64,000 nucleotides of DNA, taken from Streptococcus suis. Its GTDB lineage: Bacteria > Bacillota > Bacilli > Lactobacillales > Streptococcaceae. This document shows, one piece after another, positions 1 to 64,000 of the stretch. Location of the stretch: positions 2,232,001 through 2,296,000 of the forward strand of contig CP025095.1 in NCBI GenBank assembly GCA_002831545.1. The letters run 5' to 3'. The notes under the pieces are model-generated. The model was not told the DNA's origin. It made no database searches and worked only from the letters and a program-made list of their open reading frames with translations. The position numbers and the translations under genes are program-made. The first letter of the stretch is position 1; each line of letters opens with the position of its first letter.

Positions 1-48
1 GATTGCCTGCAAAGCACACTTACGCAGGGCATGTCTATTATTCTTCAT
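1..48 (-). CDS. nusB: NusB transcription antitermination factor, N-terminal fragment
   Basis: Only the first 16 codons lie in the window; the gene runs off the left edge. The visible peptide begins MKNNRHALRKCALQAI, which resembles the NusB amino-terminal helix (R-x-x-L-R-x-x-A-x-Q-A). NusB binds boxA RNA with S10 in rRNA antitermination. Its ATG lies inside the last codons of the Asp23/Gls24 gene (11-bp overlap), so the two are probably translationally coupled in the order efp, asp23, nusB. The call rests on the short peptide plus gene order. Confidence 0.75.
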   Translation of the reverse strand, partial: MKNNRHALRKCALQAI

Positions 49-430
49 CAAGGAAATCCTCTCCGAATAAATCTTTCAATGCTGGTTTTGGTGTTTTATC
101 AGGAACAATGCCGCTGACATGGATATTAACCGCAACCACTTGAACTTCTGCATAGTTGTAAACTGCTGTCTTGACTGCACGCTGGATGTCCATTGATACA
201 GCAGGAACATTTACACCATATTCTAGATAGACGTAAATATCCGCAGTCACTCGACCTTCCTCATCAGTTTCAAGATAAACACCTTTATTTAACGATGTTT
301 TTGACCAACTGTCTGCTACACGCTTATTTTGAAGGGAATGCACTCCATCAACTTTCGCTGCAGCAATGCCTGTAATTACTTCAAGGACGCGAGGTGCGAT
401 AACAATCTCGCCTTGATATTCTGTTGTCAT
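38..430 (-). CDS. Asp23/Gls24 family envelope stress protein
   Basis: A 130-residue protein with the Asp23/Gls24 (DUF322) fold: an early stretch reading GEIVIAPRVLEVITGIAA, the V-D-G-V-H-S-L turn, and alternating beta strands ending in V-N-I-H-V-S-G-I. It is the short form typical of the copy beside nusB. Family members are membrane-associated or envelope-stress proteins, but the role of this one is not known in detail. The gene follows efp by about 27 bases and overlaps nusB. The ATG is preceded by AAAGGAGAGCC, a good ribosome site. Confidence 0.9.
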   Translation of the reverse strand: MTTEYQGEIVIAPRVLEVITGIAAAKVDGVHSLQNKRVADSWSKTSLNKGVYLETDEEGRVTADIYVYLEYGVNVPAVSMDIQRAVKTAVYNYAEVQVVAVNIHVSGIVPDKTPKPALKDLFGEDFLDEE

Positions 431-457
431 AGGCTCTCCTTTCTTAAGAGGAAACGA

Positions 458-1015
458 TTAAGCACGTGATACGTAAGTTCCTTCAGCTGTGTTGATAACG
501 AGTTTTTGACCTGCTTCGATAAAGTCTGGTACGTTGACTACAAGACCTGTTTCCATCGTAGCTGGTTTACCTGAACCTGTAACAGTCGCACCTTTGATAG
601 ATGGTTGTGTTTCTGCAACGACCAATTCAACAGTTGTTGGTACAGTAACACCGATCACTTCTGTTCCGTAGAACTGGATCTTCACATCAGAATTCTCCAA
701 GATATAGAGCAATTCTTCTTTGATAGTCGCTACTGGAATTTCATACTGATCATAAGTCTCAGTATTCATGAAATAAGCTGTGTCATCCATTTGGTAAAGG
801 TACTGTGCTGGAACTGTTTCGATAATAGCTTGTTCAAATTTTTCATCTGGACGGTAAGTTGTATCGAAGGTTGAACCTGTACGTACATCACGCAATTTCA
901 TACGCATGATGGTGTTTCCTTTACCTGGTTTGTGGTGGCTTGCATCCAAAACTTTAATCAATTTACCTTCAGCTTCGAAGGTCATACCTGCTCTAAGTTT
1001 ACTTGCTTCAATCAT
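458..1015 (-). CDS. efp: Elongation factor P
   Basis: A full-length 185-residue EF-P. It has the KOW-like N-terminal domain ([19 protein letters not shown]), the loop HHKPGKGNT that carries the lysine placed next to the ribosomal peptidyl transferase centre (around residue 32), then two OB domains ending in the conserved [12 protein letters not shown] region. It relieves stalling at polyproline stretches in the cytosol. It heads the efp-asp23-nusB unit, about 60 bases downstream of the Xaa-Pro peptidase. The start is fixed by the conserved N-terminus and GAAGAGGTATTC upstream. Confidence 0.97.
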
Positions 1016-1078
1016 TGTATTGAATACCTCTTCAAATTTTATTTATTCGTTTTATTCTACCACAAACTGTCAAATTTC

Positions 1079-2140
1079 TCAAATGACAATCAATTCCTTG
1101 GGTGCTAATGTCAAGACTTCACAACCGTTTTCCGTAATCAATAGGTCATCTTCGATACGGACACCATATTTGTCATCCAAATAGATACCAGGCTCATCCG
1201 TCAAGACCATACCTGCCTTGATAGTCTCGTCAGATTTTCCAAAATACGGATATTCATGAATATCCAAGCCGATACCGTGACCGATGCCGTGTGTAAAGTT
1301 GGCTCCGTAACCCGCCGCATTGATAATCTCACGAGGAATAGCGTCAAACTCGCGGTAGGTGACGCCTTCTTTGGCCTGCTCAATTAAAGCCTTATTGGCA
1401 CGCAAGACCACATCGTAAATCTCACGCTCTTGATCTGTCACATAACCGATATGGATGGTCCGTGTCATATCGCTGACATAATGCTGGTAATAGCAACCAA
1501 AGTCAAGTGTCAAGGTCTCACCAGCTTGGATAACCTTTTCAGACGCTCTTCCATGAGGCATAGCAGAGCGGTAGCCAGATGCCACGATGAACTCAAATGA
1601 TGCCCCTTCTGCACCGAGTTGACGCATGCGGTGGTCAAGGAAATGATTGACGTCCATCTCAGTCGTCTGACCTGGCTTGATAAAGTCAAGAACATCAATA
1701 AAAGCCTGATCTGAAATCTGACACGCACGGCGAATGGTTGCAATTTCTTTCTCATCCTTAATCATGCGCAAGTCTTCGATAAAGTTGGACATGGCAACTA
1801 GTTGATAACCCTCAAAAATGCTGGTCAGACTTTGATAGAAACCATAGGTCACCTGGCTATCAAAACCAATGGTTTCAAGCCCATCTTCCTTAATCACCTT
1901 TGCAATCTCTTCAAGGGCAAAACGGCTCTCGATAATATCAAAACCTTTTACTGATGCCTTAGCTATCAAGGTATAACGCGAATCAGTTACAAACAAGCGA
2001 CGCTTGCCACTAATGAAGACAGTCGCCTCAGTTCCCCAAAAACCAGTTAGGTAGTAAATATTGTTTTGACCAGTCACCAAGATTCCATCAACAGTTGATT
2101 GAGTTAATTTTGCTTCAAATTTCCCAAGTCTTTTTTGCAT
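1079..2140 (-). CDS. M24 family Xaa-Pro peptidase (aminopeptidase P/prolidase type)
   Basis: A 353-residue pita-bread metallopeptidase. The N-terminal creatinase-like domain (residues about 1-125) is followed by the M24 catalytic domain with the metal ligands visible: DFGCYYQHYVSDMTRT (two Asp), HGIGHGIGLDIHEYP (His), DEPGIY (Glu) and GVRIEDDL (Glu). It would hydrolyse Xaa-Pro bonds of peptides in the cytosol, complementing EF-P-dependent handling of proline only by proximity. Whether it acts as an aminopeptidase or a dipeptidase cannot be told from sequence. ATG is preceded by GGAGGAACAGA. Confidence 0.93.
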   Translation of the reverse strand: MQKRLGKFEAKLTQSTVDGILVTGQNNIYYLTGFWGTEATVFISGKRRLFVTDSRYTLIAKASVKGFDIIESRFALEEIAKVIKEDGLETIGFDSQVTYGFYQSLTSIFEGYQLVAMSNFIEDLRMIKDEKEIATIRRACQISDQAFIDVLDFIKPGQTTEMDVNHFLDHRMRQLGAEGASFEFIVASGYRSAMPHGRASEKVIQAGETLTLDFGCYYQHYVSDMTRTIHIGYVTDQEREIYDVVLRANKALIEQAKEGVTYREFDAIPREIINAAGYGANFTHGIGHGIGLDIHEYPYFGKSDETIKAGMVLTDEPGIYLDDKYGVRIEDDLLITENGCEVLTLAPKELIVI

Positions 2141-2205
2141 TCTGTTCCTCCAATGATTTTTAAACTATTATAGCAGAAATACTAGGATTTACCAATTATT
2201 TTCAG

Positions 2206-2235
2206 CAGACAAAAAAGCCGCTAGAGCGACTTTTC
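2206..2235 (-). terminator. Rho-independent terminator after the DUF1266-like gene
   Basis: On the minus strand a stem AAGTCGCT/AGCGGCTT is followed by a run of six T. It sits 24 bases after the stop of the 448-residue gene. The same 30 bases occur again at 3681-3710. Confidence 0.8.
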
Positions 2236-2258
2236 AAAACAGCATTAAGAGTTTCTTC

Positions 2259-3605
2259 TCATTTCCCTTTAAATTCACGAATCCGTTGAGGAATACCCTC
2301 TAAAAATTGATTCATTTTTTGTTGCCATTCATTTTCAAGAGCTTTCCTTTCTTGAGAATCTAGGTCGTCAATAACCTTACTATTTAGGCCGATTTCGCTT
2401 AAAACTGGACTGACATTAGAGATTGTCTTTTTGCCAAAATGAATTTTACTTTCTTCCATCCATAAATTAAGTGAGGAGCTTAACTCAACTTGTTCCCAAG
2501 GGATTCTGACAAGTGCTGGTTTGCCGAATAATTTCTTCTTAAAGGTGTAGACAGCTTCCTCTGTAAAGATAAGATTTAAACTTAGAGTTCCTTCAAACAT
2601 GGCAAAAATATGTTCTTCATGCAACTCCTTGTAGCTTGGATAATGATACCAAAATACTCTAGCCGAATAAAGGCTTGCATACTCCTTTGGTAAAAGAATT
2701 GTATCTTGTTCTTGCAAGTTTTTTTCTGCAATCATCCATTCAAGATTATTCTCAATAAGGGGAGTCCAAAAAACGTAATCTGCAAGTTCGCTCAGGTACT
2801 GATAGCGTTCATAATCGATAAAAGTTGGGTCTATAGAGGTTCCTTCTAGGGAAGCAAGCAAATCATTTGAAGGCACAGTAAGTCCCGGAATCTCACCCTT
2901 ATAATCCACACGATCTTGCCTTGATTTTAACTCTTTAACAATTTCTTCAGGTAAGAAGTTTTCTAACAAGGCTGTCAAGTTGGCTAACTCATGATTTGCC
3001 CAAAAAGTACCATAAGAAAAGACATTCGTCGGTGCAATACAAAAAGAATAAACATCTACCACATATTCCTCAACGCTTGTAATCGTTTCTGAGCTAGGAA
3101 CATACTGAAGTAATTTTCCCATTACACAAGATGCTAGGTATTGTTCCCAAGTCTGATAACTATTTTTGATACGCTCTGTTTGCTTGGTAAACAGTTCCTC
3201 AAATTCTTCTTTAGTAATCAAGCGAGTAGCATACGATTTCGTCAAGACATCAATTATACGGCAGTCGTCAAAGCCTTTGATTAGTTGAGAACCTGTTAAT
3301 GAATTTAAAGAAAGGTAAAAGTCTTTTACATCAGGAGTGCCTATTCCATCAATAAATGAAGAAACATCTTCTAAAGCATGATAACGACCATCTTCCAGTT
3401 TATCAATTTCTTCTTTTAAACTTGAATAATCTGTAATTCCATAGTTTGTTTCTAACATGGTTCGCAACAGGCCTCTGGTCATCATATTGACACCTGGCAT
3501 GACGACACTCATTAGTTCTTTTTCGATAAATTGTCTATTGACTGAATTGGCAAAAACTGAACTGTATCTGTATGGACTGCACAATAAAACGTATTCCGAT
3601 TGCAT
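2259..3605 (-). CDS. Uncharacterised DUF1266-like protein
   Basis: A 448-residue soluble protein with no signal peptide or membrane segment. The part around residues 55-180 resembles DUF1266 proteins: GITDYSSLKEEI, a short DVSSF stretch, and a helix pair ending in YQTWEQYLASCVMGKLL. Residues about 340-430 (HIFAMFEGTLSLNLIFTEEA onward, then KIHFGKKTISNV) look like a small beta-rich PH-like domain. DUF1266 has no established enzymatic role; these proteins often travel in accessory regions. It has its own terminator and lies in a block inserted between the peptidase and uvrA. Function unknown; the domain call is from pattern recall. Confidence 0.6.
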   Translation of the reverse strand: MQSEYVLLCSPYRYSSVFANSVNRQFIEKELMSVVMPGVNMMTRGLLRTMLETNYGITDYSSLKEEIDKLEDGRYHALEDVSSFIDGIGTPDVKDFYLSLNSLTGSQLIKGFDDCRIIDVLTKSYATRLITKEEFEELFTKQTERIKNSYQTWEQYLASCVMGKLLQYVPSSETITSVEEYVVDVYSFCIAPTNVFSYGTFWANHELANLTALLENFLPEEIVKELKSRQDRVDYKGEIPGLTVPSNDLLASLEGTSIDPTFIDYERYQYLSELADYVFWTPLIENNLEWMIAEKNLQEQDTILLPKEYASLYSARVFWYHYPSYKELHEEHIFAMFEGTLSLNLIFTEEAVYTFKKKLFGKPALVRIPWEQVELSSSLNLWMEESKIHFGKKTISNVSPVLSEIGLNSKVIDDLDSQERKALENEWQQKMNQFLEGIPQRIREFKGK

Positions 3606-3680
3606 GGAGGTCTCCTTGTTAAGTAACTTATTTTTTATATTATATCTGATTTGTACTAGCTTATCAAGCGTAGAAAAAAT

Positions 3681-3710
3681 CAGACAAAAAAGCCGCTAGA
3701 GCGACTTTTC
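3681..3710 (-). terminator. Terminator downstream of the small lipoprotein
   Basis: It is an identical 30-base copy of the terminator at 2206-2235 and lies 26 bases past the stop of the 115-residue lipoprotein gene on the minus strand. Confidence 0.8.
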
Positions 3711-3736
3711 TGACAAATGGAACAGAGTATTTACGT

Positions 3737-4084
3737 TTATTCTTTGGTAAACTCTGCATTTGCTAAAGTTGAATCAAGAGTGTCTAACGTTAGGACCCCA
3801 TCAACAATTTCATAATCCACGGTCGAATTATCATTTTCTGCTGTTAGCGTTTTTCTTTCTTGATCAACAGTCAGTCCCTGTTCCTCAGATTGAGTTTGAC
3901 CATCTTCCCCTTTTTCTTCAAACGTAAGGGTCCCAGTATTATTTTCAATTTTGATAATTACCGTGTAAGTAGTGCCGTCTTTTTCCCTTGAATAGGTATA
4001 GGTCCCGTTATCATTTTTAGCTCCGCAAGCAACTAAGAAAAATACGGTGACGCTCGTTAAAATAAGGGTTAATAATTTTTTCAT
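3737..4084 (-). CDS. Small lipoprotein of unknown function
   Basis: A 115-residue protein with a clear lipoprotein signal: MKKLLTLILTSVTVFFLVAC, lipobox L-V-A-C, Cys20 as the lipidation site. The mature part is acidic and beta-rich (TYTYSREKDGTTYTVIIKIE; later TLDTLDSTLANAEFTKE) and resembles small secreted proteins that form one beta-barrel or sandwich. It would be anchored to the outer face of the membrane. It follows the larger lipoprotein gene by 12 bases, so the two are probably one transcript ending at 3681-3710. Function is not known. Confidence 0.8.
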   Translation of the reverse strand: MKKLLTLILTSVTVFFLVACGAKNDNGTYTYSREKDGTTYTVIIKIENNTGTLTFEEKGEDGQTQSEEQGLTVDQERKTLTAENDNSTVDYEIVDGVLTLDTLDSTLANAEFTKE

Positions 4085-4096
4085 CCTACTCTCCTT

Positions 4097-5185
4097 TTAA
4101 CCTACAGAGTAACTAATGTAATCAATGAGTTCAGGTATAACTTTTATTTCTTTGGCTTCGTGTTCATTTTCGAGTTGATAAACCTTATCTCCCGTATAAA
4201 CATAGTAAGAGTTAGATATCCCATCGAATATCGCAAACTTGATATTTTTAATTTCCTTATTATCAGAAGTATAATAGCCAGTCAGACTACTACCATCAAC
4301 AACTTTTATTTTTTCTAACGTTTTTTTCTGAGTCGTATGACGCAATCTGAGTGCCTGTAGAAACTCATTTACTGTATTGTACTGATAGGTCACTTCAGAT
4401 GCCATCCCCAATTCTTTGTAATGTTCCGCTGAATATTGGCTAATCTGTTCTGTACTGTACTTCAATGATGTTGGTCTTGTTGTTTGTTTTTCAAGGTCAA
4501 TGACAGTTGCTTTGTCGGTATAAGCAGATAAGTAAAAGGTAGCCTGTACTTTACCGTCTTTTACAACAATTTCATCATTATCTGTTACACCAAGATAGTT
4601 TGTTGGTGTATCACTGCCATAAAAGCCATACATTGGCAGTAATTCTCCATCTTCTCCAAGAAAACCTTGAGTTAGGCTAGGACCTTCTGAAAGCAACAGT
4701 TGTCCATATTCTAGTTCGAACTTACCTTGATGAAGTTCCCCAACCTTTAGTTTAGCATTCATTTGATTGTCTTTTGTGACATACAAATGCCCTATTTGAC
4801 TTCCAGGAACATCTCGCTCTAGATACAATTCATAGCTACCATCTTCGTTGATTGCAAAATCAATCTTATAAAATACGGTCAAATTATCATCGGGAGCATG
4901 ACTTGTTTCAGCTGACGGAATGTCAACTATTCCTGAATAAAATCCTACATAGTCTTTTACAGCTTGCTTTGCTTCAGCATCAATTTCAGTATGTTCATCT
5001 ACACGAGGAAAATCATCTGGGCTGCTGACTACTTTCTCACTCTTCGTTGTACTTGAGCTTTCCGTCACCTTTTGTGTACTACTAGAAGTTTCTTGGTTCA
5101 CTTGACTAGTCTGTTCCGTCTGACTACAAGCTACTAGACTTAACGTTGATATTGCTACCAACAATTTTAAAAGATTCTTTTTCAT
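4097..5185 (-). CDS. Lipoprotein of unknown function with Ser/Thr-rich linker
   Basis: I place the start at MKKNLLKLLVAISTLSLVAC (362 residues), because an upstream in-frame ATG would put 14 non-signal residues before the lipid signal, and the chosen ATG has GGAGAAC just before it. The lipobox is L-V-A-C with Cys20. A low-complexity linker (SSSTQKVTESSSTTKSEKVV) precedes a globular domain with repeated short beta motifs such as DYVGFYSG, AINEDGSYELYLERD, MYGFYGSD and GYYTSDNKEIKNIKFAIF. The pattern suggests an extracellular ligand-binding or scaffolding role, but I do not recognise the family. It forms a pair with the small lipoprotein at 3737. Confidence 0.8.
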   Translation of the reverse strand: MKKNLLKLLVAISTLSLVACSQTEQTSQVNQETSSSTQKVTESSSTTKSEKVVSSPDDFPRVDEHTEIDAEAKQAVKDYVGFYSGIVDIPSAETSHAPDDNLTVFYKIDFAINEDGSYELYLERDVPGSQIGHLYVTKDNQMNAKLKVGELHQGKFELEYGQLLLSEGPSLTQGFLGEDGELLPMYGFYGSDTPTNYLGVTDNDEIVVKDGKVQATFYLSAYTDKATVIDLEKQTTRPTSLKYSTEQISQYSAEHYKELGMASEVTYQYNTVNEFLQALRLRHTTQKKTLEKIKVVDGSSLTGYYTSDNKEIKNIKFAIFDGISNSYYVYTGDKVYQLENEHEAKEIKVIPELIDYISYSVG

Positions 5186-5242
5186 ATGTTCTCCTATAGT
5201 ATAATACCATCCATGCAATTTCGACAATTTTTCTCAGTTCCT

Positions 5243-8143
5243 TTACGGTTTCGGCTCAACCAATTCCAGCATGGCCACGGTCACACCCTGGTTGAAGGTG
5301 GTCTCGATAGCCTTGTCGTTGAGTCCGATACCTACTGCCACCTGGAGGTTGTCCAGGTTTTTCATCATGACGGCCTTGTGGCCAGCGGAGTTCATCCACT
5401 CAGTGAAGAGGTTGTTGGCGATGCGGCTCTCGTTGATGGCGCTGTATGCGCTGAGTGATGAGCCCATCTGGAGTGCGTTTTCACCACGCCAGCCTTGTCG
5501 AGCTGTCTGCTCTGCTGTGTAGATGGTGGTCCACTTAGAGCCGTCTGGGCGCTTGTGAGCACCATCCGCTGTCCCTTGGTAGCGAAGACTACCGTGGTCC
5601 GCCATTTCGTTGGCACGAGCAGTCGCCGCGTTTTGAGCGTCTGAGTCCTGACCTGCGTATGTTACAGCCGATAGGCCTTCTGCCGCACGGGCTGCGTTAA
5701 GCAGGCTGACGAACTCAGCGTTGAGCTTGTCGAGGTTGATGAGCTGCTCCACCTTCTCAAGGGTGTCCTTGGTTGCGCCAGTTCGGATGGTCGTGCCAGG
5801 CACGGTTCCTTTCTTAGCGATGAAGGCGTCCTGCTGCTCCTCGGTGAGGCTCATGAACTCATCCAGCGTTAGCGTCTTCTTGTCGAGCAGGTTGGTGCTT
5901 GCAGGTTTAGTTCCGACCACAAGGACCTCATTGACTGGTGCAGTCTCGGAGATAACCTCGCGGGTTTCGCTTACTTGACCAGTACGGTTATTGGTGACCC
6001 GTGTGATACGGACCTTACGCTCCCCGTTTACTCCCTGAACTTTGATTTTTGTTTCACCTTCTGGGAGATTCGGATCTTCTTCTTTGATTGAAGTATAGGC
6101 AAGCACCTCCGTTTCTGTCAGAACTTGACTCGTCTCTTCTTTCTTGATACCAACTTCTACTATACGCTTAATTGGCTGAATAACCTCTGGTTGACCCACC
6201 ATTTCAGAGGCAACCTTGACGCCGTCCACATAGGTATCCTTATAGGTCTGTGTTTGCTGACCATCTACTCCTGCTACCAACTCACGACTTTCACCTTCAA
6301 ATAAGCTATCCACCTGACGAGTTTCTGTAGTAAATGGAATGACACTTGTTTCTTGGCGAGTTTGATAACGAACAACAGCCTTTGTACCGACTTCAATAAT
6401 CTCATTTATCGGTTCGACACGCTCTTCTTTTACTAGTTCGCGCGCCGTTTCATTGCCGTCTGTCTTAGTAATGCGGTAGGTTTGGGTTAGTGTTCCCTTT
6501 CTTCCTTTTGTAAGTGTACGAGTTTGACCTTTTTCCAAGTCTGGATTCTGACGAGTTTCAACAGTGTAGTCAAGCTCTGTTACCTTGGTTTCCTCTGTTG
6601 TTTCAACAACAGACTTTGGCTTAGTACCGTATTCAATGACTTGCGTAACTGGTTGAGCAATAACTTCCGTGCTGACCACTTCTTCACTAATGACTGCACC
6701 TGTAGAATCATAGACTTTCTTTGTAAGGGTCTTGGTTTGTCCATTAACTCCTGCTACCAGTACACGTTCGGAACCTACTTCCAGATCAGCATTGGCACGA
6801 CGCTCTGTAGCAAATGAAATAGTCGTCAAGCTCTCGACAAGCTCTTCTCGATTTTTAGAAACCTCATCATTATAGGCGATTACTTCTGTAACAGGTTCAA
6901 TTGTTTCAGTCGCAACGATCTCACGAGCGGTCTCTACATTATTGGTATAGGTTACTTTAGTGGTGACTATTTCCTTTCCATCCACACCTTGTGTAAGAAC
7001 CTTGCTTTCTCCAGCTTGCAAACTTGTATCTTTCACATAGCTAGTTCCATACTTGATGACCGTAACCTGTTTCTCTACATCTGTTCGAACTGTATCAACA
7101 GGTCGATCTGGTTCTGCTGGATTAGTTGGAAGTTCTGGACTAACAGGTTTCTCTTCACCAGGTGTAACAGTCGTTTCCGTTTCCCCTGGTACAGCTGGTT
7201 TTTCCACCGACGCAGGTATTTCTGGTTGGACTGGTTTCTCCGTTTCTGAAATAACCTTGTCTTCTGTACCGATAACCTGACCACCTCCTGTTTCTTCAAC
7301 AGGTTTCTCCGCTGGCTTACTTTCTGCTGGAACTTCTTCAACCTTGTCTTCAGATGGTTTCTGTTCTGCCGAAGCGTCTGTTACCTTATCCTCTGACGGA
7401 GTTGATTCTGCTGGGCTGTCTGTTACCTTGTCCTCTGACGGAATTGATTCTGTTGGGATGTCTGATTTGTTCTCATCTGCTGGTTGGGTTGGTTGGACAA
7501 GTAGATTCTCATTTTCTTCTGCCTTATCTATTGAACCCATAGGCAGTGCTGAACTTGTCTCTCTGCTCTGCTTTTTCCCTTCCAAATAACCTACAAACTC
7601 ATAACCTGCAATTGAAATCTTTCCATCTGGGAGTGCCGCCCCTACTGTCAAGGTTTGAGCTTGACCATACTGAGCCAGCTGGGCAACCGTCACGGCAGAT
7701 ACAGAAGTAAAGACTAGACTTCCTCCTACCAAGGTCAAGGTCATTGCTGAGCGAACCATCCGTTGATTTTTCCGACCAACAGTTACACCAACCAGTAGCA
7801 AGCCTGCCCCAATAGCTCCAGCTAATACACCTGTGCTTTCTCCTGTCTGTGGCAAAATTGAAGACCCTACTTTTCTATACACAAGATAGTAGTTCACATC
7901 TTCTGTCACCTGAGCTGGAAGCTCTGTAAAAATCGCCTTTTTCTCTGCCTCAGTCAATTCCTCAGTCGTTACATAATCATAACGAACCTCTGCCGTCTTA
8001 GTCTGTGCATGAACCGATAAACTTGTTAGTAAACCCACTCCTAATAGAGCAGATGCGGCTCCTAAGCCTGTAAATTTACGAATCCCATATCGTAAACGCT
8101 GATTCTTTTCTTCTTGGATGCGCTGAGTTCTACTATAAACCAT
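5243..8143 (-). CDS. Surface protein: YSIRK signal, N-terminal LPXTG plus two TM segments, five G5 domains, C-terminal CAP domain
   Basis: I choose the ATG giving MVYSRTQRIQEEKNQRLRYG (966 residues); the more upstream start would precede a proper YSIRK-like signal. Order: signal residues 1-47; LPQTG at 97-101 followed at once by a hydrophobic stretch (105-122), basic residues RKNQR and a second hydrophobic stretch (133-152); acidic Pro/Ser linker with repeats of PSEDKVTD; about five G5 modules between residues 370 and 790 (each with a V-x-G-V/R-x-G-x motif and ending in P-x-x-x-V/I-I-x-x-G-T-K); and a CAP/SCP domain (about 810-966; LLNAARAAEGL, GENAL, WMNSAGHKAVMM). The N-terminal LPXTG plus G5 layout is that of streptococcal IgA1/Zmp metalloproteases, but the peptidase is replaced by CAP. 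It should be wall- or membrane-bound. Its start lies opposite a divergent small gene at 8282. Confidence 0.88.
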   Translation of the reverse strand: MVYSRTQRIQEEKNQRLRYGIRKFTGLGAASALLGVGLLTSLSVHAQTKTAEVRYDYVTTEELTEAEKKAIFTELPAQVTEDVNYYLVYRKVGSSILPQTGESTGVLAGAIGAGLLLVGVTVGRKNQRMVRSAMTLTLVGGSLVFTSVSAVTVAQLAQYGQAQTLTVGAALPDGKISIAGYEFVGYLEGKKQSRETSSALPMGSIDKAEENENLLVQPTQPADENKSDIPTESIPSEDKVTDSPAESTPSEDKVTDASAEQKPSEDKVEEVPAESKPAEKPVEETGGGQVIGTEDKVISETEKPVQPEIPASVEKPAVPGETETTVTPGEEKPVSPELPTNPAEPDRPVDTVRTDVEKQVTVIKYGTSYVKDTSLQAGESKVLTQGVDGKEIVTTKVTYTNNVETAREIVATETIEPVTEVIAYNDEVSKNREELVESLTTISFATERRANADLEVGSERVLVAGVNGQTKTLTKKVYDSTGAVISEEVVSTEVIAQPVTQVIEYGTKPKSVVETTEETKVTELDYTVETRQNPDLEKGQTRTLTKGRKGTLTQTYRITKTDGNETARELVKEERVEPINEIIEVGTKAVVRYQTRQETSVIPFTTETRQVDSLFEGESRELVAGVDGQQTQTYKDTYVDGVKVASEMVGQPEVIQPIKRIVEVGIKKEETSQVLTETEVLAYTSIKEEDPNLPEGETKIKVQGVNGERKVRITRVTNNRTGQVSETREVISETAPVNEVLVVGTKPASTNLLDKKTLTLDEFMSLTEEQQDAFIAKKGTVPGTTIRTGATKDTLEKVEQLINLDKLNAEFVSLLNAARAAEGLSAVTYAGQDSDAQNAATARANEMADHGSLRYQGTADGAHKRPDGSKWTTIYTAEQTARQGWRGENALQMGSSLSAYSAINESRIANNLFTEWMNSAGHKAVMMKNLDNLQVAVGIGLNDKAIETTFNQGVTVAMLELVEPKP

Positions 8144-8281
8144 ATAATTCTCCCTTTTATGAAATAGTCTTCCAAAATATTTTACTATACACTCTTTATT
8201 TTTGCAATACATTTAGTAATACAATTTGTAATATTTAATATTCATTTATTTCGCTATACACTTGTAACAAGGAGCAAATAA

Positions 8282-8455
8282 ATGGCATTTAAATTAAAAT
8301 CAGATAAAAAAGAAACAGAAATCAAAACCATTCGATTTCCGTCAGAGTTGGTAGATAGAATTGAGGAAGCAATCGTCAAAAAAGATGTCAGTTTCTCAAG
8401 CTTTGTCATTCAGGCTTGTGACTATGCCTTGAATAATATGGATAAAGAACAGTAA
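8282..8455 (+). CDS. Small ribbon-helix-helix-like protein
   Basis: A 57-residue ORF below common length cut-offs. It starts MAFKLKSDKKETEIKTIRFP and contains the strand-helix-helix layout of MetJ/Arc DNA-binding proteins: an IKTIRFPSELVDRIEEAI segment followed by the helix VSFSSFVIQACDYALNN. AAGGAG lies seven bases before the ATG and a bidirectional terminator begins at the stop codon. It probably binds DNA or acts as a small transcription regulator; it is divergent from the surface protein gene, which would be a natural target. No partner toxin is visible. Confidence 0.75.
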   Translation: MAFKLKSDKKETEIKTIRFPSELVDRIEEAIVKKDVSFSSFVIQACDYALNNMDKEQ

Positions 8456-8478
8456 AAAAGAGCCGATGGCTCTTTTTT
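8454..8478. terminator. Bidirectional terminator between the small RHH gene and uvrA
   Basis: AAAAAAGAGCC-GAT-GGCTCTTTTTT is an almost perfect stem with A and T tracts on both sides, serving the converging genes. Confidence 0.9.
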
Positions 8479-8484
8479 ACTTGC

Positions 8485-11310
8485 TTATTTCAACTTCATT
8501 TTCAAATATTGTCCTGTAAAGCTGGCTGGGTTATCCGCCACTTCTTCTGGCGTTCCTGTCGCGACAACGGTACCGCCACCTACACCGCCTTCTGGCCCCA
8601 TGTCGATAATGTGGTCGGCTGTCTTGATAACATCCAGATTGTGCTCGATGACCAGCACGGTATTGCCATCATCAACAAAGCGAGCCAAGACCTTGAGCAA
8701 CTGGGCAATGTCCTCCGTATGCAGACCTGTCGTTGGTTCGTCCAAGATATACAAGGATTTACCAGTTGACCGCTTGTGGAGTTCCGAAGCCAACTTCATC
8801 CGCTGGGCTTCCCCTCCTGATAGGGTCGTTGCTGGCTGACCTAGAGTAACGTAGCCCAAGCCCACATCTTGAATGGTGCGAAGTTTCCGCTCAATTTTTG
8901 GAATATGCTTGAAGAATTCGACCGCATCATTGACTGTCATATCAAGGACTTGGGCGATATTTTTCTCCTTGTAATGTACTTCCAAGGTTTCAGAATTGTA
9001 ACGGTGTCCATGACAGACTTCACAAGGTACAAAGACATCTGGCAGGAAGTGCATTTCAATCTTGATGATACCATCACCAGAACAAGCCTCACACCGTCCA
9101 CCTTTGACGTTAAAGGAGAACCGTCCTTTCTTGTAGCCACGGATTTTGGCTTCATTAGTCTGGGCAAAGAGGTCACGAATATCGTCAAAGACACCTGTGT
9201 AGGTAGCTGGGTTGGAACGCGGTGTTCGTCCAATCGGGCTTTGGTCAATGTCAATCAGGCGGTCCAAGTGTTCAATTCCTGAAATGGATTTGAACTTGCC
9301 TGGCTTGTCCGAATTGCGATTGAGTTTCTGAGCAATAGCTTTTTTCAGAATGGAATTGACCAGGGTTGACTTACCAGAGCCAGACACCCCTGTCACCGCC
9401 ACAAATTTTCCGAGTGGGAAACGAACAGTCACATCTTGCAGGTTGTTTTCCTTGGCACCGGTCACCTCTAAGAATCGACCATTTCCAACACGACGGTCTA
9501 GAGGTACAGGAATTTCACGTTTGCCAGACAGGTACTGGCCTGTAATGGATTTTTTATTTTTAGCTACTTGGGCAGGCGTTCCAGAGGCCACGATTTCTCC
9601 GCCAAACACACCCGCACCTGGACCAATGTCAATCAACCAGTCCGCCTCACGCATGGTGTCCTCATCATGCTCCACTACAATCAAAGTATTACCCAAGTCC
9701 CGCATTTTCTTAAGACTAGCAATCAGGCGGTCATTGTCCCGCTGGTGCAGACCAATCGATGGCTCATCCAAGATGTAAAGAACACCAGACAGGTTAGAGC
9801 CAATCTGAGTCGCCAGACGAATCCGCTGGCTTTCACCACCAGAAAGCGTCCCCGCTGCTCGTGAAAGGGTCAGGTAGTTAAGACCCACATTATTAAGGAA
9901 GGACAGGCGATCCTTGATTTCCTTGACAATGGGCGTCGCAATCGTCGCTTCATTTTCAGACAAGGTCAGATGTTCAATGACTTGCAAATGATCCGCCACG
10001 GACAAGTCTGATAATTGTCCGATATGCAGTCCCTTTTCGCCACCAACTTTGACAGACAGGGCTTGGTCATTGAGGCGATAGCCGTGGCAAGTTCCACAGG
10101 TCAGCTCATTCATGTAAGTCTTCATAACCGTCCGCGTATAGTCACTATTGGTTTCACGGTAGCGACGGTTAATGTTGGTAATCAAACCTTCAAATGGAAT
10201 GTCAATATCACGCACCCCACCGAATTCATTTTCATAATGGAAATGAAATTCTTTGCCGTCCGAGCCGTTGAAAATCAGGTTCTTCTCCTCTTCCGTCAAT
10301 TCCTCAAAAGGCTTATCCATGTCCACACCAAAGTGGTTCATGGCCTGCTCCAACATCTGAGGATAGTAGTTGGATGAGATTGGATTCCAAGGAGCCAAGG
10401 CACCCTCACGCAAGGTCTTGCTGGCATCTGGGACAATCAAATCCGTATCCACTTCCAGCTTCATCCCCAAACCGTCACAATCGCTACAAGACCCAAAAGG
10501 CGCATTGAAAGAGAAAAGACGAGGCTCCAACTCTGGTACCGTAAAACCACAAACTGGGCAGGCATAGTACTCAGAGAAAAGCATTTCCTTCTCGTCCATG
10601 GTGTCGATGATGACATAGCCGTCCGCAATCCGCAGGGCCGCCTCAATGGAGTCAAAAAGCCGCGAACGAATGCCCTCTTTGATGACAATCCGATCGACCA
10701 CGACCTCAATGTTGTGAGCCTTGCTCTTGGACAATTCTGGTACTTCCGATACATCATAGACATCACCATTGACCCGCACCCGAACGTAGCCGTCCTTCTG
10801 GATTTTCTCAAAAATAGTCTTGTGTTGCCCCTTTTTCTTCCGAACAATCGGAGCTAGAATCTGCAAACGCTGGCGCTCTGGCAATTCCAAGACCTCATCA
10901 ACGATTTGTTCCACCGAAGAAGCCGCAATCGCTCCGTGGCCATTGATACAGTAAGGCACCCCAACTCGAGCATAGAGCAAACGGAGATAATCATTGATTT
11001 CCGTCGCTGTACCGACTGTCGAACGCGGATTCCGCGACGTCGTTTTTTGGTCGATGGAAATAGCAGGGCTGAGACCCTCTATGGAATCCACATCTGGCTT
11101 GTCCATGTTGCCCAAGAACTGACGAGCATAGGCAGACAAGGACTCTACGTAGCGCCGTTGGCCTTCGGCATACAGAGTATCAAAAGCCAAACTCGACTTA
11201 CCAGACCCCGACAACCCAGTCACCACCACCAGCTTCTCACGCGGAATGGTCACATCAATATTTTTTAAATTATGGGCACGCGCCCCATGAATCACAATAT
11301 TTTCTTGCAT
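8485..11310 (-). CDS. uvrA: UvrABC excinuclease subunit A
   Basis: A complete 941-residue UvrA. Two ABC ATPase halves are visible: Walker [15 protein letters not shown] (near 31-38) and [14 protein letters not shown] (near 640), signature motifs [12 protein letters not shown] and [12 protein letters not shown], and zinc-finger cysteines (CPVCGF...[12 protein letters not shown]...CEVC). It scans DNA for bulky lesions with UvrB. The ATG follows a repeat end reading CTTTGTATCTTAAACT, in which I see no Shine-Dalgarno; a 64-codon ORF inside the repeat ends three bases before the start codon. This may matter for expression. Confidence 0.97.
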
Positions 11311-11314
11311 AGTT

Positions 11315-11968
11315 TAAGATACAAAGGGCGTCAAATGCACAGTCAAAATAGGCGGTAAGTCCGAAATCTGTGATTTCGAAGACGCACCCCCGTCAAGACA
11401 ACTAGTGCTTTCACAGGTCGAAAACCGAAGAAAGCACAGATGTCTACGACGCAGAAGCCAGTTCCACATGCTTAAACATGAAGAAACCAGCAATTTTTGA
11501 CACTGCATTTAGCCCGTGTTCAATTCCTTTCTAAAGATACAGAGCCCGTAAAACGTAAGGTGAAAATAGGCGGTAAGTCCGAAATCTGTGATTTCGAAGA
11601 CGCACCCCCGTCAAGACAACTAGTGCTTTCACAGGTTGAAAACCGAAGAAAGTACAGATGTCTACGACGCAGAAGCCAGTTCCACATGCTTAAACATGAA
11701 GAAACCAGCAATTTTTCACACAGCGTTTAGCCCGTGTTCAATTCCTTTCTAAAGATACAGAGCCCGTAAAACGCAAGGTGAAAATAGGCGGTAAGTCCGA
11801 AATCTGTGATTTCGAAGACGCACCCCCGTCAAGACAACTAGTGCTTTCACAGGTCGAAAACCGAAGAAAGCACAGATGTCTACGACGCAGAAGCCTGTTC
11901 TCCATGTTTGAACACGAAGAAGCATCACTTTTTCACACAGCGTTTAGGGCGTGTTCAATTCCTTTCTA
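11315..11968. repeat. Three tandem copies of a 218-bp intergenic element
   Basis: Copies begin at 11315, 11533 and 11751, exactly 218 bases apart, and differ at only a few positions. Each starts with AAGATACA, has the inner hairpin GAAATCTGTGATTTCGAAG, and ends with a (G)TTTAG-CCGTGTTCAATTCCTTTCT block. The two ends are imperfect inverted copies of each other (CGTCAAATGC and GCATTTAG...CG). The minus strand of each unit is open for about 63 codons, but I judge this as secondary. The same ends flank shorter elements at 38295 and 39950. Confidence 0.9.
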
Positions 11969-12165
11969 GATATAAGTGCGTTCACAAGATAACTGGTGAC
12001 GGTCAATTAACTCCGCGTCACCAGACGAAACTGCCTATGGGCAATTTCTATATCTTGTATTAACTCGATTTTCAAAAAATATCGTTTTGAAAATCTCACG
12101 TTAAGAAAACCCTATAAAACTTGACGCTTTTAGCACGCATTCGAATCCTTTCTTAAGAGGCTATA
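11969..12165. repeat. Divergent fourth member of the same intergenic repeat family
   Basis: It follows the third 218-bp copy directly. It starts GATATAAGTGCGTTC and ends TTTTAGCACGCATTCGAATCCTTTCTT, the same end design, but has a different interior containing a GGTGACGG...CGCGTCACC hairpin and a TTTTCAAAA...TTTTGAAAA hairpin. Confidence 0.6.
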
Positions 12166-12274
12166 AGCTATGGTATACGGAACAAGGAAAAATCCGTACA
12201 ACTAATTCGCTTAAATGTCTACATATTATATCACATTTCTATATAAAACCTTTCCGAAACTGCACATTTTTTGG

Positions 12275-12300
12275 TATAATAGAGGTTGCGTTAACGCAAC
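12275..12300 (+). promoter_or_regulatory. corA promoter -10 and 16-bp perfect palindrome
   Basis: TATAAT at 12275-12280 is followed within five bases by GTTGCGTTAACGCAAC (12285-12300), identical to its own reverse complement. The position just after the transcription start suits either an operator or a 5' RNA hairpin. Confidence 0.6.
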
Positions 12301-12323
12301 AAAGATAAAAGGAGGGCAAAGAT

Positions 12324-13268
12324 ATGAAACAAATTTTTCTATCAACCATGACTGATTTAGAAGAAATTCAAACCTTTGAACCAGGGGCTTGGATTAATTT
12401 GGTCAACCCCTCCCAGAGCGAGTCTATGGAAGTTGCTGAGCACTATAAAATTGACATCGCTGACCTGCGAGCACCACTCGATGCAGAAGAATCCTCTCGT
12501 ATCACTGTCGAAGATGACTATACGCTCATCCTGGTCGACGTCCCAATTCTTGAAGAACGAAACAACAAGACATATTATATTACTATTCCTTTGGGAATTA
12601 TTCTAACAGATGATGCGATTATCACGACTTGTTTGGAACCATTGCCACTGTTTGAGCAGTTTATCCATCGTCGTCTACGGAATTTCTTCACTTTCATGAA
12701 GTCTCGTTTCGTTTTCCAAATTCTCTACCGAAATGCTCAACTCTACTTATCAGCCCTACGGACCATTGACAGAAAGAGCGAAGAGATTGAGAAGCAACTC
12801 CATGAGGCCACTCGAAATGAAGAATTAATTGTACTCATGGAATTGGAAAAAACCATCGTCTACTTCAAGGCTTCCCTCAAAACCAACGAACGCTTGGTTA
12901 AGAAATTAGCTTCTTCTTCACGTTTACTTCGAAAATACGAAGAGGACGAAGATTTGCTGGAAGATACCTTGGTCGAGACCCAACAGGCCATTGAGATGGC
13001 AGATATCTATGGTTCTATTTTGAACTCTATGACACACGCCTTCGCATCTATCATTTCCAACAACCAGAATACCATCATGAAAACCTTGGCATTAGTGACA
13101 ATCGTTCTCTCTATCCCAACCATGGTCTTCTCTGCATACGGTATGAACTTTAAGGACAACATCATTCCTTTTAACGATATTCCCTATGCTTTTTGGTGGA
13201 TCATCCTCTTCGCATTTGCAATCAGCCTATCACTCACCTTCTACTTCATCCGTAAGAGATGGTTTTAA
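12324..13268 (+). CDS. corA: CorA family divalent metal transporter
   Basis: A 314-residue CorA-type channel. A long cytosolic N-terminal alpha/beta domain and a coiled stalk (residues about 140-240) precede two C-terminal membrane helices. The family signature YGMNF sits at the end of the first helix (about residue 274), and the second helix ends with a basic KRWF tail. It forms pentamers that take up Mg2+ (or Co2+/Ni2+). The ATG has AAAGGAGG upstream. A 16-bp palindrome lies in the leader. The DUF1129 gene follows after 15 bases, so they form an operon ending at 13943-13979. Confidence 0.95.
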   Translation: MKQIFLSTMTDLEEIQTFEPGAWINLVNPSQSESMEVAEHYKIDIADLRAPLDAEESSRITVEDDYTLILVDVPILEERNNKTYYITIPLGIILTDDAIITTCLEPLPLFEQFIHRRLRNFFTFMKSRFVFQILYRNAQLYLSALRTIDRKSEEIEKQLHEATRNEELIVLMELEKTIVYFKASLKTNERLVKKLASSSRLLRKYEEDEDLLEDTLVETQQAIEMADIYGSILNSMTHAFASIISNNQNTIMKTLALVTIVLSIPTMVFSAYGMNFKDNIIPFNDIPYAFWWIILFAFAISLSLTFYFIRKRWF

Positions 13269-13283
13269 CCTAAGGAGATTAAC

Positions 13284-13940
13284 ATGTCATTTACAGAAAT
13301 CAACGGATTAACAAAAAAGAACCAAGAATTTATCCATATTGCGACCAACCAACTGATTAAAGATGGAAAGTCTGATAGCGAAATCAAAGAACTCTTGGAA
13401 GAAATTTTACCAACTATCATTGAAAAGCAAAAAACTGGCGTGACTGCCCGCAATCTCTATGGAGCACCAAGTGAGTGGGCTGCTAGTAAGACAATTTCTG
13501 AACAGGAAAAGAAAGACCATGTGGAATACAATGAAAATCCATGGTTGATGTGGCTCGATTCCAGTCTTTTCATGCTTGCAATTATTGCTGGTATCAATGG
13601 TTTGATGAATCTTTTTGGTCAAGGTGCCCAATATGGCTTGCTCACACTATTAGTCATTGGTTTTGGTGTCGGCGCTGGTATGTACTTTATGTATCACTTT
13701 GTTTACAGAGAACAAATTAAAACTGGGCAACGTCCTAAATTGCTGAAAGCTATCGCTTTTCTCGGACTTGCTACTCTGGCTTGGTCAGTCGTTTTCATTC
13801 TGGCAGCACTGATTCCGGCCGCATTTAACCCAGTTCTCCCTCCGCTTGTTACTATTCTTATCGGAGCTGCTGCTTTCGGTGCACGCTACCTCTTGAAAAA
13901 GAAATATAACATTCGCAATGCCATGTCCCCAGTTCAATAA
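13284..13940 (+). CDS. DUF1129 family membrane protein
   Basis: A 218-residue protein with a helical N-terminal half (TEINGLTKKNQEFIHIATNQ and on) and four hydrophobic segments from about residue 88 onward (SSLFMLAIIAGINGLM, LLTLLVIGFGVGAGMY, AIAFLGLATLAWSVVFI, LPPLVTILIGAAAFGARYLL). This is the layout of DUF1129/YoaI-like proteins found beside corA in streptococci. Function is unknown. AAGGAG precedes the ATG; it shares its transcript with corA. Confidence 0.85.
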   Translation: MSFTEINGLTKKNQEFIHIATNQLIKDGKSDSEIKELLEEILPTIIEKQKTGVTARNLYGAPSEWAASKTISEQEKKDHVEYNENPWLMWLDSSLFMLAIIAGINGLMNLFGQGAQYGLLTLLVIGFGVGAGMYFMYHFVYREQIKTGQRPKLLKAIAFLGLATLAWSVVFILAALIPAAFNPVLPPLVTILIGAAAFGARYLLKKKYNIRNAMSPVQ

Positions 13941-13942
13941 TA

Positions 13943-13979
13943 AAACAAAGCGATTGGAATATTCCAGTCGCTTTTGTTT
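13943..13979 (+). terminator. Terminator of the corA operon
   Basis: Stem AAAGCGATTGGAA/TTCCAGTCGCTTT with TTTTGTTTA afterwards, directly after the DUF1129 stop codon. Confidence 0.9.
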
Positions 13980-14044
13980 ATCTATACAGTTCAGCTATCA
14001 AATCACCCAAGAACTTTATCCGCTGTCACTTGTCTATGTAATCT

Positions 14045-14383
14045 GCGGAAACAGTCTATCCCCAGACTGTGCCTCGCTTTCTAACTTCTTGGCTCGGGTT
14101 GAAACAGTCCATTCAAGGACTTAATTCGCTTTCTTAATTTCGAGTTCATGAAAAAATGGTCCACTCTCGCCGTTGCGCCTTTCCAGTTTCTAGGGCGCAA
14201 GAAAAATGGTCCATACTGTTATTGCGCTTTTCCCATTTCTAGAGCGCAAGCTAAAAAGACCCATCAGGGTCTTGATTCGCCTTCTAATTTCCGAGCTCAT
14301 GAAAAAACAGTCCATTCAAGGACTGTAATTCGCTTTCGTATTTTCATGCTCATGAAAAAATGACCCGTTGGGGTCATTTTTTT
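14045..14383. repeat. Degenerate tandem array, about seven ~51-bp units, ending in the rpsR terminator
   Basis: Units begin near 14045, 14099, 14149, 14200, 14250, 14301 and 14354. Each has an A-rich start, a short hairpin of the type GTCC-ATTCAA-GGAC or GACCC-ATCA-GGGTC, then (T)TCGC-TTTC-TAATTTC and a G-GCTCATG boundary. Hairpins vary in sequence but keep pairing in several units. The last unit, truncated, is the terminator of rpsR. No gene is visible in this interval. Confidence 0.75.
14355..14383 (-). terminator. rpsF-ssb-rpsR operon terminator
   Basis: On the minus strand ATGACCCCAACGGGTCAT is followed by six T; it overlaps the rpsR stop codon region and is also the last unit of the tandem array. 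Confidence 0.9.
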
Positions 14384-14621
14384 AATCTTCGTTTACGAAT
14401 GGTAAAAGAGCCATAACGCGAGCACGTTTGATAGCTGTTGTTACTTTACGTTGGTTTTTAGCTGAAGTTCCAGTTACACGGCGTGGAAGGATTTTTCCAC
14501 GTTCAGAAATGAAACGGCTAAGAAGCTCAGTATCTTTGTAATCAACATATTCAATTTTGTTAGCTGCGATATAGTCAACTTTTTTACGGCGTTTGAAACC
14601 GCCACGACGTTGTTGAGCCAT
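14382..14621 (-). CDS. rpsR: 30S ribosomal protein S18
   Basis: A 79-residue S18 with the standard basic N-terminus ([20 protein letters not shown]) and the conserved block [20 protein letters not shown]. It binds S6 in the 30S platform. It is the third gene of rpsF-ssb-rpsR, 32 bases after ssb, with AAGGAGA before the ATG. Confidence 0.98.
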
Positions 14622-14653
14622 GTGTGTTCTCCTTTATATTATTAATTTTTGAC

Positions 14654-15148
14654 CTAGAATGGTAGGTCATCGTCTGATATGTCCATTGGATTGCTTGCTC
14701 CAAATGGACTTTCTTCTCGAGCGAAGTTTGGTGTAGATTGTGCAGGCGCTTGATAAGGCGAGTTATAGTCATTTCCTCCAGCAAACGAGTTGCCAGCCGA
14801 ATAGCCTCCACCTTGACCTTCACGGGCAGTACGGCTTTCCAAGAGTTGGAAACTTTCTGCAACTACCTCAGTAACGTAGACACGTTGCCCTTGCTGATTG
14901 TCATAGCTACGTGTCTGGATACGACCTGTAACACCAATCAGAGCACCTTTCTTAGCCCAATTCGCCAAATTCTCAGCTTGTTGACGCCAAATGACTACGT
15001 TGATAAAGTCCGCTTCACGCTCACCGTTTTGATTTTTAAAATTGCGGTTAACCGCCAAAGTAAAAGTCGCAACAGCTTGATTAGACGGAGTATAACGAAG
15101 TTCTGCATCACGGGTCATACGACCAACCAATACTACATTATTTATCAT
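14654..15148 (-). CDS. ssb: Single-stranded DNA-binding protein
   Basis: A 164-residue SSB: OB-fold N-terminal domain starting [20 protein letters not shown], a Gly/Ser/Gln-rich linker (residues 110-150), and the acidic protein-interaction tail ending DISDDDLPF. It coats ssDNA in replication, repair and competence. It sits between rpsF and rpsR in the conserved firmicute order. Confidence 0.98.
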
Positions 15149-15159
15149 AATCTACCTTC

Positions 15160-15450
15160 TTACGCGTCAAGTTTGACAATCATGTGACGAAGAATGTCGC
15201 CGTTGATTTTTGACAAACGGTCAAACTCTTTAAGAGCTTCATCGTTGTTAGCTTCAACGTTAACGATGTGGTACAAACCTTCGCGGAAATCTTTGATTTC
15301 GTATGCAAGGCGACGTTTTTCCCATGCTTTTGATTCAACGATAGTTGCACCGTTGTCAGTCAAGATAGAGTCAAAGCGTGCTACCAAAGCGTTTTTAGCT
15401 TCTTCTTCAATGTTTGGACGAATAATATAAAGAATTTCGTATTTAGCCAT
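15160..15450 (-). CDS. rpsF: 30S ribosomal protein S6
   Basis: A 96-residue S6 with conserved motifs [34 protein letters not shown] and [11 protein letters not shown]. It leads the operon. The mRNA leader (15451-15530) folds into two hairpins, one of which fits the place where S6:S18 binds its own leader in Firmicutes. Confidence 0.98.
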
Positions 15451-15477
15451 TGATATGTTCCTCCTTTTGGTCTAATG

Positions 15478-15498
15478 ACTCATGGTCTAGCCACGAGT
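15478..15498 (-). promoter_or_regulatory. Candidate S6:S18-binding leader hairpin
   Basis: On the minus strand ACTCGTGG-CTAGA-CCATGAGT forms an eight-pair stem between the promoter and the rpsF ribosome site; a second hairpin GTGAG-TATCC-CTCAC lies just upstream. Autoregulatory S6:S18 leader RNAs are known from this operon in Firmicutes; the match here is by position and pairing, not by alignment. Confidence 0.5.
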
Positions 15499-15523
15499 AA
15501 GTGAGGGATACTCACAGAAAATA

Positions 15524-15551
15524 ATTATACCATAATATAGAAAATGTGCAA
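15524..15551 (-). promoter_or_regulatory. rpsF operon promoter
   Basis: On the minus strand TTGCAC (15546-15551) and TATAAT (15524-15529) are 16 bases apart, about 75 bases before the rpsF start. Confidence 0.8.
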
Positions 15552-15581
15552 GTGAAAACAGTTTGCCGAAAACATTTTCAC

Positions 15582-15613
15582 AAAAAATAAAGACTGCCCA
15601 AACAAAGGGCAGC
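15582..15613 (-). terminator. lplA terminator
   Basis: On the minus strand GGCTGCCC-TTTGTTT-GGGCAGTC is followed by TTTATTTTTTG, nine bases past the lplA stop. Confidence 0.88.
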
Positions 15614-15621
15614 CCTATGGA

Positions 15622-16611
15622 TTAAGCTACAATCGCTTTTGCCACTTCTTCTGTCGTCATGCGTGAGAAATAGTGAGTTGTGTCAATTTCTTGCAATTTG
15701 GCAAGAACATCCGCATACTCGTAGCGAGTACCGACCAACAAGTCTTCGATGTCCGATACATCACCAATTCCGAAGAAATCTCCGTAAATCTTGATAGATT
15801 CGATGACTGATTTTTCAGCCTTGATGTAGGTTGTGATTTTACCAGCCGGGTAACGAACGCTGCGCTCCACAGTGTATTCTGGTGTTTGACCGTAGGTCCA
15901 ATCCCAAGTCGCAAACTGGCTGTCACGAATTTCTTGGATACGAGCCAAGTCATCTTCTGACAAGACATACTCGTCCATATCTGGATATTCTTGCTTCATT
16001 TGGTTGAGGATGGCGTCCTTGAACTCCAGAACGGTCATCTTCTCTGGCAATTCGTTGTTGATATTGGTCACGCGGGCACGGACTGACTTGACACCCTTGG
16101 ATTCAATCTTGTCCTTGCTAACCTTGAGGGCACTGGCTAGGACTGACATATCCACATCAAAGAGCAGGCAACCGTGGTGCATCATACGGCCTTTGGCATA
16201 GGCTTGGGCATTACCGCAGATTTTCTTGCCTTCGATTTCCAGGTCATTACGGCCGGTGAAATTGGCCTCCACACCCAGTGTTGCAAGGGTATCAATCACT
16301 GGTTTAGAGAAAGTCTTGAAGTCAAAGGCTCCCTCGTCTGCCTTGTTAGAGATAATGGTATAGTTAAGGTTGTTGAGGTCATGATAGACAGCGCCACCAC
16401 CTGACAGACGGCGAACCACATGGATGCCCTTTTCGTCTGTGAATTCCTTGTTGATTTCTTCAATAGCATTCTGGTGCTTACCGATAATGATGGCAGGCTC
16501 ATTGATCCAAAGGATAAAAATCTCGTCAATCTCTGTCAATTCCTTGAAAGCATAGGCTTCGAGGGCGATGTTATAGGCTGGGTCGTTGCTGTTGTTTACG
16601 ATGTATTTCAT
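15622..16611 (-). CDS. lplA: Lipoate-protein ligase
   Basis: A 329-residue LplA: catalytic domain with RRLSGGGAVYHDLNNLNY (the RRxxGGGxVxHD motif, about residues 66-84), GRNDLEIEGKKICGNAQ, and an accessory C-terminal domain beginning near 245. It activates lipoate with ATP and attaches it to lysines of lipoyl domains. Two such domains, on PdhC and LpdA, are encoded 20 kb away in this window. A perfect cre site lies about 40 bases before the start, so expression is probably subject to CcpA. Confidence 0.95.
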   Translation of the reverse strand: MKYIVNNSNDPAYNIALEAYAFKELTEIDEIFILWINEPAIIIGKHQNAIEEINKEFTDEKGIHVVRRLSGGGAVYHDLNNLNYTIISNKADEGAFDFKTFSKPVIDTLATLGVEANFTGRNDLEIEGKKICGNAQAYAKGRMMHHGCLLFDVDMSVLASALKVSKDKIESKGVKSVRARVTNINNELPEKMTVLEFKDAILNQMKQEYPDMDEYVLSEDDLARIQEIRDSQFATWDWTYGQTPEYTVERSVRYPAGKITTYIKAEKSVIESIKIYGDFFGIGDVSDIEDLLVGTRYEYADVLAKLQEIDTTHYFSRMTTEEVAKAIVA

Positions 16612-16648
16612 GCAAAACTCCTTTATTGTTAACTAATTTTTATTATAG

Positions 16649-16662
16649 TGGAAACGATAACA
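16649..16662. promoter_or_regulatory. cre site upstream of lplA
   Basis: TGGAAACGATAACA fits the CcpA consensus TGNAANCGNTNNCA at every position. It lies 38 bases before the lplA start codon. Confidence 0.75.
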
Positions 16663-16690
16663 AAAGACAAGCCCCAAGACTTGTCTTTCT
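16663..16690 (-). terminator. Terminator after the GH1 gene at 16694
   Basis: On the minus strand AGACAAG-TCTTGGGG-CTTGTCT followed by TTTGTT; it begins four bases past the stop codon. Confidence 0.75.
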
Positions 16691-16693
16691 ACT

Positions 16694-18747
<2,054 letters not shown>

Positions 18748-18758
18748 ACTAAACCTCC

Positions 18759-19361
18759 CTACTTAAAGTCATAAACCTTAAAATCATGTGCGGAATCAAT
18801 CAGTTTTTCAAATCTTATTTGCCCATTTTCAACAGTCAGCCGGCAAATGGCACAGTTGGGCAGGAAGACGCCTGGTGGGAAGGTGACCTCCAAAACCTGC
18901 ACCAATCCCCAAATAGCTGCACCATGACTGACCATGAGGATTGGAGCAGCTGGATCGCTTTCCGCGACAGAGAGAATCGCCTCTTTGACACGACTTCCAA
19001 CTGCTCGAATGTCCTCGCCTCCAAATGGCACCAAGAGGTCTTCGAAAGAACGAGCTCCAGGACGAGGCTTGGGAAGTAATTCTTCCTCTCTTGCTTCAAA
19101 AATCCCGAAGTTCATCTCCTTGAGTCCCTTGAGCTGTTGGTAGGGAGCATCCGTAACTAATTTTAGTGTATCAGTAGCCCTCTCTTGCGTGGAAGAATAG
19201 GCACTGGTAAAGACGATTCCCTGCTCCTTAAAATACTGACCAACGGCTTGGGCCTGAGCGATACCACGTTCTGTCAAGGGAGAATCCGACCAACCCTGCA
19301 CTCGTTTTTGCGTATTAAAGAGGGTTTCACCATGACGCATGAGATAAATCGTTTTTGTCAT
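18759..19361 (-). CDS. Histidine phosphatase (phosphoglycerate mutase-like)
   Basis: A 200-residue histidine phosphatase with LMRHGETLFNTQKRVQGWSD (His9 of RHG as phospho-acceptor), STQERATDT (second Arg), and MVSHGAAI (about residues 142-149). The glycolytic mutase has a different length and motif set; this small form probably dephosphorylates a sugar phosphate or another metabolite. It lies between two GH1 genes, nine bases after the first, suggesting a role with products of beta-glucoside metabolism. Its paralogue just downstream is broken. Confidence 0.88.
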   Translation of the reverse strand: MTKTIYLMRHGETLFNTQKRVQGWSDSPLTERGIAQAQAVGQYFKEQGIVFTSAYSSTQERATDTLKLVTDAPYQQLKGLKEMNFGIFEAREEELLPKPRPGARSFEDLLVPFGGEDIRAVGSRVKEAILSVAESDPAAPILMVSHGAAIWGLVQVLEVTFPPGVFLPNCAICRLTVENGQIRFEKLIDSAHDFKVYDFK

Positions 19362-19369
19362 AAGACCTC

Positions 19370-21194
<1,825 letters not shown>

Positions 21195-21234
21195 GAAAAA
21201 CTCCTTGGACTTAGAAGAAGTCAAGGAGTTTCTC
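21195..21234 (-). terminator. cel operon terminator
   Basis: On the minus strand GAAACTCCTTGACTT-CTTCT-AAGTCCAAGGAGTTTTTC forms a long stem right after the EIIC stop codon. Confidence 0.9.
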
Positions 21235-21238
21235 TAGT

Positions 21239-22588
21239 TTAAGCATTTGCCGCTTCTTCTTTTAGCAACTGTTTATCGTATGCACGAATGAATGGATAGT
21301 AAACAAGGAAGGCAACAACTGCACAAACAATTGAAACAACAATTGCACGCCAGTCAGCTGTACCAAGGAAGGCACCGATACCAACTGGAGTTGGCCATGG
21401 TACTTGAGCAACAACTGCATTGATAAGATTCAACTTCATAGAGAAGTAATACACTGTCATAGATGCAATTGGAGCAAGCATGAATGGGATTGCAAGTGCT
21501 GGATTATAGATGATTGGCAAACCAAAAATCAGTGGTTCATTGATGTTGAAAATACCCGGAACAATTGCTGCTTTACCAATCGCACTCAATTGTTCAGAAC
21601 GAGCACGAGTAGCTAACCAAATACATAGCCCAAGTGTTGCACCAGAACCACCTGCAATGACAAACATATTTGAGAACTCCCCTGCAACAATCATTCGTTC
21701 ACCAGCTGCATTAAGAGACATATTTGCAAGTGCAATTGGACTAACAAAAGCAAAGATGATATTTGCACCGTGAATACCTACTACCCAAAGTGCCTGAGTC
21801 AACAAGTAGATAATAACTAAACCAATCCAAGTATTTGTTAAATTTCCAACAAAGCTAAATGGAATTGCAATAACTTTAAATATATCAGTACCAAGCGCAA
21901 CCAATACACCGTTCAAGAAAATTACAAAGAAGGCTACGACAAATGAAGGAATCAAAGCTGTAAATCCGCGTGATACACCCTCTGGTACTGAATCGGGCAT
22001 TTTGATAACCCAATTATTTTTCACGCACATCCGATATAGCAGAACTGCCGCAACAGCCATGATGATTGCCGTAAATATACCCGTTGTACCAAAGCGTGTT
22101 ACGCCACCACCCATTGCCCAACCATCAACAATTATTGCGCCTTCTTCAAGAGAGCTGACTGCCGACATCGCGCCTTCTTCAAAAATAATTTGAGGAACGG
22201 TCATGATGAAAGCAAAGAGGGATAAGAGCGCCCCATTAAGCGGAGTCAAATTAAGTTCTTCTTCCTCAGCGTAAATTTTTGTCAATTCATATCCAATAGC
22301 AAGTGCAAAATAAAGTGATAGCACCCCCATAGTAGCAGTATTAGCAACCATATAGAGTGGGGTAAATTTATCAAATGATGCCGCAAAAATATCTGCAACA
22401 ACTGGCCAGAATGAAAATGCCTGTGGTAAGATACTGAAAACCAAGAACATCGAACCAACAATCGTAAATGGTACGGCAGCCATACCTGCAGCTGTGATGG
22501 CACGTACAACTTTGTAAGATGCCAGTTTACCCATTGGTCCCATCAGATATTTATCTAATAGTCCAAAGAACCCTTTTTGTTCTTCCAT
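21239..22588 (-). CDS. celC: Cellobiose-type PTS EIIC permease
   Basis: A 449-residue EIIC of the lactose/cellobiose class: about ten hydrophobic segments, beginning LASYKVVRAITAAGMAAVPF, and the conserved NEPLIFGLPIIYNP substrate-binding loop (about residues 350-363). It carries cellobiose or a similar beta-glucoside and hands it to EIIB for phosphorylation. It is the last gene of celA-celR-celB-celX-celC; I use Streptococcus mutans names, where the order is the same. Strong terminator follows. Confidence 0.95.
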   Translation of the reverse strand: MEEQKGFFGLLDKYLMGPMGKLASYKVVRAITAAGMAAVPFTIVGSMFLVFSILPQAFSFWPVVADIFAASFDKFTPLYMVANTATMGVLSLYFALAIGYELTKIYAEEEELNLTPLNGALLSLFAFIMTVPQIIFEEGAMSAVSSLEEGAIIVDGWAMGGGVTRFGTTGIFTAIIMAVAAVLLYRMCVKNNWVIKMPDSVPEGVSRGFTALIPSFVVAFFVIFLNGVLVALGTDIFKVIAIPFSFVGNLTNTWIGLVIIYLLTQALWVVGIHGANIIFAFVSPIALANMSLNAAGERMIVAGEFSNMFVIAGGSGATLGLCIWLATRARSEQLSAIGKAAIVPGIFNINEPLIFGLPIIYNPALAIPFMLAPIASMTVYYFSMKLNLINAVVAQVPWPTPVGIGAFLGTADWRAIVVSIVCAVVAFLVYYPFIRAYDKQLLKEEAANA

Positions 22589-22608
22589 GAGAAGACCCTC
22601 CTAAAATT

Positions 22609-23121
22609 TTAAAGATATTTTCTTATTATTTGAAAACGTAGGTAGTATTTATCGGTATTTTGCTTTACCTGCTCCAACCTTTTTATATTGAGAACAACTA
22701 AAGCAAGACCTAACAACTGCAAGCCAATAACAAAGAGTTTAGCAGATGTATGGTTTGAAAAAGTTGGAAAGAGGGTTGAGATATGACCCAAAATCACTAA
22801 AACCACAATTAACCCTTGCAAGATTGCTTGTGCCCTTAATACAAATTCTGTCTTTGTCAATCGAGACTCCTCAGCACTATACAACTTAAATTGTTCTGCC
22901 GTCGCAATGATTATTGCAATCAGCATAAGCGAGGGCAGGATTAGATACAAACTTGGTTGAAATAATTGAACCAGAAGCCAGTATAGATTTGCAAAGAAGA
23001 ACACTGCTAAACTATAACGAAACAGCATATAGCGATTAAAGAGCTGACTTTTGCGTTTAGACTCTTGTTTTAATTGTTCTGGTGTTTTCTGTAGCTTTTT
23101 ACTTGCCATTCCCTTACTCAT
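22609..23121 (-). CDS. celX: CelX-like membrane protein of the cellobiose operon
   Basis: A 170-residue protein with a basic cytosolic N-terminus (KKLQKTPEQLKQESKRKSQL) and four hydrophobic stretches (SLAVFFFANLYWLLVQLF, LYLILPSLMLIAIIIATA, AILQGLIVVLVILGHIS, LFVIGLQLLGLALVVLNI). Function is unknown. It lies between EIIA and EIIC, the same position as celX in the S. mutans cel operon. The symbol is based on that position, not on a measured match. Confidence 0.7.
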   Translation of the reverse strand: MSKGMASKKLQKTPEQLKQESKRKSQLFNRYMLFRYSLAVFFFANLYWLLVQLFQPSLYLILPSLMLIAIIIATAEQFKLYSAEESRLTKTEFVLRAQAILQGLIVVLVILGHISTLFPTFSNHTSAKLFVIGLQLLGLALVVLNIKRLEQVKQNTDKYYLRFQIIRKYL

Positions 23122-23135
23122 CCCATATCCTCTTT

Positions 23136-23450
23136 CTAACCAACTTTACGATACAAAGCTAACATTTCAAGCGCTACCTCACGTAAAGTCATTGTTGTCA
23201 TCAAATGATCTTGCGCATGAACCATAATAATCTCTACCTTCACTTCAGTACCGCTTGCGTATTCCTGTAAGAGACCCGTTTGAGAATGGTGGGCTTCAAG
23301 CATGTCAGCATTGGCTGCTTCCAATAACTCTTCTGCCTTATCATAATCACCTTCTCTCATAGCAGCAAAAGCTTCGTGGATAACACTTCTTGCATTGCCA
23401 CTACTGAGGATGATCCCAAATGCAGCCATTTGTAATTCTTCTGTATTCAT
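23136..23450 (-). CDS. celB: Cellobiose-type PTS EIIA
   Basis: A 104-residue all-helical EIIA of the lactose/cellobiose class. The phosphorylated histidine is in the motif MVHAQDHLMT (His78), and the N-terminus AAFGIILSSGNARSVIHEA is typical. It relays phosphate from HPr to EIIB. It is encoded directly after celR, by ten bases. Confidence 0.95.
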   Translation of the reverse strand: MNTEELQMAAFGIILSSGNARSVIHEAFAAMREGDYDKAEELLEAANADMLEAHHSQTGLLQEYASGTEVKVEIIMVHAQDHLMTTMTLREVALEMLALYRKVG

Positions 23451-23460
23451 ATGTCACCTT

Positions 23461-25434
23461 CTATTCTCTTTGTAAAAAAACGTGTTTGAATGTTTCAAAA
23501 TCAGGAGAGTTTATTATGTCTTTCTTGACTTCTGGTAAATCTACCAAATCTACCAATCGATTGGTAATGGTTGATAGACCTTCATTTGTATATATAGATG
23601 GACTCACTAAGAAAACCAATCTAATCTGCCCATAGTCTTCTTCCCAATATAGACCATTTTTTATAACCGCAACAGAAATCATGTGCTTTTCGCTAATGGG
23701 TTTTAGGGGGTGAGGAACAGCTATATCTTTATCAAATACCAATGTACTCAAGCTTTCACGCGCCTCAATTAATTTATAAAATTCCTGGTGATTTCCAAGA
23801 CCTTCGCTCTCCAACTGTGAAATCATTTGCTTTAATAACATTTCTTTTTCAGCTGACTCAACAACTAAAAATCGTTGTTCTGAGAAGTACTGATCAAAGT
23901 ATTTCTCCAAGTTACTCTCTCTTTCCACTACCTGTGTTTTTTGGAGACTAGGTCTCAAGTCCGCCAATCGTTGTTTAACTTCCTTAACTTCCTGATCTGT
24001 TAAAAAGACACTGACAGTTATAACAGGGACCTTAAACACCAAACCAGATAAGTCGATGGTTGACATTATCACATCTATCCCCTGCAACTTTTGATTATCT
24101 AAATCATAGTAACCGATGACATCTGATATGGACACCTGTTGCCCAAGTTCATTTTTAATCCTATTTTTCAGCATCTGAGCACTACCGTAGCCTGTTGCAC
24201 AGATAACCAGAACATTTAATTTGTATTTTTCTTTTTGCCGTTCCAAGGAAGCCATCAAGTGTAGAGCTACATAGGCAATTTCTGACTCGGACAAGCTATA
24301 AGAGTGAAAAACTGAAAGTTCAGCCATTAGTGATTGTGTCAAATCGAAGATATCATGATAAGTTGTTTTAATATCATCAAGTAGGGGGTTATCAATATGG
24401 AGATTGTGACGGAGTCGTTCTATGAGAACCTCCAGATGTGTTAGCAAACCTTCTATCAAGGAAAAATCATGTGAAAATTGATAACCATATTCATCATCAT
24501 AACGCCCTAAAACTTCAAAAAGTTCTTGGCGCAACAAGAGGCGGTCCGATGACTTCTCCACCTCTAATTGTGTTTTTGAAATCAAGTGTAGAGCAATGTA
24601 GACCACTTCTTCCTCAGGAAACCTATTCTGAGGTTCCAGTCGATGGGATAATCGCCTAGCAATCTTTGTAGCTACTGCCAATTCTTCAGCATACTTTTCC
24701 TTATCGATGGTGACAGGAGAAATTGTAAAACCTTTTTGATAGCGTTGGATAGCTAAACCTAAATGAATAACTAAATTTTGGATAATATAATCAGATAGTT
24801 TCAACTGACTATCACGACACTCATCTAAGACTACAATTGTTAGCTCTTCAAAAGATAGAGGTAAGGCTAGACTTTTATCATTGGATAAAAAATGATGGAT
24901 ATTCTGATAAAAATGTTCACTAAAGAAATAGTCCATGATGAAGTGACGTTTTTGACGTTCTTCACCAACCACATAGACTCCCTTATAGGGCTTGCTCTCG
25001 ATGCTCAAACCATAAGAAGCAAGATGCTCCCTAATGTGCTTGAAATCATGAGACAAGGTTGATCTACTGACAAACAGCTGGTCCGCCAAATCATCAAATA
25101 AGATACATTCTTCTTCAAATATCAATTTATTCAGGATTTGTTTATGGCGATTTTCTGCATCACTATAATCCACCCCAAATACTAGTTGGTTTTCAGATAA
25201 GAAACGATGGTATTTTTCCTCATCGCTAATTCGAAGCTGATAGCCATAACCTTGTTTGGATAAAATCGCAAAACCTGTTTCTTCCTCGGATATTTCGGAA
25301 ATTAATTTTTTGATATAGGTTCGGATGGTACGATCCGTATAAGAAAGATGCTCTGCCAATACTTTACTGGTTGAAAAACCATTCTGGTGCTGATAAAGAT
25401 ACTGTAATATCATTTTTTCCTTAGTATTTAGCAT
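23461..25434 (-). CDS. celR: CelR: PRD-type transcription activator with EIIB-like and EIIA-like domains
   Basis: A 657-residue regulator. Order: two N-terminal HTH domains (EKMILQYLYQHQNGFSTSKV and LFVSRSTLSHDFKHI), PRD1 and PRD2 (with LHLISKT and LHLMASL histidine motifs, residues about 190-390), an EIIB-Bgl/Gat-like domain with the phosphocysteine motif VICATGYGSAQM, and a C-terminal EIIA fructose/mannitol-type domain with IAVPHPLK. Phosphorylation by the PTS tunes activity. It is placed inside the operon it should control. The likely operator is the TTTCCTTAC...TACGGAAA palindrome before celA. Confidence 0.93.
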   Translation of the reverse strand: MLNTKEKMILQYLYQHQNGFSTSKVLAEHLSYTDRTIRTYIKKLISEISEEETGFAILSKQGYGYQLRISDEEKYHRFLSENQLVFGVDYSDAENRHKQILNKLIFEEECILFDDLADQLFVSRSTLSHDFKHIREHLASYGLSIESKPYKGVYVVGEERQKRHFIMDYFFSEHFYQNIHHFLSNDKSLALPLSFEELTIVVLDECRDSQLKLSDYIIQNLVIHLGLAIQRYQKGFTISPVTIDKEKYAEELAVATKIARRLSHRLEPQNRFPEEEVVYIALHLISKTQLEVEKSSDRLLLRQELFEVLGRYDDEYGYQFSHDFSLIEGLLTHLEVLIERLRHNLHIDNPLLDDIKTTYHDIFDLTQSLMAELSVFHSYSLSESEIAYVALHLMASLERQKEKYKLNVLVICATGYGSAQMLKNRIKNELGQQVSISDVIGYYDLDNQKLQGIDVIMSTIDLSGLVFKVPVITVSVFLTDQEVKEVKQRLADLRPSLQKTQVVERESNLEKYFDQYFSEQRFLVVESAEKEMLLKQMISQLESEGLGNHQEFYKLIEARESLSTLVFDKDIAVPHPLKPISEKHMISVAVIKNGLYWEEDYGQIRLVFLVSPSIYTNEGLSTITNRLVDLVDLPEVKKDIINSPDFETFKHVFLQRE

Positions 25435-25480
25435 AACTAGCCTCTTTTCAAATCAATATACCATCTATGATAGCAAAGAA

Positions 25481-25795
25481 CTAGATATTATCCAAGACCA
25501 ATTTAGCCATTTTTTCAATTCCCATCGGAATTGGAATATAGGCTTGAGGTGGAATTTGGACAACTGGCTTCCCTACCTTCTTACCTGCTTCTTCAAATTG
25601 CTTAAAATGCATTTTTGTCTGCGGGCTAATCAAGTACAAGTCATACTCTGCCGCATTTATTTTTTTACCACCTTCTGGAACACCGACAGCATTCATTTCT
25701 ACTGTATGCCCTTGTTCTTCCAAAAGAGTTTGTGTTTTTTTTGCAATAAGTGAAGAAGACATGCCTCCTGCACAGATAATCAAAGCTTTTACCAT
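25481..25795 (-). CDS. celA: Cellobiose-type PTS EIIB
   Basis: A 104-residue EIIB with the active cysteine in LIICAGGMSSSLIA (Cys8). The true start is the ATG at 25793-25795, preceded by GGAGGAAAATCCT; the longer reading begins at a TTG inside that ribosome site. It passes phosphate to the incoming sugar at EIIC. It is the first gene of the cel operon. Confidence 0.95.
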   Translation of the reverse strand: MVKALIICAGGMSSSLIAKKTQTLLEEQGHTVEMNAVGVPEGGKKINAAEYDLYLISPQTKMHFKQFEEAGKKVGKPVVQIPPQAYIPIPMGIEKMAKLVLDNI

Positions 25796-25849
25796 AGGAT
25801 TTTCCTCCAACTATTTTATTATTTACTTTTGTTATGATTTTATTTTACA

Positions 25850-25863
25850 TGAACACGCTTACA
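25850..25863. promoter_or_regulatory. cre-like site in the celA promoter
   Basis: TGAACACGCTTACA matches the CcpA consensus TGNAANCGNTNNCA except at one position (C for A at position 5). Confidence 0.55.
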
Positions 25864-25864
25864 T

Positions 25865-25899
25865 TTTCCATAGGAAGTATTTCCTTACCACTACGGAAA
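25865..25899. promoter_or_regulatory. Candidate CelR operator before celA
   Basis: Two nested palindromes. The inner 20-mer TTTCCTTACCACTACGGAAA (25880-25899) has 5-bp arms; the outer pair TTTCCATAG...CTACGGAAA spans the whole interval. The same 20-mer, with three differences, lies before the GH1 gene at 28289. Confidence 0.6.
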
Positions 25900-25942
25900 T
25901 TTCGCTACTAAAATAAACCGCTTTTCCGCTACTCTCCAGAAA

Positions 25943-25970
25943 CAAAAAAATAGCAACTCCGAAGAGTTGC
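25943..25970 (-). terminator. Terminator with TTCG loop after the 112-residue protein gene
   Basis: On the minus strand GCAACTC-TTCG-GAGTTGC is followed by TATTTTTTTG. Confidence 0.9.
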
Positions 25971-25972
25971 CA

Positions 25973-26311
25973 CTATGATGCATAAAAGAAAAGACGAGGA
26001 GGATAGTAAACTACAACCTCAGAAGATTTGAGCTGAAACTCATCCATAATCACGTCTCTCAGTTTCACATCATTGACTGTTGAAGTGACTTGATAGGTAT
26101 CTCCTTTAGCACATTTGATTTTGGCTACTTGATTAAAAACACTACTATTTGCTAAATCTGGCGGATTTACCCCCTTAAATCTTACAAAGTATAGCGTAGT
26201 GTCATCCGTCTGACCAGCTGAAGTCGCTCTGATTTTCCACATATTAATCAATAAATAAACCAGAACAGCCATAACAACTACAATAACAATTATTCCAACT
26301 ATAGATTCCAT
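25973..26311 (-). CDS. Single-pass membrane protein, unknown function
   Basis: Taken from the ATG giving MESIVGIIVIVVVMAVLVYL (112 residues), with AAGAGGTTT upstream. One N-terminal membrane helix (residues 4-25) is followed by a small soluble domain with strands LYFVRFKGVN and SSEVVVYYPPRLFFYAS. It resembles short YajC-like or PH-like membrane-tethered proteins only in layout. It has its own terminator and lies between the cel operon and a SemiSWEET gene; no function can be given. Confidence 0.65.
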   Translation of the reverse strand: MESIVGIIVIVVVMAVLVYLLINMWKIRATSAGQTDDTTLYFVRFKGVNPPDLANSSVFNQVAKIKCAKGDTYQVTSTVNDVKLRDVIMDEFQLKSSEVVVYYPPRLFFYAS

Positions 26312-26534
26312 AATAAACCTCTTTTCCAAGATACGATACACTTACAAACAACTAGAAAAAACACTTATCTTGGTGGTTTAAAAAGGTTAAACCTTAAAAA
26401 AAGTGGTACAAATAACATGGTAATCACACTTCCAATATTTATTTGTCATCATTATATTCCTTTCACAGAAAAAGTCAAGCATTTTCAATGTTTTTCACTG
26501 TTGCTAAAAATTCTTTTATCGATGGAATAGTGCA

Positions 26535-26774
26535 TTATTTGTAAACTAATTTATAGACCAAAATAATACCTACTAATGTTACAGATAGGCTATTAGCAAT
26601 AATGAGGGCCGTATCTCCTTGAATAATACCATGGAACAACCATAAGGACATCCCTATCACAGACATCATATACATTCCTAACGAAATCGACTCTGTATCC
26701 TTTGTCTTAACTACCTTGATAACCTGAGGTACAAATCCAAAGGTAGTTAAGCAAGCTGCGATAAAACCAACCAT
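26535..26774 (-). CDS. SemiSWEET sugar transporter
   Basis: A 79-residue protein with three membrane helices and the PQ motif (TFGFVPQVIKVVKTKDTESI), then the second helix MYMMSVIGMSLWLFHGII and a third ending VGIILVYKLVYK. This is the bacterial SemiSWEET/MtN3 half-transporter, which dimerises to let sugars pass down their gradient. AAAGGAGAAAATTGT precedes the ATG. It lies in a GH1/PTS gene region and has its own end before the GH1 terminator, so it may export glucose or take up an aglycone-free sugar; this is inference. Confidence 0.9.
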   Translation of the reverse strand: MVGFIAACLTTFGFVPQVIKVVKTKDTESISLGMYMMSVIGMSLWLFHGIIQGDTALIIANSLSVTLVGIILVYKLVYK

Positions 26775-26802
26775 ACAATTTTCTCCTTTAACATACCAAT
26801 AC

Positions 26803-26853
26803 TAAAAAACATAAATGAAGACCCCTGTAGCCATTACGCTACAGAGGTCTTCT
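26803..26853 (-). terminator. Terminator of the GH1 gene at 26856
   Basis: On the minus strand GAAGACCTCTGTAGC-GTAATG-GCTACAGGGGTCTTC is a 15-pair stem followed by ATTTATGTTTTTTAG. Confidence 0.9.
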
Positions 26854-26855
26854 CA

Positions 26856-28307
<1,452 letters not shown>

Positions 28308-28323
28308 TTATAGTTATTAGTTT

Positions 28324-28337
28324 AGCAAACGGTTACA
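28324..28337. promoter_or_regulatory. cre-like site before the GH1 gene at 28289
   Basis: The minus strand reads TGTAACCGTTTGCT, which fits TGNAANCGNTNNCW. It lies about 35 bases before the start codon. Confidence 0.6.
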
Positions 28338-28356
28338 AAAATAACCACTGCAGTTT

Positions 28357-28376
28357 TTTCCGTAACAGTAAGGAAA
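28357..28376. promoter_or_regulatory. CelR-like palindrome before the GH1 gene at 28289
   Basis: Minus strand TTTCCTTACTGTTACGGAAA. It agrees with the celA 20-mer at 17 of 20 positions, the differences being in the centre. Confidence 0.6.
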
Positions 28377-28442
28377 TTGCTAATGAATGAGACTTGAAAG
28401 CTAATTCGTTAAACATTGACCTAGCAGTATTACTTGCCAACA

Positions 28443-28826
28443 TTACACTGTTAATTCAATTTGTATATCATCAAATCCCAACACACACGATTCATAGTAG
28501 CCGTCCCCAGTTATTCGTGGTCCACTAAGAAGTAAGTAGCCTGCAGCAACAAGTCGCTCTGTTAACTTCATCCACAGCTTCCTCACTCCCTAGACTAAAG
28601 GCTAAATGAATGAGTCCTAGATAATTGAGTTGACTTGGTTTGTCGACCACATCGTCTCTGGTCATAATTTCCAAACGAGCCCCGTCTTCAAAGGTAAGAA
28701 AATAGGACTTGAAACTGGTTTTTAGATTATAGTAGAGCTGATTGGATGTGCATTGAAATAGTTTTCAAGGAAATTACGCATACCTTCCAAATCCTGAGTG
28801 TAGATTGCTACATGTTCTATTTTCAT
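28443..28826 (-). pseudogene. VOC/glyoxalase-family protein, frameshifted
   Basis: The start MKIEHVAIYTQDLEGMRNFL and ENYFNA are typical of a VOC protein. After about 35 codons the frame is lost; a shifted frame continues NLKTSFKSYFLTFEDGARLEIM and NYLGLIHLAFSLGSEEAVDE, a third frame gives LVAAGYLLLSGPRITGDGYYES and ends with VLGFDDIQIELTV at a TAA. Together these cover a normal VOC length of about 125 residues. At least two frameshifts show it is dead. Confidence 0.85.
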
Positions 28827-28991
28827 TTTCAAACCTTTCCCTAAGAGAAAAACGGCAAAATGCCGTCTCAGAACGTAGACAAACTCCTAAAAATATAAAA
28901 AATTGAAGAAGTTTGCGAAAGATAGCAAGTCATTAAACTCTTAGAAACATTGATTTTTCGGCGTTTCTGAGAGTTTTTAATTTTCAACATA

Positions 28992-29042
28992 AAGAAAAAA
29001 AGATTGAAGAAAATTGTCCAAAATGGACTTTTTCTTCAATCT
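28992..29042 (-). terminator. Terminator of the GH1 gene at 29066
   Basis: On the minus strand GATTGAAGAAAAAGTCCA-TTT-TGGACAATTTTCTTCAATC is followed by TTTTTTTCTTT. Confidence 0.92.
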
Positions 29043-29065
29043 GAAACGGCTAATTGCCGTCTTCC

Positions 29066-30562
<1,497 letters not shown>

Positions 30563-30630
30563 TTATTTTTTCTAACAAATATAGTATAAACAGATTTGAA
30601 ACCCTTTTCTTCTCAAATAATATGCTATAA

Positions 30631-30645
30631 TGATACTATCCTACG
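30631..30645. promoter_or_regulatory. TGATACTAT box between GH1 and AraC regulator genes
   Basis: TGATACTATCCTACG, one of four copies in the beta-glucoside region. It lies 15 bases before the regulator start and about 80 bases before the GH1 start on the other strand. Confidence 0.55.
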
Positions 30646-30659
30646 AAAAGGAGGAAGGT

Positions 30660-31574
30660 ATGCAACCGCCATTAACGGATAAACAGTTTAAGCACGCCAT
30701 TGATTACGATAGTCGTTTATTGCCCTACAAGTATTACCATACCTGTGTCATGGATGGTATTCCTGACATTCTCTTTCATTGGCACAATGAATTTGAAATC
30801 AACTATGTTTACGGAGGGACAGCCCGTTACCATATCGACTATGATTATTTCAATAGTCAGGCTGGTGATATTATTCTCATGCGGCCCAATGCACTGCATT
30901 CCATCCATCCGATTGAACAACGGGGACATGAAACGGATACTCTTCTCTTTCACTTGGATATGCTGGGGGCATCTCACCTAGATCAGACCAGTATGCTCTA
31001 CCTGCAACCCTTACAGACAGATGTTTTCAAGTGTATTCCACGCATCCAGCCCCAAGACCCTGGCTACGCAGAGATTAGACAATGCCTGCTCACCATTTTT
31101 GAGTTGGTCAGACACCAGCCACCGTACTTTGAACTGCCTCTCAAGAGCCGACTCTTTGACTTCTTCTACCTGCTCTACCGCTACCGCTACATTGTCCGGA
31201 AAAATACCGATGATATGTATCGGAAAAATGAAAAACTGCGGTTATTGATAGAATACATCCAACAACATTATGCAGAAAATCTCACCATCGAGCAGCTAGC
31301 AGAGCAAATGGGCTATACAAAAACCCATTTTATGACAATCTTCAAGCAACAAACAGGAACTTCCTGTATGGAATTTATCATCCAAGTCCGACTGCGGGCA
31401 GCTACTGAGCTCCTGACAAACACTCTCAAGCCTGTGCTTGAAATTGCGACCGAAGTTGGCTTTAATAACCTGTCCAACTTCAACCGCCAGTTCAAGCAAT
31501 ACTACCATACTACACCTAGTAGCTACCGCAAACAATTGCGGAAGAATAGGGCCTATACTAATTTTAATAAATAA
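30660..31574 (+). CDS. AraC family regulator with cupin sensor domain
   Basis: The start MQPPLTDKQFKHAIDYDSRL is chosen because AAGGAGGAAGGT directly precedes it; a more upstream ATG overlaps the shared box. 304 residues. The N-terminal cupin (about 35-130; FHWHNEFEINYVYGGTARYH) would sense a sugar. The two C-terminal helix-turn-helix units are visible: YAENLTIEQLAEQMGYTKTH and LKPVLEIATEVGFNNLSNFN with the final RQFKQYYHTTPSSYRKQ. It is divergent from a GH1 gene and probably regulates it. Confidence 0.92.
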   Translation: MQPPLTDKQFKHAIDYDSRLLPYKYYHTCVMDGIPDILFHWHNEFEINYVYGGTARYHIDYDYFNSQAGDIILMRPNALHSIHPIEQRGHETDTLLFHLDMLGASHLDQTSMLYLQPLQTDVFKCIPRIQPQDPGYAEIRQCLLTIFELVRHQPPYFELPLKSRLFDFFYLLYRYRYIVRKNTDDMYRKNEKLRLLIEYIQQHYAENLTIEQLAEQMGYTKTHFMTIFKQQTGTSCMEFIIQVRLRAATELLTNTLKPVLEIATEVGFNNLSNFNRQFKQYYHTTPSSYRKQLRKNRAYTNFNK

Positions 31575-31823
31575 TAGAAAGGACTAGGGCCTCCGTATTT
31601 GGTTGAACTGAATACGGGCTACGGACTGTGCCAAAAAGATAAACGAGAACTGGACACTTGCGTCGTCGTTCTGTTTCCTACGTCATTTAGTTTTTCTTTT
31701 ATTACTTCGTTCATTCGCTTTGCCGTACTACAGTACTGCCTGCAGCTCATTTCCTAGTACTAAAAGTAAACTAAAAGACTATATTTTGTCTGTGTCCGCT
31801 TAGCGCCCTCTATATCTTATGCT
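31575..31823. repeat. Intergenic region with dispersed repeat (family R2)
   Basis: From about 31676 the sequence AGTTTTTCTTTTATTACTTCGTTCATTCGC and TTTGCCGTACTACAGTACTGCCTGC is related, in reverse, to 36480-36525 and 62110-62185. The segment CTAGTACTAAAAG-AAACTAAAAG also recurs at 61918. I see no gene here. Confidence 0.6.
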
Positions 31824-32153
31824 ATGATTACCATGCACCTCTACTACACTGGACCAGCTAGCAATGCACGCTCCTTCGCTAAGGAAATGGAGGCTAGTGG
31901 CATTGCCGACCGCATTCGCAAGCAGGCTGGTAACCGGTGTTACCAATACTTTGCACCGCTCGATGATCCCCATTCTATCCTCTTGGTTGATAGCTGGACA
32001 GACCAAGCCGCTCTGGATATCCACCATGCTTCTCCAATGATGCAGGAAATCTTAGACTTACGCAGTAAGTACCAGCTGACTGTCACCGCTGAACGATATA
32101 GGAGTGATGAGACAGGCATTCCTGAGCGAGATAAGGATTTTCTTCAACGCTAA
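31824..32153 (+). CDS. Putative quinol monooxygenase (ABM domain)
   Basis: A 109-residue protein with the antibiotic-biosynthesis monooxygenase fold: MITMHLYYTGPASNARSFAK, then the motif RCYQYFAPLDDPHSILLVDSW and TDQAALDIHHASPMMQEI. Such small ferredoxin-like dimers oxidise quinols or detoxify reactive species. It is alone, with a terminator shared with bglP. No clear ribosome site is visible, so the start could be slightly downstream at the next ATG. Confidence 0.8.
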   Translation: MITMHLYYTGPASNARSFAKEMEASGIADRIRKQAGNRCYQYFAPLDDPHSILLVDSWTDQAALDIHHASPMMQEILDLRSKYQLTVTAERYRSDETGIPERDKDFLQR

Positions 32154-32165
32154 ACAAGATACAAA

Positions 32166-32200
32166 GATAAAGTGGTCGGCAATGCCAACCACTTTATTTT

Positions 32201-32203
<3 letters not shown>
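32166..32203. terminator. Bidirectional terminator between the monooxygenase gene and bglP
   Basis: AAAGTGGT(C)GGC-AAT-GCC(A)ACCACTTT, with A-rich and T-rich flanks. Confidence 0.88.
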
Positions 32204-34238
<2,035 letters not shown>

Positions 34239-34275
34239 TTTTGATAAATTTATGATAACACATTGCAAATTGTTT

Positions 34276-34289
34276 TGCAAGCGTTTTCT
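34276..34289. promoter_or_regulatory. cre site upstream of the bglP leader
   Basis: TGCAAGCGTTTTCT fits TGNAANCGNTNNCW and overlaps the expected promoter. Confidence 0.65.
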
Positions 34290-34320
34290 AAAGTTTTTTT
34301 GATTTTTTCGCTAATTTTGT

Positions 34321-35154
34321 CTAGCTGACCTTCAATCGTTGGATATGAATGGTCAGGTAGACCTGCTCGTCTTTGGACATTTGAAAGTCATAAACCTGAC
34401 TGATATGCTGACGAATCTTCTCCGTACAAGCAAAGGCATCTGGATAATTAGCCTTGACCTGCTCATAGAGAAAGGCATCATTGACTCCTTCAACCACACC
34501 ATTTGCCACCCGTTGTGCAAAATACTGGACGTGCGTTACAAAGCGGTGGTAGCTGGTATCCTCCTCGTAGGTCACACTACCAAAATGAAGGCGGACAATG
34601 TCTAAAATCTGAGTCACGATTTTACTAATGGTTTGGTTTTCCTTGCCAAAAGCACCATTCTTCTGAGCATTGATCAGGTGGAGAGCAATGGAAGAAGCTT
34701 CCGCCACCTCCAATTCCAAACCTAATTTTTCTTTGACTAAATCAAGAGACCGCAAACCAATCTGGTATTCCTTGGGGTAAAATTTACGGATTTCCCAAGA
34801 CAGCGGGTTCTCAATAAAGATACCTTCACGGCATCGCTGAAATACAAAATGTAAATGGTCTGCTAAGGCTAGATACAAAGACAAATCAAACTGAACTTCT
34901 AAAGTTTCTTCTGCCCTATTGATAATGGCATTGACTACTTCGACTTCACTGCTCTCCATTTGCAGGTACAGACTCGATAAATCTGATTGTTGGTAGTCAT
35001 TTTGTAGCACAAAGGTTTTCTCGATTTTGCTGGTGTCTAATTCTTCCCCTGCTTTTTTCTGAAAACCTAATCCCTTCCCCATGACAATCAGTTCACTTCC
35101 TTGATCATCAATCGCTTGAACAACGTTATTGTTGTAGACTTTATCTATATGCAT
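34321..35154 (-). CDS. licT: LicT/BglG family transcription antiterminator
   Basis: A 277-residue protein: N-terminal RNA-binding CAT domain (HIDKVYNNNVVQAIDDQGSE, GKGLGFQKKAGEELD, about residues 1-55), PRD1 with FDLSLYLALADHLHF and the following IENPLSWEIRKFY, and PRD2 with SIALHLINAQKNGAF and YLTIHIQRLK. It binds the RAT RNA when PRDs are suitably phosphorylated by the PTS. Its own leader has a second RAT, so it is autoregulated. bglP is transcribed separately downstream. Confidence 0.96.
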   Translation of the reverse strand: MHIDKVYNNNVVQAIDDQGSELIVMGKGLGFQKKAGEELDTSKIEKTFVLQNDYQQSDLSSLYLQMESSEVEVVNAIINRAEETLEVQFDLSLYLALADHLHFVFQRCREGIFIENPLSWEIRKFYPKEYQIGLRSLDLVKEKLGLELEVAEASSIALHLINAQKNGAFGKENQTISKIVTQILDIVRLHFGSVTYEEDTSYHRFVTHVQYFAQRVANGVVEGVNDAFLYEQVKANYPDAFACTEKIRQHISQVYDFQMSKDEQVYLTIHIQRLKVS

Positions 35155-35184
35155 GTATTTTCACCACCTCATTACTCTACTGAT

Positions 35185-35272
35185 AAAAAAGAACCCAAAC
35201 ACATAGCAAATAAGGCTGTTCCCAGACCCTTCACTATCTGCTTAGGTTTTGCCTGCTTATCAGTAACAATCC
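35185..35272 (-). promoter_or_regulatory. RAT antiterminator and terminator leader of licT
   Basis: RAT at 35245-35272 (GGATTGTTACTGATAAGCAG then GCAAAACC). It overlaps a terminator arm AACCTAAGCA that pairs with TGTGTTTGGGTT before TCTTTTTT. Confidence 0.9.
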
Positions 35273-35291
35273 TACTCTTATCTTATCAGAT

Positions 35292-35305
35292 TGTAAGCGG
35301 TTTTG
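35292..35305. promoter_or_regulatory. Partial cre-like site before licT
   Basis: TGTAAGCGGTTTTG agrees with the first twelve positions of the cre consensus but not the last two. Confidence 0.35.
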
Positions 35306-35333
35306 CAAGATTTGCTATGATTTATTCTGAGAG

Positions 35334-36179
35334 CTACTTGTCAAGTAGTCCCAATCGTTCAAAGGCATTATAGAGGCCATCTTCTTCTACATCGTCCGTT
35401 ATCATATCTGCCATAGCCAAGATTTCCGCTCCGCCATTGCCCATAGCCACTCCAACTGCACAATAGTCCAGCATGGAAATATCAATTTTAGCGTCACCAA
35501 AGGCGATAGTATCGGCCTGACTAGCACCCAAATGGTCCAGCAAAACAGAAATAGCATGGGCCTTGTCGATGTCTTTCACCCCCAAGTCACCAAAGAGAGC
35601 TGACTCCCCGCGACCTCCCCAGGTGTTTGCGACCAGTTGCGGAAAGGCTTGCTTGGAATCCAAATGATCCTGGTAGGAGTCGAGTACAAAACTGACTTTA
35701 TTCAAATCATCTCGATACAATTCTCCATCAAACACCATCCCGTGTATGACATCTTCTACTTCTTGATTGGCCACCTCTTCTGCAGTTTTCCCCTTGTTCA
35801 TGGAATAAATTCGCAGGGTTTCACGGGCACGTTCACGGAAATTTTCACTGGCAAAGAGGCCGTTGTTGCTTTCCAGGTAAAATTCCAAGCCGCGTTCATG
35901 GAGCCAGTCCACAATCGCTCTGCTATCCTCTTCTGATAGGAGCTGGTGCATGATGACCTGACCTTGATGCTCGACATAAGAGCCGTTGCCACCAATCATT
36001 CCGTCAAGACCAATCTCCCATAGTTCTGGCTGCATTTCAGCTCGACTCCTACCAGTACAAACATAGACCAGGTGTCCATTTTCTCTGGCCTGTCGAATAG
36101 CACGAATGGCAGATTCTGGAATCCGATTATGATAGTCAACCAAGGTTCCATCCACATCTAAAAAAATAATCTTGCGCAT
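35334..36179 (-). CDS. Cof-type HAD sugar phosphatase
   Basis: A 281-residue HAD hydrolase: motif I FLDVDGTLVD, motif II VCTGRSRAEMQ, a C2B-type cap from about 85 to 185, and motif IV AFGDAKIDISML. The family dephosphorylates sugar phosphates and flavin precursors. It ends 180 bases upstream of licT. A TGATACTATCCTATG box lies 78 bases before its start, the same as at the AraC and GH1 genes, suggesting coregulation. Confidence 0.9.
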   Translation of the reverse strand: MRKIIFLDVDGTLVDYHNRIPESAIRAIRQARENGHLVYVCTGRSRAEMQPELWEIGLDGMIGGNGSYVEHQGQVIMHQLLSEEDSRAIVDWLHERGLEFYLESNNGLFASENFRERARETLRIYSMNKGKTAEEVANQEVEDVIHGMVFDGELYRDDLNKVSFVLDSYQDHLDSKQAFPQLVANTWGGRGESALFGDLGVKDIDKAHAISVLLDHLGASQADTIAFGDAKIDISMLDYCAVGVAMGNGGAEILAMADMITDDVEEDGLYNAFERLGLLDK

Positions 36180-36256
36180 CTGTTTTCTCCTTGCCTTTTT
36201 CTACTACAAGTATAGTCTATTTTTCTATCAAATAACAGTCAAAAACTGCGAAAGAT

Positions 36257-36271
36257 TGATACTATCCTATG
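36257..36271. promoter_or_regulatory. TGATACTAT box before the HAD phosphatase gene
   Basis: TGATACTATCCTATG; fourth copy of the shared 15-mer. Confidence 0.55.
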
Positions 36272-36338
36272 AACATACAAAAAGAAAGCCACATGGACTT
36301 TCTTTTAGATGTTAGCATTTCAGTTTGCATTTAGTACT

Positions 36339-36525
36339 AGCTCCAATTATCTGGGAGATAGTTGGAGGTTGGAAATAAGGCGAACTGCGTTCGCATCAAA
36401 AGATGCAGGTTGCTAGAACAGCCTCAAGGCTGTTCTAGGTTGGAAATAGGACTTGCGAGGCAAGTCGCTTCTGTAGAGTACGGCAAATCGAGTTAACGAA
36501 GTAATAAAAGATAAACTGAATGCTA
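36339..36525. repeat. Intergenic repeat, hairpin-modular (family R2)
   Basis: TAGCTCCAATTATCTGGGAGATAGTTGG, GAACTGCGTTCGC, GAACAGCCTCAAGGCTGTTC and GACTTGCGAGGCAAGTC are successive hairpins. The hairpin GAACAGCC-GGCTGTTC, GACTTGCGA and GTAGAGTACGGCAA recur in order at 62040-62190, and TAGCTCCAA/TTGGAGG at 41666-41696. Confidence 0.7.
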
Positions 36526-36527
36526 TA

Positions 36528-38288
36528 TTATTTCCGTTTTGGTGGGTTGTGGATTGCAACACCAAGAACATCAAGGAAGGCTTCATACATAACCTCTGAG
36601 AAGGTTGGGTGACCGTGGATGGATGCTGCCACGTCGTCAACTGTCAACTCAGATTCCATGATAGTTGCTGCTTCGTTAATCATTTCAGCTGCAACTGGTC
36701 CGATGATATGAACACCAAGGATTTCATGGTATTTCTTCTCAGCGATAACTTTTACGAAACCATGTGCTTCGTTAGAAGCAATGGCACGACCGTTACCAGT
36801 AAAGCTGTTGCGACCGATAAGGATGTTTTCTTTACCGTATTTCTCGATAGCTTGGTCTTCTGTCAAACCAACCATAGCGATTTCTGGGTGTGTGTAAACC
36901 GCTGCAGGTGTGAAGTCCAACTTCGCTTTGTGGTGGTTACCGTGAATAGCATTTTCAGCTGCCACTTCACCCATACGGTAAGCAGCGTGAGCCAACATCT
37001 TAGTACCGTTGACATCACCTGGGGCGTAGATACCTGGGATTGATGTTTCTTGGTACTCGTTGACCTTGATACGACCGCGATCCAATTCAAGGTTAAGATT
37101 TTCAAGACCAGCCAATTGTGGTACACGACCGATTGAAAGAAGGGCTTTTTCAGAAACGATTTCTGAGCCGTCGTTCAACTTGATGGTCAACTGGTTGTTG
37201 GCTTCAACGATTTCAGATACACCAACTGATGTCAAGAATTTCATACCTTTCTTAGAAAGGACTTTTTGCAATTCAACAGATACTTCGCGGTCCATACCTG
37301 GAATGATACGGTCAGCCATTTCAACAACTGTTACTTCTGTGCCGTATGATGCATAAACCAAACCAAGTTCCACACCGACAACGCCACCACCCATAACAGT
37401 GAGTGACTTAGGAATTTCACGCAAATCAAGGATATCATCAGAAGTCAATACCAGCTTAGAATCAATACCTGGGATGTTGATGCGTGATACTTTAGAACCT
37501 GTTGCAAGGATGATGCTACGACCTTTGATGACCTTGTCACCGATGACAACAGTCTTGTCAGGATTTACTTGACCAAGACCGTTGAAGATTGTTACCTTGT
37601 TAGCTTTCAAGAGACCTTGAACGCCACCAGTCAATGTCTTCACAACCTTGTTCTTGAAGTCAACTGTCTTGTCCATATCAACGGTGTAGTTTGTTGAAGC
37701 AAGGTTGATACCACGCTCAGCCGCAATCTTCAAGCCGTCAAGGATTTCAGCGTTTTTAAGGTAGGTCTTAGTTGGGATACAACCCTTGTTCAAGCAGGTA
37801 CCGCCAAATTCTGATTTCTCAACGATAGCGATTTTACCGCCCAGTTGAGCACCGCGAATGGCAGCGTAGTAACCAGCAGGACCACCACCGACAACAACCA
37901 TGTCATACTCGTCAGCCGCCAATTCAGCCTTAGGAGCTTGTGGAGTTGCTGCAGGAGCTGCAGGCACTTCCAAACCAGCTGCTTTCAAGTCAGCAGTTGC
38001 TTGAGCAACCTCAGCTGGAGCAGGTGCAGCACCAACTTCAACTGTTTCGCCTTCTGCACCAAGGTAAGCAATGACTTCCGTTACAGGAACTGTTGCACCG
38101 TTACCGTGAACGATTTTCAAAAGAACTCCTGATTCTTCTGCTTCCAATTCCATGCTTGTCTTGTCTGACATCATCTCCAAGATAACATCGCCTTCGTTGA
38201 CAAAATCACCCTCTTGTTTTTTCCACTCGATGATTTCGCCTTCTTGCATATCTACACCAAGTTTCGGCATAATAATTTCAATTGCCAT
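36528..38288 (-). CDS. lpdA: Dihydrolipoamide dehydrogenase (E3) with N-terminal lipoyl domain
   Basis: A 586-residue E3. Residues 1-80 are a lipoyl domain with the target lysine in MMSDKTSMELEA (Lys43), followed by an Ala/Pro linker, an FAD Rossmann segment VVVGGGPAGYYAAIRGAQLG, the redox disulphide GGTCLNKGCIPTK, and the C-terminal HGHPTFSE His-Glu pair. It reoxidises lipoyl groups with NAD. It is last in the pdhABC-lpdA order, 269 bases after pdhC, and its start follows a repeat with no visible Shine-Dalgarno. The first 83 residues equal those of PdhC. Confidence 0.96.
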   Translation of the reverse strand: MAIEIIMPKLGVDMQEGEIIEWKKQEGDFVNEGDVILEMMSDKTSMELEAEESGVLLKIVHGNGATVPVTEVIAYLGAEGETVEVGAAPAPAEVAQATADLKAAGLEVPAAPAATPQAPKAELAADEYDMVVVGGGPAGYYAAIRGAQLGGKIAIVEKSEFGGTCLNKGCIPTKTYLKNAEILDGLKIAAERGINLASTNYTVDMDKTVDFKNKVVKTLTGGVQGLLKANKVTIFNGLGQVNPDKTVVIGDKVIKGRSIILATGSKVSRINIPGIDSKLVLTSDDILDLREIPKSLTVMGGGVVGVELGLVYASYGTEVTVVEMADRIIPGMDREVSVELQKVLSKKGMKFLTSVGVSEIVEANNQLTIKLNDGSEIVSEKALLSIGRVPQLAGLENLNLELDRGRIKVNEYQETSIPGIYAPGDVNGTKMLAHAAYRMGEVAAENAIHGNHHKAKLDFTPAAVYTHPEIAMVGLTEDQAIEKYGKENILIGRNSFTGNGRAIASNEAHGFVKVIAEKKYHEILGVHIIGPVAAEMINEAATIMESELTVDDVAASIHGHPTFSEVMYEAFLDVLGVAIHNPPKRK

Positions 38289-38294
38289 AGTTAT

Positions 38295-38427
38295 GATACA
38301 AAGAACGTCAAATGCGACAGAATTTTAGGAGTCCAACGTAGGATGCTTGCATCCGAGGCGGACTATCTAAATTCCGAAGCATTTAGTTCGTGTTCAAATG
38401 TCACGAACTCGTTCTACATCCTTTCTT
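38295..38427. repeat. Intergenic repeat (family R1) abutting the lpdA start
   Basis: It starts GATACAAAGAACGTCAAATGC six bases before the lpdA ATG (minus strand), and ends GCATTTAGTTCGTGTTCAA. The two ends pair. The copy in front of pdhC is nearly the same, and both ends match the 218-bp elements at 11315. Confidence 0.8.
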
Positions 38428-38557
38428 TGTTTTTTCTCTTTACCAAATTGAGCACAGGCTAAAAACCTATTGAAAAAGATAAATCGCCTCGTGCCTCAAG
38501 GCACATCGTTGATTTCCTATTTTCATACGGTTTTCTTAACGCCTATTACATCTTATA

Positions 38558-39943
38558 TTAAATCAACAATTCCAATGGGTTTTCCAACAAGTTCTTCAAG
38601 TCAACCATGAACTTAGCACCATTCATACCATCAACAATACGGTGGTCAATGGTCAAGCAGAGTGCCATGATTGGACGGATTTTGATCTCACCGTCAATAA
38701 CAACTGGTGTTTGAACAGTTGCTGCAACACCAAGGATGGCTGAGTTTGGTTGGTTGATGATAGGGTTGAAGGTCTTAGTACCGAACATACCCAAGTTGGT
38801 GATAGAGAAGGTAGAACCTGACATTTCTGCACCCTTCAACTTACCAGATTGAGCCTTCTTGATGACATCTTTTGAAGCCACCACGAAGTCAGACAAGCTC
38901 ATCTTATCTGCACCATGAACAACTGGCACCACTAAGCCATCATCTAGACCTACTGCGATACCAAGGTTGACAAACTTGTGTAATTCGATTTCTTGTGCAT
39001 CGTTAATCAAAGATGCGTTCATGTAACGGTGTTCTTCTTTCATCAAAGTACGAACAACCGCAAGACCGATCAAGTCAGTAAATGTCACTTTCAAACCAGT
39101 CTTGTTCATGATTGGCTCAAGAACCTGCTTACGCAGTGCCATGAGGTTGGTCATGTCAATATCGTAGTTAAGCGTAAAGGTTGGAGCTGTCAAGTAAGAG
39201 TTGACCATACCTTTTGAAATCGCTTTACGCATTGGGCTCATCTTGATGATTTCAACGCCTTCTGGCAATTCTTTAGCTGGTTTCTCTTCTGCTTTCGGTG
39301 CTGGAGCAGCAGTTTCTACAGCTGCAGGAGCAAGTACTGCAAGAACGTCGTCCTTGACAATCTTACCATTGACACCTGAACCTGTAAGGGTTGACAAATC
39401 AACACCTTGGTCTGCTGCAATACGGGCTGCAAGCGGAGTTGCTTTTGGAGCTGCTCCCTTGAAGTCTTCAACGTCAACCTTGTGAACACGGCCGTTAGCA
39501 CCTGTTCCTGGAACAAGACCCAAGTCAATTCCAAGCTCACGCGCCAATTTACGTGCTGCAGGAGTCGCACGAACCTTGCCACCACCTTGAGGTTTGGCAG
39601 CCGCTGCAGGAGCAACGATTACAGGTGTACGACCTGCAGGCACTTCTTCGATTGCTGCAGCAGGAGCAACTGGAGCAGATGAAGCTCCTGCTTCAACTGT
39701 CTCACCTTCAGCACCCAAGTAGGCAATAACTTCTGTTACGGGAACAGTAGCACCGTTTCCATGAACAATTTTCAATAGGACGCCTGACTCTTCTGCTTCC
39801 AGCTCCATGCTGGTCTTGTCAGACATCATTTCCAAGATGACGTCGCCTTCATTGACGAAATCGCCCTCTTGTTTTTTCCACTCGATGATTTCACCTTCTT
39901 GCATGTCCACACCGAGCTTAGGCATAATGATTTCAATAGCCAT
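38558..39943 (-). CDS. pdhC: Dihydrolipoamide acetyltransferase (E2)
   Basis: From MAIEIIMPKLGVDMQEGEII (461 residues). One lipoyl domain (residues 1-80, Lys43), an Ala/Pro linker, two consecutive peripheral-subunit-binding segments (ATPAARKLARELGIDLGLVP near 130 and ATPLAARIAADQGVDLSTLT near 170), and the catalytic domain (from about 235) with DHRIVDGMNGAKFM carrying the active His. It transfers the acyl group to CoA. It stands 487 bases after pdhB, an unusually wide gap, filled by repeats, with its start next to the R1 repeat. Confidence 0.95.
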   Translation of the reverse strand: MAIEIIMPKLGVDMQEGEIIEWKKQEGDFVNEGDVILEMMSDKTSMELEAEESGVLLKIVHGNGATVPVTEVIAYLGAEGETVEAGASSAPVAPAAAIEEVPAGRTPVIVAPAAAAKPQGGGKVRATPAARKLARELGIDLGLVPGTGANGRVHKVDVEDFKGAAPKATPLAARIAADQGVDLSTLTGSGVNGKIVKDDVLAVLAPAAVETAAPAPKAEEKPAKELPEGVEIIKMSPMRKAISKGMVNSYLTAPTFTLNYDIDMTNLMALRKQVLEPIMNKTGLKVTFTDLIGLAVVRTLMKEEHRYMNASLINDAQEIELHKFVNLGIAVGLDDGLVVPVVHGADKMSLSDFVVASKDVIKKAQSGKLKGAEMSGSTFSITNLGMFGTKTFNPIINQPNSAILGVAATVQTPVVIDGEIKIRPIMALCLTIDHRIVDGMNGAKFMVDLKNLLENPLELLI

Positions 39944-39949
39944 AATTAT

Positions 39950-40063
39950 GATACAAAGAACGTCCAAATGCGACCGAATTTTAGGAGTCCAACGCAGGAT
40001 GCTTCACATCCAAGGCGGACTATCTAAATTCCGAGCATTTAGTTCGTGTTCAATTCCTTTCTT
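39950..40063. repeat. Intergenic repeat (family R1) abutting the pdhC start
   Basis: GATACAAAGAACGTCCAAATGC lies six bases before the pdhC ATG. The far end reads GCATTTAGTTCGTGTTCAATTCCTTTCT, identical to the family consensus. Confidence 0.8.
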
Positions 40064-40430
40064 TCAGTTTCTTACCTTGTCAAGAACCAAACCAGACTTC
40101 GATAATCGAAGTGGCTTAATTCTTTTTCAAGCATTCTTAGTCGAGGCTGGGCAAAAAGCCCAGAACCACTACTCAGAGTTCGTGTCAACATCTCAGCGCA
40201 GTGGTTGATTGGCAGATTTGTTCGTGTTTTGCACTCCAAATCTGGCCTAATCAACTGTGCGGGGGGGTGGGAAGACGAACTCTTTTTATCTTGGTCGAGT
40301 TCTTTCCCACTCCCATTAGGGTTATTGTCTTTCCGATTGCTTTTCTGACAAGGCGATTTGGTGCAGGCATAACTTACGTTAGGCAAGCCAAATCAACACA
40401 GCCAGAAAAGATATGCGGATGACGATAAGA
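40064..40430. repeat. Intergenic repeat (family R3) between pdhB and pdhC
   Basis: AGAGTTCGTGTCAACATCTCAGCGCAGTGGTTGATTGG recurs at 61650-61686 with one difference. A long imperfect hairpin surrounds a GGGGGGG tract at 40261-40267. I find no gene here; the open frame on the minus strand looks like a by-product of the repeat. Confidence 0.65.
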
Positions 40431-41426
40431 TTAACCCTTGTTTACTTGCTTATAGATTGCCGCTTTGATTTTCTCTACGTTTGGCAATACTGCGTTTTCA
40501 AGAATGTTTGCGTAAGGAACTGGTACATCATCTGAAGCGATACGGATGATTGGTGCATCCAAGTAGTCAAAGGCTTCGCTTTCTGTGATGATGGATGCGA
40601 TTTCACCGATGAAACCACCTGTTTTGTAAGCATCGTTGACCAAGATAACCTTACCAGTTTTCTTAACAGATTCGATGATCAATTCTTTATCCAATGGGAT
40701 AAGGGTACGTGGATCTACCACTTCTACGCTGATGCCTTCTGCAGCCACTTCTTCAGCTGCTTTCAAGGCACGTTCCAACATACGACCGTATGAAATAATG
40801 GTTACATCAGTACCTTCACGTTTGATTTCACCCTTACCAAGTGGAATGTAGAAATCTGGATCCAAGTTTACTTCTTCTTTTTTACCGTAAAGAGCTTTTG
40901 GTTCCAAGAAGATAACTGGGTTGTTGTCAAGGATAGATGATTTCAAGAGACCTTTTGCATCGTTAGCTGTACCAGGTGCAACCACCTTGATACCTGGAAT
41001 ATGAGTCAACCAAGCTTCAAGAGATTGCGAGTGCTGGGCAGCAGAACCGATACCTGAACCTGAAGCCACACGGAAGGTTACAGGTGTTTTCAAGCCACCA
41101 CCAAACATGTAGTTTGTTTTGGCAGCCTGGTTAACAATTGCATCAAGGGCAATTGTGATGAAGTCCATGAAAGTCAAGTCAACGATTGGACGAAGGCCAG
41201 TTTGAGCCGCACCAACCGCAGAACCAGCGATTGCAGCCTCAGAAATAGGTGTGTCGCGAACGCGTTTTGGACCAAACTCGTCCAACATACCAACAGATGT
41301 ACCGAAGTCACCGCCGTAGATACCGACGTCTTCCCCCATCAAGAATACTTTTTCATCCTTACGCATTTCTTCGCTTTGAGCCAAGTTAATCGCTTCACGC
41401 AAGGCCATTACTTTTGTTTCAGCCAT
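40431..41426 (-). CDS. pdhB: Pyruvate/acetoin dehydrogenase E1 beta
   Basis: A 331-residue E1 beta with conserved VFLMGEDVGIYGGDFGTSVG, FGPKRVRDTPISEAAIAGSA and TGKVILVNDAYKTGGFIGEI. With E1 alpha it makes the thiamine diphosphate active site that decarboxylates the 2-oxo acid. AGGAG is present before the ATG. It lies 483 bases after pdhA; the gap holds hairpin repeats. Confidence 0.95.
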   Translation of the reverse strand: MAETKVMALREAINLAQSEEMRKDEKVFLMGEDVGIYGGDFGTSVGMLDEFGPKRVRDTPISEAAIAGSAVGAAQTGLRPIVDLTFMDFITIALDAIVNQAAKTNYMFGGGLKTPVTFRVASGSGIGSAAQHSQSLEAWLTHIPGIKVVAPGTANDAKGLLKSSILDNNPVIFLEPKALYGKKEEVNLDPDFYIPLGKGEIKREGTDVTIISYGRMLERALKAAEEVAAEGISVEVVDPRTLIPLDKELIIESVKKTGKVILVNDAYKTGGFIGEIASIITESEAFDYLDAPIIRIASDDVPVPYANILENAVLPNVEKIKAAIYKQVNKG

Positions 41427-41542
41427 TTTTTACTCCTAATTTATATCAATTTATCTATACTGAACTAAGGAAAACCAAACAATTACAACGATGTAATTGT
41501 TTATTGTCCCAGCTTAAGACACCTTAGAATTGTACTCGAACT

Positions 41543-41800
41543 TAAGTAGGTAGTCTACCTTGGTGAACTACCCTAGTTTGACTTGCTATTTAGAACGTAG
41601 TCAAACTAATCACATCACTTACGACACGGAGACTATTCAGCCGATATTGCTGAATAGGCGAAGTTAGCTCCAAACATTTGGGAAATGTTTGGAGGTCTCC
41701 CAATAGGGAGAACTTTGTTCTCCTCCCGTAAGTAGGTAGTCCACCATAGTGGCTACCCTAGTTTGACTTGCTTCTTTAGAGCTTAGTCAAACTTCTTACG
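41543..41800. repeat. Intergenic repeat (family R4) between pdhA and pdhB
   Basis: Two direct copies: 41543-41625 and 41729-41800. Shared words are AAGTAGGTAGTC, ACCCTAGTTTGACTTGC and TTAG-(A/C)-TAGTCAAACT. Between them is a TAGCTCCAAACATTTGGGAAATGTTTGGAGG hairpin, related to 36339. No gene visible. Confidence 0.7.
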
Positions 41801-41909
41801 TTACAATCGTGTTCGGTCTAAAAACTCGGAAAAAAGATGAACTTCCTTGTGTGCAAGCACACTGTGTCAGTTCCCTATTTTTCAGTCGTTTTTTAGACGA
41901 CCTCACAAC

Positions 41910-42878
41910 TTAGTCTACAAACACATCTTCGTAAGCTACTGAGATGTCTGGATCTGGGCTTTCTTGTGCGAATTTCACAGATGCTTCTACTTGTTCTGCC
42001 ACTTGTGCTTCAATAGCATCCAATTCTTCGTCTGTCGCAATCTTGTTCTCTGTCAAGTATTTGCGGTATTTCTTAAGTGGGTCTTTTGCTTTCCACTCAT
42101 TGACTTCTTCTTTAGTACGGTAAACACCTGCATCGGCAGTTGAGTGACCAAACCAGCGGTATGATTCAACTTCGACCATGGCTGGACCGTTACCTGCACG
42201 AACATATTCGATAACTTCTTGCATTTTTTCATAAACGGCAATAACGTCGTTACCATCCTCAACATAATGACCTGGAATACCGTATGCTGCTGCACGTTGG
42301 TAGAGGTGAGGAATCTTAGTAGAATAAGAAATGTCAGTTGAAATACCGTAACGGTTGTTTGTAATGAAGAAGATAACTGGCAAGTTCCAAACAGCTGCCA
42401 AGTTCATTGATTCGTGGAATGAACCTTCGTTAGTAGCCGAATCACCTGAGAAGGCAATAACAATGTTATCTGTACCGAGGTATTGTTGCGTAAGGGCCGC
42501 ACCCACCGCAAGGGCATAACCACCACCTACGATACCGTTTGAACCAAAGTTTCCTTTTTCAACGTTGGCCAAGTGCATAGAACCACCACGGCCTTTTGAT
42601 GTACCAGTTGCCTTACCAGCAAGCTCAGCCATCATACCGTTGATGTCAATCCCTTTTGCAATAACGTGACCGTGACCACGGTGGTGTGAGAAGATGATGT
42701 CCTCATCTGTCAATCCAGCAATAGGTCCAACAGCCGCAGCTTCTTCACCGACTGAGAAGTGAGTCATACCTTGTACGAAACCGCGACGCACTAATTTGTT
42801 TAATTTCATATCAACATCACGGATTTGTTGCATTTTTAGGAACATATCCAAATGTTGTTCTTTTGAGATAGATACCAT
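41910..42878 (-). CDS. pdhA: Pyruvate/acetoin dehydrogenase E1 alpha
   Basis: I take the ATG giving MVSISKEQHLDMFLKMQQIR (322 residues), which has GGAGGAAATT just before it. The thiamine diphosphate motif is GDSATNEGSFHESMNLAAVWNLPVIF and the loop SYRWFGHSTADAGVYRT includes the regulatory-type segment. It starts the dehydrogenase operon. The family can act on pyruvate or acetoin; which is used is not settled by sequence. Confidence 0.94.
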   Translation of the reverse strand: MVSISKEQHLDMFLKMQQIRDVDMKLNKLVRRGFVQGMTHFSVGEEAAAVGPIAGLTDEDIIFSHHRGHGHVIAKGIDINGMMAELAGKATGTSKGRGGSMHLANVEKGNFGSNGIVGGGYALAVGAALTQQYLGTDNIVIAFSGDSATNEGSFHESMNLAAVWNLPVIFFITNNRYGISTDISYSTKIPHLYQRAAAYGIPGHYVEDGNDVIAVYEKMQEVIEYVRAGNGPAMVEVESYRWFGHSTADAGVYRTKEEVNEWKAKDPLKKYRKYLTENKIATDEELDAIEAQVAEQVEASVKFAQESPDPDISVAYEDVFVD

Positions 42879-43108
42879 AATTTCCTCCAAAGGTTTTTCT
42901 CTTTCTGTACTATGATAGACCAATATTTCACAAATGGCAAATAATTGAACCGTTTTCTTTTTACAGAAATTTTCGTGAAAACCTTGATTTAGTGCGTTTT
43001 TTCACAATTTAGTCATAAACTACAAATTGCCCTTGAAATATTTTTCACAAACTTCATCTACTATTGAAAGCCAGTTCCCTTTTTGTTAATATATAGTTGG
43101 AGGTACTT

Positions 43109-43768
43109 ATGGAATTTGATTTATTTCTTATGATTTGTAACTACATAGGCACTATTGCATTTGCTGTTTCGGGGGCCGTAAAAGGATTTAAGAAAAAGTT
43201 AGATATTTTTGGAATTAGCTTGCTCGGTATCATTACCGCCGTTGGTGGGGGAATTATTCGAGATACGATGGCCAATCGCATTCCTGCCGCCTTGACTGAT
43301 CCTACAGCCATCTATTTATCTCTCGGAGTAGCGATTAGCATGTACTTGATTGTTATCAATCTAAAGCAGGACAAACCACTTGATAAGAAGATGATTCATT
43401 TCCTTTCCCAGACAAACCTTATCTTTGATGCAATCGGTCTAGCCATCTTCGCCCTCATTGGAGCCAGTACTGGCATCTCTCTCCAGCTAAACGCTCTAAC
43501 CAGTGGTATTCTGGCAGCTTTAACAGGTGTCGGAGGAGGCATAGCGCGCGATATGCTTGTTAATGAAACGCCTATCGTTCTTAAAGAAGATGTCTATGCT
43601 GTTCTTGCACTCTTCTCTGGAATCCTTTATCATCTTTGCGTTGTAAATTGGAAATTACCACAAATTCCAACTTTCATCACTATTTTTACCATTTCTTTAA
43701 TCATTCGACTATTGGTAATTAAATACAAAATCAATCTTCCCAACATGGAAAGCAAACGAAAGGTCTGA
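43109..43768 (+). CDS. TRIC-type (UPF0126) membrane channel
   Basis: From ATG at 43109 (219 residues), with GGAGG nine bases upstream. Seven hydrophobic segments, and two family signatures: AVGGGIIRDTMANR (about 50-62) and GVGGGIARDMLVNE (about 137-150), which form an inverted repeat pair in the fold. Bacterial homologues of the trimeric intracellular cation channels are monovalent cation or glycine-related channels. It has its own terminator. Confidence 0.85.
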   Translation: MEFDLFLMICNYIGTIAFAVSGAVKGFKKKLDIFGISLLGIITAVGGGIIRDTMANRIPAALTDPTAIYLSLGVAISMYLIVINLKQDKPLDKKMIHFLSQTNLIFDAIGLAIFALIGASTGISLQLNALTSGILAALTGVGGGIARDMLVNETPIVLKEDVYAVLALFSGILYHLCVVNWKLPQIPTFITIFTISLIIRLLVIKYKINLPNMESKRKV

Positions 43769-43790
43769 GTTCGTCAACTCAGACCTTTTT
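43763..43790. terminator. Terminator between the TRIC channel gene and the facing lipoprotein gene
   Basis: AGGTCTGAGTT-CGTC-AACTCAGACCT followed by TTTTG on the plus strand. Confidence 0.85.
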
Positions 43791-43814
43791 GTATTATTAT
43801 TATTATTATTATTG
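43791..43814. repeat. Trinucleotide tract (ATT)7 beside a stop codon
   Basis: Seven ATT/TAT units lie between the terminator and the stop codon of the lipoprotein gene. No reading frame is affected. Confidence 0.9.
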
Positions 43815-43815
43815 A

Positions 43816-44976
43816 TTACCAGCCACCGTGGCCACCAGCACCTGGTCCTGTCGCAATGATTTGAGTAATCTGCTCACCGTTAACGGTTACCGTACCTCCT
43901 GTCAATTCAGCAGTTCCGTCGAAGTCAAAAGCAGATTGAGCTGTTACAGCAATAGTACCCCCAGAAATGTAGATATCACCGTTGGCATCAAAAGCATCTG
44001 TATCCCCACTACCAACCGCAACTTTCAAGTCACCACCAGTTACCTTGATATAGATATCAGATGAAGTTGTACTTGACGCGTTAATAGCATCATCTGAGCC
44101 ATAGACATCAATTGTACCACCGTTGATAGTGATATTAGTTCCTTCCAAGGCTTCTACTGATTCTGATACTGTAATGGTACCTCCGTCAATTGTCAAAGCC
44201 GTCTCCGCTTTAATACCATCATCACCTGCTTTTACAGTAATTTCACCACCTGTGATAGTTGTATAACCTTTGGTAGTATCTGTATCATTTGTAGACTTGA
44301 TACCATCACCACCTGCTGTGACATTGATTGTACCACCATTGATTGTCAATGAATCCTTGCCACGGATACCATCATCCACTGCAGTGACGGTAATGTTTCC
44401 TGAATTCACGACAAGGTCATCTGTCGATACGATGCCATCTTGGAAGTTGCCTTCAACGGTCAGGCTACCATTTCCTGTAATGGTCAAATCAGCTTCAACA
44501 TGGATAGCCCCTTCAATATTGGTGTCTGTATGATTGCTGGTATCTTTCACTGTATTCGTCGTACCATCTTTGATTTCCAATTCAACATTGTCAGCATTAA
44601 TAACATTGATTGCTGCAGTATCTGAACTTGAAATCTCAGCACCTGCTAGAATGATGCGAACATTGGCATCTGTTTCAACCGTTACACCAGCAGTTGTTGA
44701 ACCTGTCAAAATGTAGGTACCACCCTCTGTAATTTTCAAGCCATCGTTTGAAAGTGTTACTTCTGTAGTAGGAAGGGCTGACCAGTCAATCGAAGATGAT
44801 GATGAACTTGAGTCAGATGATGTGCTATTGCTGGAAGTAGTTGATGCACTTGATTGACTTGTAGCTGCAGAACTTGATGTTGTCATTGAACTAGAAGTTG
44901 ATGAACATGCCACCAAGATACCGATACTCATCAACGTGACACCCGAATAAAGTAGTTTTTTAAAATTTGTTTTCAT
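43816..44976 (-). CDS. Carbohydrate-binding beta-helix lipoprotein (Cthe_2159-like)
   Basis: A 386-residue lipoprotein: signal MKTNFKKLLYSGVTLMSIGI, lipobox L-V-A-C (Cys24), a Ser/Thr linker (about 25-65), then repeated beta-helix coils with motifs such as GDDGIKAETALTIDGGTITV and GGDGIKSTNDT. Repeated D-D-G-I/D-A/I-N turns are typical of Cthe_2159/DUF4353 proteins, which bind Ca2+ and acidic polysaccharide. It ends in a glycine-rich GPGAGGHGGW. The product would be displayed on the cell surface. Function in this organism is not known. Confidence 0.85.
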   Translation of the reverse strand: MKTNFKKLLYSGVTLMSIGILVACSSTSSSMTTSSSAATSQSSASTTSSNSTSSDSSSSSSSIDWSALPTTEVTLSNDGLKITEGGTYILTGSTTAGVTVETDANVRIILAGAEISSSDTAAINVINADNVELEIKDGTTNTVKDTSNHTDTNIEGAIHVEADLTITGNGSLTVEGNFQDGIVSTDDLVVNSGNITVTAVDDGIRGKDSLTINGGTINVTAGGDGIKSTNDTDTTKGYTTITGGEITVKAGDDGIKAETALTIDGGTITVSESVEALEGTNITINGGTIDVYGSDDAINASSTTSSDIYIKVTGGDLKVAVGSGDTDAFDANGDIYISGGTIAVTAQSAFDFDGTAELTGGTVTVNGEQITQIIATGPGAGGHGGW

Positions 44977-45228
44977 AAATAGATTCCTTTTCTTTCTTAG
45001 GAGGTTTTTGGATACCTTCCTGATATGCTCTTAGTTTACCTTCCCTACCTAAAAGAAAGATTAAAGATTACCAAAAGAAAACTTAAAGTCTGATTTTTAC
45101 CAGTATGCTTGTACTACCTAGGCTCCTTCCACTACCGTCCATTCAACATTCGTTCCATGATTACCCTTCCCCTCAAGGAATACCCTATTAAAATTGGGTC
45201 CCCTGATGTAGACTGCCTGAATTTGAAC
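44977..45228. promoter_or_regulatory. Intergenic region between lipoprotein and exporter genes
   Basis: It contains the lipoprotein promoter region, and a hairpin GGAATACCCTATTAAAATTGGG near 45178-45200 that could end the strC transcript. I see no gene. Confidence 0.4.
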
Positions 45229-46320
45229 TTACGTCCTTTCCTCTCTATTTGAAAATGAAAAGAATAAAAAGGAAAACAAAGTTATGATGCCAAATAGTAA
45301 ATAATTACTCCTTATACCAAAGTTATCTGCGAAAATACCAGCTAGAAAGTCCGATACCATAAAACTAATGGAAATAAATAAATTATAGACCGACCATGAT
45401 ACTGCTCTATTTTTTTCTATCGAACTATTAAACATAGAATAAAAATGATTATTATAACTTGAATTGAGAACACGCATCAATAAAAATAATACAATTTCTA
45501 TGAATACATTCGTTTGAAAAAACATAAAAATAGCTAGCACTGGTAGTAATAAACTGATTTCAAACTTCATTTTTAGGTAACTCCCCAAAGCCATAGCTAT
45601 ATTAAACATGAATAGTACTATGCCCAACATATCTAGTGAAAGTCCCTGTTCATTTAGAAAAATGCCTGCATAGGAATTGCTGATCATAATTAGAGTTGAG
45701 AATGCTACTCCTAACAGTAGTAAATACCATGGAATCGTTTTAACATCATCAAAGCTAAAAAATCTTGAATCATTAGGTAATTCATTTTTTATTTCAGGTA
45801 ATTGTATCACATTTAAGAGGCTGAAAATGACAAATACAATCGAAATAATAATCGGATAAATATAATTCCTATTCAGTAGATAGGGAGATATAATTGTAAT
45901 AATCGCTATAAAAATGTATTTTACCGTATTGAGGTATTTCAAAAAAGATTGATATACTAGCTCGTTGCCAATTAATTCAAAATTATAAGCATTAAGAACG
46001 CCTGAAGATAAGGATTCTGACAAGCCAAAAAATATCGCTGAAATATATATTATTTTTGATTGTCCTAACAGTAAGCAAGATAGGGCTAAAGTTAATAACA
46101 AATTTGATAAAATCAAAATTTTCTTATAGCCAAACTTACTTGAAAGAAAACTTAAAGGAATATCAAAAACTGAGCCGCATAACTCAGTAATCACTGATAA
46201 AGTAGCTATTTCTGTGAAAGAGAAGCCCAGATGCTTTAAGAGCAATACACCTATAAAATAGTAGGGCAATCCGGACAAAAATATATTCATCATGTATAAG
46301 TTCAAAAATCTTTTACTCAT
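45229..46320 (-). CDS. strC: MFS exporter of the streptide-like cluster
   Basis: A 363-residue protein with about eleven or twelve hydrophobic segments and an MFS-like basic loop (SSKFGYKKILIL). The start is the ATG that overlaps the strB stop as ATGA (46318-46320), giving MSKRFLNLYMMNIFLSGLPY; the longer reading starts at a TTG. It is translationally coupled to strB. In this setting it most likely exports the modified peptide, but I see no protease domain, so leader removal needs another enzyme. The strC name is by position. Confidence 0.8.
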   Translation of the reverse strand: MSKRFLNLYMMNIFLSGLPYYFIGVLLLKHLGFSFTEIATLSVITELCGSVFDIPLSFLSSKFGYKKILILSNLLLTLALSCLLLGQSKIIYISAIFFGLSESLSSGVLNAYNFELIGNELVYQSFLKYLNTVKYIFIAIITIISPYLLNRNYIYPIIISIVFVIFSLLNVIQLPEIKNELPNDSRFFSFDDVKTIPWYLLLLGVAFSTLIMISNSYAGIFLNEQGLSLDMLGIVLFMFNIAMALGSYLKMKFEISLLLPVLAIFMFFQTNVFIEIVLFLLMRVLNSSYNNHFYSMFNSSIEKNRAVSWSVYNLFISISFMVSDFLAGIFADNFGIRSNYLLFGIITLFSFLFFSFSNREERT

Positions 46321-47636
46321 AATTGGCAAACTGAGTCTCTAAAATATTCTGGACTCTTCTCCTTGATCAAGTTAATATAGCAGCCACCCTCGCAAATTTT
46401 TAACAATCCACAAGATAAACACTTAGAATTCTTCGTTCTAAAAGAACGAATCCCTCCATACAACGGATCATCATACCAAACATCTAACAAATCTTTTTCA
46501 AAGGCATTCTGCTTAGTTTGATTAACTCCTAAAAAAGCAATGCAGGGCAAGATATCCCCATTAGACATTATTTCCATCTTAGTATATTTTGCACGACATC
46601 CATAATACATTTCGTCAAACTCTGAAAATTCAATTGAATTATTTATCAACTCTGGATAAGCGGTGAAAAGATGACATCCCTCAGTAGCAAAATTTAAATT
46701 TGCTTCACGTTGAGTTATATAATCTGTAACATACTCATTCAACCTTCTCAAATCAGCCAAATCGTATTTTTTCTTTATTTTCGTATATCCTGTTACCTCA
46801 GAATAATTAGCTACTGAAAACCTATCTATTTTATTCTCTATACAAAAATCAACCAATTCTATAATTTGCTCATAGCTTTGCTTTGTATACACTGCATTAA
46901 TTCTACATTTTTTTCCAACCTCATTAAAGTACTTCGCTAATTTTATTTGTCTATCAGGTCTCACCCCCATTAATTCAAAATTTAATTTAGAATCTAAAGT
47001 CTGCAAAGATAAAACCGGTGTAATATATTTAGATTTAGCTAGAATTTCTACTGTACTTTTCTTTATTAATTGGGCATTAGTTGTTATAGTAGTCTTTATC
47101 TTTAGTTCCTCACAAGCTATCAACAAATTATCAATATCAAAATATCTAGTCGGTTCCCCTCCTAAAATTGAAACACTTAACACTCCATTATCTTTTGCTT
47201 GGCGCAAAATTCTTTCCCAATCTTTAGCAGGTTTGGCATTTCTATCTTCACGATTTGCTAAAAAACAAAAACCACATTTTAAATCACAGTACATACTGGG
47301 GTATATTACTAGTTCAAGCGGAAAACTCAGTATGTTATGTTTTTTTAATTTTGCTACATGCTTTCTCGCATTTTGAAGAGTCTCGTAAGGATTGTTCGAT
47401 GAATCCTCAATATTATTATCAGAATAGATATTTAATGATAATGCTCTCTCTAGTTTCCCCATCTCAATTTCTTTTTTAAAAAAAGAAGTTGCAATTTCAA
47501 TACCATGATTTTGAACTAAATATAGAAAGAAAGCCTCAGTCTCATCTAACTCTATTCTTTCAAAATTTGTTTTGTTTATTAAAATTCCACCAAACTTTTC
47601 TAATCTAAATAAAATATCTTCTGAAATTGTCCTCAT
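46317..47636 (-). CDS. strB: Radical SAM/SPASM peptide-modifying enzyme (StrB-like)
   Basis: A 439-residue radical SAM enzyme. The cluster motif is CDLKCGFC (Cys117, Cys121, Cys124), the SAM core follows, and the C-terminal SPASM part has GCRAKYTK, ILPCIAF, CLSCGLLKICEGGC and a final SVCQL cysteine for auxiliary Fe-S clusters. StrB of streptide clusters joins Lys and Trp side chains in the peptide precursor. I use the ATG at 47634-47636 with AAAGAGGTG upstream. It follows the precursor strA after 63 bases, which include a terminator hairpin, and overlaps strC. Confidence 0.92.
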   Translation of the reverse strand: MRTISEDILFRLEKFGGILINKTNFERIELDETEAFFLYLVQNHGIEIATSFFKKEIEMGKLERALSLNIYSDNNIEDSSNNPYETLQNARKHVAKLKKHNILSFPLELVIYPSMYCDLKCGFCFLANREDRNAKPAKDWERILRQAKDNGVLSVSILGGEPTRYFDIDNLLIACEELKIKTTITTNAQLIKKSTVEILAKSKYITPVLSLQTLDSKLNFELMGVRPDRQIKLAKYFNEVGKKCRINAVYTKQSYEQIIELVDFCIENKIDRFSVANYSEVTGYTKIKKKYDLADLRRLNEYVTDYITQREANLNFATEGCHLFTAYPELINNSIEFSEFDEMYYGCRAKYTKMEIMSNGDILPCIAFLGVNQTKQNAFEKDLLDVWYDDPLYGGIRSFRTKNSKCLSCGLLKICEGGCYINLIKEKSPEYFRDSVCQL

Positions 47637-47650
47637 CTTGAACACCTCTT

Positions 47651-47680
47651 TAAAAAAGCAGAGGAAAATAACCTCTGCTT
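47651..47680 (-). terminator. Terminator between strA and strB
   Basis: On the minus strand AAGCAGAGG-TTATTTT-CCTCTGCTT with TTTT. It lies between the precursor and the enzyme, so it likely makes more strA than strB mRNA. Confidence 0.85.
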
Positions 47681-47699
47681 AACCTATGTATAAATTACT

Positions 47700-47768
47700 T
47701 TATACATGCCAACCGTCGCCTTTTGCCATAGCACTAGACTCAAGGACTTTTTCAAGTTCTTTTGACAT
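47700..47768 (-). CDS. strA: Streptide-like RiPP precursor StrA
   Basis: A 22-codon ORF: leader MSKELEKVLESSAM and core AKGDGWHV, with AAAGGAG nine bases before the ATG. From memory, the S. thermophilus streptide precursor has the same leader type and the core AKGDGWKVM followed by a seven-residue trailer; streptide has a Lys2-Trp6 bond. Here K-G-D-G-W gives the same KxxxW, but the C-terminal K-V-M is replaced by H-V and there is no trailer. It is the first gene of strABC on the minus strand, just after rgg. It is too short for most ORF callers. Confidence 0.9.
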   Translation of the reverse strand: MSKELEKVLESSAMAKGDGWHV

Positions 47769-47832
47769 AATTGCTACTCCTTTCGAACGTGATACTGTAA
47801 GTATATTCTTTTAAATCAATTACAATAAAATG

Positions 47833-47845
47833 TTCCCATATATGC
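47833..47845 (-). promoter_or_regulatory. Shared Rgg box upstream of strA
   Basis: On the minus strand GCATATATGGGAA (followed by CATTTTATTG) is 65 bases before the strA ATG and directly after the rgg stop. The same 13-mer is found before shp. Confidence 0.75.
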
Positions 47846-47848
47846 CAA

Positions 47849-48712
47849 TTAACTATTTTCTGTTAAAATTTTTTTCAAATGTTCTTCATAAATCTGTGCC
47901 ACATGATCACTACCTGCTAATTTCATCGCTCCAATACACTTCCTCATTTCCACAATCGCAAATTTACTTCCAGTTTTGCGATAGCGATAAAGATTTTGAG
48001 CATAGAGAAAAACAAGTCTCTCATAAATTTCTGTTTCGATAAAAAAGCACTGTTTCAATTGCTTCTCAAAATACAAAGCATCTATAAGATTTTGCCGTTC
48101 GATACAGGTGATATAGGCATTAAGTAACATCGTAGAAATAAGACGACGATTATTAGGGATTTCTTTAAAAAAGTCTGACCGTCTAGACATTTCCCTCGCT
48201 AATACTATGAAAACATCATATTTCAAGACATCTAAAGTATTCATGAAAATCAAAAGTTCATAATAGCCCCAGTATTCCACACTAAATAAATAGTCAGTTA
48301 ATTCATCTAAGTCTTTATCATTGTAATAATTTTCCCCTGACAAATCTTGCAGGCGAATCTTTAATAAAATGATATTGATGTGATAAAATTTCTCCCGTTT
48401 ATCCTCCGATTCTATCTGAGAATAAAGAAGTTTTTTCATGCCTTCGACATCACGAGTAGATACATAATAACGTACTTTTGACAGGAGCTCATTTAGTTCA
48501 TCTCTATGAAAATCATGAACCGCATACATAAATTCATCGATCGGCATGTTAATTTCATCCAATATGAGTAAGAACTTTGAAATCGTTAAGTCAGTCTCTC
48601 CTTTCTCAAATCGAGAGAGCTGAGACGTTGAGATACCAACCTTTGCGACATCTTTTAATTTTAATCCTCTCGATTCTCGAAACTTTTTAAAAATTTCTCC
48701 AAAATTTTTCAT
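47849..48712 (-). CDS. rgg: Rgg family transcription regulator
   Basis: I take the ATG with GGAGGAGAG just upstream, giving MKNFGEIFKKFRESRGLKLK (287 residues). The N-terminal HTH (about 1-60; STSQLSRFEKGETDLTISKF) is followed by helical repeats that bind a peptide. Next to a divergent SHP gene and upstream of a radical SAM cluster, it is the expected sensor: imported SHP binds Rgg and turns on shp and strABC. It is transcribed in the same direction as strA. Confidence 0.93.
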   Translation of the reverse strand: MKNFGEIFKKFRESRGLKLKDVAKVGISTSQLSRFEKGETDLTISKFLLILDEINMPIDEFMYAVHDFHRDELNELLSKVRYYVSTRDVEGMKKLLYSQIESEDKREKFYHINIILLKIRLQDLSGENYYNDKDLDELTDYLFSVEYWGYYELLIFMNTLDVLKYDVFIVLAREMSRRSDFFKEIPNNRRLISTMLLNAYITCIERQNLIDALYFEKQLKQCFFIETEIYERLVFLYAQNLYRYRKTGSKFAIVEMRKCIGAMKLAGSDHVAQIYEEHLKKILTENS

Positions 48713-48729
48713 CTCTCCTCCTCCATCAC

Positions 48730-48742
48730 GCATATATGGGAA
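48730..48742 (+). promoter_or_regulatory. Shared Rgg box upstream of shp
   Basis: GCATATATGGGAA (followed by TAATTTTTG), then TATAAT 17 bases further on (48760-48765). It is identical to the strA box and has the same orientation to its gene. Confidence 0.75.
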
Positions 48743-48804
48743 TAATTTTTGTTTGATCCTATAATAGCATACAATAAAGAAAAATAAAAGTGAGGATTAT
48801 CACA

Positions 48805-48876
48805 TGAAAAAATACCATTTATTAACTCTTCTTTTTGTTATTTTAGAAGGAATTATCGTCATCGGTGTAGGATAAA
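48805..48876 (+). CDS. shp: SHP pheromone precursor
   Basis: A 23-residue hydrophobic peptide, MKKYHLLTLLFVILEGIIVI and GVG, with GTGAGGATT upstream. It has the SHP pattern: basic start, hydrophobic middle, then an acidic residue at the start of the mature part, EGIIVIGVG. From memory, S. thermophilus SHP1358 matures to EGIIVIVVG, so the difference is one residue. It should be exported, trimmed (Eep-type), re-imported by oligopeptide permease, and bound by Rgg. The stop codon abuts a group II intron remnant. Confidence 0.92.
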
Positions 48877-48878
48877 AT

Positions 48879-49079
48879 CGAGTAAGAGCTACTCACCACC
48901 CCCTCTCACACCACCGTACATACCGTTCGGTAAACGGCGGTTCAACTAATTTTTAACGCATGTCGTTCTAGATAATAATCTAAGTAAGAAGCCAGTCCAT
49001 GTTTAGCGAGGACTGGTTTTGATATGGCACATTTCAATACCGACTTCTGAGCCACTAATGGATAACGGTCACCCTATCC
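48879..49079 (-). mobile_element. Group II intron remnant, 3' end with maturase C-terminus
   Basis: On the minus strand a broken reading frame continues GDRYPLVAQKSVLKCAISKP and HGLASYLDYYLERHALKIS, stopping at 48942-48944, as in the C-terminus of intron-encoded reverse transcriptases; a TAG just upstream interrupts it. Next come ACCGCCGTTTACCGAACGGT and ATGTACGGTGGTGTGAGAGG, typical of the domain IV-VI region, and the end CTCTTACTCGAT. The catalytic part is missing. The intron end lies at the shp stop codon. Confidence 0.75.
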
Positions 49080-49265
49080 AGATACTTTATTCGCTATATA
49101 CGCCTTATACTAAATTAGAATCAAATTTCACAAACCGTTCCGGCATAGCTACCAACAACTATTCATTACATTTTGCAAAGTACTGAAACTAGAAAATTTT
49201 TAGGTAGTTTATCATTAAATTTACATATCTGATATAAAAATTTCCAATTATACTCATTTTGATTT
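49080..49265. other. Non-coding stretch between intron remnant and IS
   Basis: A+T-rich sequence with no recognisable gene or repeat. It may be leftover intron or chromosomal sequence. Confidence 0.4.
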
Positions 49266-50422
49266 TATACTCAGTTAAAATCAAAAATAGCGGAAGTCCA
49301 GTCTCTATCTACAATTGATTTGAGTTGATAAGCGGTTAAGGTTTGAATAACCTCTTGAAGTTTATCGATTACCTCATTTAAGGTCCTAAATACTTTATTC
49401 TTGAAACCAAGTTTACGAATCTCAGTCCAGACTTGCTCAATAGGATTCATTTCAGGTGTGTAGGGTGGAATGAAGGTAAATTCAATATTCTTAGGGATAT
49501 TTAAGGTCTGAGATTTATGCCAGATGGCATTATCCATGACTAAAACAATATAATCTTCTGGATAAGCTGCCGATAGTTGGCGTAGAAATGCATTCATCCA
49601 ATCACTATTACATCCGCCTGCTATGATGAAAAACGAGTCGCCTGTATGGGCATCCACAGCTCCATAACAATAGCGGTACTCACGAATATGATGACTTGCT
49701 ACGTGAGGACGATAACCTTTAGGAGACCAACACGAGCCAAGTTTACTGATACGCCCAAAACCCGCCTCATCTTGATACATAAGGCGGATTTTTTGATATT
49801 CTTTTCCATCAATAAAGCGCTTACTCGTTCTCTCCTCGAATAAAGATTTTATTTTTAGACGCTAAAATGGTTTCGGCGTCTGCTTTTTTCGGATATTGGG
49901 GACGTGGGCTAACTTTTGTTGCTTACTGCGTAAGCTTTATTTCCCCTCTCAAAGAATCTTTTGATTCTTTGACCCATCCATGACGTTTCAATAGTTGGTA
50001 AAAAACGTCTTTAGTCGTTGCGTAACCAAGTTTATCTTGATAGGCTTTAAAGAGGGTGTTAACAGTAACGAATTCTCCATTCAAAGAGGAAGAGAGATGC
50101 TCTTTAAGGAAAACTTCTTCCTCCTCATGCGTCATATACGAACGGCGGCGACCACCACGATTTTCCTTTAAGAGGGCTTCTAAGCCACCACTTAGATAGC
50201 GATTCAATAAGTTTCGGACTGTCTGATGGACAAAACCTACTGATTTAGCTACGGATGTTAAATTATGGCATTCAGAATAAAGAATGAGTGCCTGGATTTT
50301 TCTATGATGCGGAGCATTATTTTTATCTTTAAGTGCTTGCTTTAATTCTTCAACTTGTGTCTGGGTAAATTCTTTTGTCATAATACTATCATATCGCTAT
50401 TTTTGATTTTTGTTAAGTATTA
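49266..50422 (-). mobile_element. IS630-family insertion sequence
   Basis: Terminal inverted repeats: left end TATACTCAGTTAAAATCAAAAATAGCG (49266-49292) against right end CGCTATTTTTGATTTTTGTTAAGTATTA (50395-50422). They match over the inner 17 bases (AAATCAAAAATAGCG). About 1.16 kb, typical size. It separates the two flanks of an intron-like sequence. TA target duplication would be expected. Confidence 0.82.
49271..50381 (-). pseudogene. IS630-family transposase, interrupted
   Basis: The N-terminal part (49923-50381, 152 codons) has the HTH: MTKEFTQTQVEELKQALKDK, then SVAKSVGFVHQTVRNLLNRY. It stops at TAA (49923-49925), but the same frame goes on with ATKVSPRPQYPKKADAETIL, so this is a nonsense change. 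A frameshift near 49865 then leads to the DDE part (49271-49780; YQDEAGFGRISK, LVMDNAIWHKS, IPPYTPEMNPIEQVW with the three acidic residues). Programmed frameshifting is known in this family, but the extra stop suggests decay. Confidence 0.78.
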
Positions 50423-50545
50423 GGTCTCGACCTCACGATAGTCAGACTTGGGAGTCGCTATTGGGTTCATGGGCTGTGGGTGCCCACAGAGGACTTGCTC
50501 CTCCGATTTACGACATACCGATGTACTCAAAGTGCTTAGGAACTA
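50423..50545. other. Possible 5' side of the group II intron remnant
   Basis: Structured, GC-rich sequence (CTGTGGGTGCCCACAG hairpin, AGGACTTGCTCCT hairpin) on the far side of the IS. It could be domain I of the same intron, minus strand, but I cannot confirm it. Confidence 0.35.
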
Positions 50546-50568
50546 CAAAAGGCCGGGAAACCCAGCCT
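50546..50568 (-). terminator. Terminator of the lipoprotein gene at 50590
   Basis: On the minus strand GGCTGGG-TTT-CCCGGCC followed by TTTTG. Confidence 0.8.
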
Positions 50569-50589
50569 AGGAATAATCATTGATAAAAT

Positions 50590-51279
50590 CTATAGCTTAA
50601 CCCAATGCAAGCTTTTCAACTCAAGCAAGGGGGATGTTTCAGGATTAGTATCCGATTCAGAAATCCGTTTCAATCCTGGAATCATTGCATTGTACTGATA
50701 AATCCGGTATACTCCACCCCCTTCAAATAAATAGGTTCCATCCTGTAAGGGACGAAGAATGGCATCCGGGCCAATTTCAAAACCAATATTTCGGAAATTA
50801 TCTACTAAACGAAAATTCTCCCCAGATAGCTGCGTGTAAAGATCAATGAGGATATAGTCACCAGATTTATTCAAGGCTATGAGCAATTCCTCTGTCCCAT
50901 TTTGATCAATATCGTATAGGCTATAAAATGCTCCGCTGTATTCTTGGCCTTGACTCGTCAGTAAACTTAGATAACTACTAACCTCGTCCTGATTAATCGC
51001 TTCAGAAACCTGACCTAAATTGGCTTGGTAACGATCGATAACGGACTGGTACACAGTCGGTATCGCCTGAGTATTTGTAGAAGATGCTTCGGTTTGTGAG
51101 TCTGAACTAGATGTAGTCTCTGAGGAAGACTCTGAGGTAGATTGTTGGTCCGAACTAGTTGTAACTTGGCTCGATGAACTAGTATTGGAAGTTTCATCCT
51201 CCTTGGTCTGAATGGATTGACATGCTGCTAATAACACAACCGTGGATACCAACATTATACGACTAATAAACTTTTTCAT
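50590..51279 (-). CDS. Lipoprotein with Ser/Thr-rich linker
   Basis: From ATG at 51277-51279 (229 residues; AGGAGGAAGTT upstream). Signal MKKFISRIMLVSTVVLLAAC with lipobox L-A-A-C (Cys20). A long Ser/Thr/Glu linker (residues 25-75) precedes a globular domain with SVIDRYQANLGQVSEAINQD and AFYSLYDIDQNGTEELLIAL. The D-I-D-Q-N-G-T-E-E-L motif resembles a calcium-binding or EF-hand-like loop often seen in secreted streptococcal proteins. Function unknown. Confidence 0.8.
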   Translation of the reverse strand: MKKFISRIMLVSTVVLLAACQSIQTKEDETSNTSSSSQVTTSSDQQSTSESSSETTSSSDSQTEASSTNTQAIPTVYQSVIDRYQANLGQVSEAINQDEVSSYLSLLTSQGQEYSGAFYSLYDIDQNGTEELLIALNKSGDYILIDLYTQLSGENFRLVDNFRNIGFEIGPDAILRPLQDGTYLFEGGGVYRIYQYNAMIPGLKRISESDTNPETSPLLELKSLHWVKL

Positions 51280-51372
51280 AACTTCCTCCTGTGCTCTATC
51301 TTTGGTCTTAGTATAACATCTTTCCGAGGGCTTGTAAACGCCACCATATTTGGACAAAGCATCCGAGCCAGA

Positions 51373-51400
51373 AAAAGCCGAATGTTTCCATCCGACTTTT
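51373..51400 (-). terminator. nusA-infB-rbfA operon terminator
   Basis: On the minus strand AAAAGTCGGATG-GAAA-CATTCGGCTTTT and TTC; stem of 12 pairs with a GAAA loop, just past the rbfA stop. Confidence 0.9.
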
Positions 51401-51404
51401 GTTG

Positions 51405-51758
51405 TTAATCTTTCTGATCAAGAGCACGCAACATTTGGTCAATTTTATTGCCGTACTCAATTGATTGGTCTTTTTCAAAGACTAAATCCGGAATTTTATA
51501 AAGGGTTAACTTACGACCAAGTTCTCTCTTAATGGTTCCCGTCGCTTTTTCAAGACCCGTTTGTACTTTTTGATTATCGGATGCCAAATTACTCATGATT
51601 GTGTAGTAAACCTTGGCCATTGACAAATCGCCGACCATCTGAACATCTGTAATGGTCACTCCCTGCACACGTGGATCACGAACTTTCTTTTGCAAAATCT
51701 CATTGACTTCGCGCTTGATTTCCATCCCGACACGGTCTGTACGAAAATGATTCGCCAT
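51405..51758 (-). CDS. rbfA: Ribosome-binding factor A
   Basis: 117 residues from [20 protein letters not shown], preceded by AAGAAAGGAG; an upstream in-frame ATG would add 19 unrelated residues. Conserved [20 protein letters not shown] and AKVYYTIM. It helps 30S maturation at low temperature. It ends the rimP-nusA-ylxR-ylxQ-infB-rbfA operon, 155 bases after infB. Confidence 0.95.
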
Positions 51759-51913
51759 ATTCTCTCCTTTCTTAGATGATAGAAAAGCTGAGTTTCCCCA
51801 GCTTGAATAATCCAAGTAGATTAAAAACTATTGCTTTAAAACCTACTAAAATCTATTAAATTATCACTTCCTCGACAAAATCACTTGTCTATGACTTTGA
51901 CAATGAGAAAATA

Positions 51914-54736
51914 TTATTTTTTGATTTCTTCCATGATGTAAGCTTCAATGGTATCATCAACTTTCAAGTCGTTGTAGTTCTCAATCATCAAACCACCCTC
52001 TTGGGCATTACCAACTTCTTTCACGTCATCTTTATAGCGTTTCAAACTAGCTAGTTTACCATCAAATACTACAACACCATCACGGATAACTCGAACACTT
52101 GAATCACGGGTAACCTTACCACGTACGACCATAAATCCACCGATCGTTCCAACTTTGGATACCTTGAAGGTTTCACGAATGATTGCCTCACCAATGATTT
52201 TTTCTTCATATTCTGGATCAAGCATACCTTTCATGGCATCTTCCATCTCTTCGATAACCTTGTAAATGATGCTGTGAAGACGTACTTCAACATCATCTGC
52301 TTCAGCTTGGCTACGCGCTTCAGCTGTTGGACGAACGTTGAAACCAATCACAAGAGCATTTGAAGCTTCCGCAAGAGTAATATCTGATTCATTGATAGCA
52401 CCAACTGCAGAGTGGACGATATTGACACGTACTCCCTCGACTTCAATCTTTTGAAGCGATGATGCAAGAGCTTCAACTGAACCTTGTACGTCGGCCTTGA
52501 TAATTACATTAACTGACTTAACCTCACCTGCTTTAAGGGTATCAAAGAGGTTTTCAAGACTAACTCGTTGCGTTGCTTGACGCTGTTTAAGAAGAGCACG
52601 TTTAGCACGTTCTTCACCTGCTGCACGCGCAGATTTTTCATCTTCATAAACCGCGAAATGGTCGCCAGCCATTGGTGTTTCGTTCAAACCAGTAATCGAA
52701 ACCGGTGTAGATGGTCCAGCCACCTTGACACGACGACCTAAGTCATTGGTCATAGCCCGAACACGTCCGAAGGTATTACCGACAACGATTGGGTCTTGAA
52801 CATTAAGTGTCCCTTGTTGAACGAGGAGGGTTGCGACAGCGCCTTTACCTTTGTCCAAATGCGCTTCGATAACTGTACCAATCGCACGAACAGTTGGGTC
52901 TGCCTTCAGTTCTTGGATTTCAGCGACCAAAAGAACAGTTTCCAACAATTCATCAATGTTTTGGTTAAACTTAGCTGAGATTTCTACAAATTCAGATTCT
53001 CCACCCCAAGCGGTTGAGATAACACCGTGCTCAGCCAATTCACCGATGACACGCTCTGGGTTTGCACCTGGCTTGTCAATCTTGTTGATAGCTACAATGA
53101 TTGGCACATTAGCTGCTTTTGAGTGGTTGATAGCCTCAATCGTTTGTGGCATGACACCATCATCTGCTGCAACGACTAGGATGGTCAAGTCGGTAACAGA
53201 TGCACCACGTGCACGCATAGAAGTAAAGGCCGCGTGTCCTGGAGTATCCAAGAAGGTAATTTTCTTACCAGCTTCCTCAATTTGGTAGGCACCGATATGC
53301 TGTGTGATACCACCAGCTTCCCCAGTAGCAACACGAGAATTACGTAGGGTATCCAACAAGGTTGTTTTACCATGGTCAACGTGTCCCATGATAGTCACAA
53401 CAGGTGGGCGTTCTGTCATCTCTTCTTCATTGAGGTAGCCCTCTTCTACGAAGAAACGCTCAATATCTGCGTTATCGACCTCTACCTTTTCTTTCGCTTC
53501 AATACCATAATCAACCATGAGGAGTTCGATAGTATCTCCATCCAAAGATTGGTTTTGAGTCGCCATAACTCCCATAAGGAAGAGTTTTTTCACAATTTCA
53601 GCAGGTTCACGTTTGATCCGTTTTGCAATTTCTGCGACGGTCATGCCAGCAGTGTATTCAAATTCAGTTGGCAATTCGTGGAACTTGCGTTCTGTGACAG
53701 GTTTGGCAGGTTGGTTAGCCTTGCCTTTTTTATTTTTCTTGTTGTTATTCCAGTTACTTGTTCTTTGATTTCTCACTTGATTTTGACTATTTCGATTTCT
53801 TTGTTGTTTCCGTGGACCATCTTCTTCGTCACTATTAAAGTCACGTTTTTTATCTGGTCGAGCTTGTTTCTTACGACGGGTATCTACAGTAGTTTCTGCA
53901 ACTTGCTCTGGTACCGATGCAACAGGTGCAGGCTTCACAAATGGTTTGCTTTCCACAACCGGTTCTTCAAACTTAATTTCTTTTGGCTTCTTAGGTTGCT
54001 TTTTAGCTTCCTGAGCCTGACGAAAACGTTCTTCACTGGTACGAGCATACTCCGCATTTTGTTCTGCTTTCAAAGCAGCAGCACGCGCTTTGAAGTCAAT
54101 TTTAGGTCCTGCTGGTTTTGCAACCGCTCTTTGTTCAAAGCGAGCTGACTGACCTGAACGGTTGTCCTGACGACGGTTGTCACGATTATCGCGACGATCA
54201 CCAAATCGGTTGTCTTTCCGCTCTTCTGAACGCTGGTCACGACGATTGTCGCGTCGATCATTTCGCTCATTGTTTGAACGTCCCTGACCTTGTTGACGGT
54301 TGTCACGACGGTCCTGACCAGATTTAGCTTGACCACCTTTTCCTTGACCCTGAGCTCGCTTAGCAGCCTGCTCTTTGGCCCGTGCTTCACGCTCTGCCTT
54401 AAAGTTTCGACTCTGTGGACGATGTGGAACTGATTGTACTGCGCTTGCCGCAACTTCTTCTTTTACTACTGGCTGTGTTTCCTTAGCTTTTTCTACCTTA
54501 GCTGTTTCCACTTTTGGAGTTTCATCAACCTTCTCAGGCTTGCTAACTTTTGCCGCAACTTTAGTTGCCTCTGATTTTTGTCCCCCAAAGCTTTCTGCAA
54601 GGCGTTTAGCACTTGCTTCATCTACGCTTGAAGCATGACTTTTGACTTCAAAACCCAATTCTTGAGCTTTAGCAACAACTTCCTTACTGCTTACGCCTAA
54701 TTCACGGGCTATTTCATTCAATCTCTTCTTAGACAA
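51914..54736 (-). CDS. infB: Translation initiation factor IF-2
   Basis: 940 residues. N-terminal IF2N domain ([20 protein letters not shown]), a long low-complexity Arg/Asp/Gln/Asn-rich region (residues about 110-330), a second IF2N, then the G domain with [22 protein letters not shown] and NKID, followed by domains II-IV. It brings fMet-tRNA to the 30S subunit. Third-base content in the RDNR-rich section looks typical of streptococcal IF2. Confidence 0.98.
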
Positions 54737-54753
54737 TGCCTTGTCCTCCTGTT

Positions 54754-55062
54754 CTATTCCATAATAGACCTCATCTTCTTTGTAAATCCAGCGTCTGTCA
54801 CTGCAAGAACTTTTCTAGCCTTGCCGACAGCTGCACTCAATTCCAGTGTTGAAAACACTGTTACAACTTCTACTTGATAGGTATGACTTTTATCTGTTAC
54901 TTTTTTACTTAAATTTCCAGCAGCATCTTCGGCTAAAAACACCAACTTTGCCTGCCCTTTTTGAATAGCTTCAACAACCAGGTCCTCACCCGAAACCAGG
55001 CGACCAGCTCGCTGGGCCAAACCTAATAAATTTAAGATTTTCTGTCTCTTATTCGAGTCCAA
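54754..55062 (-). CDS. ylxQ: YlxQ-type L7Ae-family ribosomal protein
   Basis: I take a TTG start at 55060-55062, preceded by GAGGAGAGAAC, giving [20 protein letters not shown] (102 residues). The longer ATG reading adds twelve residues that lie in the ylxR coding frame region. The motif [23 protein letters not shown] is typical. It probably binds RNA kink-turns. It overlaps ylxR by 14 bases and precedes infB by 17. Confidence 0.85.
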
Positions 55063-55345
55063 GTTCTCTCCTCTTGATCTTATGATCAACATAGGCAATT
55101 AATTCATCGTAAAATTCTTCGGCCACTTCCATACTAAAGGAACGATCGAAGACACGACGTTTCTTAGCTTGGCTTGCCTCATCATTGTCAAGCTTGATGT
55201 AAGCTCCACGACCATTTGCCTTGCCTGTTGGATCGATAAATACTTGACCTTCTTTATTTTTTACAATACGGAGCAAATCCCGTTTGTCGATGATTTCACC
55301 GGACACCACAGACTTGCGCAAGGGTATTTTTCTAGCTTTTGCCAT
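55049..55345 (-). CDS. ylxR: YlxR/RnpM family RNA-binding protein
   Basis: 98 residues starting MAKARKIPLRKSVVSGEIID, and containing KRDLLRIVKNKEGQVFIDPT and GRGAYIKLD. In other Firmicutes it binds RNA and modulates RNase P. It lies between nusA and ylxQ with short spacings; GGAGCAACC precedes the ATG. Confidence 0.92.
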   Translation of the reverse strand: MAKARKIPLRKSVVSGEIIDKRDLLRIVKNKEGQVFIDPTGKANGRGAYIKLDNDEASQAKKRRVFDRSFSMEVAEEFYDELIAYVDHKIKRRELGLE

Positions 55346-55361
55346 GGTTGCTCCTTTTGTT

Positions 55362-56516
55362 CTATTCTTGTTTTTCTGTAAATTCTTCCGCGACTTCTTC
55401 TACAAGCTCTTCTGCCGCATATTGAGCAGCCTCAATTGCTTCATACTCCGATGCTGACTTGATGTCGATACGGAATCCTGTCAAATGCGCTGCCAAACGA
55501 ACGTTTTGACCACGACGACCAATTGCCAATGACAACTTATCATCTGGTACAACGACTGTAGCATGTTTCCCATCTTCCGTGTCAAACAATACTTGGTCAA
55601 CTTCAGCAGGTGCAAGGGCATTGTAGATAAATTCCGCTTCATCTGCGACCCACTCGATGACATCAATATTTTCCTCAGTAGGAATCATACGGTCATTCTT
55701 AGCATCATAACGAGCTGGGTGGAACTTACTAGTGATTTTCTTAATATTTGAACCACCACGACCAACGATAGTACCAATAGCATCTACGTTTGGATTATGG
55801 CTACGAACAGCCACTTTCGTACGATCTCCAGCTTCACGGGCAACACTCATGATTTCAACTGTTCCATCGTATACTTCTGGAATTTCCTGTTCCATGAGAC
55901 GTTTGATCATTTCTGGATGGCTACGGCTGACAAATACGTTAACACCACGACCATTGTCTTCTACCTTGTAGACATAGACTTCAATACGATCATGAGATTG
56001 GAAAACCTCACCAGGAATTTGGTCTTGTTTTGACAATTGTGCTTCAATCGTACCAAGGTTGACATAGATAAAGCGATTATCAAAACGCTCTACCGTACCT
56101 GACATAATCTCATTTTCATGTTGCTTGTAGGTATTGAAGGTAATGGCACGCTTTTGTTTGCGCATTTTTTCCATGATGGTCTGCTTAGCTGATTGGGCTG
56201 CTACACGTCCAAATTCCGCTGGGTCTTCTTGGAATTTAATTTTGTCACCCATTTCATAAGCTGATGAAATAGCCAAGGCATCTTTTAGACTAATTTCTAG
56301 TCGGCTATCAAATACTTCATCTACTACTTCACGAACAGTAAATACATGGAAATCGCCTTTTTTCTCGTCAAATTCGATCACTGCTGATTCTGATTGACCA
56401 TAACGGCGTTTATAAGCTGAACGAAGCGACTCTGTAACTGCATCAATGATATCCGCTTTGTTAATACCCATGTCTTCCTCTAAAATACGGAAGGCTTCTA
56501 GCATTTCTTTACTCAT
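55362..56516 (-). CDS. nusA: Transcription termination/antitermination factor NusA
   Basis: 384 residues: N-terminal RNAP-binding domain (SKEMLEAFRILEEDMGINKA), S1 domain (GTVERFDNRFIYVNLGTIEA), KH1 (VAREAGDRTKVAVRS) and KH2 (GRRGQNVRLAAHLTGFRIDI). The tail after about residue 355 is acidic and short, as is usual in streptococci. It acts on pausing and termination at RNA polymerase. Confidence 0.97.
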   Translation of the reverse strand: MSKEMLEAFRILEEDMGINKADIIDAVTESLRSAYKRRYGQSESAVIEFDEKKGDFHVFTVREVVDEVFDSRLEISLKDALAISSAYEMGDKIKFQEDPAEFGRVAAQSAKQTIMEKMRKQKRAITFNTYKQHENEIMSGTVERFDNRFIYVNLGTIEAQLSKQDQIPGEVFQSHDRIEVYVYKVEDNGRGVNVFVSRSHPEMIKRLMEQEIPEVYDGTVEIMSVAREAGDRTKVAVRSHNPNVDAIGTIVGRGGSNIKKITSKFHPARYDAKNDRMIPTEENIDVIEWVADEAEFIYNALAPAEVDQVLFDTEDGKHATVVVPDDKLSLAIGRRGQNVRLAAHLTGFRIDIKSASEYEAIEAAQYAAEELVEEVAEEFTEKQE

Positions 56517-56589
56517 GTTGTTTTCCTTTTGCGCTCAAAAGGTCCTTTCTTAAAGTCTAATATCTTTATAAAATACTCATGAAAGAGCA

Positions 56590-57060
56590 TTATAACTTAA
56601 CAGCCAAACGGGCCTTAGCCACCGTCTGGTAAGGAATAGTCACTTCCTTCTTACGAGTTTTATCCATATACTCCATAATCAGGTCTGTTCCATCAAAGGA
56701 GAGCAACGTTCCTTCAAAAACCTTGATTTTATCAATTGCCTGATAGAGTTTGACATGGATGTACTTTCCGACTGCCTTCTCAACAGCATCTGCCGTTTTT
56801 AAAGGACGTTCCAAACCTGGACTTGTTACCTCCAGCATGTATTGGTCTGGAAATGGGTCTGGCTTGATAGTGTCCAAAATCGGACTGATCTTTTCGGATA
56901 AATCTGCCGTATCTTGAAGGGAAATTCCACCCTCCTTATCGACAAAAATCGATAGGACATAGTCACCGCCCATTTTACCATATTCCACATCTACCAACTC
57001 GTAAGGAGTTTGAATAGCGGGGGTAATTGCTGCTGTGACCAATTCAATAATTGATGACAT
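56590..57060 (-). CDS. rimP: Ribosome maturation factor RimP
   Basis: 156 residues from the ATG ([20 protein letters not shown]) with GGAGGTGTTT before it; the longer reading starts with a GTG. The domain has [38 protein letters not shown] and [17 protein letters not shown]. It is the first gene of the nusA operon and helps 30S assembly. Confidence 0.95.
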
Positions 57061-57066
57061 AAACAC

Positions 57067-57373
57067 CTCCTATTTTTATAGTCGCTAGAAATACATTACT
57101 CAAATAGTTCGCACTATCCAGGACTCTCTATTTCCTTTGACAGTAAACTCCCTTGTACTATCATTCTATATACAGAAATCCGTGTACAGGGAAAGGGTTG
57201 ACTGACGCCAACCCCTTTTCTCATTATTCACTTACACTATTCTATCATATCTATCCCTATTTGTAAAGGAAAACGATAAGACCAAACATTGTAAACGTTA
57301 TCCATTTTTAATTTCATCTTCTATAACTTGAAATTGGGGAATCTTTCAGTTATACTATCCTTGGAGGTGCATC
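57067..57373. promoter_or_regulatory. Intergenic region with rimP promoter and a facing hairpin
   Basis: It holds the start region of the rimP operon on the minus strand, the promoter of the small gene at 57374 on the plus strand, and a terminator-like hairpin AAAGGGTTG-ACTGACGC-CAACCCCTTTT at 57192-57219. No gene seen. Confidence 0.5.
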
Positions 57374-57562
57374 ATGAAAAAAGAAAGTATATTATTCACA
57401 CTTTGTCTAGTGTTTCTCACCATTACCCTCGCTGTCTTTCTCTTTGTTGATAGCCATTTAACATATGGTTTAGAGTTTCTGAAACCAGTAGCCTATTTAC
57501 TCGTAGGCTCAGCCATTACCGCCTGCATCATTTATCTGATTCATTTTACCAAAGAAAAATAA
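57374..57562 (+). CDS. Small membrane protein, two helices
   Basis: 62 residues, MKKESILFTLCLVFLTITLA and a second helix PVAYLLVGSAITACIIYLI, ending HFTKEK. GGAGGTGCATC precedes the ATG. No recognisable family. It may be a membrane peptide of the type often missed in annotation. A hairpin follows at 57558-57585. Confidence 0.7.
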   Translation: MKKESILFTLCLVFLTITLAVFLFVDSHLTYGLEFLKPVAYLLVGSAITACIIYLIHFTKEK

Positions 57563-57585
57563 GGAGTCCAAATGGATTCCTTATT
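57558..57585. terminator. Bidirectional terminator between small membrane protein gene and trmB
   Basis: AATAAGGAGTCC-AAAT-GGATTCCTTATT with T- and A-rich flanks. Confidence 0.8.
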
Positions 57586-57596
57586 TGCTTTTCTAA

Positions 57597-58232
57597 TTAA
57601 AATCTTGCTTCCACACGATAGATGACTTGACCCTTGTTTGAGAATTTCTCCTCATACTCTGTCATAACGTTACCTTCCAAACCATCCGCATGCAAATCTA
57701 GCCAAACTTGCTTCAAGACCATGCCATATTGAGAAAAACTAGCCAGGCTATACTCAAACAGACCACGATTATCTGTTTTGAAGTGGATTTCTCCCTTCTC
57801 AGGTAGGATTTCCTTGTAGGTATCCAAGAATGACTTGTAGGTCAAACGGCGTTTCTCATGACGTTTCTTAGGCCATGGATCTGAAAAATTCAGATAAAGC
57901 TGATCTATTTCTGCCGGTGCAAAATAGTTGGTCAAACTCGAGCCATCCACCTGCAATAATTTTATATTTGGTAAGCCAGCTTCAAGCACACGGTCCAAGG
58001 CATAGCTTAACACGGTCATTTGAATATCAATACCAATATAGTTAATATCTGGATTTTGCGCAGCCATACCTGTGACAAAACGACCTTTACCAGAACCAAC
58101 TTCTATGTGGATAGGATTATTGTTTCCAAAAATCTCTGCCCATTTCCCCTTACACTCCTCTGGATTGGAGATAACATACTGGGGATTGTTTGCTAGAAGC
58201 TCACTCGCTCCCTTACGATTTCTAACTCTCAT
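57597..58232 (-). CDS. trmB: tRNA (guanine-N7)-methyltransferase
   Basis: 211 residues; SAM-binding [20 protein letters not shown], then [20 protein letters not shown] and [13 protein letters not shown]. It makes m7G46 in tRNAs. It overlaps the ccrZ gene by four bases (ATGA), so the two are coupled, as in other streptococci. Confidence 0.97.
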
Positions 58233-59023
58233 ACTTCCTTATAGAAACTCTGACGGAATTGCCGTAGAGCATAAATTTCTTTATTTGCAGCCAAAACATT
58301 GTAGCTTTCTACATGCTTAGCTATTTGGTTTAGATAGCCAAGCTGGCCATACCAATAAACCTTATTTAATACTGTGCTGTTATATTTGTAGCCATAAGCC
58401 CGAAGCCACTCTTCCCAGGACTGACGAGGAATATAATGCGTCAAAATATAGGCAACATCCAACATCCGATCCGTTACACAAGCGGTCTCCCAATCTGTCA
58501 AATACACCAAACCAGACGTCGTTTCTACCCAGTTACTATGATGCAAATCTCCGTGAACAAATGTTGCCACCTCTTGACGGAATCTTGGTAGATTATTCAA
58601 TAAATCTTGACAGATAGATTGCAGATAAGAATTCTGTCCCAATCTAGTTGGCGCCTCTTTTTGCCAACGATAAACCAAATCCTGAGGTTCCATATAGGTA
58701 TAATTCATCTGCAAAGCCTGATTGAGCAAAATGCGAGAATAGTGCATTCTCACCAGTATTTGACGAATCTGTTTACTAGTCATATCTTGACGCTCCAAGG
58801 TACGACCATTCAACCATTCCTGCTCTACACGATGCCCCATTCCTACTTCACGATTTGCTGACAAAACGGGTGGTGTAATTTGCTCACGCGCAAGAGCAGA
58901 CACTATCGGAGGCATCTCATACTTCACAAAGACTGGCGTTCCGTCTGACCGTAGGCCTTTAAACGCTTTGCCACTATTTCCTGCAATAGACTGTAATTGT
59001 AGCCCACTGGTATCAAACTGCAT
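58229..59023 (-). CDS. ccrZ: CcrZ-type cell-cycle kinase
   Basis: 264 residues of the APH/choline kinase fold; [20 protein letters not shown] (catalytic HGDLHHSN) and [20 protein letters not shown] (metal site). CcrZ coordinates division and DNA replication initiation in streptococci through a phosphotransfer step. It lies in ecsAB-ccrZ-trmB order and overlaps trmB. Confidence 0.92.
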
Positions 59024-59072
59024 GCCTTTCCTCCTTTAAAAATTCCTTACTATTTTACTAATTTTCGTCTAT

Positions 59073-60113
59073 TTAGTCAATCAATTTTTTTAATTTTAGA
59101 GGCAAATATATTTCATGCAAGAAAATCCCCACGAGAAGTAAGACGACTACCATCGCATTCTCTTTAGAAAATAGCAGAGCAAAGCCCAATTCCACCAGTA
59201 ATAGACTATATAAAATCACTCTAAGCAAATTCTGAAGACCGATTTTCTTGGAATCTTTCTCCAGAGGATACAGTTGTGTTACATATTGATAATCATAATG
59301 CTTGTAAAGCCCCAACAACTGGAAGACAAGCAAATAATGAAAGACTAGAACTAGGCCGATGGATAACCACGATTCTTCAATGGCAAATAGGGACAAAATC
59401 GCCAACAACAGTAGACGTATCGTCAAGCCCAAGTAGTCTCCTGAACGCAAGAAAGCCCGTAAGTAGAGATAAAACCAAGTCTGTCTCGACTTGACGAGAC
59501 GCAAGATTCCATTGAGATAGCTTCTCGGTTTAACAGTCGTACTGATTCCTTTAACCGTCGTAAATAAGGCAAAGAAACGTAAAATAGACTGTTTCCTTTT
59601 TTGTTCATCTTGAACAGCCTTAGACCAGTCCAATACTCCCTGTGACTGATAAGCCACTAATTGGCGCTTGACAAAAAGACATTTTAAAACCAACAAAGTA
59701 AGAAGACCAGCTACAATCATCCACACCGGTAAACCCAGTTTCAAATAGATTGGTAACAAAACAAGCTGAACCACCACCTGTATAGAGGACCAAAACAAGA
59801 CCGTGCGTCTGGCTGCACCCTCGAGTCCTTGCAGAATATCTTTTTCCTTAGTCAATAGGAAGATTTGATCAGCTTCTTCTAGATAAGTCGCAATTCTTCC
59901 GGACACTAGTACCAGTAGACTGATTGCAATAACCACAAAAATAATCGGCAACGGATTCTCAGGGAATGACAACAATAATTGACGGTATTGCAAACTCAAA
60001 AAGCCTAGTAAAACCATGAGAACCAAAACAAAATGGTCATTCAGAACATAGCGCAGATACTTGGAACAACGATTTAAAAAATCTAGTCGGCGTTGTTGAA
60101 ACAATTCTTTCAT
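59073..60113 (-). CDS. ecsB: EcsB-type ABC exporter permease
   Basis: 346 residues with about nine hydrophobic segments, starting MKELFQQRRLDFLNRCSKYL. The pattern (paired helices FVLVLMVLLGFLSLQYRQLL and IIFVVIAISLLVLVSG) matches EcsB. With EcsA it forms the exporter tied to membrane proteases, competence and peptide pheromones. It overlaps ecsA by four bases. Interesting in a genome with an SHP pathway, but no direct link is seen. Confidence 0.92.
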   Translation of the reverse strand: MKELFQQRRLDFLNRCSKYLRYVLNDHFVLVLMVLLGFLSLQYRQLLLSFPENPLPIIFVVIAISLLVLVSGRIATYLEEADQIFLLTKEKDILQGLEGAARRTVLFWSSIQVVVQLVLLPIYLKLGLPVWMIVAGLLTLLVLKCLFVKRQLVAYQSQGVLDWSKAVQDEQKRKQSILRFFALFTTVKGISTTVKPRSYLNGILRLVKSRQTWFYLYLRAFLRSGDYLGLTIRLLLLAILSLFAIEESWLSIGLVLVFHYLLVFQLLGLYKHYDYQYVTQLYPLEKDSKKIGLQNLLRVILYSLLLVELGFALLFSKENAMVVVLLLVGIFLHEIYLPLKLKKLID

Positions 60114-60844
60114 CCAGCCACTCCTTCTTGCGTCAAGGCCAGATAAATTTCATTCAGACTTGCACCATCCATACCAAATGCGCTTTGTAGCTCCTCCAAA
60201 TTTCCAGTTGCACGGACCTGTCCCTGATGTAAAATCACAAAAGAGTCGCACATTTTCTCAGCTGAGTCAAGAACGTGAGTGGACATGAGGATTGAAGTGC
60301 CCTTAGATTTTTCTTCCTCCAAAAGAGCGATCAAGTCAGAGATAGCCACAGGGTCTAATCCCAGAAAAGGCTCATCAACAATCAATAGACTCGGCTCCAC
60401 CATAAAAGCACAAATAATCATGACCTTCTGCTTCATTCCCTTTGAAAAATTGACAGGAAACCAGTCCAATTTCTCATCCAAGCGAAACAGTTTTAACAAG
60501 TGCTCGACACGTCCCCAAGCTTGCTCCCAGGATAAATCATAGGCCATTGCTACCACTTCCAAGTGCTCTTTGAGGGTTAGTTCTTCATACAAACTTGGTG
60601 TTTCAGGGATAAACCCAATCTTCTTCCGATAATTTTCAGCCCCTTGTAGCAAAGTTAGGCCGTCAATTGCAATCTGTCCCTGATAGGGGGTCAAAAGACC
60701 GATAATTTCCTTAATAGTCGTTGATTTCCCTGCACCATTTAAACCAATTAGACCAACTAATTGACCATCCTCAACGGTAAAAGATACATCTTTCAAAACT
60801 GGGATATTGACATATCCTCCAGTTACATTTTTTACTTCTAACAT
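60110..60844 (-). CDS. ecsA: EcsA-type ABC ATPase
   Basis: 244 residues: Walker A GLNGAGKSTTIKEI, signature FSKGMKQKVMIICAFM, Walker B LLIVDEPFLGLDP, and a final region on SLNEIYLALTQEGVAG. It is divergent from the HIT protein gene, sharing a 62-base promoter region. Confidence 0.95.
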   Translation of the reverse strand: MLEVKNVTGGYVNIPVLKDVSFTVEDGQLVGLIGLNGAGKSTTIKEIIGLLTPYQGQIAIDGLTLLQGAENYRKKIGFIPETPSLYEELTLKEHLEVVAMAYDLSWEQAWGRVEHLLKLFRLDEKLDWFPVNFSKGMKQKVMIICAFMVEPSLLIVDEPFLGLDPVAISDLIALLEEEKSKGTSILMSTHVLDSAEKMCDSFVILHQGQVRATGNLEELQSAFGMDGASLNEIYLALTQEGVAG

Positions 60845-60906
60845 ACATTTCTTCCTACAATTTGATATAATTATTATAACAAAAATCCTAGAAAGAGGTT
60901 GCCATT

Positions 60907-61320
60907 ATGTCGGATTGTATTTTTTGCAAAATTATCTCTGGAGAAATACCAGCTTCAAAAGTCTACGAAGATGACCAAGTACTAGCCTTTTTAGACATCA
61001 CTCAGGTCACAAAAGGACACACATTGGTTGTCCCTAAAAAACACTACCGAAACGTGCTTGATATGGATAAGGAAGCTGCAGCCACACTCTTTTCTGTTGT
61101 GCCAACCATCGCTCGTCAGTTAAAAGAAAAACTTGGAGCTAGTGGTCTAAACATCGTTAATAATAACGAGGAGGCCGCTGGGCAAACCGTCTTTCATACA
61201 CACATTCATCTCTTACCACGCTTTAACAATCAAGATGGATTGAGCATTCAATTTAAAGCCAACGACCCTGACTTCCCAGCCCTGGCTCAACTGGCACAAG
61301 ATCTCTATCTAGGAGAATAA
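60907..61320 (+). CDS. HIT family nucleotide hydrolase
   Basis: 137 residues with SDCIFCKIISGEIPASKVYE (zinc-type start) and the catalytic HTHIHLLPRF (H-x-H-x-H). It hydrolyses or transfers nucleotides such as AMP-lysine or AMP-NH2. GAAAGAGGTT precedes the ATG. Followed directly by the next gene (one base). Confidence 0.95.
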   Translation: MSDCIFCKIISGEIPASKVYEDDQVLAFLDITQVTKGHTLVVPKKHYRNVLDMDKEAAATLFSVVPTIARQLKEKLGASGLNIVNNNEEAAGQTVFHTHIHLLPRFNNQDGLSIQFKANDPDFPALAQLAQDLYLGE

Positions 61321-61321
61321 T

Positions 61322-61651
61322 ATGAAACTTCGTAATATCATTTTAGCCGTAAGCGCCGCTACCGCCAGCTTCCTTGCAGTCACGCATCGGGATAAAATCG
61401 CTAAAGAAGTACAGGAAACCAAACAACTTCTATCAGATATTCAATTGAGCAAGGACAATATTCAGGAACAACTTGCCATTATCCAAAGTTTTCAAGAACC
61501 CTTGCAGGAAATGGCTTCTGACTTACAATATAAGACTCGAGTCTATCAGCAAAGTATTGCAGGAAACTTGGAAGAAATCCAACAGATTCTCAAAAAATAC
61601 CAGAATGAGAATAGCACAAGACTAGGCAAAAAAACCAGCGCCACTTCTTAG
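61322..61651 (+). CDS. Small membrane-tethered coiled-coil protein
   Basis: 109 residues; MKLRNIILAVSAATASFLAV is a membrane anchor, and the rest is a helical, coiled-coil rod (EVQETKQLLSDIQLSKDNIQ and NLEEIQQILKKYQNEN), like YtxH-type proteins. It follows the HIT gene by one base and likely shares its transcript. Function unknown; the last residues overlap the start of a repeat. Confidence 0.75.
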   Translation: MKLRNIILAVSAATASFLAVTHRDKIAKEVQETKQLLSDIQLSKDNIQEQLAIIQSFQEPLQEMASDLQYKTRVYQQSIAGNLEEIQQILKKYQNENSTRLGKKTSATS

Positions 61652-61936
61652 AGTTCGTGTCAACGTCTCAGCGCAGTGGTTGATTGGGTTTAACAGTCTA
61701 GTGGACTGTTTGAACTCGCCTTGCCTGATTTTGTAAAAGTGACTTGCTTTGCAAGTATTATCTCCCACCTTGCACAGTCCATTGACTGTGCAAGCAATCT
61801 GGGGGTACGAACAGTCCAGTGGACTATTCGTACCTGAGCCTGAAAACAAAAAAGCGAAGTACATCAGCTGGTCACCTAGAAATAAGAAAGCATTGAGTTA
61901 TGCCTGCGGCTCATTGCCTCGTACTAAAAGCAAACT
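61622..61936. repeat. Intergenic repeats (families R3 and R2 part) after the HIT operon
   Basis: The word AGAGTTCGTGTCAACGTCTCAGCGCAGTGGTTGATTGG matches 40174-40211. Then there are hairpins AACAGTC-TAGTGGACTGTT, ACTTGCTTTGCAAGT and CAGTCCATTGACTG. GCCTGCGGCTCATTGCCTCG-TACTAAAAGCAAACTAAAAG resembles 31740-31780. Confidence 0.65.
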
Positions 61937-61988
61937 AAAAGCCCATAAAAATAGAGGTTGCTTACAACCTCTATTTTTATGGGCTTTT
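61937..61988. terminator. Perfect 24-bp stem, bidirectional terminator-like
   Basis: Arms 61937-61960 and 61965-61988 pair at every position with the loop CTTA; A- and T-tracts at the ends. It may terminate both the HIT operon and the opposite LCP transcript. Confidence 0.85.
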
Positions 61989-62039
61989 ATACTCGCTCGT
62001 CAAAGTATAGTCGAATGAATTAGCTTTCAGACAAGGAAC

Positions 62040-62192
62040 TGAGGTGCAGGCTGCTAGAACAGCCTAGAGGCTGTTCTAGGTTGGAGATAAGACTTGCGAA
62101 GCTAGTTACTTTCGTAGAGTACGGCAAGCCGAAAGTGACGATGTATCAAAGTTAATTCAAATGACTATAATAAAAGAAAAACTGAATGACAA
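62040..62192. repeat. Intergenic repeat (family R2)
   Basis: GCTAGAACAGCCTAGAGGCTGTTCTAGGTTGGAGATAAGACTTGCGAAGC is nearly the same as 36411-36466, followed by GTAGAGTACGGCAA as at 36475. Confidence 0.75.
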
Positions 62193-62194
62193 CA

Positions 62195-63388
62195 TTATTG
62201 TGACCCGTTTTCATCACCAAGTACTGGCTCTGTTGAAAAATCGGTTACCTGCTCTTCTGTTGTCACAGTCGTAGTAGCCGATGGACTCCCTATTTCTGGA
62301 TCCAAGCTTTCTGCCCATGGACTTGCTTCTAACAACAAGAGATTTGTATATACATCATAAACGTTTATTGGACTTGGCAATCCCATCTGTCCTTCGTAGA
62401 CCTTCACGTTTGTGACTAAGCCGGTATTTTCTTCTAAGCCGATAGATTTTTTCAAAATATTTTGCATTTCCAATAGGTGTTCGCTGGTTGGTAATTGATA
62501 ATAGATTGCATCAACCATTTGATCCACACCGCGCAACTGATAGGAATTCAACTTGGAGACAGAGTCCTTGTACCCCAAGAGATTTGGAATTGTCGCAGGA
62601 CTAATCTCAATGTTGGTTCGCATATTATTAGAAATGGCAGTCAGAATCTTCTTATACTGGGTAAAACCGTCTAACTGAAGGAGTTTTTTTATAATAGCCG
62701 TTATAACTTCACGTTGACGTCTCTGACGACCAATATCCCCCTCAGGATCATCATAGCGCATCCGAGCATAAACCAGCGCCTGTTCCCCATTTACCAACTG
62801 TTTCCCCGGCTGAACAATAGAGGTGTAGGCAGGCTCATGTTCCGAAATGGATATAGGGAAGCCAAGAGTATTGTTTACCTCAATACCTCCAACCGCATCA
62901 ACAAGCTCAACCAGACCATCCATATTTATTTCGATATAGCGGTCAATGGTAATATCCATCATCTTTTCGATCGTGGCAATGGCCATCGGTGCCTGTCCGT
63001 AGCTATAAGAATGATTTAGTTTTTCAACCGTTCCTGAAGACTCCCCATTCGCTTCTGCAATCTCAACCATAATATCACGAGTCAAGCTCATCATATTGGT
63101 TTCCTTAGTCTTGGGATTAACAGTTACCAAAATCATCGAATCACTACGGCCACCCTCCCAATCTCCCCCGCGGGTCGCTTGGTCCATATCCACCCCCATC
63201 AGTAGGATAGTTAGGGGCTCTGTCGCATCAATAGGAGTGATTTCTTCCTCTCCATCTAGCTGCTTATAGGTTTTTGAAATAGTACCTGTAGAAAAATTTA
63301 ACAAGCTGGCCCCGTATATTAAGCCGGCACCTAGTGTTAAACCAACAATAGCCAAAGACATTAAGAATATTTTTTTTCCAATTGTCAT
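62195..63388 (-). CDS. LytR-CpsA-Psr wall polymer ligase
   Basis: 397 residues: short cytosolic start, one membrane helix (KIFLMSLAIVGLTLGAGLIY), then the LCP domain with the conserved TILLMGVDMD, SDSMILVTVNPKTK, SLTRDIMVEI and YARMRYDDPEGDIGRQRRQR. It joins teichoic acid or capsule to peptidoglycan outside the membrane. The C-terminal tail (from about 365) is Thr-rich and acidic. It overlaps the GNAT gene by four bases; the set tsaE-GNAT-LCP is the brpA region of streptococci. Confidence 0.93.
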   Translation of the reverse strand: MTIGKKIFLMSLAIVGLTLGAGLIYGASLLNFSTGTISKTYKQLDGEEEITPIDATEPLTILLMGVDMDQATRGGDWEGGRSDSMILVTVNPKTKETNMMSLTRDIMVEIAEANGESSGTVEKLNHSYSYGQAPMAIATIEKMMDITIDRYIEINMDGLVELVDAVGGIEVNNTLGFPISISEHEPAYTSIVQPGKQLVNGEQALVYARMRYDDPEGDIGRQRRQREVITAIIKKLLQLDGFTQYKKILTAISNNMRTNIEISPATIPNLLGYKDSVSKLNSYQLRGVDQMVDAIYYQLPTSEHLLEMQNILKKSIGLEENTGLVTNVKVYEGQMGLPSPINVYDVYTNLLLLEASPWAESLDPEIGSPSATTTVTTEEQVTDFSTEPVLGDENGSQ

Positions 63389-63912
63389 ACTTCACCAATT
63401 AACTTGCCCATATAATAAAGATCAAGCCATTCTCCTTCATCTGTTCTAGCCCCACGTATCTGGGTTCCTTCAATGTTGAATCCTAGTTTTTGGTATAAAT
63501 GTACTGCCGCCTCATTGCGAACCTGAACCGTTAATTCCAAACGCTTCAATACATCCATTTCCTCTGCCCAATGCAATACTTCCTCCAGTAAAATCGTCCC
63601 TAGACCGTGACCCCAGTAGGCTTTTTTTACTGCAATAAAAATATTTCCGATATGGCTAATGCGAAACTGCTTAGAGGACTTAACAGAAATTGCGCCGACG
63701 ACTTCCGAACCAACCTTAGCCAACAGGCACAATTCACGAGGATTTTCAATTCCTGCTTCGAAGATGGTCTCCATTTCATCAACACTAAATCGAAAACCAG
63801 TCTCATCCATGACCAGATAATCCGTTTCTCTAGCAACTTGATTCATAAAATCAATAAAAGCTGCTGCATCAGCTGGTTCAGCTTCACTAAAATACACTTC
63901 TTTTTCAGACAT
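63385..63912 (-). CDS. GNAT family N-acetyltransferase
   Basis: 175 residues with an acetyl-CoA loop VKKAYWGHGLGTILLEEVLH and NEAAVHLYQKLGFNIEGTQI; start MSEKEVYFSEAEPADAAAF. Substrate is not known; its fixed place between tsaE and the LCP ligase suggests a wall or translation link. It overlaps both neighbours, so the three are coupled. Confidence 0.92.
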   Translation of the reverse strand: MSEKEVYFSEAEPADAAAFIDFMNQVARETDYLVMDETGFRFSVDEMETIFEAGIENPRELCLLAKVGSEVVGAISVKSSKQFRISHIGNIFIAVKKAYWGHGLGTILLEEVLHWAEEMDVLKRLELTVQVRNEAAVHLYQKLGFNIEGTQIRGARTDEGEWLDLYYMGKLIGEV

Positions 63913-64000
63913 TTTGGAACTCCTTCGCTAAATCGCTACTTTGAGCCCCATGAGATTCGACTGTCAATCGTCGACCATCTCCCTCTTTCTCTATACGAAT
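63905..64000 (-). CDS. tsaE: TsaE, C-terminal fragment
   Basis: 31 codons reading IRIEKEGDGRRLTVESHGAQ and SSDLAKEFQNV, stopping at TGA 63905-63907, eight bases inside the GNAT gene. This resembles the C-terminus of the TsaE ATPase (t6A synthesis). The rest lies beyond the right edge. The call also uses the known order tsaE-GNAT-LCP. Confidence 0.75.
   Translation of the reverse strand: MRIEKEGDGRRLTVESHGAQSSDLAKEFQNV

Follow-up and report, generated by a model that had tools for sequence, protein, structure and literature searches.

The radical SAM/SPASM enzyme SuiB and its precursor peptide SuiA are a pair from Streptococcus suis that was reportedly described by Davis et al. in PNAS in 2017, with Protein Data Bank entries 5v1q, 5v1s, and 5v1t. 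The related enzyme AgaB is presumably that of S. agalactiae, and the streptide precursor of Streptococcus thermophilus is a longer peptide with a double core. Excerpts of PMC9012708 describe SuiB as forming a C–C bond between Lys2 and Trp6 of SuiA, with a Lys-Trp radical intermediate having been trapped, and give StrB and AgaB as SuiB orthologues; SuiB appears as a streptide-type enzyme with a solved structure in extracted passages of PMC8326336, and the part of a review table that was available (PMC13361665) places S. suis among "other streptides" with the function given as not characterised. The S. thermophilus system (streptide/Pep1357c, StrA–StrB with Rgg1358/SHP1358) likewise combines an Rgg/SHP pair, a radical SAM enzyme, an efflux transporter, and a KxxxW core, and its mature product is AKGDGWKVM minus 2.016, whereas the core encoded by the S. 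suis locus considered here ends GWHV. According to excerpts of PMC12445099, the S. thermophilus streptide operon is under SHP/Rgg control and depends on PptAB, which exports SHP, as well as on the protease Eep; in an eep mutant, streptide is restored in a dose-dependent manner by added SHP.

The window analysed is a 64,000-nucleotide stretch of S. suis DNA, in which the locus at positions 45229–48875 is almost certainly the known streptide (KxxxW) biosynthetic cluster of this species, comprising suiA, suiB, an MFS transporter gene, and an Rgg/SHP pair. The following features were recognized:

45229–46329, minus strand: strC, MFS transporter and putative exporter, 366 residues (PF07690, 78 bits, cut-off 33.4)
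46317–47636, minus strand: strB (suiB), radical SAM/SPASM Lys-Trp cyclase, 439 residues (PDB 5v1q/5v1s/5v1t, E 2.5e-298; TIGR04080)
47656–47680, minus strand: hairpin with a stem of 8–9 pairs and a short T run behind it, in the gap between strA and strB (from folding against shuffles)
47700–47768, minus strand: strA (suiA), 22-codon precursor MSKELEKVLESSAMAKGDGWHV, ending MAKGDGWHV (PDB 5v1t chain B; TIGR04079)
47833–47845, minus strand: box GCATATATGGGAA before strA, exact copy, putative Rgg operator 77 bases from the ATG
47849–48712, minus strand: rgg, Rgg-family transcriptional regulator, 287 residues (Rgg_C, 206.4 bits, cut-off 27)
48730–48742, plus strand: box GCATATATGGGAA before shp, exact copy, putative Rgg operator
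48804–48875, plus strand: shp, divergent 23-codon pheromone precursor MKKYHLLTLLFVILEGIIVIGVG with predicted mature form EGIIVIGVG (open reading frame)

The assignment draws on the precursor and its enzyme. The strA product matches the "SuiA 22mer" of 5v1t chain B at 22 of 22 residues and scores 45.2 bits against TIGR04079 ("KxxxW-cyclized peptide pheromone", cut-off 35), identifying it as the precursor, and the strB product scores 877.8 bits against the maturase model TIGR04080 ("KxxxW cyclic peptide radical SAM maturase", cut-off 500). Over all 439 aligned residues, the strB product differs from the solved SuiB chain (5v1q, 5v1s, 5v1t) at two positions, the only departure seen from the SuiA/SuiB system. 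Since the solved chain aligns from the ATG at 47636, this is more likely the start of strB than the listed GTG at 47645; the rgg start was similarly taken as the ATG at 48712, not 48733, because relatives align from there. Within its own genome strA has one match, and a genome-wide search for other maturases of RaS-RiPPs with the SPASM model TIGR04085 matched strB only. The model for WgkB-type maturases of WGK/tryglysin RaS-RiPPs (NF050035) gave 39.2 bits on strB, far below its cut-off of 650. A text search of the open-access library for the string GDGWHV returned no paper; the string is present in the structure entry.

The remaining genes also fit a streptide-type cluster. Pfam cut-offs are exceeded by Radical_SAM, SPASM, MFS_1, and Rgg_C in a profile search of the cluster proteins, so that a transporter gene is present, with export by its product putative, and a neighbouring rgg is accompanied by a divergent shp, which was judged by sequence and place, the shp frame having no NCBIfam family match. 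A strC homologue was found in 19 of the 19 loci searched (48–100% identity; several loci belong to the same genome), and the gene set is also present in S. agalactiae, S. mitis, and other streptococci. The initial annotation had proposed these five parts (a 22-codon strA, a radical SAM/SPASM enzyme, an MFS protein, rgg, and shp), all of which are where it placed them, and had filed them as streptide-type from the K-x-x-x-W core beside rgg and shp, a reading backed by the structure, TIGR04079/TIGR04080, and Pfam matches. All five genes are open frames and, judged from these frames, the cluster is complete; it is real and already characterised, the enzyme having even been crystallised together with an identical precursor, and its value here is mainly as a check.

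To place the cluster among its relatives, 284 Streptococcus genomes including its own were surveyed for strB, and 12 carried a match at E up to 1e-30. A search for strA-like frames, which had been suggested at the outset, used the pattern KG[DEN]GW and covered stretches whose flanks were limited, such that other cores would escape it, and found strA in 11 of these 12 genomes. The twelfth genome, G249 (L017, with L006 probably the same genome), has stops in strB and no strA was found there. Among the 11, strB is broken or incomplete in G108 and G181.

Control of the cluster is probably by quorum sensing, with EGIIVIGVG as the predicted pheromone. An shp pattern search missed five of the 11 strA genomes, of which four (the window genome, G256, G262, and G246) were read separately and G108 was left out; on this basis, the ending EGIIVIGVG occurs in three genomes (window, G256, and G262) and EGIIIIVVG in another three (G002, G103, and G240), with EGIIVIVVG in G183, EGIIIIVMG in G181, GGIMIIVVS in G246, and TIIVIGVG in G059. 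The shp frame of the window recurs in loci L002, L003, L010, and L012, whereas S. agalactiae/S. mitis clusters have EGIIIIVVG (L004 and L008) or GGIMIIVVG (L009). In S. thermophilus, excerpts of PMC12445099 pair streptide with EGIIVIVVG, which differs from the window's peptide at one residue, and assign EGIIVIGVG to SHP Sthermo_13, whose Rgg precedes the streptosactin operon. The predicted S. suis streptide pheromone therefore has the same sequence as the pheromone of a RiPP system from a second streptococcal species, whose biosynthetic operon and peptide product are different. SHP279 of strain LMD-9 is also identical to EGIIVIGVG in its letters. It is possible, going by these predicted mature ends, that one pheromone is common to two RiPP systems. 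A broader proposal, that a pheromone identical to that of streptosactin could cross-activate between species and also that the cyclic octapeptide AKGDGWHV is secreted untrimmed, with a free His-Val tail maybe recognised differently from streptide, is tentative and, taken as a whole, rather unlikely.

The two boxes suggest how such control would reach the cluster. The copies in front of strA and shp are the only exact occurrences of GCATATATGGGAA in the 2.72-Mb genome, and an exact copy also precedes shp in G002, G103, G183, and G240. In 10 of the 11 genomes the best match to the box stands at one and the same distance from strA, 77 bases upstream of its start, with no mismatch in three (those with the GWHV ending), one in six, and two in one, matched by none of 200 shuffles; in the most distant genome, G059, it lies at 75 bases with three mismatches, equalled by 4 of 200, where shuffling preserved base composition only and the related sequences are not independent. 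The constant distance with varying mismatches indicates that the place of the box is conserved and its exact letters are not. When up to two mismatches were allowed within the window, the box was no commoner than by chance, at two copies against a shuffle mean of 1.62, with 51 of 100 shuffles reaching two. Allowing one mismatch gave four further copies in the genome (the reversed control gave one), and a regulon extending beyond the streptide cluster was considered from these and rejected, since none of them comes closer than 29 kb to any of the genome's six Rgg_C matches, four of which are above the cut-off. Scans for sigma-70-type promoters (20 sites against 21.7 in shuffles) and consensus terminators showed no excess over shuffled sequence.

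By analogy with S. thermophilus, SHP, predicted as EGIIVIGVG, would accumulate, re-enter the cell, and activate Rgg, which would in turn switch on shp and the strA–strB–strC operon, probably via the shared GCATATATGGGAA box. SuiB would then link Lys2 to Trp6 of the core, a reaction that excerpts of PMC9012708 report for the identical SuiA, and leader removal and export through strC may follow as for S. thermophilus streptide.

The surroundings of the cluster bear upon both its origin and its integrity. Its G+C content is 30.8%, against 41.6% and 42.8% in the flanking 5-kb stretches, and its genes are 99.9–100% identical to L002 and L003 at the DNA level, as are (at 100%) the 395 bases beyond shp, whereas the gene adjoining strC, of the Cthe_2159 family, is 90.8% and 81.4% identical in these two loci. 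Near-identical cluster genes beside a diverged neighbour point, at the level of sequence comparison, to recent spread of the cluster as a unit within the S. suis group. A plasmid home was considered and set aside, as a megablast-level search of the plasmid collection, from which records near the window's own genome were maybe excluded, gave no match. Just beyond shp lie two frames (49271–50381) whose matches to DDE_3 and HTH_29, domains of the transposase type, exceed the cut-offs, and a sub-threshold match to a group II intron family (48942–48877; 34.9 bits against a curated cut-off of 40, E 0.00032). These elements, together with the stops in, or partial state of, strB in G249, G108, and G181, might suggest that the cluster is decayed or silent and its product no longer made; this is very improbable, given that all five genes are open in the window and that L002 and L003 share practically identical cluster DNA with it despite divergence of the gene adjacent to strC.

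A previously known cluster with all its frames open remains the preferred reading, and the core peptide agrees with it. The H-V ending and the absence of a trailer, to which attention had been drawn, are both real in the window sequence. Ten of the 11 strA genomes have a single core and no trailer, with a stop after GWK, GWR, GWKL, or GWHV at 21–22 residues (in G246, G108, and G181 an upstream in-frame Met gives a longer form, and the inner Met gives 21 residues), so that the single core is the common form here and the double core the exception. Only G183 differs, with a strA of 30 residues and two cores, AKGDGWKVMAKGDGWK, which looks like a tandem duplication. Loss of a trailer in S. suis was accordingly rejected, as the single-core trailerless form predominates. 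The S. agalactiae/S. mitis clusters (L004, L008, and L009), whose strB is 90–95% identical to that of the window over the best segment, likewise have a single core without trailer and a hairpin between strA and strB; their core ends GWK, whereas that of the window ends GWHV. The GWHV ending is confined, in the survey, to the window genome, G256, G262, and two records titled S. suis, L002 and L003, which probably duplicate G256 and G262. That restricted distribution and the lack of any trailer after GWHV are what speak for a new streptide-class variant with a shortened core, His after Trp, and a chemically new, C-terminally untrimmed AKGDGWHV, a reading that scarcely deserves credence when the identical precursor is present in the solved SuiA–SuiB complex, its cyclisation is published, and trailerless precursors are the common form. 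The initial annotation's "shortened, altered core" is therefore not new, as Protein Data Bank entries for both SuiA and SuiB already exist, and its "new chemistry next to the crosslink" falls with the published Lys2–Trp6 bond: His after Trp and a missing trailer are features of an already studied substrate (5v1t; PMC9012708, PMC8326336, and PMC13361665, each as excerpted).

Between strA and strB, AGCAGAGG-loop-CCTCTGCT followed by the T run has a better fold than all but 2 of 200 shuffles (z -2.72). An intergenic alignment put the G059 stem in the wrong place, so the hairpin was assessed by folding each genome's sequence separately. The stem is present in 11 of 11 strA genomes in these folds; in G059, where strB is 64% identical, the innermost pair is A-U rather than G-C, the loop is different, and the T run is shorter. 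The terminator pattern scan did not report this hairpin. Rfam gave four further weak matches within 45100–50500 (E 0.24 to 0.97), taken as chance, one of which overlies the hairpin. Its natural reading would be a leaky terminator or an mRNA-stability element that keeps the precursor above the enzyme.

Because the streptide cluster is low in G+C (30.8% for 45229-48875), because the stretch 45229-49270 is 99.9-100% identical to the window in two other S. suis records, L002 and L003, and because the gene adjoining strC retains just 81-91% identity in the same records, comparison of these sequences points to recent transfer or a sweep of this stretch. In S. suis HCJ31 (L006), about 1.7 kb of other DNA interrupts strB close to its 5' end (approximately 3325-5005), and strA was not found with the pattern KG[DEN]GW on a stretch with limited flanks; as judged from its sequence, the cluster is therefore broken in this strain.

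Features within and beyond the cluster are as follows.
47656-47680, minus strand: hairpin and T run between strA and strB
48804-48875, plus strand: shp, predicted mature SHP EGIIVIGVG
48877-48942, minus strand: sub-threshold match to group II intron family RF00029 (34.9 vs 40 bits)
49271-50381, minus strand: two neighbouring transposase-type ORFs (DDE_3 and HTH_29 domains)

The intron match, probably a remnant, lies immediately past the shp stop codon. Between the two transposase-type ORFs, which we take to be IS630-type, 49917-50034 has no match in L002 or L003.

The predicted SHP is identical in letters to the streptosactin-linked pheromone of S. thermophilus, not to its streptide pheromone. 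The hairpin stem is present in all 11 genomes with readable strA, including the most distant (G059), where one paired change occurs in the stem.
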